IMG/VR virus record: IMGVR_UViG_3300046171_000252
Coordinates: 62,001-126,000 of that record
Reading direction: 5' to 3' (one strand)
Length of the DNA: 64,000 nt
Source: a virus
Shown here: piece by piece, positions 1-64,000 of the stretch
How positions within the stretch are numbered: the stretch's first letter is position 1
How the letters are laid out: every line of letters begins with the position of its first letter
The notes under the pieces: model-generated
Databases searched by the model: none
What the model was told of the DNA's origin: nothing
Seen by the model: only the letters and a program-made list of their open reading frames with translations
Position numbers and translations under genes: made by a program

Positions 1-35
1 ACGCCCGCCACACGCTCTAAACCTCTTCTCTTCTC

Positions 36-362
36 ATGCGTAAAATCGAAACCCAGATGAACGCCGCCATCCAGGCAAACCAAGACTGGAAGTCGGGCAA
101 CACTCAGGTGATCACCATTGAGGGTGTGAGTTTCGTCTATCTCCACGGCAATCAGATCGCGACAGTCGATGAAGACTCCATGACCATCTTCGATGGCGGT
201 TGGCAGTCGGTCACCACCAAATCCCGTCTCAACGCTCTCTGTGATGCGTTCGGTTATTCTGGCGAGAGCGTATTCCAGAAGAACTGGACCTGGTTCGTCC
301 GTCTCTGGACTGGCACCGAATTCCATACCACCGAGTTCCGGAACGGGATGCGCCTCGCCTGA
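36..362 (+). CDS. Small conserved phage protein of unknown function
   Basis: This 108-residue protein has no motif to which I can attach a function. It opens with a short helix-like stretch (MRKIETQMNAAI), followed by a beta-rich middle with the segment VYLHGNQIATVD and a basic TTKSRLNAL segment, and it ends in GMRLA. The pattern resembles a small protein that recurs in marine cyanophages and has no assigned role. The gene is richer in G and C than the structural genes downstream, as is the next gene. The ATG at 36 is the first in frame, and no upstream gene is visible in the 35 preceding bases. Confidence 0.72.
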   Translation: MRKIETQMNAAIQANQDWKSGNTQVITIEGVSFVYLHGNQIATVDEDSMTIFDGGWQSVTTKSRLNALCDAFGYSGESVFQKNWTWFVRLWTGTEFHTTEFRNGMRLA

Positions 363-403
363 TACAAACCTCCCTCTAATCCTTCAAAATCCTAATTCAC
401 AAC

Positions 404-1051
404 ATGACAAAAAATCTTCACATCGAACATCCCGAAGACACAATCCTTACCGGAGATACTTCGTTTTTAGTATCTCTCAAACTGAAGGGTGATTTATCAG
501 TGAAGATTGACGGCGCTCCTGCCATCGTATGGGGGACTAATCCTGCATCGGGTGAGTTCTTCGTCGGGACCAAATCCGTATTTAATAAGGTAAAGATCAA
601 AATCAACGAATCGCATCAGGACATTGATGCGAACCACACGGGAGAGGTTGCAACAATTCTGCATAAGTGCTTCGACTATCTACCACGGGTCGGGGGTATT
701 ATTCAGGGGGACTTCATCGGATTCGGTGGTGCTGATGAATACACACCGAACACAATCACGTATAAGTTCGATGACACCGTAAGCGAGGAAATCATCGTCG
801 CGCCGCATACTCTCTACACGGCAGAATCCGACCTACGTGATGCCGTGGCAGAACCGCTAAGGTTCATGATTACCGATACAGTTTATTGTAAGTTCGTGTT
901 CCCTAAGGCATACATCTGGAGCGGTCAGTATGATGACGGATTGGATCAGTTTGAGATTCCTCTCGTCATAGACTTGATTCGTCAGGTATATGATAAGACC
1001 GTGTTCGTAAGTGATAGAGACGCAGCACAGAATCAAGCAAAATGTGAATAA
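404..1051 (+). CDS. Ligase-like nucleotidyltransferase (DUF6267-like), N-terminal part, frameshifted
   Basis: The translation carries KIDG at about residues 34-37, the K-x-D-G lysine motif that takes the nucleotide in DNA/RNA ligases and capping enzymes. It also has a QGDFIGFG segment near residues 101-108, resembling the G-E/D motif that follows in that fold. It looks like the marine phage family I associate with DUF6267. The frame closes at 1051, but the missing C-terminal motifs continue in another frame (1011-1316). Removing one A from the AAAA run at 1039-1042 joins the two parts into about 303 residues. The similarity to ligases is motif-level only, so the substrate is unknown. Confidence 0.7.
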   Translation: MTKNLHIEHPEDTILTGDTSFLVSLKLKGDLSVKIDGAPAIVWGTNPASGEFFVGTKSVFNKVKIKINESHQDIDANHTGEVATILHKCFDYLPRVGGIIQGDFIGFGGADEYTPNTITYKFDDTVSEEIIVAPHTLYTAESDLRDAVAEPLRFMITDTVYCKFVFPKAYIWSGQYDDGLDQFEIPLVIDLIRQVYDKTVFVSDRDAAQNQAKCE

Positions 1052-1316
1052 GTCAATTCGCGAAGGTTATCCTATGACGAATGAGGACTTCATGGGCAAT
1101 GAATCACTTATGCACCTCTACGGGTTGATGATAGTTTTGAAAGAAGAGTTGATGAATCAGTGCCGCAATGTAGGTCCTGAGGCATACCTCGGTCAGGACA
1201 GAATCGATGGTGAGGGTTATGTCTACTCCACTGAGTTAGGTACATATAAGTTGGTTAATCGTCAGCAGTTTTCTGTTGCTAACTTCAACAACACTAAGTT
1301 CACAACAGTCGCATAA
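1011..1316 (+). CDS. Ligase-like nucleotidyltransferase, C-terminal part, frameshifted
   Basis: This frame continues the preceding gene after the extra A at 1039-1042, so its real coding part probably begins near 1043 and it is unlikely to have its own start. It contains EGYVY followed by TYKLVNRQQFS. These correspond in position and pattern to ligase-fold motif IV (E-G-x-V) and motif V (a K-containing strand). Their presence supports a broken single gene rather than two genes. The frame ends 24 bases before a C-rich/G-rich hairpin. Confidence 0.62.
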   Translation: MIETQHRIKQNVNKSIREGYPMTNEDFMGNESLMHLYGLMIVLKEELMNQCRNVGPEAYLGQDRIDGEGYVYSTELGTYKLVNRQQFSVANFNNTKFTTVA

Positions 1317-1340
1317 TCAGTCGTTCGTGAATACAGCAGT

Positions 1341-1364
1341 CCCCCCGTTAAAGGGGGGGCGTTT
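1341..1364 (+). terminator. Hairpin terminator after the ligase-like gene
   Basis: Six C residues (1341-1346) pair with a run of seven G residues (1353-1359) across the loop GTTAAA, and the stem is followed by CGTTT. The stem is very stable but the T tract is short, so termination may be partial. It separates the GC-richer first two genes from the AT-rich region that follows. Confidence 0.6.
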
Positions 1365-1475
1365 ATAAAAACCCATGACTCCCCTAACCTACAAAGGTTT
1401 CCAAGAGCGCGATAAAATTCCAAGGCACATAAAATTTTTTTTCGCTATATAAAATCAAGTGTAAGGTTCGCGTAT

Positions 1476-1652
1476 ATGCAAAAAAATTCCGAGAAAATTT
1501 TTAGTGAAGTAGAGGTCGATCCTGTGACTGGAGATTATTATGTAACGGTGCCCGAAGTAATTTTGAATGAGATGCAATGGTATGAGGGCACTACTTTAAG
1601 GTGGTTAGTGGATGGAGATGAGATTGTCTTAGCAGAAGAAAAGAGCTCTTGA
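1476..1652 (+). CDS. Small AbrB/MazE-like protein
   Basis: This 58-residue protein has the outline of a swapped-hairpin AbrB/SpoVT-type domain: VTVPEVILNEMQWYEGTTLRW followed by the strand DGDEIVLAEE. The elements 'P-E-x-x-L-x-E-M-x-W-x-E-G-x-x-L' and a terminal 'V-D-G-D-x-I-x-L' fit such looped-hinge proteins, which usually bind DNA as dimers. Similar very short proteins occur in cyanophages. A DNA-binding role is inferred from this pattern only. Its stop overlaps the -35 hexamer of the promoter of the next gene, and it sits alone between a terminator and that promoter. Confidence 0.65.
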   Translation: MQKNSEKIFSEVEVDPVTGDYYVTVPEVILNEMQWYEGTTLRWLVDGDEIVLAEEKSS

Positions 1653-1677
1653 CAATCGCTATATAATGTTGTATGAT
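1649..1677 (+). promoter_or_regulatory. Sigma70-type promoter upstream of the glycosyltransferase
   Basis: A perfect -35 hexamer TTGACA (1649-1654) is separated by 17 bases from TATGAT (1672-1677), and the gene starts at 1700. A TATAAT at 1662-1667 lies inside the spacer, only 7 bases from the -35, and cannot pair with it. The 11-mer TCGCTATATAA occurs here (1656-1666) and again at 1442-1452, upstream of the AbrB-like gene. This looks like an early promoter read by host RNA polymerase. Confidence 0.68.
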
Positions 1678-1699
1678 TCGAAAGTAAATTGTTATTCTT

Positions 1700-2452
1700 A
1701 TGGCAAAGGGATTCACAGTAAAGGCAAAAACGCCGGTCAAAAAAACTGCAGAGTGGGATTACGATAAAGCAAAAGAGATGGTAAGAGGAAAGGCAATTGT
1801 CTTTTGTCTTCCTGGGAGAGGATGTTCTTATGCGTATCTAAAGAATTTTGTACAACTTTGTTTTGACTTAGTACAATCGGGAGCAAGCATCCAGATTTCG
1901 CAGGACTACTCGTCCATGGTTAACTTTGCAAGATGCAAGTGTCTTGGAGCAAATGTATTGCGTGGTCCGGACCAATTGCCCTGGGACGGAAAATTAAAGT
2001 ATGATTATCAGTTATGGATTGATAGTGATATTATTTTTAATACCGAAAAGTTTTGGCAATTGGTTCTAATGGATCAAGACATTGCATCTGGATGGTATGC
2101 CACAGAAGATGGTAGAACGACCTCAGTGGCACACTGGATGGAAGAGGATGATTTCCGTAACAACGGCGGTGTGATGAATCATGAAACAGTTGAGAGTATT
2201 TCAAAGCGCAGATCTCCATTCACCGTAGATTATGCCGGATTTGGATGGTTACTCATCAAACACGGAGTTTGGGAGAATAGTGAGATGAAGTATCCATGGT
2301 TTGCTCCGAAGATGCAAGTCTTCGAGAGTGGCGAAGTACAGGATATGTGTGGAGAGGATGTCTCATTCTGCCTTGATGCAAAGGAGGCAGGTTTCGAGAT
2401 TTGGTGTGATCCTCGTGTTCGCGTTGGGCACGAAAAGATGCGAGTAATCTAA
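1700..2452 (+). CDS. Glycosyltransferase, GT-A fold (family 2-like)
   Basis: This 250-residue protein has a GT-A sugar-transferase layout. The N-terminal half carries FCLPGRGCSYAYLKNF, a nucleotide-binding-like segment. The acidic DSD of LWIDSDIIF (about residues 107-115) would hold the metal and the sugar nucleotide. A later GEDVSFCLDAKEAGFEIWCDPRVRVGH segment resembles the C-terminal catalytic region of GT2-type enzymes that ends in a conserved H. The acceptor cannot be told from sequence. The gene has its own sigma70-like promoter and is followed two bases later by a small conserved gene. Related proteins are frequent in cyanophages. Confidence 0.82.
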   Translation: MAKGFTVKAKTPVKKTAEWDYDKAKEMVRGKAIVFCLPGRGCSYAYLKNFVQLCFDLVQSGASIQISQDYSSMVNFARCKCLGANVLRGPDQLPWDGKLKYDYQLWIDSDIIFNTEKFWQLVLMDQDIASGWYATEDGRTTSVAHWMEEDDFRNNGGVMNHETVESISKRRSPFTVDYAGFGWLLIKHGVWENSEMKYPWFAPKMQVFESGEVQDMCGEDVSFCLDAKEAGFEIWCDPRVRVGHEKMRVI

Positions 2453-2453
2453 G

Positions 2454-2615
2454 ATGGCACGTCAGGAATTTTATAGAATTCTTGTAGATGATAAAATTCT
2501 TTATGATCAATTGAGCACTGAAGAATTTTTTGATAAGATAGAGGACCTGTCCGTAGAATTTTATGAGACAGGTCAATCAGGTAACATTAGAACTGAAATT
2601 ATTATTGAGGAATAA
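2454..2615 (+). CDS. Small conserved cyanophage protein (53 aa)
   Basis: The gene begins one base after the glycosyltransferase stop. The product is small and acidic (MARQEFYRILVDD...), with a repeated pattern of aromatic and acidic residues and a TEIIIEE tail. Its length and the segment EEFFDKIEDLSVEFYETG match a short protein I associate with T4-like cyanophages. No function can be assigned. Confidence 0.68.
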   Translation: MARQEFYRILVDDKILYDQLSTEEFFDKIEDLSVEFYETGQSGNIRTEIIIEE

Positions 2616-2623
2616 GGAGTCTT

Positions 2624-2773
2624 ATGGCAGTACGATCAAAGGTTGGTTTAAATGGTGAAAGAAACATTGAATCAAAACCGAAAAAAACTCGTCAAGGTAA
2701 TGGTAAGAACACGACGTATTCTGCAACATCCAGAAACGCGGCTCGTAAAAAGTATAGAGGTCAGGGAAGATAA
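2624..2773 (+). CDS. Small basic conserved cyanophage protein (49 aa)
   Basis: AAGGAGT (2614-2620) stands just before the ATG as a clear ribosome-binding site. The product is strongly basic (SKPKKTRQGNGK, then AARKKYRGQGR) and has no hydrophobic core, so it may bind nucleic acid or be a minor virion component. The same short basic protein, in the same place upstream of gp25, is common in T4-like cyanophages. No function is established from the sequence. Confidence 0.72.
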   Translation: MAVRSKVGLNGERNIESKPKKTRQGNGKNTTYSATSRNAARKKYRGQGR

Positions 2774-2802
2774 TAGATAGTATTAACTATTAAACTTTCT
2801 TC

Positions 2803-3477
2803 ATGTCTTGTTTGATCTCAAATTTACCTGCTTATGAAGTATGGGTAAGAAAAGAATATCTCACTGATCATCAAAGTGGTCATGGTGAATTTGTAAAGGG
2901 CGTCTGGGTATCGGTTAAATCGATGCCTGGGCGTGCTTTTTATTTTGAAACGTACTTACCAGAGTATGCCGCAATGTATGATAAGTTACCTATAAGCGCG
3001 TTTGTCTCGTCTCCGGAAAAACCAACTCCTGATATGACACTTCATAATCTACAATTTTGGAACTGTATGGATTATGGTGTTACAACAATTCAAAAGCAAT
3101 TCATTGGTTCAATGCATTTTGAAGTTTATACTCGTGATTATGGAACTCAAACGGGTACTTATGTTTGCACGATTGATAATTATCACCAAGATGCTGATGC
3201 AATTGATTATTCGACCAGCGAAAATCCATCGGAACATAAGTCTCATAACCTAATTGAACTTGATAATGGACAGTTCTGTCTCTATCCAAATAATAGAACT
3301 CGTATTTTTGATAATAGTCTGACACCAGAGACACCAAAGATTCCAGATTTTAAAGTTTCGACTGTTTATTATCAGGTAGAAAATGGTCATGACCGTGATG
3401 GACTTGGTAATGATGACAATTATTTTTGGAAAACTGCCAAAGAACATAAAAACGAGGATCAAATTCCTAATTATTAA
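2803..3477 (+). CDS. Conserved cyanophage protein upstream of gp25 (224 aa)
   Basis: I recognise no catalytic motif in this 224-residue protein. The first half (YEVWVRKEYLTDHQSGHGEFVKGVWVSVKSMPGRAFYFET, written here as consecutive segments) is rich in aromatic residues. The second half holds many Asp and Asn residues and an NGQFCLYPNNRTRIFD segment. Its location directly before gp25 suggests it is made with the baseplate genes, but a late promoter separates it from gp25. It could be a virion-associated protein or an enzyme of unknown type. Confidence 0.7.
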   Translation: MSCLISNLPAYEVWVRKEYLTDHQSGHGEFVKGVWVSVKSMPGRAFYFETYLPEYAAMYDKLPISAFVSSPEKPTPDMTLHNLQFWNCMDYGVTTIQKQFIGSMHFEVYTRDYGTQTGTYVCTIDNYHQDADAIDYSTSENPSEHKSHNLIELDNGQFCLYPNNRTRIFDNSLTPETPKIPDFKVSTVYYQVENGHDRDGLGNDDNYFWKTAKEHKNEDQIPNY

Positions 3478-3479
3478 GT

Positions 3480-3487
3480 TATAAATA
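3480..3487 (+). promoter_or_regulatory. T4-type late promoter TATAAATA before gp25
   Basis: The exact late-promoter box TATAAATA overlaps the end of the preceding gene region and lies 18 bases upstream of the gp25 ATG. T4 late promoters need only this -10 element, recognised by gp55 with gp33 and the gp45 clamp; gp55 and gp45 are both encoded in this window. Confidence 0.75.
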
Positions 3488-3505
3488 AAGAAAAACTCCT
3501 TGTCA

Positions 3506-3907
3506 ATGGCCATTCAAAGGATATCAAGAGCATTTAAAGATATTAGTTTGTCTTTTGATGCACATCCTATCACTAAAGATCTACAAATATTGAAAAATGA
3601 GAACGCGATTCGTAGGTCCGTAAGAAATATAGTAGAAACTATCCCCACTGAAAGATTTTTTAATTCCTTATTAGGATCTGAAGTCAGAAGTAGTCTCTTC
3701 GAATTTGTTGATTTTGGTACTGCATCAGTAATTCAAAATCAAATAGAGATTGCGCTTGAAAACTTTGAACCAAGAATTGATAATGTGCAGGTCCAGGTTG
3801 ATCCTTTTCCGGATAGGAATACCTTTAATGCCACAATCATCTTCGATATCATCGGACAAGAGTTTCCAACTCAAGAATTTTCTTTCCTATTAGAGGCAAC
3901 GAGATAA
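3506..3907 (+). CDS. 25: Baseplate wedge protein gp25
   Basis: The 133-residue product has the size of T4 gp25 (132 aa) and the GPW/gp25 fold pattern: a basic N-terminus with SLSFDAHPITKDLQIL, then NENAIRRSVRNIVET, the core FNSLLGSEVRSSLFE, and a final strand pair ending in EFSFLLEATR. In T4, gp25 joins gp6 and gp53 in the wedge core next to the sheath. The ATG at 3506 is preferred over an in-frame TTG at 3500 because it gives the family length. It is followed one base later by gp6. Confidence 0.95.
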   Translation: MAIQRISRAFKDISLSFDAHPITKDLQILKNENAIRRSVRNIVETIPTERFFNSLLGSEVRSSLFEFVDFGTASVIQNQIEIALENFEPRIDNVQVQVDPFPDRNTFNATIIFDIIGQEFPTQEFSFLLEATR

Positions 3908-3908
3908 T

Positions 3909-5819
3909 ATGCCTTTTACTAAGTATACAAATCTAGATTTTGATCAGATAAAAACATCCATCAAGGATTATCTTCGTGCAAATTCAACTTTCACCGATTT
4001 TGATTTTGAGGGATCTAACTTTTCTGTCTTAATAGACACTCTAGCATATAACACATATATCACAGCATTCAACTCAAATATGATTGTGAATGAATCCTTT
4101 TTGGATTCTGCCACTCTCAGAGAGAATGTTGTTTCATTAGCAAGAAATATTGGTTATGTACCCCGCTCTAGAACCTCTGCAAGGGCACAAATATCATTTT
4201 CAATACAAAGACCCGATGGAGATTCATCTGCTCAGGTGACGCTTCAGAGAGGTCTTGTATGCACAGGTACTTCTGCTAATACTTCATACGTATTTTCAAT
4301 ACCTGAGGACCTCACTAGAGGTTTTGTTAATGGAGTTGCGACATTTGATAATATTGAAATTTATGAAGGCACATATTTAACCAAACAATTCTTATATGAT
4401 GGTTCTCTCGATCAAAAATTTATCATTGATAATTCATTTGTCGATACCTCTACTTTAAAAGTTTATATCAAAAAAGAAAATGATATAGGAATTGGGATCG
4501 AATACTCTTTAGTTGATAATATCGTTAATGTAACTCCAAGTTCTCAGATTTATCTTCTTCAAGAGATACAAGATGAAAAATATCAATTGCTTTTTGGTGA
4601 TGGATTAATAGGAAAAAAACTTGGAACCGATCAAAATTCCGATGGTAATATAATTGTTGCCAATTATATCATATCAAATGGGATTGAAGGTAATGGAGTA
4701 TCTAATTTCTCCATGGCTGGAAGTTTTTTGACATCAGAAAATAACAATATCAATCCATCTAATATAACAATCACGTTAAATCGTGCATCTCAGAATGGAT
4801 CTGAAATTGAATCTGTTGATTCAGTTAGATATTACGCTCCAAAGATATATTCTGCACAATCTAGAGCAGTAACGGGTCGTGATTATGAGGCAATTATTAA
4901 GAGCATTTATCCAGATACAGAATCTGTTGCCGTGGTTGGTGGAGAAGAGATGGTTCCTCCACAATTTGGTACTGTAAATATCAGCATTAAACCAAAAAAT
5001 GGAACTTTTGTCTCTGATTTTAATAAATCTAGAATTTTATCACAATTAAAACAATATACTGTCTCTGGAATAAACCAAAAAATAACAGATCTTAAAATTT
5101 TATATGTTGAAATTGATTCTTCAGTTTATTATGACTATTCAAGAATATCAACTGCCGAAACTTTGAAAACAAGAGTGTTGGATACCCTTAAAACATACTC
5201 AAATTCTTTAGAAATTAACAAATTTGGAGGAAGATTTAGATATAGTAAAATTCAACAAATTATTGACAATACTAATACTTCTATAACTTCTAATATTACT
5301 AAGGTTAGGATTAGAAGAGATTTAAAAGCAATTATAAATCAATTTGCACAGTATGAATTGTGTTATGGAAATAGATTTCATATAAATTCAACTGGATATA
5401 ACATTAAATCGACAGGATTTAGAATTGCATCTGATCCTGATGTTGTTTATTTGACAGATATTCCCAATTCTGATGGAATGACAGGAATTTTGTCAATTGT
5501 AAAACCAGTTAGTAATGAATCGACAAGAGTTGTTGTAAAATCAGCAGGAACGGTTGATTATATTAAAGGCGAACTTAATATTAACACTATAAAAATTACT
5601 TCAACAGAAAAACAAAACAATATTATTGAAATTCAGGCATTTCCAGAGTCAAATGATGTGGTTGGATTGAAAGATTTGTATCTTAATTTTAACATCTCAG
5701 CAAGTTCAATAAATATGGTGAAGGATGTTATTTCATCAGGAGACGAAATATCGGGAACGGTATTTAATAGAGACTATTACACATCAAGTTACTTAAACGG
5801 GAATTTAATAAGAGAGTAG
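3909..5819 (+). CDS. 6: Baseplate wedge protein gp6
   Basis: The 636-residue product is close to T4 gp6 (660 aa). It begins with MPFTKYTNLDFDQIKTSIKD and contains the family hallmark region FEGSNFSVLIDTLAYNTYI followed by NESFLDSATLRENVVSLARN, shared with gpJ-like baseplate proteins. A later VTGRDYEAIIKSIYPDTESV segment is also typical. gp6 forms the iris-like ring of the baseplate that opens during sheath contraction. The gene follows gp25 and precedes the giant structural gene, as in other T4-like cyanophages. Confidence 0.95.
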   Translation: MPFTKYTNLDFDQIKTSIKDYLRANSTFTDFDFEGSNFSVLIDTLAYNTYITAFNSNMIVNESFLDSATLRENVVSLARNIGYVPRSRTSARAQISFSIQRPDGDSSAQVTLQRGLVCTGTSANTSYVFSIPEDLTRGFVNGVATFDNIEIYEGTYLTKQFLYDGSLDQKFIIDNSFVDTSTLKVYIKKENDIGIGIEYSLVDNIVNVTPSSQIYLLQEIQDEKYQLLFGDGLIGKKLGTDQNSDGNIIVANYIISNGIEGNGVSNFSMAGSFLTSENNNINPSNITITLNRASQNGSEIESVDSVRYYAPKIYSAQSRAVTGRDYEAIIKSIYPDTESVAVVGGEEMVPPQFGTVNISIKPKNGTFVSDFNKSRILSQLKQYTVSGINQKITDLKILYVEIDSSVYYDYSRISTAETLKTRVLDTLKTYSNSLEINKFGGRFRYSKIQQIIDNTNTSITSNITKVRIRRDLKAIINQFAQYELCYGNRFHINSTGYNIKSTGFRIASDPDVVYLTDIPNSDGMTGILSIVKPVSNESTRVVVKSAGTVDYIKGELNINTIKITSTEKQNNIIEIQAFPESNDVVGLKDLYLNFNISASSINMVKDVISSGDEISGTVFNRDYYTSSYLNGNLIRE

Positions 5820-5820
5820 T

Positions 5821-8800
5821 ATGATACAGACTGGATTTGAATCTAAAGTCAAGATTCAACAAATTATTGACAATCAACTTCCTGAGTTCATTTTGGATGA
5901 AAATCCAAAAACAGTAGAATTTTTAAAGCAATATTATATTTCTCAGGAATATCAAGGCGGACCAGTTGATATTGTTGATAATTTGGATCAATATCTAAAA
6001 TTAGATAATCTGACTCCAGAAGTTATAGTTGATAGCACCTATGCCACTTCAGGAATCTCTTCTACGGATACTACAATCGCCGTAAATAGCACTAAAGGAT
6101 TCCCAAGTCAATATGGTCTATTTAAGATTAATAACGAGGTCATAACCTATACTGGAATCACTACAAATTCATTCACTGGATGCCAACGTGGATTTAGTGG
6201 GATTACATCATACCATAGTCAATTAGATCAAGAGGAACTTGTATTTTCTGATACCTCAAAAGAAAACCATAATGAAGACGCAACAGTATATAATCTAAGT
6301 TCTTTATTTTTAAGAGATTTTTATAAAAAATTAAAATATACTTTTGCTCCTGGATTAGAAGATGTTGATTTTGCAAAAGAATTAAATGCTGGGAATTTTA
6401 TAAAAGAAGCAAAATCTTTTTATCAATCAAAAGGAACTGACGAATCATTTAGAATTTTATTTAATGTTTTATATGGAGCAACACCAAGAGTAGTAAATTT
6501 AGAAGATTATTTAATTAAACCATCTTCTGCAGAGTATCTCAGAAGAGAAATCGCAATTGCCGAAGTAATTAGTGGAGATCCTTCAAAATTAGTAGGACAA
6601 ACAATAACCAAATCTACAGATTCTGGAACTACAGCAGCAATATCTGAAATAGAACCTTTCACTAGAAATAATAAGCAATATTTTAAATTATCTCTCTTTA
6701 TTGGATATGACGAATCCTCGACAATTCAGGGCAATTTTACTATTACACCTAGCACAAAAAATATTGAAACTGTTGCCATAGGTGCTTCTGTAATTAGCGT
6801 AGACTCTACGATTGGTTTTGCACAGACTGGAATGGTTATTTCTGGTATCAATAGCATAACTTATTCTAATAAAACTGTTAATCAATTTATTGGATGCACT
6901 GGAGTTGCATCGACAATCTCGTCTGCAAGTAATATTAGATCAGATGAGATTTATTTTGGTTATGAAGATGGGGATTCGGATAAAAGAGTAGAAATAAGAT
7001 TAACCGGAGTATTGTCTAATTTTATTCAGGTGTCCGATGATTTAAATATTTCTGAAGGTGATACAATTTCTGTCAATAATGTTGGTGATTTAATTTTAAA
7101 CCCAAGTATTGGCAACAAAACATACAAAGAAATTTTTGCAAATTCGTGGATATACAATACTAGTTCATCTTATGAAATAAAAGATTTTGGTGTTAATTTA
7201 TCATTAACATTAAAAAGTGAAATCGACAAATCCAGTTTAAAAGAGGGAGATAGTGTCGAAATTATAGAAAGTAGTGGTAATAATCTGGGAAAAGTAGTAT
7301 TTCCTACATCATCTTCAAGTATTACTCATGTAGTTGATATTTCTCCTGATAAAAAATCAATTAGTTTAGACAATTTTACTTTTAATCCAAGTCCCAATGT
7401 AGAGTATAGTTTAAGAAGAAAAATTAATAAAGCAAGAAGTACAGGTGCTCCCATAGAATATGGAAATTCTGCCATCTTAGGAGATGTTCAAAACGTATAT
7501 ACTGATAGCACAGAAAATTTTGGATATGTTGCATCTAATTCTCTACCATCTTCAACAACAGGACTTACTACATTCTTTACATATGAAATAACTAAAGAAA
7601 TTAATTCTGCGTTTATAGATTCTGAAGTAAGTTTAGGAAATATTAATGAACTTAACAATTATACGACTATTACTTTTTCGGAAAATGCACCATTTCTTAC
7701 TGGAGATAAAATATTATATAAACCAGATGTTGATCCTCTTGAAGGACTAGTTGAAGGATCATATTTTGTTGAAGTTCTAGCATCTAATAAAAAAACCATT
7801 AAGTTATACAATTCTTCATCTTTTATAGGATCGACGGATTTTGCAACTTTTTCAGTTCCAGGTTCTGGAATGAATAAGCATACCTTTACTTTATTTGAAC
7901 AGAGAGTTGGAGAAATAGGGGCACAAAAACTTCTTAAAAAATTCTCTATTCCTCCAAATAATAAAAATGGAAAAGGAGAGTTGACCATACCGGGAACTAC
8001 TGGTATGTTGATTAATGGTGTTGAAGTTGTAAATTATAAATCAGAAGATAAAATTTATTATGGACCTTTAAATTCTATAACGGTATTAAATGGTGGCAGC
8101 AATTATGATGTGATTAATTTGCCACAATTATCAGTTTCTGCTGGTTTGGGGATAACTGCATTATGTCGTCCGGTAATTCAGGGGTCTATTAAAAGAGTTG
8201 ACATTGATACTCAAGATTTTGATATTGACAATGTTACTTCAATTAAAGTAATTGGTGGAAATGGTACTGGAGCCGATATTAGGGCAGTAGTTGGTAAAAG
8301 AGTTAGAGAAGTAAATTTTGATGGACAGTTAATATCGTCAGATGGTGGAGTAGATAACAATACAAATCAAATAACTTTCTTAACGGATCATAATTTTTCA
8401 GATGGTCAAGAAGTAATTTATGATTCTAACAAAAATATAGGAATTGGAGTTGGAATAGGAACTTCATCTCTAGTTGATGAAGGTTCTTATTTTGTAAAAA
8501 TTGATAATAATACAACAGTTCAATTATTTGAATCATATGATGATTATTCTTCAAATAGTAATGTTGTAGGTCTTAGTACTCTTTATACTACTGGTATTCA
8601 TAAATTTAAAACAAAGGAAAAGACTAAAACAATTTCTTCTGTTGATGTAATTAATGGTGGAAGTGGATACACTAATAGAAAATTAATTGTTTCTCCAACG
8701 GGAATAAGCACATCAAATGGTTTGATTAGTTTTAAAAATCATGGATTTGCTGATGGTGATTTAATTCTTTATTCCGCTGATGAAATATTAGCAAATATTA

Positions 8801-10374
8801 CATACAGTGATGATTTAACAAGTCCTGGGGCACTTAAAACTAAGACGGCCGGTTTTAATGGCACATTATCGGGAAGAAGTGAAGGTGTAGGTGGTCTGAC
8901 GTTTACTCCATCAACTCCTATAGTATTTAATTCTTCTGTTGAAGTTTATGATAGTAATGACATAACTAAAGGTAGAATAAATGGAGAATCTTATGTTCAA
9001 CATGCAACTGATTCTTTTGTAACAATTGCGAGTGGTAGTGGAACCATTACCACTATGGACTTCTTAAGAACTGATAATGCTGCGAATGACGCTGGATTTG
9101 TTGCTATCAGAGTTGATGGTAACATTTTAACAGATGAAGCATTTTCTGATGGACCATCAATTACTGGATTGACAACATCAACAGGAATAACAACGACATC
9201 AGTTCAGTACCAAATCATAAAAGTTGATAATGATTCATTTAAACTTGCTAATGCTGGAGTTGGTGGAACATCTCCTATAAATTATCAAAATAACAATTTT
9301 GTTAAATTATCTTCAAAGGGAGTTGGATATCAGAATTTCGCTTATCCTGATATTTCTGTTTCTATTGAATTTACATCTGTAGGCGTTGGAACAACTGTAT
9401 CCACCAGAACATTATCAGCAACTCCTTTAGTAAAAGGTAGTATTATTGATGCATACATTTATGAAGCAGGAACTGGATATGGATCCAGTGCTATTAATTT
9501 TGAAAAGAAACCTTTAATTACTTTAAAAAGTGGAAAGAAAGCACAACTAAAACCCATCATAGTTGGTGGAATGGTTGATGTAGTAAATGTTCAGTTTGGA
9601 GGAGTAGAATATTTTTCTGTTCCTGACTTAGAAGTTATAGATTCCAGTGGATCTGGATCTGGTGCTTTATTGAGACCGGTCATATCAACATCCGGAAAAA
9701 TAACAGATGTTAAAATTATTAACGCTGGTATAGGATACTCTAGTACTTCCACTTCCATTAAAGTTGTCCCTAGTGGGTCTGGTGCTATTTTTGACACTGA
9801 AGTTAGATCGTTGAGTGTTAATAATATTCATAAGTATGGAAATGAAATATTAAGAGAGACTAAAAATAAATTACAATATACTATTTCTGGATATTATACT
9901 GAATTGAGATCTGCATTTAAAGATGTTCAAAGTAAAGTTTCTGGAATAATTGGTTGGGCATATGATGGAAATCCGATATACGGACCATATGCAAACTCTG
10001 ATGTGTCGGATACAAGTTCTGGTCCAATACGTTTAGAATCTGGATACACTAATAATTCTTCTAGAATTATTGATAGACCTGTCGGATTTGATGATGGATT
10101 TTTCATTGAGGATTATGAATATACAAATTCTGGAAATTTGGACAGACACAATGGTAGATTTACAAAAACAGTAGATTTTCCTAATGGTGTTTATGCGTAT
10201 TTTGCTACCATTGACAGCAATGGAAACCCACAATTCCCATATTTTATCGGAGACAAATATAGGACAAATACTTTAGAAGAAAATAAACTTTTAAATCAAG
10301 AATTTAATTTTACAAATTCCAATTTACTTAGAAATACTTTCCCATATAAAGTATCCGACCCCTTCTGCAAATAA
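5821..10374 (+). CDS. Giant virion structural protein, N-terminal part (YHYH-domain; gp7 position), frameshifted
   Basis: This frame holds 1,517 residues directly after gp6, where T4 has gp7, the wedge initiator. It begins MIQTGFESKVKIQQIIDNQL and soon has helical segments (LFLRDFYKKLKY). It then becomes beta-rich with many Gly/Ser repeats. Several G-G-S-G-Y modules are present (near 8090, 8650, 9470 and 9720), as are two K/S-I-N-x-E-V-I-T-Y-like modules (6040-6246 and 6775-6915). The motif GWAYDGNPIYGPY (9953-9991) is a YHYH-type domain. The frame ends at 10374 because of one extra C in 10359-10362. Without it the protein runs to 18220, about 4,132 residues. A baseplate role is inferred from position. 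Confidence 0.88.
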   Translation: MIQTGFESKVKIQQIIDNQLPEFILDENPKTVEFLKQYYISQEYQGGPVDIVDNLDQYLKLDNLTPEVIVDSTYATSGISSTDTTIAVNSTKGFPSQYGLFKINNEVITYTGITTNSFTGCQRGFSGITSYHSQLDQEELVFSDTSKENHNEDATVYNLSSLFLRDFYKKLKYTFAPGLEDVDFAKELNAGNFIKEAKSFYQSKGTDESFRILFNVLYGATPRVVNLEDYLIKPSSAEYLRREIAIAEVISGDPSKLVGQTITKSTDSGTTAAISEIEPFTRNNKQYFKLSLFIGYDESSTIQGNFTITPSTKNIETVAIGASVISVDSTIGFAQTGMVISGINSITYSNKTVNQFIGCTGVASTISSASNIRSDEIYFGYEDGDSDKRVEIRLTGVLSNFIQVSDDLNISEGDTISVNNVGDLILNPSIGNKTYKEIFANSWIYNTSSSYEIKDFGVNLSLTLKSEIDKSSLKEGDSVEIIESSGNNLGKVVFPTSSSSITHVVDISPDKKSISLDNFTFNPSPNVEYSLRRKINKARSTGAPIEYGNSAILGDVQNVYTDSTENFGYVASNSLPSSTTGLTTFFTYEITKEINSAFIDSEVSLGNINELNNYTTITFSENAPFLTGDKILYKPDVDPLEGLVEGSYFVEVLASNKKTIKLYNSSSFIGSTDFATFSVPGSGMNKHTFTLFEQRVGEIGAQKLLKKFSIPPNNKNGKGELTIPGTTGMLINGVEVVNYKSEDKIYYGPLNSITVLNGGSNYDVINLPQLSVSAGLGITALCRPVIQGSIKRVDIDTQDFDIDNVTSIKVIGGNGTGADIRAVVGKRVREVNFDGQLISSDGGVDNNTNQITFLTDHNFSDGQEVIYDSNKNIGIGVGIGTSSLVDEGSYFVKIDNNTTVQLFESYDDYSSNSNVVGLSTLYTTGIHKFKTKEKTKTISSVDVINGGSGYTNRKLIVSPTGISTSNGLISFKNHGFADGDLILYSADEILANITYSDDLTSPGALKTKTAGFNGTLSGRSEGVGGLTFTPSTPIVFNSSVEVYDSNDITKGRINGESYVQHATDSFVTIASGSGTITTMDFLRTDNAANDAGFVAIRVDGNILTDEAFSDGPSITGLTTSTGITTTSVQYQIIKVDNDSFKLANAGVGGTSPINYQNNNFVKLSSKGVGYQNFAYPDISVSIEFTSVGVGTTVSTRTLSATPLVKGSIIDAYIYEAGTGYGSSAINFEKKPLITLKSGKKAQLKPIIVGGMVDVVNVQFGGVEYFSVPDLEVIDSSGSGSGALLRPVISTSGKITDVKIINAGIGYSSTSTSIKVVPSGSGAIFDTEVRSLSVNNIHKYGNEILRETKNKLQYTISGYYTELRSAFKDVQSKVSGIIGWAYDGNPIYGPYANSDVSDTSSGPIRLESGYTNNSSRIIDRPVGFDDGFFIEDYEYTNSGNLDRHNGRFTKTVDFPNGVYAYFATIDSNGNPQFPYFIGDKYRTNTLEENKLLNQEFNFTNSNLLRNTFPYKVSDPFCK

Positions 10375-11107
10375 TGATTTTTTAATTGAAACTAATGAAA
10401 TTTCAAGACAAAAATCAGTTATTGAATCTGTTACAGAAGGACCAATAGAAAAAATTGATATTCTCAATTCGGGAACAGGTTATAAAGTAAATGATTCTTT
10501 AAATTTTGATAATAATGAAACTAATGGTGATGGGGTTATTGCAAAAATAACTTCAATTTTAGGAAAAAATGTATATGATATACAAACCTCGATAGAAACT
10601 TATGATGATGCCATTTTTACTTGGAATGGAGAAAATGAGATAAAAGTTTCAATTTTACCTCAACATAATCTCAGAGATAAAGAGTATGTAACTATTTCCG
10701 GATTTAGTAGTGATTTATCTCAATTAAATAATAATTTTCAGATTGGAATCAGTTCTTTCTACTCCAATCTTTCCTCACCAATAGTTGGGTCCGATGCATC
10801 TCCTGGAGCAGCAACTACGGAGATATACGTATCTCAAATTCCAAGTTCCGTTTCTGCCGGAAGCAGTGTTGGAATTGGATCCGAAACTTTACAAATATTA
10901 AATATATTTCCCAATCTGAATATTCTCAGAGTTAAGAGAGGTTTAGTCGGAACTTCTCATACTACCACCACAAAAATTGAATATATTCCAGATTCTTTTA
11001 CAATATCAAAGAATGCGAGTTATTTTGAGTCTTCAGTAAATGATAAAGCATACTTCAACCCTAAAGAATCAGTAGGTGTTGGCACGATTGTTGGAATATC
11101 AAGTGTA

Positions 11108-14100
11108 ATGACTTTTGAATTTGGTGATTCTTCTGTGACAAGAGATATTCTAACACAAAGAATTTATATTGAAAATCATCCATTTATAACCAATCAACCT
11201 GTCAATTTGATTGTTCCGGTTGGTGGCGCAATTTCAATTTCCAACACATCTTTAAGCACTCCATATAATTTACCAATATCAGGAGTTACTACCACAGTAT
11301 ATGTTGTAAAAAAGACAATAAATTCTATTGGTATTAAAACAGGAATTGGAAATGAGTTTAAGGAGGTATTTTTCCGCAATAACGGAACTGATAGTGACGA
11401 ATATTTATTTGAAAGTATTAATCCGCAAAAGAAATCAAAAGTTCAAAGAATTAACTCAGTTGTTTCAATTTCAACTGTTGGTCTGAATACAGTAGATCCT
11501 GGACAAACTTATCATAAATTGTCCTCTGGAGATAAAATTACTTTAAATGTTCAACCTAAAATTTTTGGAGGAATAGGAACGGATACATCAGTAATTGTAA
11601 AGAGAGACACTCTTACTGATAGTCTCATTGTAAATCCAATTACCATTGATCCTTCTAATATTGATTCTGTAACTAATCAGATTACAATCAATTCTCACAA
11701 ATTAGAAACAGGTCAAAAAGTAAGTTATGCTGCATCTTTACCTGCTTCCGGACTATCTACCGGGTCTTACTATGTCTATAGAATAAATGACAATATTATT
11801 CAACTTTCTGAGACATACATTAACTCTACATCAAATCCCCCCAATGTAGTGAGTATTGCAAACACTGGTGGCGGAACACAAACAATTTCTCCAATAAATC
11901 CAAAAATTAAAATAGTCAAAAACAATAGTTTAGTTTTTGATCTGTCAGATTCCTCTTTAGATGGATATCTATTAAAAATTTATTGTGATAATCAATTTAA
12001 TAATGAATTTGTCTCTACTGGTTCAACTAGTGGAATAACTATTGCGGGTGTAGGAACTGTCGGTGTTAGTGCTAATGCCAAGTTGACTCTCAATTATAAC
12101 ACGGATAATTCTACCAATATTTTACCAGAAAAATTATATTATAACTTAGAAAAATCTGGATATATTAGCACTGCAGATGCCGAGGTTAATAATTATTCGG
12201 AAATAGAATATATTAAAAGTTCTTACAATTCCACATATCCTATTTCGGGAATTGGAGAAACGACATTTAATGTTGCACTTTATAAAATTCCAGAAAAACT
12301 ATCTTATGAATCATCTGAATGCTCTACTTTGGAATATTCTACAACTTCATTAAATGCAGATGGACCAATTGAAAAAATTAATATTGTTTCTGGAGGAGCT
12401 GGATATAAAAAATTACCAAATTATGTTGGTTCTTCAAATACCACAGCAAAAGATGCTAATTTGATTGCATCTTCCAAATCTATTGGTAATACAAAAAATG
12501 TGAGAATAATTAATGAAGGATTTGAATATTCTTCTGATAGAACTTTACAGCCAAAAGCAAATATACCAGCAATAGTTACAATTAAAAATTCAAATACTAT
12601 TGGAATAGTTACAGTTATTAATGGAGGAAAAAATTACACAGAATCTCCAAGAGTAGTGATAGTAGACACTGGTACGGGACAATCAATCGATAGAGGAATT
12701 TTATCAGCAAGTATTGTCGGAAACTCTATTAATTCAGTAGATGTTCTTCAGTCACCTAAAGGTCTTCCTGATAAATCAACAGAATTATTTACTGTAGAGA
12801 ATACAAATGGAATTAGTATTCAAAGAGTCATCCAAGAAACAGACACTAGGTTTGTTTGTAGAATAACAACACCGGCTCTCGGATTTAGTACTAGTTCATT
12901 TAGTGTTGGAGAAAAAGTTTTTATTGAGGGAATTCAAAAAGTTGGTGCTGCAGGTTCTGGATTTAACTCTGAAGACTATGGATATAAATTCTTCACTGTC
13001 AGTGAATATAAAAACTCTAAATTTGTTGGAGGTATCACTCAAGATGAGGTTACAATTGATCTGAGTGAATTTACAACTAACACCGGAACTGCCAAGACAA
13101 TTCAAGATTCTCTTGGAAATATGATTAAAAAATCTGATTATCCAACTTTTGATATTGTTCAAGAAATATCTGAATTTACTTTAGGAGAAAAATTATCTGT
13201 CAATGGACAAAATTCTAACTTAATAGTTTCTGGACTCAATCCAGGATCTATAAAAATTTCTGGAGATGATAATGAAGATATAGTTGTTGGTGATATTCTT
13301 ACAGGACAAGTAAGTTCAAATATTGCTACTATAGATCACATTGTTAGAAATAATGGTAGATTTGAAGTTAGTTTCTCTAATAAAAAAAGAATAGGATGGG
13401 ATAATAACATTGGTAAACTAAGTTCGGACGATCAAGTAATTCCTGATAACGATTATTATCAAAATCTTTCCTATACAGTTAAGAGTCCTATTGAGTGGAG
13501 AGAATTTAGAACTCCTGTTAATAGTCTTGTTCATACTAGTGGTCTTAAGAATTTTGGTGATCTTGGAATATCTTCAACAGCAAATGCTGGTATTGGTAGC
13601 ACAACTGCATTTACTATAGTACGTGATCTTTTAGAAGAACTTAGAGTAGATACCATTTATAATTTTGACAATGTTCTTGACATTGATGTTGTTGGATCTC
13701 AATCTAAATTCTTAAAATTACAAAATAAAAAATTAACTGATTTTACTTTATCAAAAAGTAATGTAGTTTTAAAAATTGATGATATCAGTGATACATTTTC
13801 CAATTCAAATAATATTGAAGATACTGATGTTAAAGATCTTTTTACATTTGCTAATTCAGATTCCTTTGATGATGTTTTGGTTAGAGTAACTAATTCTAAT
13901 AATAGCCAAATTCAATTAGCAGATTTTACTATTATTAGTGATAATAGTGGAGGCAATTTCTTATTAGAAAAAGGAAATATTGCTAATATTGGGTCAGCTT
14001 TAACTTCTGTAGTGGGTGAGGATTATGGAAGTTTTTCTGTGACTGATGCAAATACATTAAGGTTTGCACCCAAAGATCCGGATAATATTGATTATGATTT

Positions 14101-17100
14101 TAAATTTATTAAAAATACTTTTGGGTCTGCAACTTCTGGTGTTGGAACTACATCCATCGGATTTATAAATCTAACTGGTTTTAGTGGTGTTGTAACTTCT
14201 GGTGGTTCTGGAATAACCAGTTCTATTATTGGAGTTGCTACTGATAAATTTACTTCATTACATGTTAATACTCAAATTATTCAGTCTAATACAAATGAAC
14301 TGAATTTTGTAGAATTGTATATTACCCACAATGGTACAGATACTTTCTTATCTGAGTATTATTTTGATACTAATGAGAATACTTCATCTTTCAATTTTAT
14401 CGGTTCTTTTGGTGCTGATATTAGTTCTGGAGTTTTAAATCTAAGTTATACTAATGATACTGCAAATGATGTTCAACTGAGATCTAAGATTGTTGGATTT
14501 GGAACCACCTCAATGGGAGTTGGAACACATAGATTTATCTTACCATCTCAACCAGAAGGATCTGAAAGAAGTGCAATAATAAAATCTGCATATGAAACTA
14601 CAGTTTCTGCGGCCGCAACAACAGTCATAAGTTTTGATAGAAATCTATTCAACTCAGTTAAATCTTTAGTTGAAGTAAGTATGGGATCTACAAAAGCAGT
14701 TCATAATGTATTGGCTTTACAAGATAATACTTTTGATAATTATGTTCAACAATCATCTTTCCTTTCTGCTGGAGGAATAGGAGTAACTGATGCACAGAGT
14801 GGAATGGGAACATTTGGTGTGGAATATTCCGGAGAAAACTTTATACTTAAATTCTATCCAGATGCTGCAATGACATCATCTTTACAAGTTTCGTCTCTCA
14901 ACGAAATGTTGTATACGGAATTAGATTTAAATAATACTGCACCCATTCATCAATATGGCGATATAACACAATCTTTAAATACTGAATTCTATAATGCGGC
15001 AAATGGGAGTAGAATTAATAAAACTGATTTCATAGCACAATCTAACGGAATTCCAATTTTTGGAAAAACTTTTAATCCAACCAACCCCTTACAATTAAAT
15101 CTTAGTACTGGCGTATTTACAATTGACAATCACTTCTTCAGAACTGGCGAAGCTCTTTCATATACTCCTCAATCAACTTTTGTTGGAGTTGGGTCAACTG
15201 CAATGACGTATGGTACTGGAACGCCTTTACCATCAGTTGTATATGCAATTAGAGAAAATGATGATGAGTTTAAACTTGCCACAACTAGAGCAAATGCGGA
15301 AGCAGGTGTAAATGTATCTTTCGGATCATCTGGTGAAGGAAATGCTCACGAATTGTCAATGTTATTGGGTAATGAAAAAACATTAATAACCATAGACAGT
15401 ATAGCACAATACCCACTGAAGTTTACTCCAATTGCACATACACTATCAGGAAACCCTGGAGGTCAGATAGGAACCACATCCACATTTTTGAGTTTAAGTG
15501 GAATTTCTTCAATAACCCCGACAGATTTAATAAAAATTAATGATGAATATATGAAGATTATAAGTGTTGGTGTTGGAACTACAGCAGTTGGACCAATAAC
15601 TGGAATAGGTCAGTCATCTTTAGTTGAAGTTGAGAGAGGAGTAGTTGGTTCCACAGCAACATCTCATTCTGCCGGGAATGAAGTTAGAGTATATAAAGGT
15701 TCATATAATATTTCTGGTAGAAATATTCACTTTGTCGATCCTCCAAAAGGAAACACTTCAGTTAAAAAAGATTTAAGTAATCTCGAACCAGCAAAATCAG
15801 ATTTTACTGGCAGAGTTTATCTTAGAGATAATTATGATACAAATCAAATATATGACGATATTTCTAATCAATTTACAGGAATAGGAGCAACATTTACATT
15901 GACTGTTGGTGGAGCAAACACAACCGGAATTGGAAGTACCGGTGGTAATGGTATTCTGTTTATAAATGGCATTTTCCAGACTCCTTCAACAGCAAATAAT
16001 CCGGATAATAATTTTTCGTTAAATGATGAAGGTACTGTAGGTATAACAAGTGTTACTTTCAGCGGAATAACTTCTACGGATGGAACTAAGTATTTGTCAA
16101 ATACTGATTATAATGCAAATCAATTGCCGAGAGGAGGAGTAATTGTTTCCCTAGGATCCTCTGGTGGACTTGGATATGCACCCCTAGTTGGTGCTGCTGT
16201 GAGTGCCGTAGTTGGTGCCGGTGGTTCTATAGCAGGATTTACCACAGCATTAACTGGTGGTTCTTTTGGGTCTGGATATAATGGAATAGTATCAATAGGT
16301 GTGAGTGTTCATGAGAGTGGGCATACTGGTGCCGCTGCAGTAGTATCAGCAACTGCTCTAGTTGGAGCCGGTGGAAGTTTATCTCTTATCGTAGTTGGAA
16401 ATGGAGGATCGGGATATTCGAATCCAGAAGTAATTGTTTCAGAACCAACTTATGAAGGTCTTGAGATAGAAGGAATTTCTAGATTAGGATTTGGTAATAC
16501 TACACTAACTGGTGTTAATTTATTGGTTGATATTGAGGTAGGTGCTGCAACAACAAGTGGAATAGGTTCTGATACATTTGAAGTTTCAAACTTTAAAATT
16601 GCAAGAAATGGATATGGATTCAGGAAAGGAGATATTATTAGACCAGTTGGTTTAGTCACACATAGTACTCTTTCATCAGCAACTTCCGAATTTTTATTGA
16701 CAGTTGATGATGTATACAACGATTCAATTGGAGCATGGCAATTTGGTGAATTTGATTACATAGATTCAATTAAAAATTTCCAAGATTCTAGTAGAACTAG
16801 ATTCCCACTTTTCTATAATGACGAACTTATAAGTTTTGAAGCACAGGAAGGAACACAAGTAAATCTTGCTAATGCATTATTAATTGTAATTAACGGCATT
16901 ATTCAAGATCCTGGAGTTGCATATTTCTTTGAAGGTGGAACTTCATTCAGTTTTATTGAAGCACCTAAACCAGAAGATAATATTGATATTTTCTTCTATA
17001 GAGGAACCAGGAATGGTGATGATCAATTGGTCACAAGTATCAATCAAACCATCAAACGGGGTGATTTGGTACAGGTTTATAAAAATAATGCAATTGATGG

Positions 17101-18220
17101 AACAATATCACAAAATAAAAGAACTGTATTTGACTTATCATTCTCTGATAAATTTGAAACAAACTTATATTCTGGCAACGGAATTGATGAGACAAATTAC
17201 AAACCACTTGCATGGACAAAACAAAAAATAGATAAAATTATTAATGGTGAAATTGTTTATAAGTCCAGAGATTCTATAGAAACACAAGTATTCCCGACTG
17301 CTAAAATTATCAATACGGTAGAAAGTAGCGATACTGAAGTATTTGTAGAAAATTTAGAGTTGTTTGATTATGATTCTGCCAGTGATTTTAGTGGTTTGAT
17401 TGTTAGTGGTTCTACAGATCCAGTAGCAGCTGCTATAACGGCCACTGTTTCGACTGCAGGAACTATCACTGGATATACAATTTCATCTGGTGGTAGTGGA
17501 TATACCTCAATTCCGACTATTTCAGTTGTTGCTCCACCAGAAGTTGGAGTTGGAGTAGGAACAACTGCGACTGCGACTGCCACTATTTCTGCCGGTGCAG
17601 TTTCATCAATTTTAGTTAATAATCCAGGACTTGGATATACGATTGCTCCACAGGTTATCGTATCTCTTCCAAATCCGACTTATGAGAATATATCTAGCAT
17701 TGACGTAATTCAAGGTTTTAGTGGTATTGTTACTGGAATTACTACTGTAAATGCTCAGGGAATAGGAACATTAGCAATTCAATTTAACTTACATAGATTA
17801 GATAGTATATCAAATTACAATAATCTTGTTGTTGGATATCCAATTTACATCTATGATACTTCAGTCGGAAATGGCGTAACTTCAATTGCTAATAATGATT
17901 TATCTGTTGTTGGTGTTGGTACAACTTTCGTAGATAATGTATACTTCATTCAAGAAATATCTAACGTTGGTCTTGCGGGTTCTATTGTTTGTTATGTAAA
18001 TTCCGGAACTTCAGTTGTTGGTATTGCAACAACATCAAATTCGAGCAATCCTGTTGGAAGATTCTCATGGGGAAGATTTGCTGGAATAAGTAGATCCAGT
18101 TCCCCAGTTTCTATAGCAGTAACTGGAAATACTGTTGATGTTGGATTGACAACTTTCCCAACAATTCAGAGAAGAGGCACTGGACTAAGGGATGGAGGAG
18201 CACTTCCAAAAAATATATAA
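11108..18220 (+). CDS. Giant virion structural protein, C-terminal part, frameshifted
   Basis: This is the downstream part of the gene that starts at 5821. The frame is open from about 10364, without an ATG until 11108, so the bases 10375-11107 are coding and the ATG here is probably internal. The 2,370 residues are a chain of beta-rich modules rich in Gly, Ser, Thr and Asn. G-G-S-G-Y modules occur around 12390, 12620, 16400, 17490 and 17630, and an I-N-D-E-Y module lies near 15530. The protein ends 37 bases before gp8. It probably forms part of the outer baseplate or short fibres; this is inferred from location and composition. Confidence 0.87.
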   Translation: MTFEFGDSSVTRDILTQRIYIENHPFITNQPVNLIVPVGGAISISNTSLSTPYNLPISGVTTTVYVVKKTINSIGIKTGIGNEFKEVFFRNNGTDSDEYLFESINPQKKSKVQRINSVVSISTVGLNTVDPGQTYHKLSSGDKITLNVQPKIFGGIGTDTSVIVKRDTLTDSLIVNPITIDPSNIDSVTNQITINSHKLETGQKVSYAASLPASGLSTGSYYVYRINDNIIQLSETYINSTSNPPNVVSIANTGGGTQTISPINPKIKIVKNNSLVFDLSDSSLDGYLLKIYCDNQFNNEFVSTGSTSGITIAGVGTVGVSANAKLTLNYNTDNSTNILPEKLYYNLEKSGYISTADAEVNNYSEIEYIKSSYNSTYPISGIGETTFNVALYKIPEKLSYESSECSTLEYSTTSLNADGPIEKINIVSGGAGYKKLPNYVGSSNTTAKDANLIASSKSIGNTKNVRIINEGFEYSSDRTLQPKANIPAIVTIKNSNTIGIVTVINGGKNYTESPRVVIVDTGTGQSIDRGILSASIVGNSINSVDVLQSPKGLPDKSTELFTVENTNGISIQRVIQETDTRFVCRITTPALGFSTSSFSVGEKVFIEGIQKVGAAGSGFNSEDYGYKFFTVSEYKNSKFVGGITQDEVTIDLSEFTTNTGTAKTIQDSLGNMIKKSDYPTFDIVQEISEFTLGEKLSVNGQNSNLIVSGLNPGSIKISGDDNEDIVVGDILTGQVSSNIATIDHIVRNNGRFEVSFSNKKRIGWDNNIGKLSSDDQVIPDNDYYQNLSYTVKSPIEWREFRTPVNSLVHTSGLKNFGDLGISSTANAGIGSTTAFTIVRDLLEELRVDTIYNFDNVLDIDVVGSQSKFLKLQNKKLTDFTLSKSNVVLKIDDISDTFSNSNNIEDTDVKDLFTFANSDSFDDVLVRVTNSNNSQIQLADFTIISDNSGGNFLLEKGNIANIGSALTSVVGEDYGSFSVTDANTLRFAPKDPDNIDYDFKFIKNTFGSATSGVGTTSIGFINLTGFSGVVTSGGSGITSSIIGVATDKFTSLHVNTQIIQSNTNELNFVELYITHNGTDTFLSEYYFDTNENTSSFNFIGSFGADISSGVLNLSYTNDTANDVQLRSKIVGFGTTSMGVGTHRFILPSQPEGSERSAIIKSAYETTVSAAATTVISFDRNLFNSVKSLVEVSMGSTKAVHNVLALQDNTFDNYVQQSSFLSAGGIGVTDAQSGMGTFGVEYSGENFILKFYPDAAMTSSLQVSSLNEMLYTELDLNNTAPIHQYGDITQSLNTEFYNAANGSRINKTDFIAQSNGIPIFGKTFNPTNPLQLNLSTGVFTIDNHFFRTGEALSYTPQSTFVGVGSTAMTYGTGTPLPSVVYAIRENDDEFKLATTRANAEAGVNVSFGSSGEGNAHELSMLLGNEKTLITIDSIAQYPLKFTPIAHTLSGNPGGQIGTTSTFLSLSGISSITPTDLIKINDEYMKIISVGVGTTAVGPITGIGQSSLVEVERGVVGSTATSHSAGNEVRVYKGSYNISGRNIHFVDPPKGNTSVKKDLSNLEPAKSDFTGRVYLRDNYDTNQIYDDISNQFTGIGATFTLTVGGANTTGIGSTGGNGILFINGIFQTPSTANNPDNNFSLNDEGTVGITSVTFSGITSTDGTKYLSNTDYNANQLPRGGVIVSLGSSGGLGYAPLVGAAVSAVVGAGGSIAGFTTALTGGSFGSGYNGIVSIGVSVHESGHTGAAAVVSATALVGAGGSLSLIVVGNGGSGYSNPEVIVSEPTYEGLEIEGISRLGFGNTTLTGVNLLVDIEVGAATTSGIGSDTFEVSNFKIARNGYGFRKGDIIRPVGLVTHSTLSSATSEFLLTVDDVYNDSIGAWQFGEFDYIDSIKNFQDSSRTRFPLFYNDELISFEAQEGTQVNLANALLIVINGIIQDPGVAYFFEGGTSFSFIEAPKPEDNIDIFFYRGTRNGDDQLVTSINQTIKRGDLVQVYKNNAIDGTISQNKRTVFDLSFSDKFETNLYSGNGIDETNYKPLAWTKQKIDKIINGEIVYKSRDSIETQVFPTAKIINTVESSDTEVFVENLELFDYDSASDFSGLIVSGSTDPVAAAITATVSTAGTITGYTISSGGSGYTSIPTISVVAPPEVGVGVGTTATATATISAGAVSSILVNNPGLGYTIAPQVIVSLPNPTYENISSIDVIQGFSGIVTGITTVNAQGIGTLAIQFNLHRLDSISNYNNLVVGYPIYIYDTSVGNGVTSIANNDLSVVGVGTTFVDNVYFIQEISNVGLAGSIVCYVNSGTSVVGIATTSNSSNPVGRFSWGRFAGISRSSSPVSIAVTGNTVDVGLTTFPTIQRRGTGLRDGGALPKNI

Positions 18221-18232
18221 TGACAATTCCCT

Positions 18233-18240
18233 TATAAATA
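18233..18240 (+). promoter_or_regulatory. Late promoter TATAAATA before gp8
   Basis: An exact TATAAATA box lies 17 bases upstream of the gp8 ATG, in the 37-base gap after the giant structural gene. It gives a very short leader, as at the other late promoters here. Confidence 0.75.
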
Positions 18241-18257
18241 TCTAAAAAACTATTAAT

Positions 18258-19805
18258 ATGGCTGCGGTAGTAACAGATCAATTTAGAATATCAAATGCAA
18301 ATAATTTTGTAGACTCTGTAGCAAATACGAGCAATTCTTATTATGTATTTTTAGGATTACCAAATCCAGCTAATCCAGTATCTGGTTTTGGTAGAACTAC
18401 TTCAGATACTGAATGGAATAGTAATACTCCAACTCCAACAGATAATTTGCAGTTTACTTCACAATATAGAGATACTGCTTTATTCGGAAAAAAAGTGACA
18501 ACATCTAATGTTAGAAGACTTATACGAAAAGTTAATTGGGCTTCTAATACTAGATATGACATGTACAGGCATGATTATAGTATTTCAAATCCTGCCCCCA
18601 ATTCCAATCTAAGTAGATTATATGATACGAATTATTATGTGATTAATAGTGACTTTAGAGTTTATATTTGTATCGATAATGGTTCTTCAGGTTCTAATCT
18701 GAAAGGAAATGTATCAAAGGATGAACCAACATTTACTGACTTAGAACCATCAGCAGCTGGAACTAGTGGTGATGGATATATTTGGAAATATCTTTTTTCA
18801 GTAGCTCCTAGCGATATTATAAAATTTGATTCTACCGAGTATGTTGTAGTTCCTAATGACTGGGCAACAACAACAGATACCCAAATTCAAAGTATTAGAG
18901 AAGCAGGTGATTCTGATATAAATTTGAATCAGATTAAGAAAATATACATTGCTAATGGTGGATCTAATTACACCTCCGGAATTGTGGCAATTAACGGTGA
19001 TGGAAGTGGTGCCAAAGCATTAATTGATGTAAATTCTTCCGGAACAATAACTTCTGCCACTGTAACTGCTGGTGGTAGTGGATATACTTATGGAATAGTC
19101 GATTTAGGATCTCTTCAACCTTCCGGGTCATTGGCAGATCCTGCGAATTTAATACCAATTATTCCACCATCAAAGGGTCATGGTTATGACATCTATACAG
19201 AATTAGGTACAGATAAAATATTAATATATGCCAGATTTGATGATTCGAATAGAGATTTTCCAATTGATACTAAATTTACTCAAATTGGAGTATTAAAAAA
19301 TCCTCAACAATATTCATCTTCTACAATATTTACTGCTAACCAATATTCATCTTTATTTGCAGTAAGATTAAACTCAGTTACATCAACTCCAGTTGTGGGT
19401 GCAGCAATGTCACAATCGGTAAGCGGAGGTGCTGCTAAGGGATATGTTGCATCATATGACGATGAAACTAGAGTATTAAAATATTTTCAAGATAGATCTT
19501 TATACTTTGGAAATACAAAAGATCATACTGATATTGATAATGTCAGTAGTAATAGTAAATTATTATCTTTCGAATCTTCAGGAAATAATATTTCCCCATT
19601 CACCGGATCGATTGATACTGGATTTTCTGGAATTAAAACGACAGTAAATTCTAAGGAAATTAATCTAGGTATTAATTTTACAAATGGACTTGCAAATCCG
19701 GAGATAAATAAGAAGACAGGGGAAATCATTTACATTGATAATAGACCTCTAATTCAAAGAGATTCTCGCCAAAAAGAAGACGTTAAAATTATTCTGGAAT
19801 TCTAA
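18258..19805 (+). CDS. 8: Baseplate wedge protein gp8
   Basis: The 515-residue product matches cyanophage gp8. It has the N-terminal TDQFRISNANNFVDS, the segment YYVFLGLPNPA, TRYDMYRHDYS, TNYYVINSDFRVYICIDN and the diagnostic GDGYIWKYLFSVAPSDI. T4 gp8 (334 aa) is a dimer in the wedge. The extra length here comes from a C-terminal half with two G-G-S-x-Y modules (IANGGSNYTSG near 18950 and TAGGSGYTYG near 19070), also found in the neighbouring giant proteins. It is transcribed from its own late promoter, and its stop is followed six bases later by the DUF4815-like gene. Confidence 0.9.
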   Translation: MAAVVTDQFRISNANNFVDSVANTSNSYYVFLGLPNPANPVSGFGRTTSDTEWNSNTPTPTDNLQFTSQYRDTALFGKKVTTSNVRRLIRKVNWASNTRYDMYRHDYSISNPAPNSNLSRLYDTNYYVINSDFRVYICIDNGSSGSNLKGNVSKDEPTFTDLEPSAAGTSGDGYIWKYLFSVAPSDIIKFDSTEYVVVPNDWATTTDTQIQSIREAGDSDINLNQIKKIYIANGGSNYTSGIVAINGDGSGAKALIDVNSSGTITSATVTAGGSGYTYGIVDLGSLQPSGSLADPANLIPIIPPSKGHGYDIYTELGTDKILIYARFDDSNRDFPIDTKFTQIGVLKNPQQYSSSTIFTANQYSSLFAVRLNSVTSTPVVGAAMSQSVSGGAAKGYVASYDDETRVLKYFQDRSLYFGNTKDHTDIDNVSSNSKLLSFESSGNNISPFTGSIDTGFSGIKTTVNSKEINLGINFTNGLANPEINKKTGEIIYIDNRPLIQRDSRQKEDVKIILEF

Positions 19806-19811
19806 AAAACA

Positions 19812-22800
19812 ATGTCACAAAAAACAAATTTAAATATCAATCCATACTATGATGACTATGATTCTGAAAAGAATTTTTATAAAGTTTTATTTAAACCAGG
19901 ATTTCCAGTTCAAGCAAGAGAATTAACAACGTTACAGTCTGTTCTGCAGGGACAGGTAGAATCTTTTGGTAGTCATATATTTAAAGAAGGTTCAGTTGTT
20001 GTACCGGGAAATATCTCTTATGATGGTCAGTTTTATGCTGTAAAACTTAATGCTACTAGTGCTGGAATTGATGTTGCACTGTATATTGAAAATTTTATAG
20101 GTAAAAAAATAATTGGTCAAGAATCGGGCACTACTGCCAAAATTCAACAAATTGAATTTGCCGATAATAATAATTTTGAATTTTTGACAATTTACGTAAA
20201 ATATCTAGACTCTGATAATGATTTTGAGTTTACTCCGTTTCAAGATGGAGAATCCTTATCTTGTGTGGATAATGTAACTTATGGAAACACTACTATTCCT
20301 GCAGAAACAGAATTTGCATCTTTAATCGCATCAGATGCAACTGCTATTGGTTCTGCAGCTTCCATTGGTAAGGGGATTTATTTTATTAGGGGATATTTTG
20401 TAAATGTTTCGCAGCAAACTTTACTTTTAGATAATTATACGAATACACCATCATATAGAGTTGGTTTAAAAATTGATGAGTTAATTTTAGGATCTAAAGA
20501 TGATGAGTCTTTATTTGATAATGCAAAAGGATTTACAAATTTTGCCGCACCAGGTGCAGATAGATTTAAAATAAATTTAACTCTTACCAAAAAATTAATA
20601 TCAGACGTTAATGATACAGATTTTGTTGAACTTTTAAGATTAAAAGATGGTAAGATTCAAAAAATTACCACAAAAACACAATATAATCAAATTCGTGATT
20701 ATATGGCTGAAAGAACATATGATGAATCTGGTGATTATGCAGTAAAACCATTTGATCCATCAGTTCACAATTCATTGAATAATAGACTGGGAAATAATGG
20801 TCTTTTCTTCTCTAATGAATTGACACAACAAAGAAATACACCATCTGAAGATTTGATGTGTTTCAAAATATCTCCAGGAAAAGCCTATGTAAGGGGATAT
20901 GATGTAGAAAAAGTTGGAACTACAATAATTGATGTAGAAAAACCTAGAGATACACAAAAAGAATCTAATGTAACTGTCCCATTTGAGATGGGAAATTTAC
21001 TTAGAGTTAATAACGTTACTGGTGTTCCTCAAAACAAAGCAACAATTCAATTATTAAATAGAAAAACAGGTGATACAGAATCAGTAATAGGTGACGCTAG
21101 AGTATATACCTTTAATCTTACAGATGCTGCATATTCTGGAGTAGAAACAAAGTATGATTTAAGATTATATGATATTCAAACATATACTAAATTATCCCTC
21201 AATCAGAGCGTAGATGCCACTGATATGCCAGAGGGATCTTTTATTAAAGGTAAGAGTAGTGGTGCAAGTGGATTTCTTGTTGGTGCTGGTGCAGGAGCGT
21301 CTGTAGGTATTTTATTGAGACAAACTTCTGGTTCTTTTGCTAAAGGAGAGCAAATAACTGTCAATGGAGTTGATTTCTCAAGAACAATTTCAGATTTTAT
21401 TGAATATGGAACTCAAAATATTAAATCAGTAAAACAGGCAGCGGGTGGTGGTTTTCCTGCATTTACGGCAGATTCAGTTCTTGAAAAATTTAATATGCCT
21501 AATGGAATTTCACAAATATCAATTCCATTAGTTGGCAATTTGGGAAATACTGGTGTTTCAACAGTAACAGTAACAGGAAACGTATTCAGTGGAATAAGAA
21601 CCGATACTCTTATTTCATACCAAAGACCAGGATTTAGTACTGAAACTGTTAATAGAGTTTCTTCTATCTCTGCGGATAAACTTTCTATAGAACTCAGTCC
21701 AGTCAGTGCTGGTGCCGGAATCACTGGTGTTTATGATGGCAAGTTACCTTCTGGAAGTGGAAATCTTTTAGTTACACCACTTGCTCGTGGACCAATTATT
21801 GATAGTGAAAATGCACAATTATTTTCACGATTACCAGATATTAATATTTCTTCTGTAGATTTACTTAATTCAACATTTACAGTTGTTGATCAAATAACTG
21901 GAGAATCTACCGATTCCTCTGGTACATTGACATTTGATCTTTCAAGTATTTCTGGAATAACCAGTGCTTCTTTTGCAACTTTTGATCAGGAGAGATATGG
22001 CGTTCATTATTCTACCGGGATAGCAGGAACAATTACAAGTGATACTTTTGATTTGACAAGTAATGTTGTAACAATTAAAGGATTAAGGGCAAGTCAATCA
22101 AATGTTATTGTAAATACAACTCTTACTAAATTTGGAGTTCAAAGTAAGATTAAACAATATAATAGAAGTCAAACATTAAATATAACAAGATCAAAATATT
22201 CCGATTCTGGAGTTGGTATTAATACTTCCAACAATGATGGACTCAATTTTAACACTCAATATGGATTAAGAGTTCAGGATGAAGAAATTTCTCTAAACTA
22301 TCCAGATGTTGCAAAAGTTATAGTAATTTATGAATCTTTGGGAACAGGAAATCCCACTTTAGATAAATTTCAGTTTACTTCAACTGCTAATGTCCAAACG
22401 AATGCAATAATTGGAGAAAATATAGTAGGAAATTCTAGTAATGCGATTGCTAGAGTTGTTTCATCTCCATCTGCAAATAATTTAGAGTTAGTGTATTTGT
22501 CCGACGATGTATTTAATGTTGGCGAAACAGTAACTTTCCAAGAATCGAATATAATCACAGAAATAGAAACTATTACATCAGGAAGTTATAAAGATGTAAC
22601 TCAATTATTTAAATTAAATAAGGGGCAAAAGGATGAATATTATGATTATTCTAGAATTGTTAGAAATAAAAATGTTCCAGAACCAACTCGTAAATTATTA
22701 GTCATCTTCGATTATTATTCTGTACCATCCGATGATACTGGAGATGCATTCACTGTATTGAGTTATGATGAAGAAAGATTTGCACAAGATATACCAACCA

Positions 22801-25800
22801 TAGGTCGTTTTAGAACAAGAGCAACAGATACACTCGATTTCCGTCCAAGAGTATCCGTATTTGATCCAACTACTGCAACAATTTCTCCGTTTGATTTTAG
22901 TTCTAGAAGTTTTGATTCCGTTCCAAAACTTTTAATGGCACCTGGAGAAGGGTCTATTATAGGGTATGAGTATTATCTTCCCAGAATTGATAAATTATAT
23001 ATTGATAAATATGGAACTTTTATTGTTGAAAAAGGAATATCATCAAAGTATCCTAAAGCACCCACTAAAAATGATGCATTGTTAGAAATTGCTAGCATCA
23101 ATCTTCCACCTTACTTATATGTTCCACAAAATGCTTCTATAACTCTGATTGATAATAGAAGATTTACCATGAGAGACATTGGTGATATTGAAGATCGGGT
23201 TGAAAATTTGGAAAGAATAACTTCATTATCGTTATTAGAGTTAAATACACAGGCATTACAAATTAGAGATGCTGACGGAAAAAATAGATTTAAAAGTGGA
23301 TTCTTTGTTGACGATTTTAAAAATTATTCTTTAATTGATAGACCATTATCTTCCATACAAATTAATCCAACAGCAGAAGAATTAATACCAATTATTAGTA
23401 GAAATTCTCTTAAATCACAAATTGCACAAATTGATGATATTATCCCCCAAAGTTTAGATTTTACCAGTAATTTTGATTTATTAGATCCAAATGTTCAAAA
23501 AACTGGAGATTCGGTAACTTTAAAGTATGACGAAATAGATTGGATTGAACAACCAATAGCAACTACAGTAGAAAATGTTAATCCATTTCATGTTGTTGTA
23601 TATACTGGAGATATTGAATTGAATCCAGCAGTTGATACTTGGGTTAGAACTATTCAACTTCCAGATAGAAGTATTAGAACCTCCACCAATAGATCTAGAA
23701 CTCTTACACAAAATCTTACCAGCAGTATAAATTTAAATCTAGGCACAGCATCGATTGATGGTCAAACCACTACTAACACCAATCTGGACCGTTTAGGAAC
23801 CCGAGATCTTCGTTTAGTTCACAGAACTGGAGTAAGAACTAATGTAAGAAACCAAAATCTTAGTGCCAGTAGTTCAAGTTTCGATTCTAGCACAACTGTT
23901 GATACTATTAGTTTTGATGATATTAGTATTAGGAATGAACATATTTCATCTTCGGATGAAGCATTCATGAGATCTAGAAATACTGAATTCAAAGTTAGTA
24001 ATATTAAACCATCTACGAGATTCTATCAATTTCTTGATGGAAACAGTAGCGTTGATTTTATTCCAAAATTAATTGAAATTGCAAATAATCCATCTCTGGC
24101 AACTTATGGAACTTCCAATGGTTCTTTCGTAATTGGAGAAACAGTAGTTGGATCTGCTCTTGGCATAGGTGGAATTGGTCCATCTATTTCATTCAGAGTT
24201 GCTACACCAAATCATAAATATGGAGAATTTAATAATCCATCATCAGTATTTAATGTAAATCCATATGTAACCTCAGAGTCTATACCCTCAACATATAGCC
24301 AATCCTCCAAAATTCTTAATGTTGATACTTCTTCTTTATCTGAAGAAGCGCAGGGATTATATTCTGGTTATATTATACAGGGAATGAAATTAGTTGGTCA
24401 AACTAGTGGCGCAATTGCATATGTAAAAGATATTAGATTGATTTCAGATAATTATGGAGATTTAATAGGATCTTTCTTTATAAGAGATCCAAATGCAATC
24501 CCAGTCCCTTCAGTTAGACTCCAGACTGGAACAAAGACATTTAAAGTTACTTCTAGTGCTTCAAATGATTTGGGTCTTCCAGGAAGCAATTCAGTTTCTT
24601 TTGCAGAAACAAATTATAGTTCTACAGGTTCTTTAGAGCAGTGGCAAAATGAAGTTACTACTCGCACTGATAACCTTACAACTACATCTGTAATAAATCT
24701 TAGAACTCAAGCATCCGCATCTCTAGCAATTTCGCAATCAGACACTGTAATTACTGAAACATATACTGATCCATTAGCTCAAACATTTATTGTTGGAGGA
24801 AATGTAGAGGCACCATCAGATATTGATACTAGTGATGATATAAATGGAGCATTCTTAACTGCTGTTGATATTTTCTTTGCCAGAATAGACGAAGGAAACG
24901 CTCCGGTTAAAATTCAAATCAGAACTACAGAATTAGGATTCCCAACTAGAATTGTTTTGGGAAAAACAGTCACTTTAAGACCTACAACTGTCGATGCTAG
25001 TGGCAATATTGTAAAAAATATTCAAACATCAGATACTGGAGATATTGCAACAAAAGTTATTTTCCCAGAACCAATTTTCTTGCCACCCGGAAGAGAATAT
25101 GCTGTTGTTCTCTTGGCACCAACTAGTGATGAATATGAAGTATGGACGGCCACAATGGGCGAAACTTCTGTAGCATCTGTTAATCTTCCACCAAATTCGA
25201 ATGCACAAAGTGCTGTTTATTCAAGACAATTTGCGCTTGGAAGTTTATTCAAATCTCAAAATGGATCTATTTGGACTCCTAATCAGTATCAAGATCTCAA
25301 ATTTAAACTTTATAAAGCACAATTTACTTCTCAAACAGGAACAGCATTCTTCTATAATCCAGTATTAGATAAGAGTAATGATTATGTTTCTAAATTATCT
25401 ATCGATCCGGTAAGAACTTTACCAAAAACTGGAACAATTGGTATTACCACCATCAGCGGATCTTCTGCCAATATTGGAATACTGACCACAGGAAGAAAAC
25501 TTGCAGGTGGCAACAATACTAATGGATCCGCAATTGTTGTCGGTAGAGGAAGTTCTATAACAACATTAGGTGTGACTGAAGGTGGTTCTGGTTATGTGGT
25601 AGATTCTACTGTAAATACTTTTAATGTAGTCGGTGGTGGTTCTGGATTAAAATTAAATATTAGTGGTATTAATGCTGATACCGGTGCAATTACTGGTATT
25701 GCTGCAGCATCCGCAAAAGAAGATCGTGGTAATGGATATAAAATAGGTGATGTTGTTGGTATTGTTACCTCAACTGTTTCTAGTTCAACTGGAAAAGATG

Positions 25801-27344
25801 CGAGAATTACAATTACCGGAATTTCAACAGATGTTGATACACTTTATGTTTCTAATGTCCAGGGAGAATTTGGTTCTAGTGGCACTGGAAAAGCATTTAC
25901 AGTGGGTGCTGGAATAAGTTACTTTGCCAATGATGGAACATTAACTTCTATAGGAACTAATGATATATTAACTGTTACTGGAACAGGTGGTGTATATTCT
26001 GGAAACTATATGAGGGTAAATCATTTCAATCATGGAATGTACTCCAATACAAATAAGGTGATATTGAGTGATGTTCAGTCTAATATTGAACCAACAACTT
26101 TATCTGCGACATTATCAGTTAGTGATATTACTAGTGTCAGCGTAGCAAACACTAGCAACTTTACCACGTTTGAAGGTGTGGATGTAAGTGCATCAAATCC
26201 GGGATACATTAAAATAAATAATGAAATTATTACTTATGATGGTATCGGTTCTGGATCACTTTCAATTGCTAGTAATGGAAGAGCAACAGATTCTACTATT
26301 GCAGAATTGCATGATATTAATAACATCGTTTATAAGTATGAACTTAATGGAATCTCTTTGAGAAGAATAAATAAAACTCACACTATTGCGGAACCAATTG
26401 AAATTGATAATTATAGTATTGTTGTTGATGTATCCGCAAATGGGGTTGATAGAAGTGTTGATGGAACTCCTACAGGAATGCCACAACTTAATTTCTCTAA
26501 TGAAGCATCTACTGGCGGAAATGCTGTTAGAGCAACAGAAAATATTCTGTATGATTCTATAGTTCCAACTTATGACATAATTACTCCAGGTTCTTCTACT
26601 TCCATAAATGGGACAATAAGAACTATTAGTGGAACTAGTGTTGATGGAAATGAATCTTCATTCAATGATAATGGATTTGAACCAATTGGGATAAATGTAT
26701 TAAATACTTTGAATTCTCCGAGAATTGTTTGTTCTGAAGTGAATGAAAAACAATTCTTACCAAATCTCCCAAGAAACAAATCTTTTACAACAGGAATAAC
26801 TTTAAATTCTAATGATTCTAATTTATCTCCACAAATAAATTTAGATACTGCATTTACAGAGTTTAGATTTAGTCGTTTTGATAAACCAGTTGCTGATTAT
26901 GCGTCTGATGGTAGAGTCAAATCAATTTTCAATGATCCACACTCTGCAATATATGTTTCTAACACTGTATTCTTATCAAATCCTGCTACATCACTCAAAG
27001 TAATTTTAAATGCATATAGGCATCAATCTGCAGACTTTAGAGTTCTTTATAATTTAATAAGATCAGATTCTGGGGAAGTCGATCAAACATTTGAATTATT
27101 CCCTGGATATGATAATTTAACTTTTACCGATGATCTTGGGTATACCATTGTAGATGCATCTAAGAATAGTGGACTACCGGATAAGTTTGTTCCAGCAAGT
27201 TTGTCTAATCAATTTTTAGAATATGATTTTACTGCAAATGAATTGCCATTGTTCATCGGATACACAATTAAAATTGTAATGTCTGGTACTAATCAGGCAT
27301 ATCCCCCAAGAATTAGTGAATTGAGGACTATAGCAGTAAGATGA
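19812..27344 (+). CDS. Very large virion structural protein (DUF4815-like)
   Basis: This 2,510-residue protein begins with NLNINPYYDDYDSEKNFYKV followed by FKPGFPVQARELTTLQS and GSHIFKEGSVVVPGN, the well-conserved start of the cyanophage proteins that carry DUF4815. The N-terminal half is a compact structural domain. From about 24,000 the sequence becomes modular, with VSDITSVSVANTSNF followed by GYIKINNEIITYDGI (26107-26250), and two G-G-S-G-Y / G-N-G-Y modules (25570-25600 and 25725-25745). Its place between gp8 and the fibre-like genes suggests the outer baseplate or a tail fibre anchor (gp9/gp10 region). That role is inferred. It overlaps the next ORF by four bases. Confidence 0.88.
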   Translation: MSQKTNLNINPYYDDYDSEKNFYKVLFKPGFPVQARELTTLQSVLQGQVESFGSHIFKEGSVVVPGNISYDGQFYAVKLNATSAGIDVALYIENFIGKKIIGQESGTTAKIQQIEFADNNNFEFLTIYVKYLDSDNDFEFTPFQDGESLSCVDNVTYGNTTIPAETEFASLIASDATAIGSAASIGKGIYFIRGYFVNVSQQTLLLDNYTNTPSYRVGLKIDELILGSKDDESLFDNAKGFTNFAAPGADRFKINLTLTKKLISDVNDTDFVELLRLKDGKIQKITTKTQYNQIRDYMAERTYDESGDYAVKPFDPSVHNSLNNRLGNNGLFFSNELTQQRNTPSEDLMCFKISPGKAYVRGYDVEKVGTTIIDVEKPRDTQKESNVTVPFEMGNLLRVNNVTGVPQNKATIQLLNRKTGDTESVIGDARVYTFNLTDAAYSGVETKYDLRLYDIQTYTKLSLNQSVDATDMPEGSFIKGKSSGASGFLVGAGAGASVGILLRQTSGSFAKGEQITVNGVDFSRTISDFIEYGTQNIKSVKQAAGGGFPAFTADSVLEKFNMPNGISQISIPLVGNLGNTGVSTVTVTGNVFSGIRTDTLISYQRPGFSTETVNRVSSISADKLSIELSPVSAGAGITGVYDGKLPSGSGNLLVTPLARGPIIDSENAQLFSRLPDINISSVDLLNSTFTVVDQITGESTDSSGTLTFDLSSISGITSASFATFDQERYGVHYSTGIAGTITSDTFDLTSNVVTIKGLRASQSNVIVNTTLTKFGVQSKIKQYNRSQTLNITRSKYSDSGVGINTSNNDGLNFNTQYGLRVQDEEISLNYPDVAKVIVIYESLGTGNPTLDKFQFTSTANVQTNAIIGENIVGNSSNAIARVVSSPSANNLELVYLSDDVFNVGETVTFQESNIITEIETITSGSYKDVTQLFKLNKGQKDEYYDYSRIVRNKNVPEPTRKLLVIFDYYSVPSDDTGDAFTVLSYDEERFAQDIPTIGRFRTRATDTLDFRPRVSVFDPTTATISPFDFSSRSFDSVPKLLMAPGEGSIIGYEYYLPRIDKLYIDKYGTFIVEKGISSKYPKAPTKNDALLEIASINLPPYLYVPQNASITLIDNRRFTMRDIGDIEDRVENLERITSLSLLELNTQALQIRDADGKNRFKSGFFVDDFKNYSLIDRPLSSIQINPTAEELIPIISRNSLKSQIAQIDDIIPQSLDFTSNFDLLDPNVQKTGDSVTLKYDEIDWIEQPIATTVENVNPFHVVVYTGDIELNPAVDTWVRTIQLPDRSIRTSTNRSRTLTQNLTSSINLNLGTASIDGQTTTNTNLDRLGTRDLRLVHRTGVRTNVRNQNLSASSSSFDSSTTVDTISFDDISIRNEHISSSDEAFMRSRNTEFKVSNIKPSTRFYQFLDGNSSVDFIPKLIEIANNPSLATYGTSNGSFVIGETVVGSALGIGGIGPSISFRVATPNHKYGEFNNPSSVFNVNPYVTSESIPSTYSQSSKILNVDTSSLSEEAQGLYSGYIIQGMKLVGQTSGAIAYVKDIRLISDNYGDLIGSFFIRDPNAIPVPSVRLQTGTKTFKVTSSASNDLGLPGSNSVSFAETNYSSTGSLEQWQNEVTTRTDNLTTTSVINLRTQASASLAISQSDTVITETYTDPLAQTFIVGGNVEAPSDIDTSDDINGAFLTAVDIFFARIDEGNAPVKIQIRTTELGFPTRIVLGKTVTLRPTTVDASGNIVKNIQTSDTGDIATKVIFPEPIFLPPGREYAVVLLAPTSDEYEVWTATMGETSVASVNLPPNSNAQSAVYSRQFALGSLFKSQNGSIWTPNQYQDLKFKLYKAQFTSQTGTAFFYNPVLDKSNDYVSKLSIDPVRTLPKTGTIGITTISGSSANIGILTTGRKLAGGNNTNGSAIVVGRGSSITTLGVTEGGSGYVVDSTVNTFNVVGGGSGLKLNISGINADTGAITGIAAASAKEDRGNGYKIGDVVGIVTSTVSSSTGKDARITITGISTDVDTLYVSNVQGEFGSSGTGKAFTVGAGISYFANDGTLTSIGTNDILTVTGTGGVYSGNYMRVNHFNHGMYSNTNKVILSDVQSNIEPTTLSATLSVSDITSVSVANTSNFTTFEGVDVSASNPGYIKINNEIITYDGIGSGSLSIASNGRATDSTIAELHDINNIVYKYELNGISLRRINKTHTIAEPIEIDNYSIVVDVSANGVDRSVDGTPTGMPQLNFSNEASTGGNAVRATENILYDSIVPTYDIITPGSSTSINGTIRTISGTSVDGNESSFNDNGFEPIGINVLNTLNSPRIVCSEVNEKQFLPNLPRNKSFTTGITLNSNDSNLSPQINLDTAFTEFRFSRFDKPVADYASDGRVKSIFNDPHSAIYVSNTVFLSNPATSLKVILNAYRHQSADFRVLYNLIRSDSGEVDQTFELFPGYDNLTFTDDLGYTIVDASKNSGLPDKFVPASLSNQFLEYDFTANELPLFIGYTIKIVMSGTNQAYPPRISELRTIAVR

Positions 27345-27553
27345 TTAAAGTTAAAGGTTATCAAAATTTATATCGTGATGAAACAAGTGGAGCTATAATT
27401 AATACTGATTCTATGGCATATAATCAGTATGTAAGTTCTTTGGAACAAAGAAATCTCCAAAAAAGAGAAATCTCTGAAATGAAAAATGATATTAACGAGA
27501 TAAAATCTCTTCTCAGAAATTTATTGATGAATTCTGAGAATATAAATATCTAA
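27341..27553 (+). CDS. Small coiled-coil protein (70 aa)
   Basis: The start overlaps the stop of the DUF4815-like gene (ATGA), indicating coupled translation. The 70-residue product begins with VKGYQNLYRDETSGAIINTD. It then has a heptad-like helix, LEQRNLQKREISEMKNDI and NEIKSLLRNLL, that probably makes a coiled coil. It may be a chaperone or trimerisation factor for the large structural protein. No family function is known to me. Its 3' end contains a late promoter. Confidence 0.72.
   Translation: MIKVKGYQNLYRDETSGAIINTDSMAYNQYVSSLEQRNLQKREISEMKNDINEIKSLLRNLLMNSENINI
27541..27548 (+). promoter_or_regulatory. Late promoter TATAAATA before the fibre genes
   Basis: The exact box overlaps the last codons of the small coiled-coil gene and stands 32 bases before the ATG at 27581. 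It would drive the Ig-like and fibre-like genes and perhaps the neck genes. Confidence 0.68.
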
Positions 27554-27580
27554 AGATAAGATAGCATAATTTTTTGAATA

Positions 27581-27916
27581 ATGGCAGTATTTGTATCTAA
27601 CATCACGATTGAACAAGGTTTCGACTTTGATACTTCTTTTCAGTTAGAAGATACCAGAACAAACACCCCATTGGTTTTAACCGGTGCTGCGACAGAAGGC
27701 ATGTTGAGAAAAAGTTATACTAGTGCAAGTGCCGTTTCCTTTGCTTCTACAGTCTCTGACGATGTTAATGGGATTATTTCAATATCTCTAACATCTTCGC
27801 AAACAGTGGCATTAAAGGCAGGAAGATACGTATATGATGTAAAAATAACTAGTGCCGGAAAAGAATATAAAGCTGTTGAAGGGTCAGCATTAGTAAGAGC
27901 CGGAGTCACTAGGTAA
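27581..27916 (+). CDS. Small beta-sandwich structural protein (111 aa)
   Basis: The protein begins MAVFVSNITIEQGFDFDTSF and continues with alternating short strands, including PLVLTGAATEGMLRK, IISISLTSSQTVALKAGRY and VYDVKI. This pattern is typical of small Ig-like virion proteins related to BppU-type baseplate components. It overlaps the next gene by one base (TAATG). A role as an adaptor or decoration for the following fibre-like protein is inferred from position and fold pattern. Confidence 0.75.
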   Translation: MAVFVSNITIEQGFDFDTSFQLEDTRTNTPLVLTGAATEGMLRKSYTSASAVSFASTVSDDVNGIISISLTSSQTVALKAGRYVYDVKITSAGKEYKAVEGSALVRAGVTR

Positions 27917-29778
27917 TGCCAAGCATAAACGATAGAATTGGATCACAAAACGTAATTCGCGTATTATCCAATGCTTCTGCGCCACCATCAAGATTACTCA
28001 ATCTAACTGACGTTGATTCAACATCTCAGACAGATGGTAATTTATTAATCTGGGATGCTACAGATAATAAATTCTTCATGAGTCGTACTCTCGATTCAAC
28101 AGAGGGATACGAATTTACTGGCGGAACAAATTCAGTAGGAATAGTATCATTTTCTGGAAGTACTCAATCAGAATCAACTGTAACTGGTGCAGTAATTGTC
28201 AGTGGTGGTTTTGCAGTAGGAAAAAATGCAAATTTTGCTGAGCAATTAAATGTTGTTGGCATTGCAACTTTTTCAAATGAAATTGATATTAATGCTGCCG
28301 TTGATATTTTAAGAGGATTAAATGTCTCCGGTATTACGAGTGTAGCATCCCTCAATGTAGGTGCCACACAGGTAATTAGTAGTGGAAGAGAACTTCAAAA
28401 TATTGTTTCTTTAGATGCTACCACCACAGCAACCATTGAAGCAGCAATTGAAGTTGCTCCAAACACATTTACCGATTTAAAGATTAGTGGTGTATCAACC
28501 TTCATTGGTATTGCAACATATGCCGCAGGACTTCAAGTCGTTTCCGGCGTATCAACATTTAATGCTGCTGTTGACATTGATGCAGGACTAGATGTAGATG
28601 GACAGACTGACCTAGATGAACTTGTAGTTGCTGGTGTATCTACATTTAGTGCTGCTGTTGATATAAATGCTGGCGGTCAGGCAAATACATTCAAAGTAGA
28701 GGATCTTACAGATAATCGTGTAGTAATTGCCGGAACTGGTGGAGAACTTGAGGATGATTCAAATTTCACCTTTGACGGTGCTACATTATCAGTTGGTGTA
28801 AAATTAGATGTAGATGGCGATACTCAAGTAGATGATCTAAATGTTGCAGGTGTTGCGACTTTTAGTTCTCTCGTTGATGCTAATAATCGTCTTGATGTAG
28901 TCGGTGGTGCCAATCTAGACCAACTAAATGTATCTGGCATTACTACACTTGGTGCTGTTGATATTAATGGCATAATAGACATTGATGGTCAATTAGATGT
29001 AGATGAGTTAATAGTTGCCGGTGTTTCTACTTTCAATTCTGCTGTTGATATTAATGCCGGATTGGACGTAGACGGTCAATTAGATGCAGATGAACTGGTT
29101 GTTGCTGGTGTATCTACATTTAGTTCTGCTGTTGATATTAATGCAGGACTTGATGTTGATGGTCAATCAGATTTAGATGAGTTAGTTGTTGCTGGCGTAT
29201 CTACCTTTAGTGCTGCTGTTGATATTAATAGCACATTAGATGTAGATGGAGATACTCAAGTAGATGACCTCAATGTTGCTGGTGTTGCAACATTCTCATC
29301 GCTCGTTGATGCAAATAATCGTCTTGATGTTGTTGGTGGTGCAAATCTAGACCAACTCAACGTTGCCGGTATTGCCACATTTACTACTATTGATGCCAAT
29401 GGTGGTTTAGATATTGATGGACAATTGGATGTTGATGAACTGGTTGTTGCTGGCGTATCTACCTTTAGTGCTGCTGTTGATATTAATAGCACATTAGATG
29501 TAGATGGAGACACCCAGTTAGATGATCTAAATGTTGCCGGTGTTGCGACCTTCAGTTCTTTAATAGATGCCAATAATAGATTAGATGTTGTTGGTGGTGC
29601 AAATCTAGACCAACTCAACATTGTCGGAGTATCAACCTTTGGTAATGTTTCTATTTTTAATGATGATGTAAGAATTGCTGCCGGGGGATTGGATGTTGTT
29701 GGTGTTGCAACATTCTCTACTAATGTAAATGTTACAGGAACACTTGATGCCGGACTCATCGATGGAGGTACATACTGA
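27916..29778 (+). CDS. Repetitive fibre-like structural protein (620 aa)
   Basis: After a 70-residue head (MPSINDRIGSQNVIRVLSNA) the protein consists of repeats of the type L-D-V-D-G-x-x-x-x-D-x-L-x-V-A-G-V-x-T-F. Interspersed units contain SSLVDANNRLDVVGGANLDQ. The spacing of about 20-25 residues and the alternation of hydrophobic residues suggest a beta-helix or trimeric beta-roll fibre shaft. No enzymatic domain is seen, and the C-terminus is short (TLDAGLIDGGTY). The repeats are also close at the DNA level, including one perfect 68-bp copy, so repeat number may vary by recombination. It overlaps gp13 by one base. Confidence 0.85.
   Translation: MPSINDRIGSQNVIRVLSNASAPPSRLLNLTDVDSTSQTDGNLLIWDATDNKFFMSRTLDSTEGYEFTGGTNSVGIVSFSGSTQSESTVTGAVIVSGGFAVGKNANFAEQLNVVGIATFSNEIDINAAVDILRGLNVSGITSVASLNVGATQVISSGRELQNIVSLDATTTATIEAAIEVAPNTFTDLKISGVSTFIGIATYAAGLQVVSGVSTFNAAVDIDAGLDVDGQTDLDELVVAGVSTFSAAVDINAGGQANTFKVEDLTDNRVVIAGTGGELEDDSNFTFDGATLSVGVKLDVDGDTQVDDLNVAGVATFSSLVDANNRLDVVGGANLDQLNVSGITTLGAVDINGIIDIDGQLDVDELIVAGVSTFNSAVDINAGLDVDGQLDADELVVAGVSTFSSAVDINAGLDVDGQSDLDELVVAGVSTFSAAVDINSTLDVDGDTQVDDLNVAGVATFSSLVDANNRLDVVGGANLDQLNVAGIATFTTIDANGGLDIDGQLDVDELVVAGVSTFSAAVDINSTLDVDGDTQLDDLNVAGVATFSSLIDANNRLDVVGGANLDQLNIVGVSTFGNVSIFNDDVRIAAGGLDVVGVATFSTNVNVTGTLDAGLIDGGTY
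29185..29510 (+). repeat. Perfect 68-bp direct repeat inside the fibre-like gene
   Basis: The 68 bases at 29185-29252 are identical to those at 29443-29510, a distance of 258 bp (86 codons). Each copy begins GTTGTTGCTGGCG and ends GATGGAGA. Diverged copies of adjacent units lie at 28801-28928, 29232-29363 and 29492-29621. In-frame recombination between the perfect copies would delete or add 86 residues. Confidence 0.85.
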
Positions 29779-30629
29779 TGGCAAAACCAGCAAGCAGACA
29801 GGAATTAGTTGATTACTCACTGAGGCAGTTGGGAGCTCCAGTATTGGAAATCAATATAGATGATGATCAACTAGATGACTTAGTTGATGATGCTCTTCAA
29901 TATTTTCAGGAACGTCATTTTGATGGCGTTGAGAGAATGTATCTCAAATACAAACTTACCGAGGATGATATTAATAGAGGAACTGCTCAAGTTGGCGGGA
30001 CTAATACAGTAGGTATTGTAACAACATCTGGAATCACTACCACAGTAAGTGGTATGACTACAACAACTAATTATTTTTACGAAAATTCTAATTTCCTTCA
30101 AGTTCCAGATTCGGTTATTGGAATTGAAAAAGTGTTTAGATTTGATAGTAGCACTATATCAAACGGAATGTTTAATATTAAATATCAGTTATTTCTGAAT
30201 GATATATATCAGTTCAATTCAATAGAACTCCTTCAATATTCAATGGTAAAAACTTATTTGGAAGATATTGAATTTTTACTGAGCACCGATAAGCAGATTA
30301 GATTTAATAAAAGACAAAATAGATTGTATTTGGATATTGATTGGAAATCAGAAAAGAAAGATACTTTTCTGATTCTTGATTGTTATAGAATTTTAGATCC
30401 CAACACATTTACTAATGTGTATAATGATAGTTTTTTAAAGAAATATTTAACTGCTCTTATAAAAAAACAATGGGGACAAAATTTATTGAAATTTAGAGGT
30501 GCAAAACTTCCAGGTGGATTAGAACTTAATGGAAGAGAATTGTATGATGATGCTTTGAGAGAATTAGATGACATAAAGCAAAGAATGTCTTCAGAATATG
30601 AACTACCACCTCTTGATTTAATCGGATAG
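29778..30629 (+). CDS. 13: Neck protein gp13
   Basis: The 283-residue product has the cyanophage gp13 start: MAKPASRQELVDYSLRQLGA, then PVLEINIDDDQLDDLVDDAL and QYFQERHFDGVERMYLKY. In T4, gp13 (309 aa) sits with gp14 between the portal and the tail and closes the filled head. A short Thr/Gly-rich insert (GIVTTSGITTTVSGMTTTTN) follows the N-terminal helices. The gene starts on the stop of the fibre-like gene (TGATG) and is followed five bases later by gp14. Confidence 0.92.
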   Translation: MAKPASRQELVDYSLRQLGAPVLEINIDDDQLDDLVDDALQYFQERHFDGVERMYLKYKLTEDDINRGTAQVGGTNTVGIVTTSGITTTVSGMTTTTNYFYENSNFLQVPDSVIGIEKVFRFDSSTISNGMFNIKYQLFLNDIYQFNSIELLQYSMVKTYLEDIEFLLSTDKQIRFNKRQNRLYLDIDWKSEKKDTFLILDCYRILDPNTFTNVYNDSFLKKYLTALIKKQWGQNLLKFRGAKLPGGLELNGRELYDDALRELDDIKQRMSSEYELPPLDLIG

Positions 30630-30634
30630 TTATT

Positions 30635-32083
30635 ATGGTATTAAATTCTTATTTTTTACAAGGTAGTACTGGTGAGCAAACGCTCATGCAGGATTTGGTT
30701 AATGAACACATACAAATTCATGGCATAGAAGTATACTATCTACCAAGAAAAATATTTAAAACTGATAATATTATAAAAGAAATTCAATCATCAAAGTTTG
30801 ATGATAATTTTCTTATAGAAGCATATTTAAATAATGTTGATGGTTATACGCCAGACAGCGACATAATGACAAAGTTTGGTTTAAGATTAAAAAATGAAGT
30901 AAATTTGACAATATCAAGAGAAAGATTTGAGGATTTTATTTCTCCCTTTCTTGAAGGAATTTCTTCTGGTATTAGAGAGGGTCAAATTACAGGATATACT
31001 TTTGGAGATTTAATTACAAGACCAAAAGAAGGGGATTTGATTTATTTTCCTCTTGGAGAAAGGTTGTTTGAAATAAAAAGAGTAGAACATGAAAAACCAT
31101 TTTATCAACTTGGCAAACTTTATACTTATGATTTAAGTTGTGAACTGTTTGAATATGAAAATGAGTTTATTGATACTAGCATTGCCGAAGTTGATAATCA
31201 ACTGAAAGATGAAGGTTATATTACAACAATTGACCTTGTTGGAATTGGCAAAACTGCACAGGCAACTGTTGGAGTATCAAGTGGTCGTGTCACTGAGATA
31301 TTCTTAAATAACGATGGATCAGGTTTTACATCTGCACCTACCATTACTTTCTCGGATCCACAAAATGGTGGATTTACTGCTTCTGCAGTTGCTATTACAA
31401 CTCAGAGAGCTAACGTCACTTCAATCTTTAGACTTGAAATGACAAATGCTGGTGCAGGATATACAGTGGCACCAACTATTACAATTTCTGGTGGTGGTGG
31501 TTCTGGTGCTGCTGCAACATGCTCTATCTCTACTACTTTTGGTGTTCAGCAAGTTGTTGTTGGTGTTGCCGGAACTGGATACTCATTTGCTCCAAATGTT
31601 AGTGTTGCTACTCCTCCATCAGGAATCAACACTGCTGTTCTCAATCCAGTATTCTCATCTTCTGTTGGTGCCGGAATTAATACAGTAAGAATTCTGAATT
31701 CTGGTATTGGTTATACATCCGGTCCAATAAGTCTTGAGTTCTCTGGACCTACTTCTGGAATTGGAACTTTCTACTATAACGAAACGATCACGGGTCAAAG
31801 TTCTGGAGTTACTGCTGTTGTTAAGGACTTTGATTCTGGTATTCAAGTTTCTGCTGCAGGAACAGTAACGGTTATTGAAGAAACTAAACTGAGAGTATCA
31901 CTCAATACAGGTCAATTCTTTGAAGGAGAAACTATTGTTGGAAGTGCATCCACTGCTACATATATTGTAAAGACTCATGATCTTGATAGTCATGATCAAC
32001 CATCAGACTCAAATGAAGAAATTGAATTAGAAGCAGATTCTCTTTTAGATTTTAGTGAAAGTAATCCCTTCGGAGAATATTAA
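30635..32083 (+). CDS. 14: Neck protein gp14 with extra repeat domain
   Basis: The N-terminal ~200 residues are gp14: VLNSYFLQGSTGEQTLMQDL, HGIEVYYLPRKIF, and FIEAYLNN- and RPKEGDLIYFPLGE-like segments. T4 gp14 has 256 residues, but this protein has 482. The extra C-terminal region holds four modules of the pattern G-x-G-Y/F-T-x-x-P-x-I-x-I/F (near 31320, 31450, 31570 and 31700), then a SATYIVKTHDLDSHDQ tail and an acidic end. The same modules occur in the baseplate proteins of this phage. They may project from the neck as whisker-like or adhesive domains; this is inference. Confidence 0.9.
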   Translation: MVLNSYFLQGSTGEQTLMQDLVNEHIQIHGIEVYYLPRKIFKTDNIIKEIQSSKFDDNFLIEAYLNNVDGYTPDSDIMTKFGLRLKNEVNLTISRERFEDFISPFLEGISSGIREGQITGYTFGDLITRPKEGDLIYFPLGERLFEIKRVEHEKPFYQLGKLYTYDLSCELFEYENEFIDTSIAEVDNQLKDEGYITTIDLVGIGKTAQATVGVSSGRVTEIFLNNDGSGFTSAPTITFSDPQNGGFTASAVAITTQRANVTSIFRLEMTNAGAGYTVAPTITISGGGGSGAAATCSISTTFGVQQVVVGVAGTGYSFAPNVSVATPPSGINTAVLNPVFSSSVGAGINTVRILNSGIGYTSGPISLEFSGPTSGIGTFYYNETITGQSSGVTAVVKDFDSGIQVSAAGTVTVIEETKLRVSLNTGQFFEGETIVGSASTATYIVKTHDLDSHDQPSDSNEEIELEADSLLDFSESNPFGEY

Positions 32084-32880
32084 TGTTAGGAACTTATTAC
32101 TACCACGAAATAATACGAAAGACAATTATTTCTTTCGGAACTTTGTTTAATAACATTAATATTAAGCATAAAAAATCAGATGGAACGATTCTTGATGATA
32201 TCAAAGTTGGTTTGGCATATGGACCACAACAAAAGTATTTGGCAAAAATTCAAGAACAAGCAGAGTTATCAAAATCAATTGCCATAACTTTGCCAAGGAT
32301 GTCATTTGAGATGACAAATATTCAATATGATCCTACAAGAAAATCGGGAATAACACAAACATTCAAGGCATCAGATGGGACAAATTTGAAAAAAGTTTTT
32401 ATGCCTGTTCCTTATAATATTGGATTTGAGTTAAGTATTTTTAGTAAGTTGAATGATGATGCATTACAAATTATTGAACAAATACTTCCATTTTTTCAAC
32501 CATCATTTAATTTAACAGTAGATCTAGTAAGTTCTATTGGAGAAAAAAGAGACATACCCATAGTACTAGAAAATATTTCTTTCCAAGATGATTATGAAGG
32601 ATCTTTTGAAACTAGAAGAGCACTAATATACACTTTAAGTTTCACTGCAAAAACTTATTTGTTTGGTCCGGTTGCCGAAAGTACAGAAGGACTTATCAAA
32701 AAAGTTATTGTCGATCAACATTCTGGCACAAATACTCAAACTGCAAAACGAGAGGTCAGATATACCGTTACTCCAGATCCATTGGATGCAGGACCAAATG
32801 ATGATTTTGGGTTCTCTGAAACTTGGACAGATTATGGTGATTCAAAAGACCTCAGTCCTACAAGACAAATAGATTTGTAA
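32083..32880 (+). CDS. 15: Tail sheath stabiliser / proximal tail protein gp15
   Basis: The 265-residue product matches T4 gp15 (272 aa) in length. It has the typical N-terminus GTYYYHEIIRKTIISFGTLF, the region VGLAYGPQQKYLAKIQEQAE, a LPRMSFEMTNIQYDPTRKSG segment and ISFQDDYEGSFETRRALIYT. gp15 caps the tail tube and sheath and docks to the neck. It shares one base with the gp14 stop (TAATG) and is followed by gp16. Confidence 0.94.
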   Translation: MLGTYYYHEIIRKTIISFGTLFNNINIKHKKSDGTILDDIKVGLAYGPQQKYLAKIQEQAELSKSIAITLPRMSFEMTNIQYDPTRKSGITQTFKASDGTNLKKVFMPVPYNIGFELSIFSKLNDDALQIIEQILPFFQPSFNLTVDLVSSIGEKRDIPIVLENISFQDDYEGSFETRRALIYTLSFTAKTYLFGPVAESTEGLIKKVIVDQHSGTNTQTAKREVRYTVTPDPLDAGPNDDFGFSETWTDYGDSKDLSPTRQIDL

Positions 32881-32886
32881 TTTGAT

Positions 32887-33327
32887 ATGAAAAATAACTA
32901 TGATAATTTGGATGAAGCACTTAATGTTGAGAGCAGCATTGTTGAGGTTGATAAAACACCTAAATCTATTGATGTTGCTGCTCCAAAATCTGCATCAAAA
33001 CCAGAGGATATTAAAAAGGATTATGATTATACCAGAGCAAATTTATATTCTTTGATTGAAAAAGGTCAGGAAACTTTAAATGGTATAATGGAACTTGCCA
33101 GCGAAGGTGGAAGTCCCAGAGCATACGAAGTTGCAGGTCAACTCATTAAATCAGTTGCTGATACGACTGATAAATTAATGGACCTTCAGAAAAAGGTAAA
33201 AGAGGTAGATGAAGAATCAACAAGTAAAACTAGCAGTGTCACAAACAATGCAGTGTTTATTGGTTCTACCTCAGACTTATCAAAAATGTTAAAGAAAGGA
33301 TTTTTAGATAGCAATTCCGAAAAATAG
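32887..33327 (+). CDS. 16: Small terminase subunit gp16
   Basis: This 146-residue protein lies directly before the large terminase and resembles gp16 of T4-like phages (164 aa in T4). A flexible, charged N-terminus is followed by two helices, YDYTRANLYSLIEKGQETLN and VAGQLIKSVADTTDKLMDL. A helical tail follows that would form the oligomeric ring, ending in SSDLSKML-like hydrophobic residues. The small subunit regulates the ATPase of gp17 and helps select concatemeric DNA. The identification rests on position and helical layout as well as similarity. Confidence 0.9.
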   Translation: MKNNYDNLDEALNVESSIVEVDKTPKSIDVAAPKSASKPEDIKKDYDYTRANLYSLIEKGQETLNGIMELASEGGSPRAYEVAGQLIKSVADTTDKLMDLQKKVKEVDEESTSKTSSVTNNAVFIGSTSDLSKMLKKGFLDSNSEK

Positions 33328-33342
33328 TTTCGTATTTAAATT

Positions 33343-34992
33343 ATGACTGATAGTGTATACCTAGGTAATCCCAACCTAAAAAAAGCAAATACGCCGATTG
33401 AATTTAGTGAAGAACAAATCATTGAATTCCTCAAGTGTAAAGAAGATCCTGTATATTTTGCAAATAATTATATAAAAATTATTTCTCTGGATGAAGGATT
33501 GACACAGTTCCATCCATATCATTTTCAGAAAAAATTAATTAATAATTTTCATAACAACAGATTTAATATCTGTAAGATGCCACGACAGACTGGTAAATCT
33601 ACAACTGTTATTTCATATCTTCTTCATTATCTTATTTTTAATGATAGTGTCAATATTGGTATTCTTGCAAACAAAGCAGCAACTGCCAGAGAACTTTTAG
33701 CAAGACTTGCAACAGCATATGAGAATCTTCCTAAGTGGATGCAACAGGGCGTATTAGTTTGGAATAAAGGTAATATTGAATTAGAAAACGGAAGTAAAAT
33801 TTTAGCAGCATCTACATCTGCAAGTGCTGTCCGAGGAATGTCATTTAATATTCTATTTCTTGACGAATTTGCATTCGTTCCAAATCATGTTGCAGATTCT
33901 TTCTTTGCATCTGTTTATCCTACTATTACTTCCGGTAAAAACACCAAGGTAATTATCGTATCTACACCACATGGTATGAATCACTTCTACCGTATGTGGC
34001 ACGATGCTGAGAGGGGCAAGAACGAATATATCCCGACTGATGTCCATTGGAGTGAAGTTCCCGGCAGGGATGCCGAATGGAAGGATACTACGATTGCAAA
34101 CACATCTGAACAACAGTTTAAGGTTGAGTTTGAATGCGAATTCTTAGGTTCTGTTAATACACTAATCAATCCATCAAAACTTAGAAACCTTGTATATGAA
34201 GATCCGATAAAAAGAAATGCCGGTCTTGATATCTATGAGAATCCAATAAAGGAACATAATTATATAATGACTGTTGATGTCGCAAGGGGACTTGGAAATG
34301 ATTACTCTGCATTCATAGTCTTTGATACAACAGAATTTCCATATAAAGCTATTGCCAAATACAGAAACAACGAAATAAAACCGATGTTGTTTCCAAATAT
34401 TATTCTTGATGTTGCTAAAGCATATAATCAAGCATACTTAATGATAGAAGTAAATGACATTGGAGATCAGGTTGCAAGTATTCTTCAATACGATTTAGAA
34501 TATCAAAATATTTTAATGGCTTCTATGAGAGGAAGAAATGGTCAGATTGTCGGACAGGGATTTTCTGGAAAGAAAACTCAACTTGGTGTAAGAATGACTG
34601 CCGCAGTTAAAAAATTGGGGTGCTCTAATTTAAAGACACTTTTAGAGGATGATAAGTTACTTACAGTAGATTATGATATTATTTCAGAACTAACTACATT
34701 CTCTCAAAAACATAATTCTTTTGAGGCAGAGGAAGGATGTAATGATGACCTTGCAATGTGTCTTGTTATTTTTTCTTGGTTAGTACAACAAGAATATTTC
34801 AAAGAAATGACTGATCAGGATGTAAGAAAAAGATTGTACGAAGATCAAAGAGACCAGATAGAACAGGACATGGCTCCATTTGGATTTATATCTGATGGAT
34901 TTGAGGATAGTGGTAGTTTTGTAGATAATAATGGAGATCGTTGGCACACTGATGAATATGGCGATAAATCATATATGTGGGATTATATGTGA
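33343..34992 (+). CDS. 17: Large terminase subunit gp17 (packaging ATPase/nuclease)
   Basis: The 549-residue protein has all expected motor motifs. Walker A is MPRQTGKST (about residues 79-87), Walker B and the catalytic Glu are ILFLDEFAF (D174/E175), and the coupling motif is VSTPHG (207-211). The C-terminal RNase H-like nuclease has acidic residues at VDVARG (D312), LMIEVND (E369) and CNDDLAMC (D468/D469). In T4, gp17 cuts the concatemer and pumps DNA into the prohead through gp20. It overlaps the following zinc-finger gene by one base. Confidence 0.97.
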   Translation: MTDSVYLGNPNLKKANTPIEFSEEQIIEFLKCKEDPVYFANNYIKIISLDEGLTQFHPYHFQKKLINNFHNNRFNICKMPRQTGKSTTVISYLLHYLIFNDSVNIGILANKAATARELLARLATAYENLPKWMQQGVLVWNKGNIELENGSKILAASTSASAVRGMSFNILFLDEFAFVPNHVADSFFASVYPTITSGKNTKVIIVSTPHGMNHFYRMWHDAERGKNEYIPTDVHWSEVPGRDAEWKDTTIANTSEQQFKVEFECEFLGSVNTLINPSKLRNLVYEDPIKRNAGLDIYENPIKEHNYIMTVDVARGLGNDYSAFIVFDTTEFPYKAIAKYRNNEIKPMLFPNIILDVAKAYNQAYLMIEVNDIGDQVASILQYDLEYQNILMASMRGRNGQIVGQGFSGKKTQLGVRMTAAVKKLGCSNLKTLLEDDKLLTVDYDIISELTTFSQKHNSFEAEEGCNDDLAMCLVIFSWLVQQEYFKEMTDQDVRKRLYEDQRDQIEQDMAPFGFISDGFEDSGSFVDNNGDRWHTDEYGDKSYMWDYM

Positions 34993-35222
34993 TGGACTTT
35001 GATGATCAACTAGAACTTGAACATCTTCTTTTTTATGAAAGGAAGTGTAGAGTTTGTGGTCAGAAAAAAGATTTAATGGATGGATTTTACTTGATAAGGA
35101 AGGGTAGAGGAACTTTGCCATCGGCATATTCTTATGAATGTAAGGAATGTACGAAAAATAGAATATTGAAAAAAAGAAAAGATAAAGGTTTAAAAAGTGT
35201 GTGGGAATATCCAGATTGGTAA
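34992..35222 (+). CDS. Small zinc-finger protein (HNH-like C4 pattern)
   Basis: The ATG at 34992 overlaps the gp17 stop (TGATG), which favours this start over an in-frame GTG at 34977. The 76-residue product has two CxxC pairs, CRVCG and CKEC, about 33 residues apart, with a basic tail (RILKKRKDKGLK). This is the four-Cys zinc-binding scaffold of small phage proteins related to HNH nucleases. The catalytic H-N-H residues are not evident, so a structural or regulatory DNA-binding role is as likely as nuclease activity. Confidence 0.75.
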   Translation: MDFDDQLELEHLLFYERKCRVCGQKKDLMDGFYLIRKGRGTLPSAYSYECKECTKNRILKKRKDKGLKSVWEYPDW

Positions 35223-35260
35223 TGTTCATGCATTGTTTCCCCAATGAAAATACCCGTTTT

Positions 35261-35268
35261 AATAAATA
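35261..35268 (+). promoter_or_regulatory. Late promoter (AATAAATA variant) before gp18
   Basis: The box AATAAATA, preceded by TTTT, differs from TATAAATA at one position and lies 37 bases upstream of the gp18 ATG, in the gap after the zinc-finger gene. The sheath gene is highly expressed late in T4, so a promoter is expected here. Confidence 0.55.
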
Positions 35269-35305
35269 TTTTTAGAATAAACTAGGACTGAGAGAGGAAC
35301 TTAAG

Positions 35306-37486
35306 ATGCCGCTAAATTTAGCATCTCCCGGTATTGTCGTAAGAGAAGTAGACCTTACTCAAGGAAGAATTGACTCTTCAACTAATAAGACAGGCGGAAT
35401 GGTTGGTGCCTTTGCACAGGGACCAGTAGAATTGCCAACCCTTGTTGGAAATGAAAATGATTTACTGAATAATTTTGGTCAACCATATGGTTCTGATAAG
35501 CAATATGAGACTTGGATGGTTGCCTCATCATTCTTGGCATATGGTGGGTCATTAAGAATTGTAAGAGCAGATGATGACGATCTGAAGAATGCTGTAGATA
35601 GCAGCAATAGTACTACAAGTATTAAAATTAAGAGTACAGATCATTATGAAGAATTGGGTTATGATGAGAATGTCGTTCCTAATGTAATTGTCACTGGCAA
35701 AAACCCCGGTTCTTGGGCAAATGGAATTAGAGTTGCTATTCTTGATTGTAAGGCAGACCAAATTCTAGAACTTCCTTCTACAGGAATTGCCACGGTAGGA
35801 TTGGGTGTAACTCAGGCAATCAGTAGTGTTCTTCCTGGTGTTGGTGCAGGAACAACTCTTGACGGAGTTCTGAAAGGAATCATTACTCAAGTTGAGGGAG
35901 CACAAGCATACATCAAAGTCGTATCTCATGTTTCTGCTGCAGGAACAGAGACTGCTGTTGATTATCAACAGAACGGAATTTATCAGTTTGGTACATCCAA
36001 TAATATTACAGTTGTTACTAACGCTGGAGTTGCTGCTGCACATACAAGTGTCAATGCAACAGCAGATTGGTTTGATCAACAGACTCTTGCAACTTCAACA
36101 AATAATGTTGGTGTTGGAACCAGTGTAGCAACTATTCAATGGAATATTCTTGCTGATAGACCAGGAACTTCTGATTATGCTTCGGCAAGAGGATCAAGAT
36201 TTGATGAACTTCATGTTGTAGTTCTTGATGGAGACGGAAAAATTACCGGAAATGCCGGAACTGTTCTCGAAAAACATCTAAATCTTTCCAAAGCAAAGGA
36301 TGCAGAGTTCTCCGTTGGTTCTCCTGCTTATTGGAGAAAATATCTAAAAACTAATTCAAACTTCATTTTTGGTGGTGGTGCTCCTACTGGATTAACAACC
36401 ACCGGATTTAGTGCTGCATTCACCGAACAGGGTGATTTTGGTTGGGATCAGAATGCCAAAGGAATTATATTTGGTGCAACTGGAAAACAAGACCTGACTT
36501 TGGTAAACGGTAAAGATTATAATGGTGCTTCCGGAATCGGAACAGTTGATAGTTTGAAAGCAACTGTTTCTAAGTTATCAACAGGATACCAGTTATTCCA
36601 AAATAATGATGCTTATGCAGTAGATTTTCTATTGATGGGTTCGGGAAATCATGGTAAGACAGAAACGCAAAATCTTGCTCAACAAGTTATTGCAGTTGCT
36701 GACATCAGAAAGGATGCAGTCGCATTTATTTCACCTTATAGAGGTGCATTCATAAATGACTCTTCTGCCGGTTCTGTAACCGTTAATAATGATGTTGAGA
36801 TTACTAGCAATGTTCTGAGTTTCTATTCTCCATTAACATCATCATCCTATGCTGTATTTGATAGTGGATACAAGTACATGTATGATAGATTTGCAGATAC
36901 TTTCCGATATGTGCCTCTGAACGGAGATATTGCCGGAACATGTGTCAGAACAGACATTAATAGTTTCCCCTGGTTCTCTCCAGCAGGAACTGCTAGAGGT
37001 GCCATTCTTAATGCAGTTAAACTTACATACAACCCATCAAAAGAACAAAGAGACGTTCTGTATTCCAACAGAATTAACCCAGTCGTATTCCAGGCTGGTT
37101 CAGGAATCGTTCTTTTCGGAGACAAAACAGCACTTGCCAAGTCTTCGGCATTTGATCGCATCAATGTTCGTCGCTTATTCATCTATCTGGAGAATGCCAT
37201 CGAGGCTGCTGCCAGAGATCAATTGTTTGAATTCAATGATGAAATCACGAGAACTAATTTCGTGAATATTGTTGAACCTTTCCTCCGTGATGTAACGGCA
37301 AAGAGAGGTATTCAAGATTACGTTGTTGTCTGCGATGAGACAAACAACACTGCTGCTATTATAGATAATAATGAGTTTGTAGCAGACATTTACGTCAAAC
37401 CAGCAAGATCGATTAACTTCATTGGTCTGACATTTGTTGCCACACGCACAGGTGTCTCATTCGAAGAAGTTATTGGTTCTGTTTAA
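35306..37486 (+). CDS. 18: Tail sheath protein gp18
   Basis: The 726-residue protein starts with NLASPGIVVREVDLTQGRID, the sheath N-terminus that links neighbouring subunits. Its C-terminal region contains FDRINVRRLFIYLENAI, ARDQLFEFND and KPARSINFIGLTFVATRTG, all diagnostic of contractile sheath proteins. T4 gp18 has 659 residues; the extra length lies in the middle, probably surface domains rich in Gly and Ala. The subunits form the contractile outer tube around gp19. The 3' half uses more C-ending codons, as expected for an abundant protein. Confidence 0.96.
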   Translation: MPLNLASPGIVVREVDLTQGRIDSSTNKTGGMVGAFAQGPVELPTLVGNENDLLNNFGQPYGSDKQYETWMVASSFLAYGGSLRIVRADDDDLKNAVDSSNSTTSIKIKSTDHYEELGYDENVVPNVIVTGKNPGSWANGIRVAILDCKADQILELPSTGIATVGLGVTQAISSVLPGVGAGTTLDGVLKGIITQVEGAQAYIKVVSHVSAAGTETAVDYQQNGIYQFGTSNNITVVTNAGVAAAHTSVNATADWFDQQTLATSTNNVGVGTSVATIQWNILADRPGTSDYASARGSRFDELHVVVLDGDGKITGNAGTVLEKHLNLSKAKDAEFSVGSPAYWRKYLKTNSNFIFGGGAPTGLTTTGFSAAFTEQGDFGWDQNAKGIIFGATGKQDLTLVNGKDYNGASGIGTVDSLKATVSKLSTGYQLFQNNDAYAVDFLLMGSGNHGKTETQNLAQQVIAVADIRKDAVAFISPYRGAFINDSSAGSVTVNNDVEITSNVLSFYSPLTSSSYAVFDSGYKYMYDRFADTFRYVPLNGDIAGTCVRTDINSFPWFSPAGTARGAILNAVKLTYNPSKEQRDVLYSNRINPVVFQAGSGIVLFGDKTALAKSSAFDRINVRRLFIYLENAIEAAARDQLFEFNDEITRTNFVNIVEPFLRDVTAKRGIQDYVVVCDETNNTAAIIDNNEFVADIYVKPARSINFIGLTFVATRTGVSFEEVIGSV

Positions 37487-37519
37487 TTCTACTTAATTAC
37501 AAACGAGGTTTAAAGAAAA

Positions 37520-38113
37520 ATGCCTACTCGCCAGCAACTAAACACCACTCCACTAAGAACAATTAGTGATTTCAAAAGTAGATTATCGGGTGGTGGAGCA
37601 AGACCAAATCTATTTGAAGTAGAATTAGCATTCCCGGATGCTGTTGCAATTAATAATGATGTTTTGCAGAAAGCAAGATTCCTTGTGAAAGCAGCTGCTC
37701 TTCCAGCATCTACCATTGCTCCTATCGATGTTCCATTCAGAGGGCGTATCTTAAAGATTGCCGGAGACAGAACTTTCGAAACTTGGACAATTACCGTCAT
37801 CAACGACACTGATTTCTCCATTCGCTCTGCCTTTGAGAAATGGATGAATACAATTAACAAAATGTCGGATGCAACAGGTGTTGTGGATCCAGAAGCATAT
37901 CAAAAAGATGCTACTGTGAAACAATTAGATCGTGATGGTTCTGTTCTTAGATCCTATAAGTTCTGGGATATTTTCCCAACTAATATTTCTACAATTGACT
38001 TAAGTTACGAAACAACTGATACTCTTGAAGAGTTTACAGTTGAACTTCAAGTTCAGTGGTGGGAAGCATATAGAGGAACTTCACCAGCAGCAGGTGGTGA
38101 AAATATCAGCTAA
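37520..38113 (+). CDS. 19: Tail tube protein gp19
   Basis: The 197-residue product corresponds to T4 gp19 (163 aa). It begins with TPLRTISDFKSRLSGGGARP followed by NLFEVELAFP. It then shows the tube-protein core KARFLVKAAALPASTIAPID, VPFRGRILKIAGDRTFETWT and VINDTDFSIRSAFEKWMN, with the C-terminal strand TLEEFTVELQVQWWE. It forms the hexameric rings of the inner tail tube. AACGAGG precedes the ATG by about 12 bases. A further tube-fold protein lies at 44391-44942. Confidence 0.96.
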   Translation: MPTRQQLNTTPLRTISDFKSRLSGGGARPNLFEVELAFPDAVAINNDVLQKARFLVKAAALPASTIAPIDVPFRGRILKIAGDRTFETWTITVINDTDFSIRSAFEKWMNTINKMSDATGVVDPEAYQKDATVKQLDRDGSVLRSYKFWDIFPTNISTIDLSYETTDTLEEFTVELQVQWWEAYRGTSPAAGGENIS

Positions 38114-38142
38114 ATAGTCAAACAGAGTAAAACTACTATAAT

Positions 38143-39816
38143 ATGGCCAAACTTTTTGGTTTTTCTATTGGGGACAAAGAAAAAAAATCTGCTTCCATAG
38201 TTTCCCCCGTTCCCGCTAATAACGAGGACGGGGTTGATAACTTTGTTGCAAGTAGTTTTTATGGTTCCTATGTAGATATTGAAGGTGCATACAGAAATGA
38301 GTCGGAACTAATAAAAAGATATCGTGAAATGGCACTTCATCCAGAAGCGGATGGTGCCATTGAAGATGTTATTAGTGAAGCAATTGTAAGTGATTTGTAT
38401 GACTCACCGATTGAAATTGAACTCAGCAATCTAAATGCTAGTGATAAATTAAAAAAAGCAATTAGAGAAGAATTTAAAACAATTAAAGAAATAATGGACT
38501 TTGATTCAAAGTCTCATGAAATTTTTAGGAATTGGTATGTTGATGGAAGACTTTATTACTTAAAAGTAATTGATGTCAAAAAACCAGAAGAAGGAATCAA
38601 AGATTTAAGATATATTGATCCAATGAAGATGAAGTTTGTTCGTCAGGAGAAAAAACCTGATAAGAACACTGCCATAACTTTAAGATCAAATAGAGATGAA
38701 GATGCATCAAATGCATTGTCTCCAGAAATTGAAGAATATTTTGTCTATACACCAAAACCAAGTTATCCATCAAATTCTCTATCTGGAGGAGGTGGTGGTA
38801 AAGGAGTCAAAATTGCAAAAGATTCTGTCACTTATGTTACATCAGGACTTGTAGATCGTAACAAAGGAACAGTTCTTTCTTATCTTCACAAAGCAATCAA
38901 GGCACTCAATCAACTGAGAATGATTGAAGATTCTTTGGTCATCTATAGATTATCAAGAGCACCAGAGCGTCGTATTTTCTATATCGATGTTGGCAATCTT
39001 CCCAAAGTAAAAGCAGAGCAATACCTCAAAGAGGTCATGTCTCGCTATAGAAATAAACTCGTCTATGATGCGAACACCGGAGAAATCCGTGATGATCGTA
39101 AATTTATGAGCATGATGGAAGACTTCTGGTTGCCTCGTAGAGAAGGTGGTCGTGGAACTGAAATCACAACTCTTCCTGGTGGACAAAACTTAGGAGAACT
39201 TGCTGATATTGAATATTTCCAAAAGAAACTTTATAGAGCACTTGGAGTTCCAGAATCAAGAATTGCTGCCGATGGTGGATTTAATCTTGGTCGTTCTTCA
39301 GAAATTCTTCGTGATGAACTTAAGTTTTCTAAGTTTGTTGGAAGACTGAGAAAGCGTTTTGCAAACATGTTTAATGACATGTTGAGAACTCAATTGATTC
39401 TAAAAAATATTTGTACTCCAGAAGATTGGAATCAAATTAGTGATCATATTCAATATGATTTTCTTTATGATAATCAGTTTGCAGAATTAAAAGAAACTGA
39501 AATGATGAATGAGCGTTTAGGAACGCTTGCAACAATTGAACCTTACATCGGCAAATTCTACTCAAATGAATATGTTCGTAAAAAGATTCTTCGCCAAACT
39601 GATGCTGAAATTATTGAAATTGATGAGCAAATTCAAAAAGAAATTGAAGATGGAATTATTCCAGACCCCAATGCTATTGATCCTATAACAGGAGAACCAT
39701 TACCTGCAGAAGGTGGGGATATTGGAGCAATGGGCGATGTCCCAATGGAACCAGAAATTGATGGTGGTATCACTGATGCAGAGATGCAAAAAGATACTAA
39801 AAAAGCAGAGATATAA
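38143..39816 (+). CDS. 20: Portal protein gp20
   Basis: The 557-residue product matches T4 gp20 (524 aa), including NESELIKRYREMALHPEADG, AIEDVISEAIVSD, the segment RLSRAPERRIFYIDVGNLPK and EQYLKEVMSRYRNKLVYDA. The segment EITTLPGGQNLGELADIEYF is the tunnel-loop region. The acidic, proline-rich C-terminus (from about residue 505) is probably flexible. Twelve copies form the ring through which gp17 packs DNA, and it nucleates prohead assembly. CTAAATA at 38112-38118 is a weak late-promoter candidate. Confidence 0.97.
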   Translation: MAKLFGFSIGDKEKKSASIVSPVPANNEDGVDNFVASSFYGSYVDIEGAYRNESELIKRYREMALHPEADGAIEDVISEAIVSDLYDSPIEIELSNLNASDKLKKAIREEFKTIKEIMDFDSKSHEIFRNWYVDGRLYYLKVIDVKKPEEGIKDLRYIDPMKMKFVRQEKKPDKNTAITLRSNRDEDASNALSPEIEEYFVYTPKPSYPSNSLSGGGGGKGVKIAKDSVTYVTSGLVDRNKGTVLSYLHKAIKALNQLRMIEDSLVIYRLSRAPERRIFYIDVGNLPKVKAEQYLKEVMSRYRNKLVYDANTGEIRDDRKFMSMMEDFWLPRREGGRGTEITTLPGGQNLGELADIEYFQKKLYRALGVPESRIAADGGFNLGRSSEILRDELKFSKFVGRLRKRFANMFNDMLRTQLILKNICTPEDWNQISDHIQYDFLYDNQFAELKETEMMNERLGTLATIEPYIGKFYSNEYVRKKILRQTDAEIIEIDEQIQKEIEDGIIPDPNAIDPITGEPLPAEGGDIGAMGDVPMEPEIDGGITDAEMQKDTKKAEI

Positions 39817-39819
39817 ATA
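39812..39819 (+). promoter_or_regulatory. Late promoter TATAAATA after gp20
   Basis: An exact late-promoter box overlaps the gp20 stop codon region (ATATAAATAA) and stands 26 bases before the ATG of the prohead core gene. It would give a transcript for the core, protease and scaffold genes. Confidence 0.72.
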
Positions 39820-39845
39820 ACTGAATAGGACTTATATTAATTTTT

Positions 39846-40028
39846 ATGGAAGAAATTGTAGATTTGATTGCTGTCGATTCGTCGGCAGCAGAAGTCAGTG
39901 ATAAAATTAAAGATCTTTTATACACAAAAGCAACTGAAAGGATTGATAATCTCAAACCAGAAGTTGCATCTTCTATGTTCGGTGAAGTAGAACCTGAGGA
40001 CCAATCATCATCTGAGGATCAAGAATAA
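39846..40028 (+). CDS. Prohead core protein (gp67-like)
   Basis: The 60-residue acidic protein occupies the place of T4 gene 67 between gp20 and gp21. It starts MEEIVDLIAVDSSAAEVSDK and has a helix IKDLLYTKATERIDNLKPEV, followed by MFGEVEPED and a Ser/Glu-rich tail. T4 gp67 is a small, very acidic core component degraded by the gp21 protease during maturation. The assignment rests mainly on position, size and charge. It overlaps the next gene by one base. Confidence 0.75.
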   Translation: MEEIVDLIAVDSSAAEVSDKIKDLLYTKATERIDNLKPEVASSMFGEVEPEDQSSSEDQE

Positions 40029-40603
40029 TGGCACATAAACCGGTAGGAAGCGGAGTATCCTTTGCTGCTTCTGCAGCAACAGCGACATCTGGTATCATGA
40101 CTCATTTTACCGATACTGTTAGGATAACTGCTTTTGGTGGAGATGCACATGTTGTAACTGGGATTGATCCTACTGCTTCACGTTTTAACTATTATATTCC
40201 AACAGGTACTTCGGCAACACTGAGTATTGGAAGACCAAAATCGCAAAAAGTTGTTGGTGTCACAACTGGTGCTACTACAACTATTGATTTTCCTGCAGGA
40301 AGTGGAAGTCCATTCGAAGTTGGAGATAAAGTTCAACTGACTGGAATTGTTCCTGCCGGTGCTAATGGTGGTACTTCGGGAATAGGACTTACAGTTCTTT
40401 CAGTTCTCAATGGATCTTTCAGTAGAAATTCCAACGGAGATCCCGGATTTTTCAGCACAAGACTTACTCTTGCTCACAACACTACTAGTGTAGGACCAAT
40501 CACTGATGGTGAAGGCGAACTGAGAGATGTTTTCCAAGTAGCAGCAGTTGGAACTGCTTCGGGTATATATGTCCAACAAGTTCAAATTACCGGAGTAGCC
40601 TGA
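40028..40603 (+). CDS. Conserved structural protein between gp67-like and gp21 genes
   Basis: This 191-residue protein is predicted to be nearly all beta-strand. It starts with MAHKPVGSGVSFAASAATAT and continues through TSATLSIGRPKSQKVVG, FEVGDKVQLTGIVPAG and a C-terminal GIYVQQVQITGVA. It has no catalytic motif. Its position inside the prohead gene cluster suggests a capsid accessory or decoration protein, but no T4 counterpart at this position is known to me. It overlaps gp21 (TGATG). Confidence 0.75.
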   Translation: MAHKPVGSGVSFAASAATATSGIMTHFTDTVRITAFGGDAHVVTGIDPTASRFNYYIPTGTSATLSIGRPKSQKVVGVTTGATTTIDFPAGSGSPFEVGDKVQLTGIVPAGANGGTSGIGLTVLSVLNGSFSRNSNGDPGFFSTRLTLAHNTTSVGPITDGEGELRDVFQVAAVGTASGIYVQQVQITGVA

Positions 40604-41253
40604 TGAAACTAATCACGGAAGAAATTTCTAGCGTCAAATTTGTCACCGAAGGCAAAGGTTCTAGTAAAAAGATGTATATTGAGGGGACTTTCCTTCAGGG
40701 CGAAATTAAGAATCGCAATGGAAGAATGTATCCTGTTTCAACTCTTGCAAAAGAGGTTGGAAGATATAACGAATCATTCGTCAATAAAGGACGTGCTCTT
40801 GGAGAACTTGGACACCCCGATGGTCCTACTGTCAATTTAGATCGTGTTTCCCATAAGATTGTTTCTCTCCGTCAGGAAGGAAATAATTTTGTAGGTAAAG
40901 CACAACTGCTTGATACTCCGATGGGTAAGATTGCAAAATCACTTCTTGATGAAGGTGTGATGCTTGGCGTCTCTTCTCGTGGTATTGGTTCCATTAAAGA
41001 AGATACTAATGGTGTCAAAGTTGTAGGCGAAGATTTCATGTTGGCAACTGCTGCTGATATCGTTGCCGATCCTTCTGCACCTGATGCATTTGTATCAGGA
41101 ATTATGGAAGGAAAAGAGTGGATTTGGGAAGGAGGAATCCTTCGCGAACAACTTGCAGAAAGAACACAACAGAGAATTAATACTCTCGTTTCTCAAAAAA
41201 GACTTGAGGAACATAAGCTGGAGTTATTTAATAATTTCCTCTCAAATCTTTAA
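40603..41253 (+). CDS. 21: Prohead core protease gp21
   Basis: The 216-residue protein matches T4 gp21 (212 aa). The serine-protease fold is shown by GTFLQGEIKNRNGRMYP, the catalytic His in LGELGHPDGPTV (H71) and the Ser in LGVSSRGIGS (S124 or S125). A conserved ADIVADPSAPDAFVSGIMEG segment follows. The enzyme resembles herpesvirus assemblins and cleaves gp22, gp67, gp23 and itself after Glu. Its likely target in gp23 is discussed with that gene. Confidence 0.95.
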   Translation: MKLITEEISSVKFVTEGKGSSKKMYIEGTFLQGEIKNRNGRMYPVSTLAKEVGRYNESFVNKGRALGELGHPDGPTVNLDRVSHKIVSLRQEGNNFVGKAQLLDTPMGKIAKSLLDEGVMLGVSSRGIGSIKEDTNGVKVVGEDFMLATAADIVADPSAPDAFVSGIMEGKEWIWEGGILREQLAERTQQRINTLVSQKRLEEHKLELFNNFLSNL

Positions 41254-41255
41254 AT

Positions 41256-41263
41256 TATAAATA
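41256..41263 (+). promoter_or_regulatory. Late promoter TATAAATA before gp22
   Basis: An exact TATAAATA immediately follows the gp21 stop and lies 19 bases upstream of the gp22 ATG. An overlapping AATAAATA (41260-41267) makes a double box. Confidence 0.76.
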
Positions 41264-41282
41264 AATATAGATTAATACAATC

Positions 41283-42434
41283 ATGTCTAATCAAATGTCC
41301 GTTGGTAGCAATTTACAAGAAATGGAAAACGTAGTAACTAAAAACGCTGCGCCTGGAGAACCAATGCAGAAGTTAACCACAGGTGGTACTCCTGCTACGT
41401 ATGAGGATCTAGGTGGGCCGACCCCAGAAAACTCTAGACCCGATGACGATTCTAACAAACTCGCCACTCCTGGTGCATCTCTTAAACAAGTTAGAGATGT
41501 TGTAAACAAAGGTGCCAAACCTGCGGAAACTGCAAAAGGCATGAAGGAAGAGGAAACTGAAGTAGAAGTAGAAGAGGATCAAGAAATTGTATCCGAAGAG
41601 GAAACAACCGAAGAAGAAGTAGTCTCCGAAGAAGAGACCACTGAAGAAGAAGTTGTTGCCGAAACTACTGAAGATTCAGAAGAAGCAATTGTCGAGGAAG
41701 AAGTAATTGATGTTGAAGAAGACATCAATGCTCTTATTTCTGGAGAAGAACTTTCCGAAGAATTCCAAGAAAAGGCACGCACCATCTTTGAAGCAGCAAT
41801 TAGAACTAAGATTGCAGAAATCAAAGAAGAGATGAAGTCTGAGTATGAGAATTCTCTTGTAGAGGAAGTTGCTGCTGTTAAGGCAGAACTCTCCGAGCGT
41901 ACCGACGCTTATCTTGAGTATGTTGCTGATGAGTGGATTTCTGAAAATCAACTCGCAGTTGAGCACGGTCTTAAGACCGAAATGACCGAATCATTCCTTA
42001 CTGGAATGAGAGGACTTTTTGAAGATCATTATGTAACTATCCCTGAAGAAAAATATGATGTAATTCATAGTATGGTAGAAAAACTTGATGAAATGGAAGA
42101 TAAACTCAATGAGCAAATCAATAAGAACGTTGCTCTAAACAAAAGATTATCAGAATCGGTTGCCGATGTAATCCTTGCGGATGTATCAGAGGGTCTTGCT
42201 CTCTCCCAAAAGGAAAAACTCGCTTCTCTTGCTGAAAATGTTGAGTTTGAAAGTGAATCTAACTATCGTGAAAAACTGGCAACGCTGAGAGATTCTTATT
42301 TCTCTGCTAATTCCAGCGCACAGAGAAACCATTCAGAAAATATTTCTGAAGGTACAGAAGGAGGACATCAACCAGAAGTGTCTGGATTGATGGAATCATA
42401 TCTTCAGACTCTGAATAGAGTTTCGAAAAAGTGA
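41283..42434 (+). CDS. 22: Prohead scaffold protein gp22
   Basis: The 383-residue protein lies between the protease and the major capsid genes, as in T4 (269 aa). It is highly charged, with an acidic low-complexity block at about residues 85-150 made of EEETTEEEVVSEEETT-type repeats. A long helical region follows, including IRTKIAEIKEEMKSEYEN and VEKLDEMEDKLNEQINKN, ending in a basic LQTLNRVSKK tail. The tail probably contacts gp23 and the helical part forms the core around which the prohead assembles, before gp21 degrades it. Confidence 0.92.
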   Translation: MSNQMSVGSNLQEMENVVTKNAAPGEPMQKLTTGGTPATYEDLGGPTPENSRPDDDSNKLATPGASLKQVRDVVNKGAKPAETAKGMKEEETEVEVEEDQEIVSEEETTEEEVVSEEETTEEEVVAETTEDSEEAIVEEEVIDVEEDINALISGEELSEEFQEKARTIFEAAIRTKIAEIKEEMKSEYENSLVEEVAAVKAELSERTDAYLEYVADEWISENQLAVEHGLKTEMTESFLTGMRGLFEDHYVTIPEEKYDVIHSMVEKLDEMEDKLNEQINKNVALNKRLSESVADVILADVSEGLALSQKEKLASLAENVEFESESNYREKLATLRDSYFSANSSAQRNHSENISEGTEGGHQPEVSGLMESYLQTLNRVSKK

Positions 42435-42489
42435 TTTTTTAAATTATTAACAACAAACAAAACAAAAAAATTTAAGAGGCAAAATTCAA

Positions 42490-43863
42490 ATGCAAATGTT
42501 CAACGCCGAACAACTGCAGGAGAAGTGGGCACCAATCCTTAATCATGACGGTCTCGGAGAAATCCAAGATCCTCATAAGAGAATGGTTACCTCAGTTCTT
42601 CTGGAGAACCAAGAAAAAATGCTTAGAGAGGAATCTGAATTCCTCGGAGAAGCAGCTCCTGCTAACTCCACCACTGGTGGTACTGGAGCAATCAGTAATT
42701 TCGACCCCGTTCTGATCTCCCTGATCAGACGCTCCATGCCTAACCTGGTCGCTTATGACCTGGCTGGCGTTCAACCGATGAACGGTCCTACTGGACTGAT
42801 CTTCGCAATGCGCTCTCGCTATGCCGGACAAGGCGGTGAAGAGGCATTCTACAACGAAGCAGATACCGCATTCTCTGGTCAGAATAACAACTTCGACCTG
42901 ACCGGTGGAATGACTCAGGCTGCTGTTGGTTTGGGTACTACCAACCAGCAAGGAACCAACCCTGGTGCTCTTGACGGCACTTTCCCTGCTACTGCTGATG
43001 GCACTACCTACAACGTAGGCAACGGCATGACCACCCAGAATGCGGAAGCATTGGGTGATGGCACGAGCAATGAGTTCAACGAGATGGCTTTCTCGATTGA
43101 GAAAGTTACCGTTACTGCCAAGTCACGCGCTCTGAAAGCTGAGTATTCACTCGAACTCGCTCAGGACTTGAAAGCAATTCATGGTCTGAATGCTGAAGCG
43201 GAACTCGCAAACATTCTCTCCACTGAGATTCTTGCTGAGATCAACCGCGAAGTCATCAGAACCATCTATAACGTTGCTGTTCCTGGTGCTCAGGCTAATG
43301 TTGCAACCGGTGGTACTTTCGACCTTGACATCGACTCTAACGGACGTTGGTCTGTTGAGAAGTTCAAGGGTCTCATCTTCCAGATGGAAAGAGATGCTAA
43401 CGCTATCGCGCAGCAAACTCGTAGAGGAAAGGGTAATATGATCCTCTGCTCTGCTGACGTTGCTTCTGCACTCACCATGGCAGGTGTTCTTGATTACACC
43501 CCTGCACTCAACGCTAATCTTAACGTTGACGACTCCGGTAACACCTTCGCTGGTGTTCTTCAAGGCAAGTATCGCGTCTACATCGATCCTTATGCCGCTA
43601 ACGTTTCTGCTAACCAGTACTACGTTGTTGGTTATAAAGGTTCTTCACCTTATGACGCAGGTCTGTTCTACTGCCCTTACGTTCCTCTTCAGATGGTTCG
43701 TGCAGTTGGAGAGAACACCTTCCAGCCTAAAATCGGATTCAAGACTCGCTACGGCATGGTCGCAAACCCATTCGCCCGTGGCGCTTCAATGGATAACCCT
43801 GGTGTTATCGCTCGTAACTCTAACCGCTACTATCGTCGCGTTAAAGTCACCAACCTTATGTGA
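42490..43863 (+). CDS. 23: Major capsid protein gp23
   Basis: The 457-residue protein carries the cyanophage gp23 sequence. It includes MFNAEQLQEKWAPILNHDGL, PVLISLIRRSMPNLVAYDLA and GVQPMNGPTGLIFAMRSRYA. The C-terminal half contains YYVVGYKGSSPYDAGLFYCP and GFKTRYGMVANPFARG. LGE at residues 52-54, followed by AAPANSTTGG, is the likely gp21 cleavage site, giving a mature chain of about 403 residues. C-ending codons such as AAC, GAC, CTG and ACC dominate, unlike the AT-rich neighbours, as expected for the most abundant protein. A strong terminator follows. Confidence 0.97.
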   Translation: MQMFNAEQLQEKWAPILNHDGLGEIQDPHKRMVTSVLLENQEKMLREESEFLGEAAPANSTTGGTGAISNFDPVLISLIRRSMPNLVAYDLAGVQPMNGPTGLIFAMRSRYAGQGGEEAFYNEADTAFSGQNNNFDLTGGMTQAAVGLGTTNQQGTNPGALDGTFPATADGTTYNVGNGMTTQNAEALGDGTSNEFNEMAFSIEKVTVTAKSRALKAEYSLELAQDLKAIHGLNAEAELANILSTEILAEINREVIRTIYNVAVPGAQANVATGGTFDLDIDSNGRWSVEKFKGLIFQMERDANAIAQQTRRGKGNMILCSADVASALTMAGVLDYTPALNANLNVDDSGNTFAGVLQGKYRVYIDPYAANVSANQYYVVGYKGSSPYDAGLFYCPYVPLQMVRAVGENTFQPKIGFKTRYGMVANPFARGASMDNPGVIARNSNRYYRRVKVTNLM

Positions 43864-43887
43864 TCCATCGGATACACAAAGTTCATC

Positions 43888-43913
43888 AGACCTCCGCAAG
43901 GGGGTCTTTTTTT
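43888..43913 (+). terminator. Rho-independent terminator after gp23
   Basis: AGACCTCC (43888-43895) pairs with GGGGGTCT (43900-43907), with one G-T pair, across the tetraloop GCAA. A run of T residues follows to 43913. This is a textbook terminator closing the capsid transcript. Confidence 0.9.
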
Positions 43914-43914
43914 G

Positions 43915-43922
43915 TCTAAATA
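43915..43922 (+). promoter_or_regulatory. Late promoter variant TCTAAATA after the gp23 terminator
   Basis: TCTAAATA differs from TATAAATA at one base. It lies directly after the terminator and 20 bases before the next ATG, the same spacing as the exact late promoters. The identical variant occurs at 62314-62321, also directly after a terminator. Confidence 0.58.
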
Positions 43923-43942
43923 CAGATAAAAGCATTCTTGAA

Positions 43943-44098
43943 ATGAAACCGACACCTAGAGAGCATAAAGAAGCACTAAACCGTCATGCTACACTTGTTC
44001 AGCATTTGATTGATGAAGGTTATGCTCAAGATGAAGAGTCTGCAAATAATATTATCATGGGTATGAGTGAACAGTGGTATTCCTTGATTATTGACTGA
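43943..44098 (+). CDS. Small helical protein (51 aa)
   Basis: The 51-residue product (MKPTPREHKEALNRHATLVQ, then HLIDEGYAQDEESANNIIMG and ending WYSLIID) is probably two helices. It follows a terminator and a late-promoter variant and overlaps the next gene by one base (TGATG). Comparable short proteins occur downstream of gp23 in cyanophages, without known function. Confidence 0.68.
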   Translation: MKPTPREHKEALNRHATLVQHLIDEGYAQDEESANNIIMGMSEQWYSLIID

Positions 44099-44388
44099 TG
44101 AAAGACTTTAATAAATTTATTGAGGAGGCAGCATCAAAGAGATGTCCCTTAGGTCAATACTATTGTTATACAGATAAAAAATGTAAGCAAATCCCCAAAG
44201 GATATAAGATGGTGGGTCCTGCCGGATATCTACGTAAAGAAAACGGACATTCGGTAGATGATGGTAGTGATAGTGAAAGTAATAAAAATGGCAATGGCGG
44301 AAATGGAAATGGTGGCAATGGTAATGGTGGCAATGGTAATGGTGGAGGCAACGGTGGTGGAAATGGTGGCGGTGGTAATGGAGGATAA
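44098..44388 (+). CDS. Cys-containing protein with Gly-Asn tail (96 aa)
   Basis: The first ~60 residues contain four Cys in the pattern CPLGQYYCYTDKKCKQIPKG, with a short helix MKDFNKFIEEAA. The last ~34 residues are almost only Gly and Asn, from simple repeats of GGNGNGG coded by a GGTGGCAATGGTAAT-type repeat. Similar small proteins follow gp23 in cyanophages. The tail is likely to be flexible and the DNA repeat prone to length changes. Function is unknown. It overlaps the upstream gene by one base and ends two bases before the next. Confidence 0.72.
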   Translation: MKDFNKFIEEAASKRCPLGQYYCYTDKKCKQIPKGYKMVGPAGYLRKENGHSVDDGSDSESNKNGNGGNGNGGNGNGGNGNGGGNGGGNGGGGNGG

Positions 44389-44390
44389 TA

Positions 44391-44942
44391 ATGGCCAGAG
44401 CATTTGACAATCAAATACAAAACAGGAACTTTTTAGCACCTGTTGGATTTAAATTTACCTTAGCAAAAGAACCCAAGATTTCTTTTTTCTGCAACTCAGC
44501 AAGAATACCTGAAATAACACTAGGAAATTCTGTTCAACCGACATATCTCAAGGACATTGACATCCCTGGAGAAAAATTAACTTATGGTGATTTTTCTTTA
44601 AGATTTTTAGTTGATGAAAATCTTGAAAATTATATGAAGATGCACAACTGGTTGACTGGACTTGGATTTCCAGAAACCCCCCAACAGTTTAAAACTTTAA
44701 CAACTGATGAAATTTCAGGTGAAGGAGCACTCGATCAGCAGTTTAGTGATGCAAGTCTCCATATTTTGAATAGTAATTATAGAGATGTTGCTATTGTAAA
44801 ATTTAGAGATTTGTTTCCAGTTTCTCTTTCGTCCTTGGAATTTGATGCATCAGAAGCAGATATTCAATATTTTACGGCAGATGTCACATTTAAATATACA
44901 ATATATGATATACTAGGAGCAGACGGAAGAACACCTTTATAA
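44391..44942 (+). CDS. Tail-tube-fold protein, probable tail completion protein (gp3-like)
   Basis: The 183-residue protein has features of the gp19-like tube fold: FLAPVGFKFTLAKEPKISFF, PEITLGNSVQPTYLKDIDIP, YGDFSLRFLVDENLENYMKM and HNWLTGLGFPE. It is thus a relative of the tail tube protein. Its place between gp23 and uvsY is where cyanophages usually carry the gene annotated as gp3, the terminator of the tail tube (176 aa in T4). A tube initiator of the gp54 type is the main alternative, so I leave the symbol blank. Confidence 0.75.
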   Translation: MARAFDNQIQNRNFLAPVGFKFTLAKEPKISFFCNSARIPEITLGNSVQPTYLKDIDIPGEKLTYGDFSLRFLVDENLENYMKMHNWLTGLGFPETPQQFKTLTTDEISGEGALDQQFSDASLHILNSNYRDVAIVKFRDLFPVSLSSLEFDASEADIQYFTADVTFKYTIYDILGADGRTPL

Positions 44943-44959
44943 CCATTTGATTTTTTATT

Positions 44960-45391
44960 ATGGACCTTGATAAAATTCAATTAATGTGGGAAAATGATTC
45001 AGTCATTGATCCAGACAATCTTCATGACGAAAGTTTAAAGATTCCCCAATTACATTGTAAATATTATACCATCTACAATACAATCACTCTGTTGAGAGAA
45101 AGAGCAAGAGACTCTTATAACAAAGTAAAGTTAGAAAGATACAATTACTATACCGGGAAAGCACCAGCAGAGGTGTATGCCGAAGAACCATTCCCTTATA
45201 AAGTAAGAGAGAAAGATGCCATTCAAAGATATATTGAAGCAGATGAAAAATTAACTAAGTTTGACCTTAAGATTAGATATTATGATACAACACTTAAGTT
45301 TTTAGAAGAAATTATTAAAACAGTTTCTAATAGAACCTTTCAAATTAAAAACGCAATTGAATGGCATAAGTTTCAATCTGGATTCAATTAA
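44960..45391 (+). CDS. uvsY: Recombination mediator UvsY
   Basis: The 143-residue protein matches T4 UvsY (137 aa) in length and helical layout. It has MDLDKIQLMWENDSVIDPDN, a basic helical middle with YNKVKLERYNYYTGKAPAEV, then RYIEADEKLTKFDLKIRYYD and a C-terminal ISNRTFQIKNAIE-like helix. UvsY helps load UvsX recombinase onto gp32-covered single-stranded DNA. Its place directly upstream of uvsW recalls the uvsW-uvsY neighbourhood of T4. No uvsX is visible in this window. Confidence 0.88.
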   Translation: MDLDKIQLMWENDSVIDPDNLHDESLKIPQLHCKYYTIYNTITLLRERARDSYNKVKLERYNYYTGKAPAEVYAEEPFPYKVREKDAIQRYIEADEKLTKFDLKIRYYDTTLKFLEEIIKTVSNRTFQIKNAIEWHKFQSGFN

Positions 45392-45395
45392 GGTC

Positions 45396-45403
45396 TATAA
45401 ATA
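45396..45403 (+). promoter_or_regulatory. Late promoter TATAAATA before uvsW
   Basis: An exact late-promoter box lies 21 bases upstream of the uvsW ATG. T4 uvsW is expressed late and its helicase ends origin-dependent replication, so a late promoter at this gene agrees with the T4 programme. Confidence 0.78.
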
Positions 45404-45424
45404 TTTTTATATTGATCTAGATGA

Positions 45425-45625
45425 ATGTCACATTTGATTATATCAAAGAAGAATGAAGTATATCTTCATGTCGATTCTGAGGTTCATATTCATTACGAAT
45501 TAGCAGATCAATTTACATTTGAAGTACCTGGCGCTCAATTTTCTCCATCTTATAAGAAGAAATATTGGGATGGAAAAATTCGTTTATTTAACATTCAAAC
45601 TAAGGAAATATATATTGGTCTTTAG
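45425..45625 (+). CDS. uvsW: UvsW helicase, N-terminal fragment (frameshifted)
   Basis: This fragment encodes the N-terminal domain of UvsW: MSHLIISKKNEVYLHVDSEV and the segment FSPSYKKKYWDGKIRLFN typical of the T4 protein. The frame closes at TAG (45623-45625) after YIGL. Adding one T to the TTT run at 45621-45623 restores YIGLLDRIVQFCKDHGYTYE, continuous with the next fragment. The corrected gene runs to 46891 and encodes about 488 residues (T4 UvsW has 503). Confidence 0.85.
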   Translation: MSHLIISKKNEVYLHVDSEVHIHYELADQFTFEVPGAQFSPSYKKKYWDGKIRLFNIQTKEIYIGL

Positions 45626-45693
45626 ATCGCATCGTTCAATTTTGTAAGGATCACGGATACACTTACGAATTTAAAGATAATAAGTATTACGGA

Positions 45694-46089
45694 TTGCCAT
45701 TTGAAATTAATGATGGCATATCCAAAGAAGGTGTTAAAGATTACGTAACTGCAATATCAAAATACAAACCTAGAGACTACCAGATAGAGGGTGTATATGA
45801 CGCCTTAAGACATAATCGTAAGTTGCTGATATCTCCAACTGCTTCTGGAAAGTCTTTGATGATATATTCTCTCGTGAGATACTATGTTGAGAAGCGACAA
45901 AATATCTTGATAGTTGTTCCTACGACTTCGCTAGTAGAGCAGATGTATAAAGATTTTGAAGATTATGGGTGGAATGTGGGTTCATATTGCCACAAAATCT
46001 ATGCCGGAAAGGAAAGAGAAACTGACTCTCAGGTGATTATAACAACTTGGCAGTCTATCTATAAATTGCCAAGACAGTATTTTCTCTAG
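45694..46089 (+). CDS. uvsW: UvsW helicase, middle fragment (frameshifted)
   Basis: The reading frame is open from about 45625, so the ATG here is internal to the real gene. It contains YKPRDYQIEGVYDALRHNRK, the Walker A motif SPTASGKSLMIYS and motif Ia VVPTTSLVEQMYKDF, then IITTWQSIYK. The frame ends at 46089. One extra base near 46084 separates it from the DEAH motif in the next frame: removing it gives YFSRFNVVIGDEAH. Confidence 0.88.
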   Translation: MPFEINDGISKEGVKDYVTAISKYKPRDYQIEGVYDALRHNRKLLISPTASGKSLMIYSLVRYYVEKRQNILIVVPTTSLVEQMYKDFEDYGWNVGSYCHKIYAGKERETDSQVIITTWQSIYKLPRQYFL

Positions 46090-46096
46090 ATTTAAT

Positions 46097-46891
46097 GTGG
46101 TTATTGGAGATGAAGCACATCAATTCAAAAGTAAATCATTAATATCCATAATGACAAAACTTGCTGATGCCAAATATAGATTTGGATTTACCGGAACTCT
46201 TGATGGATCTCAAACTCATAAGTGGGTGTTAGAAGGATTGTTTGGTCCTTCATATAAAATTATTAAAACTGATGAATTAATGAGTAAGGGGCATTTGGCT
46301 AAACTGGATATTAATGTAATTCTACTGAAGCACTTACCGAATAAATTTGAAACTTATGAGGATGAAGTCCAGTATATCATAGGTCATGAACGAAGGAATA
46401 GGTTCATTAAAAATCTAGCACTTGATCTAAAAGGAAATACTCTAATACTTTTTGCAAGAGTTGAAGGTCATGGTCAACCGCTATATGAATTAATAAATAA
46501 TAGTAACTTGATTGAAAATCGTCATGTCTTTTTTGTTCATGGTGGTGTTGCCACTGAGGACAGAGAAAAAGTGAGAGAGATTACCGAAAAAGAAACTGGT
46601 GCAATTATTGTAGCATCTTATGGAACTTTCTCCACAGGAATTAATATTAAAAACCTTCATAACGTCATTTTTGCTTCTCCATCTAAGTCAAGAATTAGAA
46701 ATTTACAGTCAATAGGAAGAGTCCTCAGAAAGGGGGATAAAAAAACAAAAGCAACTCTATATGATATTGCCGATGATATCAGTTACAAGTCCAGAAAAAA
46801 TTATACATTAAATCACTTGATTGAAAGAATTAAAATTTATAACGAAGAAAATTTTAATTATGATATTGTAAACATACCGCTTAAAAACTAA
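46097..46891 (+). CDS. uvsW: UvsW helicase, C-terminal fragment (frameshifted)
   Basis: The fragment begins inside helicase motif II (IGDEAHQF) and continues through motif III (FGFTGTLDG), the strand NTLILFARVEGHG, and motifs V and VI (SYGTFSTGINIKNLHNVIFA and QSIGRVLRKGDKKTK). These are the full superfamily-2 helicase motifs of UvsW, which unwinds R-loops and branched DNA. Together with the two upstream fragments it forms one complete helicase apart from the two single-base shifts. It overlaps the next gene by one base. Confidence 0.9.
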   Translation: MVIGDEAHQFKSKSLISIMTKLADAKYRFGFTGTLDGSQTHKWVLEGLFGPSYKIIKTDELMSKGHLAKLDINVILLKHLPNKFETYEDEVQYIIGHERRNRFIKNLALDLKGNTLILFARVEGHGQPLYELINNSNLIENRHVFFVHGGVATEDREKVREITEKETGAIIVASYGTFSTGINIKNLHNVIFASPSKSRIRNLQSIGRVLRKGDKKTKATLYDIADDISYKSRKNYTLNHLIERIKIYNEENFNYDIVNIPLKN

Positions 46892-47319
46892 TGGGTGAAG
46901 AATTCTATTCAATAATAAAACTAGTATCAGGAGAAGAAATATTTTCTCTCATCTCAATTGAAGATGAAGAGGATCCAGCAATCATTCTTCAAAATCCTGT
47001 AATTATGAAATTAATTCATCATAAATCAGGAATGCATGTCAAAATAAAACAATGGATTGATTTGTCTGATGAAGATATTTTTATTATTAAATCCGATAAA
47101 ATTATTACAATGACAGAGAGTAATGATGAGAAATTAATTGGAATCTATAATGACTTTGTTGAAGAATCTGATGATGAAAATATTGATTTTGGGAATCCGG
47201 ATAGTTTCTACACTAGACCATCTACTAAAATGGGATATATATCTTCTGTTGAAAAAGCAAGAAAAGAATTAGAAGATATATTCAATAGAGAAATTCAAGA
47301 GAATCAATCTCCTGAATAA
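46891..47319 (+). CDS. Sm-like (Lsm-fold) phage protein, long form
   Basis: The first ~75 residues follow a small beta-barrel pattern starting YSIIKLVSGEEIFSLISIED. It shares the start 'L-V/R-I-V-S/T-G-E-E-x' and several strands with the 97-residue protein at 58122-58415, so the two are likely paralogues. The remainder is acidic and ends with a helix (VEKARKELEDIFN). Small proteins of this type in cyanophages resemble the Sm/Hfq fold, but RNA binding is not shown by the sequence. It starts on the uvsW stop codon. Confidence 0.7.
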   Translation: MGEEFYSIIKLVSGEEIFSLISIEDEEDPAIILQNPVIMKLIHHKSGMHVKIKQWIDLSDEDIFIIKSDKIITMTESNDEKLIGIYNDFVEESDDENIDFGNPDSFYTRPSTKMGYISSVEKARKELEDIFNREIQENQSPE

Positions 47320-47378
47320 TAGCTAGCTAGAACTTATCTTTAACGGGGACAAACCTAGTCTATATGTGATTACCAATC

Positions 47379-47406
47379 TTGTCAAGCCTTAAAAGTGTGC
47401 TATAAT
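47379..47406 (+). promoter_or_regulatory. Sigma70-type promoter upstream of gp55
   Basis: TTGTCA (47379-47384) and a perfect TATAAT (47401-47406) are separated by 16 bases. The start codon at 47445 has AAGGCGAGG (47424-47432) about 12 bases upstream as ribosome-binding site. A second ATG at 47440 opens only a short frame. This promoter makes late sigma factor synthesis independent of late transcription. Confidence 0.72.
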
Positions 47407-47444
47407 GTTATCAACATATTAATAAGGCGAGGAAACTCAATGCT

Positions 47445-47960
47445 ATGCCTAAGAAAAAACCAGAACATTACGTAAATAACAAAGAGTTGCTAGAGGCAAT
47501 GATTGTCTATCGCACCAAAGTTGGTATTGCGAGAGAAAAATTTATTGAGAAATATGATAAAGATCCACCAAAGTCCGGAGCATGGGAAGGCAAACCCAGA
47601 ATTCCTAATTATCTTGGTGAATGTTTTTTAAAGATTGCAACTCATCTTTCATATAAACCAAACTTTGTAAATTACATGTTCCGTGAGGATATGATTTCTG
47701 ATGGTATTGAAAACTGCGTTCAATACATTCATAATTTTAATCCAGAGAAATCTCAAAATCCCTTTGCCTATTTTACTCAAATTATTCACTATGCTTTCCT
47801 GAGAAGAATTCAAAAAGAGAAAAAGCAATTAGAAATCAAAACAAAGATTATTGAACGCACAGGATTTGATGAAGTCATGGTTATTGACAACAATGAACTT
47901 TCAGGTAATAATGCTGAGTATAATTCCATAAAAGATAACATTCAATATCGTAACCGATAA
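47445..47960 (+). CDS. 55: Late sigma factor gp55
   Basis: The 171-residue protein is close to T4 gp55 (185 aa). It contains NNKELLEAMIVYRTKVGIAR, NYLGECFLKIATHLSYKPNF and the region NPEKSQNPFAYFTQIIHYAF followed by LRRIQKEKKQLEIK, which corresponds to sigma region 2. gp55 binds the host RNA polymerase core and recognises the TATAAATA boxes found across this window. It is the first gene after a sigma70-like promoter. Confidence 0.92.
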   Translation: MPKKKPEHYVNNKELLEAMIVYRTKVGIAREKFIEKYDKDPPKSGAWEGKPRIPNYLGECFLKIATHLSYKPNFVNYMFREDMISDGIENCVQYIHNFNPEKSQNPFAYFTQIIHYAFLRRIQKEKKQLEIKTKIIERTGFDEVMVIDNNELSGNNAEYNSIKDNIQYRNR

Positions 47961-47966
47961 AAAATT

Positions 47967-48251
47967 ATGAAAGATTATTCACGATATCTTGAGTTATATC
48001 AAATTGATGAACTCAAAGATCTCTTTGACAAATACGGATGGGAAGAATCTGACGATGTTGTCATTGAAATGGCAGGAACTCAGGTTTCTGGTATTGATGT
48101 GGGTGAGGAGTATAATAAGAAGTGGCAGTCTCCTATTGGCACTCGTAAATATAACAAAGATGCATTCATTGTTATCAAAAACCTTTCTCGTGATCCCGTT
48201 GTATCTTCTAAACCAATGGACAGGGATCACAAACCTCATCATTCCAAATGA
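47967..48251 (+). CDS. Conserved hypothetical protein between gp55 and gp47 (94 aa)
   Basis: The product begins MKDYSRYLELYQIDELKDLF followed by DKYGWEESDDVVIEM and is acidic in the first half and basic at the end (KPMDRDHKPHHSK). I see no known domain. The gene lies in the recombination operon and overlaps gp47 by four bases (ATGA), so translation of the two is probably coupled. Confidence 0.7.
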   Translation: MKDYSRYLELYQIDELKDLFDKYGWEESDDVVIEMAGTQVSGIDVGEEYNKKWQSPIGTRKYNKDAFIVIKNLSRDPVVSSKPMDRDHKPHHSK

Positions 48252-49282
48252 AAATAGCAATCATTACAGATACTCATTATGGTGCTAGAAAAGGTTCTAA
48301 GCACCTTCATGACTACTTTGAGAAGTTCTATGATGATGTGTTCTTTCCGACCTTAGAGGAGCAAGGAATCACTACTGTGGTTCATATGGGAGATGCTTTT
48401 GATAGTCGTAAGTCAATTGATTATCAAAGTCTTGAGTGGTCAAAGAGAGTTGTATTTGAGAGACTCAAAAAATACGATGTTCACATGATTGTAGGAAATC
48501 ATGATTGTTATTATAAGAATACCAATAATGTAAACTCTCCAGAACTTCTTCTACAAACTTATAATAATATTAAAACTTATAATAAAATTACTGAAGTATT
48601 TCTAGATAAAACTAAAGTATTGTTTATTCCTTGGATCAATGCAGAAAACTTTGAGGATACTGTCAAGGTTGTCAAAACTACTGATAGCATATGTGCGATG
48701 GGGCACCTTGAGCTCAACGGATTCAGAGCGCATCGTGGACACGTCATGGAAGATGGTATGGCGTGCGACTTATTTGATAAGTTCGACAAAGTGTTTTCAG
48801 GACACTACCATACACGGTCAGACAACGGAAAAATCTTCTACTTAGGAAATCCTTATGAGATGTTCTGGAATGATGTGAATGATACAAGAGGATTTCATAT
48901 CTTTGATACGGATACCCTCACTCATACCCCAGTTAATAATCCTTATAAATTATTTTATAACATCTATTACGAAGATACTAATCACAAACTCTTCAATGCA
49001 ACTGAATATGAGAACAAGATTGTAAAGGTTATTGTTCGTAAAAAAACAAAACCCAAAGATTTTGAAAAGTTTATTGATAAGTTGTATTCTATTGGCGTCC
49101 AAGATCTAAAAATCATTGAAAACTTTGATATTCAAGAAAATGAGGATTTTGAAATAGGGGAGGAAGAAAATACTCTTTCAATTCTAAGTCGTTATATTGA
49201 TGAATCTGAAACACAGTATGATAAGAATATTATTAAAAATATTTTTCAAGAACTCTATAAACAAGCTTGCGAGGTAGAATAA
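48248..49282 (+). CDS. 47: Recombination nuclease subunit gp47 (Mre11/SbcD-like)
   Basis: The 344-residue protein has the calcineurin-like phosphoesterase motifs of Mre11-type nucleases: DTHYG (D8, H10), MGDAFD (D49), VGNHDC (N84, H85) and later MGHLELNG and SGHYHTR. T4 gp47 has 339 residues. With gp46 it resects DNA ends for recombination-dependent replication. It overlaps the upstream gene by ATGA and lies one base before a DUF3110-like gene. Confidence 0.95.
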   Translation: MKIAIITDTHYGARKGSKHLHDYFEKFYDDVFFPTLEEQGITTVVHMGDAFDSRKSIDYQSLEWSKRVVFERLKKYDVHMIVGNHDCYYKNTNNVNSPELLLQTYNNIKTYNKITEVFLDKTKVLFIPWINAENFEDTVKVVKTTDSICAMGHLELNGFRAHRGHVMEDGMACDLFDKFDKVFSGHYHTRSDNGKIFYLGNPYEMFWNDVNDTRGFHIFDTDTLTHTPVNNPYKLFYNIYYEDTNHKLFNATEYENKIVKVIVRKKTKPKDFEKFIDKLYSIGVQDLKIIENFDIQENEDFEIGEEENTLSILSRYIDESETQYDKNIIKNIFQELYKQACEVE

Positions 49283-49283
49283 A

Positions 49284-49550
49284 ATGTATCTCCTCACTCT
49301 CAAAGAAAGTAAAGATGAGGGTGCTTATGCCGTGCAGGATAAGTATGGAGATAAGGTTCTTTTTCTTTTTGAGGAGGAAGATGATGCCGTTCGTTATGCT
49401 ATGATGCTTGAAGAGCAAGAAGAACAAACTATGGACGTTGTTGAGGTTGACGATGAACTTGCTATAAAAACTTGTAAAATACACAGTTACAAATATACTG
49501 TAATTACTTCTGATGACATTGTGATTCCCCCCAAGAATGATAACTTTTAA
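49284..49550 (+). CDS. DUF3110-like protein
   Basis: The 88-residue protein contains the pattern GAYAVQDKYGDKVLFLFEEE followed by DDAVRYAMMLEEQ, which resembles DUF3110, a family seen mainly in cyanobacteria and their phages. It continues as VDDELAIKTCKIHSYKYTVI. A cyanobacterial-type protein between the gp47 and gp46 genes supports a cyanobacterial host. The function is unknown. The gene overlaps the gp46 start by 14 bases. Confidence 0.8.
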   Translation: MYLLTLKESKDEGAYAVQDKYGDKVLFLFEEEDDAVRYAMMLEEQEEQTMDVVEVDDELAIKTCKIHSYKYTVITSDDIVIPPKNDNF

Positions 49551-50091
49551 AAATATTAAGTACAAGAATTTTTTAAGTACTGGAAATAATTGGACTGAGA
49601 TTGATTTTCAACAATATAATACGAACCTGATCATTGGAACGAATGGTGCGGGAAAAAGTTCTATGTTGGATGCACTTACTTTTGTATTGTTTAATAAACC
49701 ATTTCGCAAAATTAATAAACCACAACTAATCAATACCACAAACGAAAGAGAATGTTTAGTTGAGATTGAGTTCTCTGTGAATAGTCGTGATTATTTGGTT
49801 CGTCGTGGAATCAAACCAAATGTATTTGATATTGAGGTGAATGGTAATCCACTTCATAAGGAAGCAGATGATCGTGCCAATCAACGCATTCTTGAGGAAA
49901 GTATTCTTAAGGTAAATTATAAATCATTCACGCAAATTGTAATCTTAGGTAGCAGCACCTTTGTGCCTTTCATGCAACTTACAACTTCTAATCGTCGTGA
50001 AGTGATTGAAGATTTGTTAGATATTCGCATCTTCTCTGCGATGAATAATTTGGTCAAAGAAAAACTAAGGATAATGAGGGATCAATCCTAA
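49537..50091 (+). CDS. 46: Recombination ATPase gp46, N-terminal fragment (frameshifted)
   Basis: This frame encodes the N-terminal half of the Rad50/SbcC-like ATPase. It has MITFKNIKYKNFLSTGNNWT, the Walker A motif GTNGAGKSSML (K40), and YKSFTQIVILGSSTFVPFMQ followed by TSNRREVIEDLLDIRIF, which is typical of gp46. The frame stops at 50091 just before the coiled coil. Single-base shifts near GGG (50078-50080) and at AAAAAAGG (50105-50112) separate it from the C-terminal part. The corrected protein is about 570 residues (T4: 560). Confidence 0.88.
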   Translation: MITFKNIKYKNFLSTGNNWTEIDFQQYNTNLIIGTNGAGKSSMLDALTFVLFNKPFRKINKPQLINTTNERECLVEIEFSVNSRDYLVRRGIKPNVFDIEVNGNPLHKEADDRANQRILEESILKVNYKSFTQIVILGSSTFVPFMQLTTSNRREVIEDLLDIRIFSAMNNLVKEKLRIMRDQS

Positions 50092-50135
50092 ATCCTTAGA
50101 TCTGAAAAAAGGATAATGTCAGAGATAAGATTGGG

Positions 50136-51251
50136 ATGCAGGAAAACTTTATTAGCGAACTTGAAGAAAGGGGTAATGCCAATATAAATGCAAACCAAGA
50201 AAAAATTAATTCTTTGGATGCAGAAGTTCTTGCCTATATGAAAGAGAATTCTATCCTTGAAGAAGATGTATTTAAGTTCATTAAGGAACAGGAAAGTGTC
50301 ATTGGAGCAGGAGAAAAATTAGTAAAACTAAACAATCTTAAAGGAAAACTCTCTCAAAAAGTAGGCACAATTACCAAAGAACATAAGTTTTTCACCGAAA
50401 ATACGGTTTGTCCTACTTGCACTCAGGACATAGAAGAGGAGTTTAGGTTAAATAAGATTGTAGACGTTCAAAATAGAGCAAAAGAACTTCAGAGTGGTTA
50501 CCAAGAACTGGAAACCACCATTAAGTTTGAACAAGAAAAAGAACGTCAATTCAACTCACTATCTAAGGAGATTACTAAACTCAATAATGGCATTTCTCAA
50601 AACAATACTAGGGTATCTGGATGTCAACGACAAATCCGAGATTTGGAATCGGAAATTCAGAGACTTACCCAGCAAGTTGCAAACAGAAATACTGAACATG
50701 AGAAGTTAGCAGAGTTTAAAGTAACCCTCCAAAATACAATTGAAGACCTGTCCGATAAACGGATTGAAATGTCAAATTATGACTTTGCATATTCACTGCT
50801 CAAAGATGACGGTGTAAAAACGAAGATCATTAAAAAATATATTCCTTTCATTAATCAACAGGTTAATCGTTATCTGCAGATGATGGACTTCTATATCAAC
50901 TTCAATTTGGATGGTGAATTTAATGAGACCGTAAAATCGCCAATTCATGAAGATTTTTCTTATGCTTCTTTCAGTGAAGGTGAGAAAATGAGAATTGACC
51001 TAGCACTTCTTTTTACATGGAGAGAAGTTGCCCGTGTTAAGAATTCTGTCAATACAAATCTTTTAATTATGGATGAAGTATTTGACTCTTCACTTGATGG
51101 ATTTGGCACAGAAGAATTTCTTAAAATTATTAAATATGTCATTAAGGGTGCTAACATTTTTGTAATATCTCATAAATCAGATTTACATGACAAGTTTGAC
51201 AACGTGATAAAATTTGATAAGATAAAGGGATTCAGTAAAAAGGTATCATGA
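50136..51251 (+). CDS. 46: Recombination ATPase gp46, C-terminal fragment (frameshifted)
   Basis: The fragment starts in the coiled coil (MQENFISELEERGNANINAN) and contains the zinc hook CPTCTQD. It returns through a second coiled coil to the ABC signature (FSEGEKMRIDLALLFTWREV) and Walker B (NLLIMDEVFDSSLDGFG). It ends in HKSDLHDKFDNVIKF. All Rad50-type elements are therefore present in the two fragments together. The ATG at 50136 is internal; the real frame continues from about 50112. It overlaps the next gene by ATGA. Confidence 0.9.
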   Translation: MQENFISELEERGNANINANQEKINSLDAEVLAYMKENSILEEDVFKFIKEQESVIGAGEKLVKLNNLKGKLSQKVGTITKEHKFFTENTVCPTCTQDIEEEFRLNKIVDVQNRAKELQSGYQELETTIKFEQEKERQFNSLSKEITKLNNGISQNNTRVSGCQRQIRDLESEIQRLTQQVANRNTEHEKLAEFKVTLQNTIEDLSDKRIEMSNYDFAYSLLKDDGVKTKIIKKYIPFINQQVNRYLQMMDFYINFNLDGEFNETVKSPIHEDFSYASFSEGEKMRIDLALLFTWREVARVKNSVNTNLLIMDEVFDSSLDGFGTEEFLKIIKYVIKGANIFVISHKSDLHDKFDNVIKFDKIKGFSKKVS

Positions 51252-51412
51252 CTGAAATTAATTGGAGAGAAGAGTACAAAAAGTACACCAACGACCCAAG
51301 AGATCTTAAAAGATTAGATGAGGGTGCCAGAAGTCTGGCACAGTCATGGCACTTACAATCCATGTACAATAAGTGGAAACGTATCAAAGGTATTTCCGAT
51401 GACAACACCTAA
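51248..51412 (+). CDS. Small conserved protein after gp46 (54 aa)
   Basis: The ATG overlaps the gp46 stop (ATGA). The product MTEINWREEYKKYTNDPRDL followed by KRLDEGARSLAQSWHLQSMY is charged and helical, with no recognised domain. Its 3' end overlaps the start of the next small gene by 14 bases in another frame. Position and overlap pattern support a real gene. Confidence 0.62.
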   Translation: MTEINWREEYKKYTNDPRDLKRLDEGARSLAQSWHLQSMYNKWKRIKGISDDNT

Positions 51413-51590
51413 TTGGCAACATCACTCCAAGAAGGAGCAGAAACGCACTCTCAAACCTCAGGCATTGAGGTCTAGTAAAGAAGCACTCAAACAATTTAAG
51501 AAGTGTCACATGAACCCGTTCAAAAAGCGGGTTTCGTCGTATTATGAGTCCATACGAACGAACTTCAATGACCGTTTCCCACGAGATTAA
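51399..51590 (+). CDS. Small basic protein (63 aa)
   Basis: The start at 51399 (MTTPNWQHHSKKEQKRTLKP) is preferred over upstream in-frame codons because it follows the 14-base overlap style of the operon. The product is strongly basic (QALRSSKEALKQFKKCHMNP, then FKKRVSSYY). Its last 47 bases overlap the start of the CobT-like gene, and a hairpin lies inside it at 51513-51533. I recognise no function, and the C-terminal overlap makes it slightly less certain than its neighbours. Confidence 0.58.
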   Translation: MTTPNWQHHSKKEQKRTLKPQALRSSKEALKQFKKCHMNPFKKRVSSYYESIRTNFNDRFPRD

Positions 51591-53682
51591 ATCTCAACTG
51601 GCCAAACTACTGGCAACCGAGGATTTAATTGTAGAGCACAAGAATGTTGAAACTGCTTGCTTCAACGTCCATACTCGGGTTCTGACGCTTCCAATGTGGG
51701 AAAAGGCAAGTAATAGTGTTTATGATATGTTAGTGGGTCATGAGGTGGGACATGCACTTTATACGCCTGATAGAGATTGGTTTTTGGAACTAAAGATTCC
51801 TCCACAGTTTGTGAATGTGGTTGAAGATGTCCGCATTGAAAAACTTATAAAACGTAGGTATGCGGGTATCGGCAAAACATTCTATCGTGGTTATCAGGAA
51901 CTTGCCGATCAAGATTTTTTTCAGATTGCTAATGAAAATGTTAATCTTATGAATCTTGCTGACAAAGCAAACTTATATTTTAAGATTGGAAATTTCACAA
52001 ACATTTCTTTTACTGAAGAGGAGATGGCAATCATTCGTATAATTGATGGTTGTGAGGATTTTGATGACACCTTATTTGCAGCAGAGGTTCTGTATAAATT
52101 TTGTAAAAAAGAGCAAGAAAAAGAACAAGATAGTAATATTGATAATCAAAATAGTCAACAATCCGATGAAGGAGATTCTACTGAAGAATCTGAATCTGGA
52201 GATTCTGAAGAGGGAGATTCGGCAGACTTAGAAACTCCTTCATATGAGCAGAAGGGAGGAGATGTTGGTAATGAAACTTTAGGTGATGAACTAAAAGTCT
52301 CTACTGCAGCTAATCTAGAAGATGCACTTAAACAACTTATAGATCATAGTGGATTTGAAAATGTCTATTTGGAGTTTCCTAAACTTGACTTAAAAAAAGT
52401 TGTCGTTCCTAATTCTAAGATTCATGAACTTTGTGCAGAAAACTGGAAATCTTATGCGGAAAACGAAAATGAATATGGAAAATCATTTCCATTAAGTTTC
52501 AGTATTTCTAAAGTCGATCAACAATATTCTAAATTCAAACGTTCTGCTCAGAAAGAAGTTAGTTATTTGGTAAAGGAGTTTGAATGTAAGAAAGCAGCAG
52601 ATGCTTATTCTCGTGCTTCTACATCTCGCACTGGCATTTTAGATTGCTCTAAACTTCATACCTACAAATATAACGAAGACCTCTTTAAAAAAATTACTAC
52701 CATTCCCGATGGTAAAAATCATGGTCTGGTATTTGTTTTGGATTGGAGTGGTTCTATGGGTAGTGTTTTACTTGATACTATGAAACAACTTTTCAATCTG
52801 GTTTGGTTTTGTAAGAAAGTAAATATTCCATTTGAAGTGTATGCATTCACCAATGATTATCCCTTAATTGATGAGAGAACAGGTTGTAGGGAAATTTCTT
52901 ATGAGAAAAAATCTGGTCTTGTATATGTTCCTGAATGGTTTTCTATGATGAATTTCCTTACCAGTAAGGTAAATGGAAAAGTTCTAGATGAGCAAATGAA
53001 AAATATTTTCAGAATTGCATATAGTCATGATTATCATTGTTCTTTTAGAGCTCCTGTTGGTTTAGGACTCTCTGGAACTCCCTTGAATGAGGCAATGATT
53101 TCTCTCCATCAAATCCTACCAAAATTTAAAGAAGAACATAAACTTCAAAAAGTTCAGTGTGTTGTTTTGACTGATGGAGAGGGATGTTCCTTAAGATATC
53201 ATCGTCAGATTGATCGCGGATATGTTGATGGTCCTTTTCTTGGAACTGGTAATATCGGGCATAGGTGCGTTTTGAGAGATAGGGGAACTGGAAACACATA
53301 TACCTTTAGTGATGAATGGGACGAAATGACTGATGTTCTTCTTCGCAACCTGAGGGATAATTTTGTTGATATAAATTTCATCGGTATTCGTATTCTTCAA
53401 TCCCGTGATGCCAAATCGTTTATGCGTAAGTACTATAAATTTTATTCTGAGGAATTTCGTAGACTAGAAAGTGTATGGAAAAAAAGAAAATCTTTTACAA
53501 TTAAAACTTCTGGATATCACAGTTATTTTGGTTTATCATCCTCTGCCTTAAATAGTGATGATGAATTTGAAGTGAATGAAGACGCAACTAAAACTCAGAT
53601 TAAGAGTGCGTTTGCAAAATCTCTCAACTCCAAAAAAATGAATAAGAAAATTCTTGGTGAGTTTATTTCTTTGGTGGCATAA
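51544..53682 (+). CDS. CobT-like protein with HExxH and von Willebrand A domains
   Basis: The 712-residue protein has two recognisable parts. Near the N-terminus, MLVGHEVGHALYTPDR (H66, E67, H70) is a metallopeptidase-like HExxH motif. After an acidic linker (about residues 200-240), a C-terminal von Willebrand factor A domain has the MIDAS sequence LDWSGSMGS (about residue 400) and CVVLTDGEG. Such proteins pair with MoxR/CobS-type AAA+ ATPases, here the next gene, and are called CobT in cyanophages after the cobaltochelatase subunit. A chaperone-like or complex-remodelling role is more likely than cobalt insertion. An alternative ATG at 51568 exists. Confidence 0.85.
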   Translation: MSPYERTSMTVSHEIKSQLAKLLATEDLIVEHKNVETACFNVHTRVLTLPMWEKASNSVYDMLVGHEVGHALYTPDRDWFLELKIPPQFVNVVEDVRIEKLIKRRYAGIGKTFYRGYQELADQDFFQIANENVNLMNLADKANLYFKIGNFTNISFTEEEMAIIRIIDGCEDFDDTLFAAEVLYKFCKKEQEKEQDSNIDNQNSQQSDEGDSTEESESGDSEEGDSADLETPSYEQKGGDVGNETLGDELKVSTAANLEDALKQLIDHSGFENVYLEFPKLDLKKVVVPNSKIHELCAENWKSYAENENEYGKSFPLSFSISKVDQQYSKFKRSAQKEVSYLVKEFECKKAADAYSRASTSRTGILDCSKLHTYKYNEDLFKKITTIPDGKNHGLVFVLDWSGSMGSVLLDTMKQLFNLVWFCKKVNIPFEVYAFTNDYPLIDERTGCREISYEKKSGLVYVPEWFSMMNFLTSKVNGKVLDEQMKNIFRIAYSHDYHCSFRAPVGLGLSGTPLNEAMISLHQILPKFKEEHKLQKVQCVVLTDGEGCSLRYHRQIDRGYVDGPFLGTGNIGHRCVLRDRGTGNTYTFSDEWDEMTDVLLRNLRDNFVDINFIGIRILQSRDAKSFMRKYYKFYSEEFRRLESVWKKRKSFTIKTSGYHSYFGLSSSALNSDDEFEVNEDATKTQIKSAFAKSLNSKKMNKKILGEFISLVA

Positions 53683-53686
53683 CCAT

Positions 53687-53706
53687 AGACACTTAATTAA
53701 GTGTCT
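53687..53706 (+). promoter_or_regulatory. Perfect 20-bp palindrome before the CobS-like gene
   Basis: AGACACTTAA is followed by its exact reverse complement TTAAGTGTCT, filling most of the 29-base gap between the two genes and ending five bases before the ATG. No T tract follows, so it is not a typical terminator. It could fold in the mRNA over the ribosome-binding site or serve as an operator. Confidence 0.6.
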
Positions 53707-53711
53707 GACAA

Positions 53712-54857
53712 ATGAAATTCAAAGCAATTTTCGACTATAATAACTTCAGTCAAACAAAACAACCAATGTCTCTGACCACCGACTACATTCGTACTTCTCT
53801 TCAAAATTTGTATGGTGAGTCTGTAACCTCTGCCGACATTCGTGCATGGTGTATGATGAATGATTCTAATTATCAAACTGTAACCAAAAAACTTTCTGAG
53901 TGTAAAGTTGGTCGTGGTAAATGGAATCTTGAATTGACAAAAGAAACCGTGGATGAATTGGAAGTATCTTACAGTTCTCCTGCAGCATTGCCTGCCATTG
54001 AACAAAACCTTATTCCTCGGAAAGATGATACTTTCGTCCAGTTTGGTAACTTTAGTGATATTAAAAAAATTATTCAGTCCAATCTTTTTTATCCGACATT
54101 TATTACTGGACTCTCCGGTAATGGTAAAACTCTTTCGGTGGAGCAAGCATGTGCCCAAACAAAACGAGAACTTATCCGCGTAAACATTACTATTGAAACA
54201 GATGAAGATGATCTTATTGGCGGTTTCCGCCTTGTTAATGGTGCAACCGTCTGGCACAATGGCCCGGTCATTGAAGCACTCCAGCGAGGAGCTATCCTGC
54301 TCCTTGACGAGATCGACCTTGCCTCTAATAAAATTCTCTGTCTCCAGTCTATCCTTGAAGGAAATGGAGTCTTTCTCAAGAAAATTGGGCAGTTTGTCCG
54401 TCCCAATGCAGGTTTCAACGTCATCGCAACCGCAAACACTAAAGGTAAAGGTTCAGACGATGGACGATTCATTGGAACTAACGTGCTCAATGAAGCCTTC
54501 CTTGAGCGATTCCCTGTGACTTTTGAGCAGGAGTATCCTACTCCTTCTAATGAGGTAAAGATTCTTTTGGGTGTTGCTGCCTCTGTTGGTAAACACGATG
54601 AAGACTTCTGTAGGAGACTCGTAGATTGGGCTGACATTATCCGCAAGACCTTCTATGATGGTGGTATTGAAGAAATTATCAGCACTCGTAGATTGGTTCA
54701 CATTATCCATGCATATTCAATCTTCGGTAAGAAGGAAAAAGCAATTCAAGTTTGTGTAAATCGTTTTGATGATGAAACCAAACAGGCATTCCTAGAATTG
54801 TATGATAAAGTGGATGCGGATTTCCAAATGCCAATTGACGATCAGGAGATTACCTGA
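53712..54857 (+). CDS. cobS: CobS-like AAA+ ATPase (MoxR type)
   Basis: The 381-residue protein has a AAA+ core with Walker A ITGLSGNGKTLSVEQA and TIETDEDDLIGGFRLVNGAT. Walker B is ILLLDEIDLASNKIL, and sensor 1 is FNVIATANTKGKG. The segment NEAFLERFPVTFEQEYP is typical of CobS and MoxR ATPases. Cyanophage homologues are annotated CobS. It follows the CobT-like partner gene, so the pair probably acts as one machine. An internal ATG at 53766 (MSLTTDY) is an alternative start. Confidence 0.88.
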   Translation: MKFKAIFDYNNFSQTKQPMSLTTDYIRTSLQNLYGESVTSADIRAWCMMNDSNYQTVTKKLSECKVGRGKWNLELTKETVDELEVSYSSPAALPAIEQNLIPRKDDTFVQFGNFSDIKKIIQSNLFYPTFITGLSGNGKTLSVEQACAQTKRELIRVNITIETDEDDLIGGFRLVNGATVWHNGPVIEALQRGAILLLDEIDLASNKILCLQSILEGNGVFLKKIGQFVRPNAGFNVIATANTKGKGSDDGRFIGTNVLNEAFLERFPVTFEQEYPTPSNEVKILLGVAASVGKHDEDFCRRLVDWADIIRKTFYDGGIEEIISTRRLVHIIHAYSIFGKKEKAIQVCVNRFDDETKQAFLELYDKVDADFQMPIDDQEIT

Positions 54858-54868
54858 TATAATAAATT

Positions 54869-55288
54869 ATGACTAATTCTTGGTCCATGCTCTATGATGA
54901 AATTTTGAAAATGGATGAAAACACTTTGAACATAGGTACTCACCTTCGAGGTGCCGAAGGTAATGACCACATTTCTTTAAATATGTCTAAAAATAGTAAT
55001 AGTCGATATAAGTATAGTGAAGAAAAAATTCTTAAGGAACTAACTGACTATATTATTAGGACATATGATCAGCATTATTCTGCTGGTGATGACAGGATTC
55101 AAACACTTGATCTGATTGAAGCATGTGGTGATGGTGAAGCATTTTGCCGATCTAATATTCTCAAGTATGCTTCTCGTTATGATAGGAAAGGCACCGCCCG
55201 ACGTGACATTATGAAGATTCTGCATTATGCTGTTCTTCTGATGCACTTCAATGATAAGAATGCTGAGAAAGAGAATTACAATCAATGA
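54869..55288 (+). CDS. DUF3310-like protein
   Basis: The 139-residue protein ends with IEACGDGEAFCRSNILKYAS, then RYDRKGTARRDIMKILHYAV. This corresponds to the DUF3310 pattern 'F-C-x-x-N-x-x-K-Y-x-x-R-x-x-x-K' found in many phage proteins of unknown function. The N-terminal ~80 residues have no recognisable motif and may be disordered. It overlaps the upstream ATG of gp45 by four bases in another frame. Confidence 0.72.
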   Translation: MTNSWSMLYDEILKMDENTLNIGTHLRGAEGNDHISLNMSKNSNSRYKYSEEKILKELTDYIIRTYDQHYSAGDDRIQTLDLIEACGDGEAFCRSNILKYASRYDRKGTARRDIMKILHYAVLLMHFNDKNAEKENYNQ

Positions 55289-55311
55289 CCATGAAATTAC
55301 GCGAACGCACT

Positions 55312-55980
55312 ATGAAACTAAGTGATTCAACTCTGTCCATCCTGAGAAACTTTGCAGGAATTAACAACTCAATTCTTGTAAAGAGAGGTAATCGTCTTCG
55401 CACAATTTCTGTTGCCAAGAACATTTTGGCAGAAGCAAATCTTGATGAAGATTTTCCTTCAGACTTTGCACTCTATGACCTCAATCAATTTCTCAATGTA
55501 AATAACAGTCTTTTCAGAAATCCTGAATTGGATTTTACTGATAATGGTTATGTTGTTATTAGTGAAGGAAAGTCCAAACAAACTTTTTTCTTTGCTGATC
55601 CAAATGTAATTGTTACTCCTCCCGATAAGGAAATTACTCTTCCCACTGAAGATGTTTGTTTTGAATTGAGTACAGAACAACTAGACAAACTGCTTAAAGC
55701 AGCTGCCATCAATCAACTACCTGATTTTTCTGCGATTGGTAGGAATGGTAAAGTGACTTTGGTTGTCCGTGATAAAAAGAACGATACTTCTAACAACTTT
55801 AATATTGTTGTCGGAGAAACTAGTTCTGAATTCTCATTCAACTTTAAAGTGGAGAACATTAAGATTCTTCCAGGAACCTATGATGTGGTTGTCTCGCAAA
55901 AACTTTTGTCACGATTCACCTCTAAAAATCATGATCTGACTTATTATATTGCTCTGGAACCTGATTCTACTTTCGAGTGA
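55312..55980 (+). CDS. 45: Sliding clamp gp45
   Basis: From the start MKLSDSTLSILRNFAGINNS the 222-residue protein aligns with T4 gp45 (MKLSKDTT...; 228 aa). It ends in DLTYYIALEPDSTFE, the same closing strand as T4. I place the start at 55312; an in-frame ATG at 55285 would add nine residues (MTMKLRERT) not seen in T4. gp45 is a trimeric ring that holds the polymerase and also acts as mobile activator of late transcription with gp55. Confidence 0.9.
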   Translation: MKLSDSTLSILRNFAGINNSILVKRGNRLRTISVAKNILAEANLDEDFPSDFALYDLNQFLNVNNSLFRNPELDFTDNGYVVISEGKSKQTFFFADPNVIVTPPDKEITLPTEDVCFELSTEQLDKLLKAAAINQLPDFSAIGRNGKVTLVVRDKKNDTSNNFNIVVGETSSEFSFNFKVENIKILPGTYDVVVSQKLLSRFTSKNHDLTYYIALEPDSTFE

Positions 55981-55981
55981 T

Positions 55982-56509
55982 ATGAACATCTTTGTGACCT
56001 CTCCCAGTCCTTGGGAATCTGCCAGGGTTCTCCCTGACAAGCACATCGTTAAGATGCCTTTGGAGACCTGTCAGATGCTTGCTATTGTATGCTCTGACAA
56101 ATGGGGTCATAACTTTGGCACTCTTCCTAGAGCAGATGGCAGTGCCTATGCTACTGAGAAGGGTGCCTTTCGTAATCACCCCTGCACTAAATGGGCAAAT
56201 CAATTCGTAACCAATTGGCAGTGGTTGCTTGCTCATGGACTTGCTATGTGTGATGAATATACTGCTCGCTATGGTAAGGTTCACACCTGTCAGAAGACGC
56301 TTCTAGCAGCAAAGGAGATACTTCCTACCGCAGATCCGCAAGGTCGTAGTGGAAAGGATACAACACCCTTTGTATTTGCTGGACCTGATGAGTTCAAGTA
56401 TGATACGAGCATTGACATTTTCACTGCTTACAAGATGTATATTGCATCTAAACCATGGGTAAAAGATAATTATCTTCGTATCCCATCCAGAAAACCTGAT
56501 TGGATATAA
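55982..56509 (+). CDS. Conserved phage protein of unknown function (175 aa)
   Basis: The start ATG at 55982 directly follows the gp45 stop. The product begins MNIFVTSPSPWESARVLPDK followed by HIVKMPLETCQMLAI, then FRNHPCTKWANQFVTNWQWL and CDEYTARYGKVHTC. The conserved His, Cys and Trp residues (DKHIVK, NHPCTKW) suggest an enzyme active site. I recognise this as a widespread phage family of unknown function, but cannot name a reaction. It sits between gp45 and speD. Confidence 0.75.
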   Translation: MNIFVTSPSPWESARVLPDKHIVKMPLETCQMLAIVCSDKWGHNFGTLPRADGSAYATEKGAFRNHPCTKWANQFVTNWQWLLAHGLAMCDEYTARYGKVHTCQKTLLAAKEILPTADPQGRSGKDTTPFVFAGPDEFKYDTSIDIFTAYKMYIASKPWVKDNYLRIPSRKPDWI

Positions 56510-56845
56510 ATGAGACACATTCTCTTCACCCTCAAAGGATGTCCATATGGATTGCTAGATGATGAATCGCACATTCGCAATGTGCTGGCAAATGCATCAA
56601 CTCTTGCAGAAAGTACATTGCTGAATATTTCATCTCATAAGTTTGATCCTCATGGAGTAACTGCCATAGCACTTCTTGCCGAGTCTCATATTAGTATTCA
56701 TACATGGCCAGAGAATGGTATGGCAGTATGTGATGTGTTTACCTGTGGTGATCATACAAATCCACGATCCGGTGCCACATACATGTATGAGGCAATGGGT
56801 GCAACAGACATTGTATCCGAAATCTTTACTCGACCTTTGAAATGA
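56510..56845 (+). CDS. speD: S-adenosylmethionine decarboxylase SpeD
   Basis: The 111-residue protein has the prokaryotic AdoMet decarboxylase signature LLAESHISIHTWPE. Self-cleavage should occur between E58 and S59, producing the pyruvoyl group. H64 and C79 (DVFTCGDH) occupy the positions of His68 and Cys83 in the Thermotoga enzyme. It makes decarboxylated AdoMet for spermidine synthesis. speD is a known auxiliary metabolic gene in cyanophages and may support DNA condensation or host metabolism. It overlaps the next gene by four bases. Confidence 0.93.
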   Translation: MRHILFTLKGCPYGLLDDESHIRNVLANASTLAESTLLNISSHKFDPHGVTAIALLAESHISIHTWPENGMAVCDVFTCGDHTNPRSGATYMYEAMGATDIVSEIFTRPLK

Positions 56846-57057
56846 CTAAAGTTGATGTCCCAATGAGAATAACTGGTAGTATCCTGGTGATTACTGCTTA
56901 TTTTGTTGTTCTTCACATTAATATAACTCTCGGAGTTTTTTTGCACTTTGTTGCTGATATGATTTCAGTTCCTTACTTTATAAGGACAAAATCTTGGGAT
57001 GTTGTTATTATGCTAGGATTCCTTCTAGCGATTAGTTTTAGTAAATTACTTTTTTGA
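56842..57057 (+). CDS. Small membrane protein (71 aa)
   Basis: Two hydrophobic segments, ITGSILVITAYFVVL and VVIMLGFLLAISFSKLLF, plus a middle GVFLHFVADMISVPYF, indicate a two- or three-helix membrane protein. The start overlaps the speD stop (ATGA) and the end precedes gp44 by two bases. Comparable short membrane proteins stand beside gp44 in cyanophages. Function is unknown. Confidence 0.72.
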   Translation: MTKVDVPMRITGSILVITAYFVVLHINITLGVFLHFVADMISVPYFIRTKSWDVVIMLGFLLAISFSKLLF

Positions 57058-57059
57058 TT

Positions 57060-58004
57060 ATGCGTAATGAATTCCTTTGGGTTGAAAAATACCGACCCAA
57101 AACAATTGAAGAATGTATTCTACCTGAGAATACCAAAGAAACATTTCAAAAGTTCCTAGATAAAGGTGAGATACCTAATATGCTTCTCGCAGGTCCTGCG
57201 GGGTGTGGCAAAACAACGGTAGCAAAGGCACTGTGCAATCAACTGGGAGTAGACTATTATGTCATCAATGGATCGGATGAGGGACGCTTCCTTGATACTG
57301 TCAGAAACAATGCGAAAAACTTTGCTTCGACCGTATCACTTCAAGCAACTGCAAAACACAAAGTCATCATCATTGATGAGGCAGATAACACAACGAACGA
57401 CGTACAACTCCTCTTACGGGCGTTTATTGAGGAGTTTAGTAGTAATTGCAGGTTCATCTTTACATGTAACTTTAAAAACCGAATTGTCGAACCACTCCAC
57501 TCAAGATGTGCCGTCGTTGAATTTGGAATCAAAGGAAAAGATAGACAAACAATTGCTGCTCAGTTCTTCAAAAGAATCCAAGAAATCTTGGGTGCAGAAG
57601 GTGTTGAATATGATAACAAGGTCCTGGTAGAATTAATCAACAAGCACTTCCCTGATTGGCGTCGTGTCTTGAATGAGTGCCAGCGTTACTCTGTAAGTGG
57701 AAAGATTGATGCTGGTATCCTTGCTACTTTTTCTGATGTTGCCGTAAATGATCTCCTCAAAAATCTCAAAGAAAAAAACTTCCCGGAAGTTCGGAAGTGG
57801 GTGGTATCTAACATGGATAATGATACTACTGTACTTTTGCGTCGTATTTACGATGCTCTTTATGTTTCCCTTGAAAACAATAGCGTTCCTGCTGCTGTGC
57901 TCGTTCTTGCTAAGTATCAGTATCAGTCGGCATTCGTCGCGGACCAGGAGATAAACATGTTGGCATGTCTAACTGAGATTATGGTGGAGTGTGAATTCAA
58001 ATGA
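57060..58004 (+). CDS. 44: Clamp loader large subunit gp44
   Basis: The 314-residue protein matches T4 gp44 (319 aa): FLWVEKYRPKTIEECILPEN, Walker A LLAGPAGCGKTTVAKAL, Walker B HKVIIIDEADN and the sensor FIFTCNFKNRIVEPLHSRCA. ATG at 57060 is preferred over the in-frame TTG at 57054. With gp62 it loads the gp45 clamp. In T4 the gene 62 follows directly; here six genes intervene before gp62. The stop overlaps the next small ORF and lies inside a 20-bp repeat. Confidence 0.95.
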   Translation: MRNEFLWVEKYRPKTIEECILPENTKETFQKFLDKGEIPNMLLAGPAGCGKTTVAKALCNQLGVDYYVINGSDEGRFLDTVRNNAKNFASTVSLQATAKHKVIIIDEADNTTNDVQLLLRAFIEEFSSNCRFIFTCNFKNRIVEPLHSRCAVVEFGIKGKDRQTIAAQFFKRIQEILGAEGVEYDNKVLVELINKHFPDWRRVLNECQRYSVSGKIDAGILATFSDVAVNDLLKNLKEKNFPEVRKWVVSNMDNDTTVLLRRIYDALYVSLENNSVPAAVLVLAKYQYQSAFVADQEINMLACLTEIMVECEFK

Positions 58005-58125
58005 CAAGTATTCCAACTAAAATTGGTATGTCCCTTATCATGGTCTATTGGTTGTCTATGGCTGGTATGGTTGTCAATGCATATTTTCATTATAACTATA
58101 ATGTATGGAGTGTGAATTTAAATGA
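57985..58125 (+). repeat. 20-bp direct repeats at two gene junctions
   Basis: The 20 bases at 57985-58004 (TGGAGTGTGAATTCAAATGA) recur at 58106-58125 with a single change (C to T). Each copy spans a gene junction: the first holds the gp44 stop and the ATG of the 42-aa ORF, the second its 3' end and the ATG at 58122. Recombination between them would remove 121 bp. Confidence 0.85.
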
Positions 58126-58129
58126 TTGA
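58001..58129 (+). CDS. Tiny membrane peptide flanked by direct repeats (42 aa)
   Basis: The product MTSIPTKIGMSLIMVYWLSM then AGMVVNAYFHYNYNVW has one hydrophobic helix and an aromatic tail. It starts on the gp44 stop (ATGA) and overlaps the next gene by eight bases. Because it lies between two near-identical 20-bp copies, it may be a recent insertion or duplication product. Whether it is translated as a functional peptide is not certain. Confidence 0.6.
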   Translation: MTSIPTKIGMSLIMVYWLSMAGMVVNAYFHYNYNVWSVNLND

Positions 58130-58415
58130 TGTAAAACTGCTACGAATTGTGACCGGAGAAGAAGTTATTGTAGAACTTCTATCCGAAACAGAAGACACTA
58201 TCACAGTCCAAAATGGTCTTGCAGTTCTTCCAACAAATAATGGCGTTGGATTTGCTCCATGGGCAACTGTGATTAGTAAAGAAAATCCAGAGATTACGAT
58301 CTCTAAAACTCATCTTGTATATGTTGCAGAAGTTCAAGAGGATGTCTGTAAGAAGTACAATGAAATGTTTGGTAGTAAATTGATTACTCCAGATTCTAAA
58401 AAACTAATTGTGTAA
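58122..58415 (+). CDS. Sm-like (Lsm-fold) phage protein, short form
   Basis: The 97-residue protein begins MIDVKLLRIVTGEEVIVELL and has strands typical of a small beta-barrel, with the shared pattern 'L-x-I-V-T-G-E-E-V-I' found also in the 142-residue protein at 46891. It lacks the acidic C-terminal extension of that paralogue. A role in RNA or protein binding is inferred from fold pattern only. It overlaps the upstream tiny ORF and is followed two bases later by a membrane protein. Confidence 0.75.
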   Translation: MIDVKLLRIVTGEEVIVELLSETEDTITVQNGLAVLPTNNGVGFAPWATVISKENPEITISKTHLVYVAEVQEDVCKKYNEMFGSKLITPDSKKLIV

Positions 58416-58417
58416 TT

Positions 58418-58609
58418 ATGAAACAAAAGAAAAGGTGTCAGATTAAGTCCAAGTTCTACTATATCTTTTGGGGAACCGCTACAGTAGCAGTTGTTCTGGG
58501 ACAACTATATGTTGGAACTGGATATCGTGTCTTGCATGATGATATGCAACAATTACTGAATAAGGTTGATGGAGTTCTTCTTCGTGCGGATGAACCGAAC
58601 TACCTATGA
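58418..58609 (+). CDS. Small single-pass membrane protein (63 aa)
   Basis: A basic N-terminus (MKQKKRCQIKSKF) is followed by one hydrophobic helix YIFWGTATVAVVLGQLYVGT and an acidic C-terminal tail with DDMQQLLNKVDGVLLRADE. This topology suggests a basic end in the cytoplasm and the tail outside. Similar small proteins are known from cyanophage replication regions, without assigned role. It overlaps the next gene by four bases (ATGA). Confidence 0.7.
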   Translation: MKQKKRCQIKSKFYYIFWGTATVAVVLGQLYVGTGYRVLHDDMQQLLNKVDGVLLRADEPNYL

Positions 58610-58842
58610 GTTTTTTAAAAACTGACAAGAGTAATTTAGTTGAACCAAAGGTAAAAACTACTCCTCAAAATGTGGCAGAATCAAACGATAGTTTATTTCG
58701 TGCTACAATGAATTTACCTAATGCCGCAAAGCATTGTGGTATGACCGAGAAGGAAATGAAACTAACCTTCTGGGAATATTTGAAATATAACAAACCTGAT
58801 TATGAAATCTCTCAAGACTCCCCTCAGGTATCCAGGGGGTAA
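58606..58842 (+). CDS. Small conserved hypothetical protein (78 aa)
   Basis: The product has a disordered N-terminus rich in Lys and Thr and a C-terminal helix region, MTEKEMKLTFWEYLKYNKPD. Its last 41 bases overlap the start of the Dam methylase in another frame. No domain is recognised. The conserved-looking C-terminal half and the ATGA overlap upstream support the gene. Confidence 0.66.
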   Translation: MSFLKTDKSNLVEPKVKTTPQNVAESNDSLFRATMNLPNAAKHCGMTEKEMKLTFWEYLKYNKPDYEISQDSPQVSRG

Positions 58843-59698
58843 ATCCCGTGCCTGTGTTAAGATGGATGAGTTTATTCCCGATCTAAGGGAGTATAATAAT
58901 TACCATGAACCATTTCTTGGTGGTGGTAGTGTTGCCATTCATATTACAAAAAAATATCCACACTTAGATATCTGGGTAAATGATTTATACGAACCTCTCT
59001 ATAACTTTTGGAGAGTTCTACAGGATGATGGATATGAACTTTATAAGAGACTTCAAGAATTAAAGTCTAGATATCCGGATCGTGGATCTGCCAAAGGTTT
59101 ATTTCTTGAGGCAAAAACTGTTGTAAATGATTATGATCAAACCAATCTATTTCGTGCTTGTGCTTTTTACGTTGTTAACAAGTGCTCTTTTTCTGGTCTC
59201 ACTGAGTCCTCATCCTTTAGTGCCCAAGCATCTGATTCAAACTTCTCAATGCGAGGCATAGAAAAACTACAAGGATATACAAAAATAATTAAAGATTGGA
59301 AAATTACTAATCTTAGTTATGAACAACTCCTCACTGATGATAAGGAGTGCTTTACTTATCTTGATCCTCCATACGATATTAAAAGTAATCTTTATGGAAA
59401 AAAGGGAAGTATGCATAACAAATTCAATCACGATGATTTTGCCACTGATTGTGATAGATTTATTGGACCTCAACTCATATCTTATAATTCATCTCAATTA
59501 GTCAAAGATCGTTTTCAAGGATGGGAAGTGGGAGAGTTTGATCTCACCTATACGATGAGGTCTGTGGGTGAGTATATGCGTGAGCAAAAAGATAGAAAAG
59601 AACTTCTTCTCATGAACTATGATAAGAGGTCAAAAATAAAACCTGTATTTGAAGAGTGTTATAATTTCTCCAAGTTGAAGAAAGAGGGGTTGGTATGA
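58802..59698 (+). CDS. dam: Dam-like DNA adenine N6-methyltransferase
   Basis: The 298-residue protein starts SLKTPLRYPGGKSR, the Dam N-terminal AdoMet motif, followed by EPFLGGGSVAIHI. Catalytic motif IV is FTYLDPPYDIKSNLYG. A target-recognition region follows with FNHDDFATDCDRF. The family methylates adenine, classically in GATC. In a phage it may protect DNA from host restriction. It lies with a glycosyltransferase between gp44 and gp62. The start is inside the upstream ORF and the end overlaps the next gene by four bases. Confidence 0.92.
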   Translation: MKSLKTPLRYPGGKSRACVKMDEFIPDLREYNNYHEPFLGGGSVAIHITKKYPHLDIWVNDLYEPLYNFWRVLQDDGYELYKRLQELKSRYPDRGSAKGLFLEAKTVVNDYDQTNLFRACAFYVVNKCSFSGLTESSSFSAQASDSNFSMRGIEKLQGYTKIIKDWKITNLSYEQLLTDDKECFTYLDPPYDIKSNLYGKKGSMHNKFNHDDFATDCDRFIGPQLISYNSSQLVKDRFQGWEVGEFDLTYTMRSVGEYMREQKDRKELLLMNYDKRSKIKPVFEECYNFSKLKKEGLV

Positions 59699-60621
59699 GT
59701 AAATCAATACGGGAAAAATTAGATAATCTTCGCCAAAGAAAAAATAAAGACTATCAAAATATTGTTTATTACTCATACAAAATGAGTGTTCATAAACACA
59801 TCAATGATCATGAATTAAAACGTTTGAAACATAGCATTAAATCATTGAGAGAATTTAACAATGAGATATGTGTTTATTTGTTCTGTGATGATAATAATTT
59901 TATCTCACCAGATTTTTGCTCAAACTATGATGTAAATTTTAGATCTTTTGTGGATGGATTTGACCATGATATGTTGAGTGCCTGGTCAATTCACAGATGG
60001 TATAATCTTAAATACTTTGAAGGTAGATCCTGCAATATTCTTTATCTTGATTCTGATACTATTTTTTATGATGACCCTCAGTATCTTTTTGACACCTATT
60101 GTCATCGTGATGTCTATGGTAGAGAAGAGTTTGGATTCCGACATGACCCCAATACAGGTGGCGGCAGGGGCATCAGAGAGTCCTTAGATAAGGTAGATGC
60201 TGCCATTTATGATCTAGGGGGTAAGCGTGAGGTTTATAAGTATTGCCTAGGTGTGATATTGATGAATAATAATTTTCACGATCAAATCATTGACCGCCTT
60301 GATGAACTGACTAAACTGATGCAACTCTTTAAATTTAGTGAAGAGTTGATGCCAATTCCAAATCCACGAATTGTTGATCAGTATGCTGTATGGATTATCT
60401 TTAGTCGCCTTGAATTGGTTGGTGATATGTTTGCCACTCAAGATGTGACTATGGGATTCAAGGAACAAAAGCACGAAGAATTTTTTAATCCTGTCGTTCT
60501 TCATTACACAACAAAAGGTGAGCAGGGACTTGCCGAGTCTGACGAGAAGTATGCTAATCTTATTAGAGATACTGACGAGTTAGGCGCAGAAATAGACCCT
60601 TATAGTATGATGTTATCATGA
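59695..60621 (+). CDS. Glycosyltransferase, GT-A fold (GT8-like)
   Basis: The 308-residue protein has a sugar-nucleotide binding layout: RLKHSIKSLREFNNEICVYL, then AWSIHRWYNLKYFEGRSCNI and the DxD motif LYLDSDTIFYDDP. The segment CLGVILMNNNFHD and a C-terminal VVLHYTTKG (His) complete the metal site typical of GT8-like enzymes. The acceptor is unknown; it could be DNA, a host surface sugar or a virion protein. It is translationally linked by ATGA overlaps to dam upstream and gp62 downstream. Confidence 0.82.
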   Translation: MSKSIREKLDNLRQRKNKDYQNIVYYSYKMSVHKHINDHELKRLKHSIKSLREFNNEICVYLFCDDNNFISPDFCSNYDVNFRSFVDGFDHDMLSAWSIHRWYNLKYFEGRSCNILYLDSDTIFYDDPQYLFDTYCHRDVYGREEFGFRHDPNTGGGRGIRESLDKVDAAIYDLGGKREVYKYCLGVILMNNNFHDQIIDRLDELTKLMQLFKFSEELMPIPNPRIVDQYAVWIIFSRLELVGDMFATQDVTMGFKEQKHEEFFNPVVLHYTTKGEQGLAESDEKYANLIRDTDELGAEIDPYSMMLS

Positions 60622-61001
60622 CCGAATTAAAAGACTGGCTCAACTCTATCAATCAAACAAAGAAGCATTTGATTGATGAAGACCCCTTGGTTGAAAAAGA
60701 ATATCCTCCTTATATTATCAACCGTTGTTTCTCCGGACATCTTGATGCAATTATGTTTGCAAACGAGATGAACAAGTATCATTTTCTTCCAAAGAAGATG
60801 CAGTATGATTTTATGCTAAATAGTCTGAGGAAAAAGAAGAGATTTTCTCCCTGGCTCCGAAAAGATAAAATCAAAGATCTTGATTATGTCAAACGTTATT
60901 ATGACTATAGTAATGAAAAGGCACAACATGCTTTGAAGATCCTAACAACAGAACAACTTAATTTTATTAAATCAAAATTTGATACTGGAGGAACAAGATG
61001 A
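60618..61001 (+). CDS. 62: Clamp loader small subunit gp62
   Basis: The 127-residue protein has YPPYIINRCFSGHLDAIMFA and NEMNKYHFLPKKMQYDFMLN, the core of T4-like gp62, and KKKRFSPWLRKDK. It is shorter than T4 gp62 (187 aa), as in other cyanophages. One gp62 subunit completes the gp44 clamp loader. It directly precedes regA, as in T4, and overlaps both neighbours by four bases. Confidence 0.92.
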   Translation: MTELKDWLNSINQTKKHLIDEDPLVEKEYPPYIINRCFSGHLDAIMFANEMNKYHFLPKKMQYDFMLNSLRKKKRFSPWLRKDKIKDLDYVKRYYDYSNEKAQHALKILTTEQLNFIKSKFDTGGTR

Positions 61002-61438
61002 GTGTGGTTCAAGAACCTATTGTGAAATGGTCGCCGGAGCAGATGGTTGAAGTGGTTCTTGGAGAACCTGATGACTTTCTCAAAGTAAGAGAAACACTAA
61101 CAAGAATTGGTGTTGCATCAAGAAAAGAAAAGAAGATTTATCAATCTTGTCATATTCTTCATAAACAAGGTCGTTATTATCTTGTGCATTTTAAAGAACT
61201 CTTTGCACTAGATGGTAAACATGCCAATATCACAGTTAATGATGTCCAACGACGTAATCGCATTGCTCAATTACTTGCTGATTGGGGTCTTATTAGCATC
61301 GTTAGTGCTGATAAAATACAAGATATTGCTCCATTGAATCAGATTAAGGTTCTTTCTTATAAAGATAAGCAAGACTGGATTCTTGAAACTAAGTATAATA
61401 TTGGGTCCAAAAAGAAAAAGGTTGAAGAAACCGAATAA
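60998..61438 (+). CDS. regA: Translational repressor RegA
   Basis: The 146-residue protein resembles T4 RegA (122 aa), including LKVRETLTRIGVASRKEKKI followed by YQSCHILHKQGRYYLVHFKE and VQRRNRIAQLLADWGLI. A basic tail (SKKKKVEE) follows. RegA binds ribosome-binding regions of early mRNAs and represses them. It follows gp62, the T4 order, but the DNA polymerase gene that comes next in T4 is absent here. A terminator follows at 61446. Confidence 0.93.
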   Translation: MSVVQEPIVKWSPEQMVEVVLGEPDDFLKVRETLTRIGVASRKEKKIYQSCHILHKQGRYYLVHFKELFALDGKHANITVNDVQRRNRIAQLLADWGLISIVSADKIQDIAPLNQIKVLSYKDKQDWILETKYNIGSKKKKVEETE

Positions 61439-61445
61439 AAATCTA

Positions 61446-61467
61446 CGGGGTTCCTACCCCGCTTTTT
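61446..61467 (+). terminator. Rho-independent terminator after regA
   Basis: CGGGGT (61446-61451) pairs with ACCCCG (61456-61461) across the loop TCCT and is followed by CTTTTTT. It ends the replication operon just upstream of the hsp20 late promoter. Confidence 0.9.
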
Positions 61468-61477
61468 TATGCTTTGT

Positions 61478-61485
61478 TATAAATA
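61478..61485 (+). promoter_or_regulatory. Late promoter TATAAATA before hsp20
   Basis: An exact box lies ten bases after the regA terminator and 58 bases before the hsp20 ATG, a longer leader than at other late promoters here. A clear ribosome-binding site AAAGGAGC stands in this leader at 61529-61536. Confidence 0.74.
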
Positions 61486-61543
61486 ATCATGGATGCCTTC
61501 GGGGTCCACAAAACACAAACTCGCTTTTAAAGGAGCTACAATC

Positions 61544-61978
61544 ATGGGAAACCTTGCACGGTATACTGCTGCGGACCTACCTGCGTTGATGGAACGCATA
61601 AATAGGAATAGCATAGGAATGGATGAATACTTCGATAGGTTGTTTAATCTCCACGAAACAACGAAGAATTATCCACCATTTAATCTAGTCACGGTCAGCG
61701 CAGTAGAATCACGACTAGAACTTGCACTTGCAGGATTTAGAAAAGCAGAAGTAAATGTCTACACACAAGACGGAAAACTCTTTGTCGAAGGACAAAAAGA
61801 GGACACCGAATCAGAAACGACTTATGTCCACAGAGGAATGGCTCAACGATCTTTCACCAGATCTTGGACACTGGCAGAGGATACGGAAGTTAGATCAGTT
61901 GAATTTGAGGATGGGTTGTTAAGTATTGTTCTGGGAAGAATTGTGCCCGAACATCATCAAAAGAAGGTCTGGTTTTGA
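61544..61978 (+). CDS. hsp20: Small heat shock protein (Hsp20 family)
   Basis: The 144-residue protein has an alpha-crystallin-type core. It includes YPPFNLVTVSAVESRLELAL, then VNVYTQDGKLFVEGQKEDTE, RGMAQRSFTRSWTLAEDTEV and FEDGLLSIVLGRIVPEHH, with the R-S-F-x-R and G-L-L-x-I patterns of the family. The ATG at 61544 has AGGAG eight bases upstream, which favours it over an in-frame start at 61493. Hsp20 is common in T4-like cyanophages and probably helps protein folding late in infection. Confidence 0.93.
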   Translation: MGNLARYTAADLPALMERINRNSIGMDEYFDRLFNLHETTKNYPPFNLVTVSAVESRLELALAGFRKAEVNVYTQDGKLFVEGQKEDTESETTYVHRGMAQRSFTRSWTLAEDTEVRSVEFEDGLLSIVLGRIVPEHHQKKVWF

Positions 61979-62001
61979 TACCCTAACTGATTTTTGCTGC
62001 G

Positions 62002-62047
62002 GTTGATACAGAAGTGTATCAACATGATACACTATACTCTATATAAT
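62002..62047 (+). promoter_or_regulatory. Promoter with perfect inverted repeat (operator-like)
   Basis: GTTGATACA (62002-62010) and TGTATCAAC (62015-62023) form a perfect 9-bp inverted repeat around GAAG. A further TGATACA copy lies at 62025-62031. The downstream arm overlaps a -35-like TCAACA (62019-62024), which is followed after 17 bases by a perfect TATAAT (62042-62047). This arrangement suggests a sigma70 promoter controlled by a dimeric repressor or activator. No T tract follows the repeat. Confidence 0.62.
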
Positions 62048-62071
62048 TATGTAATCGATTAGGAGGTATTA

Positions 62072-62155
62072 ATGAACTTCACCACCACTGCCTTAGCAGC
62101 TGGAACTCTAATGACTATTTTTATTGGAGTTCCCATTACTACATTTGTTTCTTAG
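62072..62155 (+). CDS. Tiny single-helix membrane peptide (27 aa)
   Basis: The peptide MNFTTTALAAGTLMTIFIGV followed by PITTFVS is nearly all one hydrophobic helix. The start has a perfect AGGAGG (62061-62066) five bases upstream, the best ribosome-binding site in the window, which strongly supports translation. It resembles small subunits of photosynthetic complexes only in size and hydrophobicity; I do not recognise it as any known one. It is followed three bases later by a second tiny gene. Confidence 0.62.
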   Translation: MNFTTTALAAGTLMTIFIGVPITTFVS

Positions 62156-62158
62156 CAC

Positions 62159-62233
62159 ATGGAAATCTTAGCAACCTTTGTCATTTTTGGCGCAGTAATG
62201 AGTGGAGCATTTGCACTCACCCCTAAAAAATAA
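62159..62233 (+). CDS. Tiny single-helix membrane peptide (24 aa)
   Basis: The 24-residue peptide (MEILATFVIFGAVMSGAFAL, then TPKK) consists of one hydrophobic helix with a basic end. It starts three bases after the preceding stop and has no ribosome-binding site of its own, so coupled translation is likely. Its small size keeps confidence limited, but the shared unit with its own promoter and terminator supports it. Confidence 0.5.
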   Translation: MEILATFVIFGAVMSGAFALTPKK

Positions 62234-62268
62234 ATACTAAATAAAACTGAATATCGTCGTCGCAGATG

Positions 62269-62310
62269 GAGGGGTAACTGGCAAAATCCAGTTAATGCCC
62301 CTCTTTTTTT
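62269..62310 (+). terminator. Strong terminator after the tiny membrane peptides
   Basis: GAGGGG-TAACTGG (62269-62281) pairs with CCAGTTA-CCCCTC (62288-62303), with a three-base bulge ATG, and is followed by seven T residues. It closes the small transcription unit. Confidence 0.88.
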
Positions 62311-62313
62311 GTA

Positions 62314-62321
62314 TCTAAATA
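62314..62321 (+). promoter_or_regulatory. Late promoter variant TCTAAATA
   Basis: The same one-mismatch box as at 43915 lies directly after a terminator and 20 bases before the ATG at 62342. Confidence 0.55.
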
Positions 62322-62341
62322 TCAACGTTAGTGAGAGGAGT

Positions 62342-62656
62342 ATGCTATCTACTCAGTATAGATTGAGATTAGAGTTCATCTGTAAATGTATTGCTAATGG
62401 TGAGGAAGTAAAATTAGATGACATGATTTGGGCAGAGAAACTAGCAAAGAGTCATACTACTGCTAGAGATTGGTTGCAAAAAGCACGGAGACAATCTGCT
62501 CAACAGATTGAAGAAGGTAGTGCAGATGATTTTCTGAATAGGATGGGATTAGGTGATCCCGACCCATCCAATCATAAAACGGGATTTACTGATGCTGATG
62601 ATATTAAAGATTGGTTTCATACTGACAAACCTGATGATTGGAGGCAACGTGATTAA
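62342..62656 (+). CDS. Conserved cyanophage protein (104 aa)
   Basis: The ATG at 62342 is preceded by GAGAGGAG and is preferred over an in-frame TTG at 62309, which lies in the terminator T tract. The product MLSTQYRLRLEFICKCIANG, then EEVKLDDMIWAEKLAKSHTT and WLQKARRQSAQQI is helical and ends in an acidic, Trp-rich segment (IKDWFHTDKPDDWRQRD). A conserved cyanophage family of unknown function is the best description. It overlaps the next gene by one base. Confidence 0.75.
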   Translation: MLSTQYRLRLEFICKCIANGEEVKLDDMIWAEKLAKSHTTARDWLQKARRQSAQQIEEGSADDFLNRMGLGDPDPSNHKTGFTDADDIKDWFHTDKPDDWRQRD

Positions 62657-62832
62657 TGGCAAGTGAATTTGATTACGTTGAAGCACCTACTGAAGGTGAA
62701 GTTGATAGGTGGGGATTTACAATTAAACCTTCTATTAGTGATAATGAATTGATTATTATATGTTTAAAAAACGCCCCTTGTGGATCAGACAAGAAACAAG
62801 TTGAACGATTGATAAAACATTATGAAGAATAA
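62656..62832 (+). CDS. Small conserved protein (58 aa)
   Basis: The start shares one base with the upstream stop (TAATG). The product MASEFDYVEAPTEGEVDRWG followed by FTIKPSISDNELIIICLKNA is acidic and then mixed, ending in a basic helix (KKQVERLIKHYEE). No domain is recognised. It overlaps the next gene by 11 bases. Confidence 0.6.
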   Translation: MASEFDYVEAPTEGEVDRWGFTIKPSISDNELIIICLKNAPCGSDKKQVERLIKHYEE

Positions 62833-62965
62833 AGAATCAGATTATGTTTGTGTCACGACATGGAATGCCATGTTTGAATGTATGCGGTATCATTGGGTAC
62901 ATAAATCTGAAAAGGATCCTGTGCAATTCGTAAAAAATCTCAACCCAGATGAGGTAATTCTTTGA
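62822..62965 (+). CDS. Small hypothetical protein (47 aa)
   Basis: The product MKNKESDYVCVTTWNAMFEC followed by MRYHWVHKSEKDPVQFVKNL contains aromatic residues, two Cys and a His but no clear motif. It overlaps its neighbours at both ends (11 bases upstream; TTGA downstream), which matches the compact style of this gene run. Confidence 0.58.
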   Translation: MKNKESDYVCVTTWNAMFECMRYHWVHKSEKDPVQFVKNLNPDEVIL

Positions 62966-63255
62966 AGAAACTATTCATAGTTAGTATTGGTGAGAATGAA
63001 TGTGTCACTCACGATGGTTATATTCAAATTGGTATCTTTAATCATTCTGTAGAAAAGCATCTAGAGTTAAATCCTACTATTGATTGGCAAGTAACTTATT
63101 GGATGCCAGATATCTGGGCAAATAGATATAAGAGAGTATCATTTCAACTTACTGAAAAGAAAAACGAAGGTTCACCTAGAACCGATAACGCAACAGACAG
63201 TCGTCCCAGAGATTTTCCAGATCAAGCGACTAATAGATTGGAAAGAACATTATGA
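62962..63255 (+). CDS. Hypothetical protein with TTG start (97 aa)
   Basis: No ATG is available at the expected place, so the gene probably starts at TTG (62962), overlapping the upstream stop (TTGA). The product begins MKKLFIVSIGENECVTHDGY and has a central TYWMPDIWANRYKR segment, followed by a polar, probably disordered tail (NEGSPRTDNATDSRPRDF). Function is unknown. It overlaps the next gene by four bases (ATGA). Confidence 0.6.
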   Translation: MKKLFIVSIGENECVTHDGYIQIGIFNHSVEKHLELNPTIDWQVTYWMPDIWANRYKRVSFQLTEKKNEGSPRTDNATDSRPRDFPDQATNRLERTL

Positions 63256-63395
63256 AAATGTGGGAGACAAAATGCGTCGAGTGTGGTAAAATGGTTCCAG
63301 CGAATCAAGCACCTCAGATAGGGCACCAAGCACCTGATGGTAGTTGGACAAATTCGCTATGTAAACCTTGCTGGATAAAGAAGAACAATGGATAA
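63252..63395 (+). CDS. Small zinc-ribbon-like protein (47 aa)
   Basis: Two CxxC pairs, CVECG and CKPCW, about 30 residues apart, form a likely zinc ribbon in a 47-residue protein (MKMWETKCVECGKMVPANQA). It could bind nucleic acid or another protein. Overlaps of four and eight bases with its neighbours support the reading frame. Confidence 0.62.
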   Translation: MKMWETKCVECGKMVPANQAPQIGHQAPDGSWTNSLCKPCWIKKNNG

Positions 63396-63561
63396 AATTG
63401 ATACACAAGGCATGAGTCTTCCTGGTAAATCAAAAAAACCAAGTAGTTATGATCCTATGCCAGTAAAGAACCGTACAATCTTCACGCCAGAAGAACGTAT
63501 TGAGTTGAAGCAGATTATCAACGAAGCACTTGATGAGAGAGAAAAAAATGAAGCATTATAA
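63388..63561 (+). CDS. Small hypothetical protein (57 aa)
   Basis: A flexible N-terminus (MDKIDTQGMSLPGKSKKPSS) is followed by a helix FTPEERIELKQIINEALDER. No domain is recognised. It overlaps the preceding gene by eight bases and the following one by 14 bases. Confidence 0.6.
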   Translation: MDKIDTQGMSLPGKSKKPSSYDPMPVKNRTIFTPEERIELKQIINEALDEREKNEAL

Positions 63562-63721
63562 TAACTATTACGTCAAGTTTGACGATGATGAATTGCGACA
63601 GATCTTGAAAGAGATTAGTAACGAAGAAGTTAAAGTAAGAATAAGGAGTGCATTGGGAGAGACTGTTGATCCCATAGATAAGTTCCATGCAACTATCGCA
63701 TATTATAATAATGAAGTTTAA
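63548..63721 (+). CDS. Small hypothetical protein (57 aa)
   Basis: The ATG at 63548 is preferred over the upstream in-frame TTG/ATG at 63530-63533. The product MKHYNNYYVKFDDDELRQIL followed by KEISNEEVKVRIRSALGETV is mainly helical with a final HATIAYYNNEV strand. Function is unknown. Its end overlaps purS by 11 bases. Confidence 0.6.
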   Translation: MKHYNNYYVKFDDDELRQILKEISNEEVKVRIRSALGETVDPIDKFHATIAYYNNEV

Positions 63722-63992
63722 AGCACTTGTATTTGTTCGTTTGAGGTCACAGGTTGATGACTCTCCTGGTAATGCTGTGAGAGATGCCTGTAAGCGATTG
63801 TCTGAGTTAGATATTAAAAAACTTAGATTGGGTAAAGTGATTGATGTTTGGTTGGAATCAGAGAGTAGAGAGTATGCTGAGAAGGAACTTGAAATGCTTT
63901 CTGATAGATTCCTTGCTAACACAGTTATGGAAGACTGGGACTATGAACTGACCGAGATTGAAAACTTTCCCAAAGGTATTGACAATGGATGA
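63711..63992 (+). CDS. purS: FGAM synthase small subunit PurS
   Basis: The 93-residue protein fits PurS (about 80-90 aa). The start MKFKALVFVRLRSQVDDSPG followed by NAVRDACKRLSELDIKKLRL, then GKVIDVWLE, and DRFLANTVMEDWDYELTEIE matches the family pattern (G-K-x-I-x-x-x-L-E and L-L-A-N-P-V-I-E-D-Y). PurS joins PurL and PurQ to make formylglycinamidine ribonucleotide in purine synthesis. Cyanophages often carry several pur genes. ATG at 63711 is used because it gives the family start; the in-frame codon at 63687 would add residues. Confidence 0.88.
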   Translation: MKFKALVFVRLRSQVDDSPGNAVRDACKRLSELDIKKLRLGKVIDVWLESESREYAEKELEMLSDRFLANTVMEDWDYELTEIENFPKGIDNG

Positions 63993-64000
63993 TTTTAACG
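63985..64000 (+). CDS. Start of a gene cut off by the window end
   Basis: ATG at 63985 overlaps the PurS stop (ATGGATGA) and opens a frame reading MDDFN before the window ends. The overlap style matches its neighbours. In other genomes purL or purQ often follows purS, but five codons are too few to identify it. Confidence 0.35.

Follow-up and report, generated by a model that had tools for sequence, protein, structure and literature searches.

What is encoded in the short stretch between hsp20 and the next ORF of this viral genome, and what would a phage gain by carrying it? The record (IMG/VR IMGVR_UViG_3300046171_000252; 207,616 bases) comes from a T4-like marine cyanophage whose closest isolates by the major capsid gene are S-SCSM2R and S-SKS1 (~79-82% DNA identity). 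The window analysed here is a stretch of 64,000 nucleotides, positions 62001-126000 of the record. The unit of interest, at 62002-62310 of the window, is preceded by hsp20, with regA further upstream, and followed by an ORF starting at 62342. An earlier note described it as a self-contained unit with an inverted repeat, a perfect AGGAGG, peptides of 27 and 24 residues (here A and B) and a strong terminator, and all of these are present (Table 1). "Self-contained" is not quite right, because the terminator is common to other loci and older than the cassette: operator, A and B form a fixed block, and the terminator is conserved on its own. We regard the anatomy of the cassette, its conservation and its selection as very nearly certain.

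Table 1. Features of the cassette locus (window coordinates)
Feature	Position	Strand	Remark
hsp20, cyanomyovirus core gene	61544..61978	+	directly 5' of the cassette; in relatives the 3' element serves as its terminator
Putative operator, three half-sites TTGATACA-N4-TGTATCA-N3-TGATACA	62002..62031	+	overlaps the -35 position
-10 box TATAAT	62042..62047	+	TAAATA or TAGATA at the same place in relatives
Ribosome-binding site AGGAGG	62061..62066	+	5 nt upstream of the peptide A ATG (62072)
Peptide A, 27 aa, MNFTTTALAAGTLMTIFIGVPITTFVS	62072..62155	+	single helix, no charges
Peptide B, 24 aa, MEILATFVIFGAVMSGAFALTPKK	62159..62233	+	single helix, basic tail; starts 3 nt past the A stop
3' element: CTAAATA (late-promoter-like), leader TGAATATCGTCGTCGC, hairpin 62268-62303, U-run	62237..62310	+	not cassette-specific
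Leader of the 3' element, TGAATATCG			
CTAAATA copies in the window	38110, 43916, 60816, 62237, 62315		mostly just before genes

Direct reading and a repeat search both recovered a perfect 9-bp inverted repeat, GTTGATACA-GAAG-TGTATCAAC, at 62002-62010 and 62015-62023. A second 9-bp pair (62013-62021/62025-62033) overlaps the first and adds a third half-site, TGATACA (62025-62031). The perfect repeat previously placed over the -35 position is therefore real, but its half-sites number three, not two; they alternate, with centres 11 and 10 bases apart, and span the -35 position upstream of the TATAAT box. The best -35-like hexamer, TCAACA (62019-62024), falls inside the repeat, 17 bp from TATAAT. 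The promoter had been called sigma70-like; its -35 is weak (4/6 match) and the match alone is unremarkable. One promoter-like match of such quality was found against 1.9 expected by chance, and the case therefore depends on comparison.

The operator is kept in 87 distinct promoter regions. Its arms are conserved as sequence, and the variant TTGCTACA stands opposite an unchanged TGTATCA, that is, without compensation. This disfavors an RNA hairpin, and a DNA site bound by a protein is the preferred interpretation. Within the phage genome (207.6 kb) the operator occurs once, with no second copy at fewer than three mismatches, and no exact match was found in 251 picocyanobacterial genomes. One-mismatch matches in the same 251 genomes were about as numerous as expected, on an estimate that assumes uniform base composition. 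A scan of 257 Gb of genome contigs returned scattered matches in unrelated bacteria, at the chance level for so short a pattern, and these were set aside. Given no near copy in the phage and no exact picocyanobacterial copy, the putative regulator is probably a phage product, or else it binds degenerate sites. A MarR-type regulator described in cyanophages gives no motif with which the operator could be compared (PMC9692554). In the cassette-bearing phage RN05-S, a gene annotated as ParB/Spo0J-family lies between regA and hsp20 (L005, 1235-2320). The -10 region varies among relatives (TATATAATT, TAAATAATT or TAGATAGTT), which suggests that this box may serve both a sigma70-type and a late gp55-type polymerase. 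Such dual use has been reported for the psbA promoter of S-PM2 (PMC5931967).

The earlier note had proposed a search of cyanophage genomes for the same peptides and repeat, and the operator and both peptides proved to be conserved in isolates and in uncultured viral contigs. The isolates S-B43, S-B05, RB11-B and RN05-S carry the unit, unannotated, at 73% DNA identity, with a peptide B 75% identical to that of the window. The three-half-site operator was present in at least 119 IMG/VR stretches. Because operator searches select for operators, the 36 stretches found through peptide B alone are the fair test. In every one of the 36, the operator differs at no more than one of 22 positions and peptide A begins precisely 87 nt before B; in 32 of them the distance to the 3' element is also the same. 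The operator starts 25-76 bp past the end of hsp20 in 143 loci, and 27 or 28 bp past it in 123 of these. Among loci chosen by hsp20 alone, 20 of 76 have the operator cassette. In this context the cassette is modular, with A and B, A only, B only, or an additional third peptide. Carried by about a quarter of hsp20 loci, some with A or B alone, the cassette is dispensable and the pairing loose. The cassette of S-SCSM2R is followed by a short ORF and then by an annotated ndhD, and at another locus (L178) the ORF 3' of the cassette is probably ferredoxin-like, judged by its CRAGACSTC motif. At five loci (L102, L111, L132, L168, L181) a third membrane peptide of 41 aa, of the MINDIKSSALAFVYAWAVILVPLVLVSSIVSLANPQTQESI type, follows B; L033 and L156 encode a further type of cassette peptide, MELFIVAAVFIPFSALVMNSFNDESEDDFDFL, that ends in an acidic FDFL tail. 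At L120 (6770 onward) the operator is followed almost at once by sequence like the 3' element, and A and B are absent.

The differences among relatives of A and B cluster at third codon positions, and both peptides are under purifying selection (A, pN/pS 0.26, Fisher p 5e-24, 44 independent pairs; B, pN/pS 0.25, Fisher p 7e-10, 21 independent pairs). A and B are thus proteins and not chance frames. Distinct sequences were counted, which is safer because some contigs were fetched twice: 87 ORF products for A, some extended at the N-terminus, and 52 for B. Each peptide has the hydropathy of a single transmembrane helix (best 19-residue value 1.86 for A and 2.08 for B), a property that is not family-specific. 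The retained residues include MN-F/L-T and G11, and, in B, GA and T. The gap of 3 nt between the two genes suggests that their translation is coupled. Of the proposed "regulated, highly translated function", the conserved operator, spacing and peptides support regulation and translation. A tblastn search of the phage collection with the window's peptide A gave no matches, the query being too short and diverged.

The 3' element has a wider distribution than the cassette. Its hairpin (-23.2 kcal/mol, z = -3.9), with a U-run to 62310, has the form of an intrinsic terminator, and the stem shows compensatory changes in 19 diverse copies, with double changes at 5 of 10 pairs. The hsp20 stop directly joins CTAAATA-N-TGAATATCGTCG-hairpin-U-run in three phages, S-SKS1, S-SM2 and Bellamy; relative to them, the window has the cassette cleanly inserted at this junction. 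The element is older than the cassette and is found in most cyanomyoviruses. The strong terminator claimed for the unit is therefore real in its hairpin and U-run, but it does not belong to the cassette. The 3' element matches 315 phage records. In phages it sits either behind hsp20 or in the interval that separates hli/gp212 from gp214-gp215-psbA, and on metagenomic contigs it also follows other genes.

Upstream of the hairpin, the leader contains an invariant TATCGTCGnCGC, and the hairpin loop is TGGCAMAATCCA. Of 118 distinct elements, 116 have TAAATA 5' of the leader, with a spacing of exactly 10 nt in 91; only 1.6% of background windows do. A TATAAATA-like -10 motif with constant spacing marks T4-type late promoters, and the 3' element has one. 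Elsewhere in the window, genes that we take, from recognition of their proteins, to be gp18-, gp20- and gp22-like have TATAAATA-like motifs 21-43 nt upstream. CTAAATA is strongly under-represented in the window (5 copies against 17.5 expected); one copy is inside the 3' element and another is before the next gene, and most copies stand just before genes, where a late promoter motif would be expected. On the simplest reading, the 3' element would be a late promoter directly 5' of a terminator, giving a late RNA of ~60 nt with the leader GAAUAUCGUCGnCGC; alternatively, it may be a conserved terminator with a leader for RNA stability. No Rfam family scored above threshold for it.

The cassette also occupies a second genomic place. 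The gap between gp212 and the 3' element encodes, in both S-RIM8 and S-IOM18, a B-type peptide (MALFATAVILFGTFFGAAMLTQSGEE, MALLATALILMGTFAGAAMLTQSGKE) and an A-type peptide (in S-RIM8, MSFTTTTLLFGTASSLFSWALFAPMLS), and it also holds a degenerate operator (in S-RIM8, TTTTGTATCACTATGATACA). Both blocks lie within the hli-petF-psbA cluster, where S-8S29 has an intact A and an intact B and where relatives of these phages carry the cassette too. The A peptides of the two contexts are related, with 69% identity over 26 residues between S-RIM8 and S-B43 (E 9e-4). Used as a DNA query, the S-RIM8 block matched 46 records. In 27 the match covers at least 80% of the block, but 16 of these are identical to one another and come almost entirely from S-RIM8 records. 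The peptide A frame of S-IOM18 (L206, 1909-2001) is shifted near a T run relative to S-8S29, by mutation or sequencing error. Between the cassette and psbA of S-IOM18 lies a gp214-like gene (2099-2674 of the same locus) whose product has a Phage_lysozyme2 domain and a hydrophobic N-terminus.

Relatives of B are also found in bacterial genomes. The B profile detected 23-aa relatives (MEILAVIAIVGAAFGGAAALTKK) in three cyanobacterial genomes of 2.4 Mb (E 1.5e-7 to 5e-7), one with terminator-like sequence 3' of it. With host rows added, the profile reached seven genomes at E 1e-9 to 1e-11; five of the seven had supplied rows, so that only G608 and G614 are new. These genomes appear to be those of marine Synechococcus-type picocyanobacteria. 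GC content around the B loci of the 2.4-Mb genomes is ~0.60, far above that of the AT-rich phage DNA, and the loci thus lack the appearance of recent phage insertions. No recognisable photosynthesis genes were found among the neighbours of picocyanobacterial B genes. In G292 and G543 (L435, L463), the B gene overlaps (ATGA) a gene for a second membrane microprotein of 27 aa, MTYTVASLAIAFVVSSFCYWLMLPLMH. This peptide resembles A modestly (3 of 2000 shuffles reach the score), and the A profile search did not detect it. Peptides of exactly 27 aa that resemble A occur in G366 and G322 (MSFSLTTILIGAATYLFMHIILSPLLS and a second one), at a weak E of 0.025-0.03 per genome. In G261, B is followed by a tiny peptide that is not significantly A-like; a relative of the FDFL-tail peptide is also encoded near this B gene (L499; 0 of 2000 shuffles reach the score). 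The A profile further matched 77-aa frames in several small genomes, which were serine-rich, lacked the layout of A and were discarded. We are highly confident of the host relationship of B; that of A is weaker. As expected of auxiliary genes, A and B are kept by selection in phages (pN/pS about 0.25) and have relatives in host-type cyanobacteria, clearly for B (E 1e-7) and more weakly for A.

The peptides matched no family in Pfam, PHROGs or NCBIfam, and a Pfam search with 19 members gave no match for any of them. Photosystem families in Pfam and NCBIfam gave no matches at E up to 10, and none of the recognised photosystem, b6f and NDH families was matched. In a profile search of the PDB, the best matches of A were PsbT chains (E 0.057-0.07), over 17 residues only. 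No photosystem subunit was matched by B, and homology to solved photosystem subunits does not extend to full length for either peptide. Membership of A in PsbT was judged insufficiently supported by 17 residues at E about 0.06 and serves as a lead only. The earlier idea of photosystem-like peptides thus gains from the position of the cassette in the hli-petF-psbA cluster and from the picocyanobacterial relatives of B, but loses from the lack of a photosystem family match.

Lying beside a chaperone gene or photosystem genes, the cassette probably tunes host membrane function during infection. The explanation that we favor, with a probability of about 0.4, is a regulated cassette of host-related membrane microproteins that acts on a host energy-converting complex. 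RNA polymerase at the overlapping -10/-35 region would be controlled by a regulator that binds the operator DNA, and one mRNA would give A and B by coupled translation. The peptides would insert into a host membrane, most likely the thylakoid, where together they could form accessory or regulatory helices on the complex and keep or retune it during infection. Genomic position is what points to a photosynthetic or energy complex, and that role for A and B is put forward tentatively. A fuller account, which we consider rather unlikely, is that phages repeatedly acquired, at two places and under a private operator, members of a previously undescribed picocyanobacterial microprotein set. Its genes would sometimes stand side by side and its role would be the control of a host membrane complex; the separate late-promoter/terminator element that closes the cassette would produce a short late RNA in most cyanomyoviruses.

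Other functions for such peptides were considered. A and B may alter inner-membrane permeability as lysis, pore or superinfection-exclusion peptides, which the operator would restrain until they are required. The peptides are tiny and hydrophobic and carry few charges or none, the operator overlies the promoter, and the psbA-cluster cassette is followed by a Phage_lysozyme2-domain gene (the gp214-like gene of S-IOM18); all three would suit this role. However, no lysozyme gene adjoins the cassette among annotated neighbours in the hsp20 context, B relatives are chromosomal in picocyanobacteria, and no holin or lysis family of Pfam, PHROGs or NCBIfam was matched. Specific residues are also retained in both peptides, which suggests a specific partner, and we consider this function improbable. 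We give as little weight to modulators of a protease or chaperone that might bind FtsH or an insertase and so protect phage-made D1 and Hli. Lambda CIII, MgtR and SpoVM are tiny membrane peptides of this kind, the size of A and B is typical of them, and the neighbours of the cassette, hsp20 (a chaperone) or psbA/hli, are linked to protein turnover, but no sequence resemblance came out positive. It is very unlikely that the ORFs, which precede a conserved terminator hairpin, act not as proteins but as a translated leader controlling the mRNA or a downstream gene: substitutions are strongly synonymous, most phages have the terminator without the ORFs, the downstream genes differ between cassette copies, and picocyanobacterial B stands alone with terminator-like sequence. 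Chance ORFs beside a chance repeat, conceivable where AT-rich DNA yields promoter-like matches of equal quality, are refuted by conservation and selection and have a negligible probability.

For almost all copies, published isolates included, either no gene is annotated over the stretch or the annotation is for something else, so that gene callers have overlooked a protein pair that is under selection in viruses abundant in the ocean. As a defined target of very small size, the cassette lends itself to tests of how host membranes are tuned by phages, and uncharacterised microproteins are indicated in marine Synechococcus-type genomes. The conserved operator offers a handle for finding a cyanophage transcription regulator.

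Among known systems, PsbT is similar in length to A and likewise has one helix. The tail of PsbT is charged and proline-rich; A lacks such a tail and has no charged residues. The photosynthesis auxiliary genes of cyanophages (psbA, hli and petF) have a host-related membrane function, as the cassette probably does, and surround it in S-RIM8, S-IOM18 and S-8S29, whereas the cassette encodes microproteins under its own operator and adjoins hsp20 in the window. CP12 is soluble, is larger than A and B, and has a known target. Like A and B, it is a small host-related protein carried by phages (PMC7760959), whereas A and B are predicted membrane helices. The 3' element resembles T4-type late (gp55) promoters in its TATAAATA/CTAAATA motif, but here nothing follows the motif except a conserved short leader and a terminator. 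As a candidate non-coding RNA that also occurs near psbA in cyanophages, it may be compared with cfrI of S-PM2; cfrI is antisense and lies on the 3' side of psbA (PMC5931967), whereas the 3' element is sense, intergenic and present at several loci.
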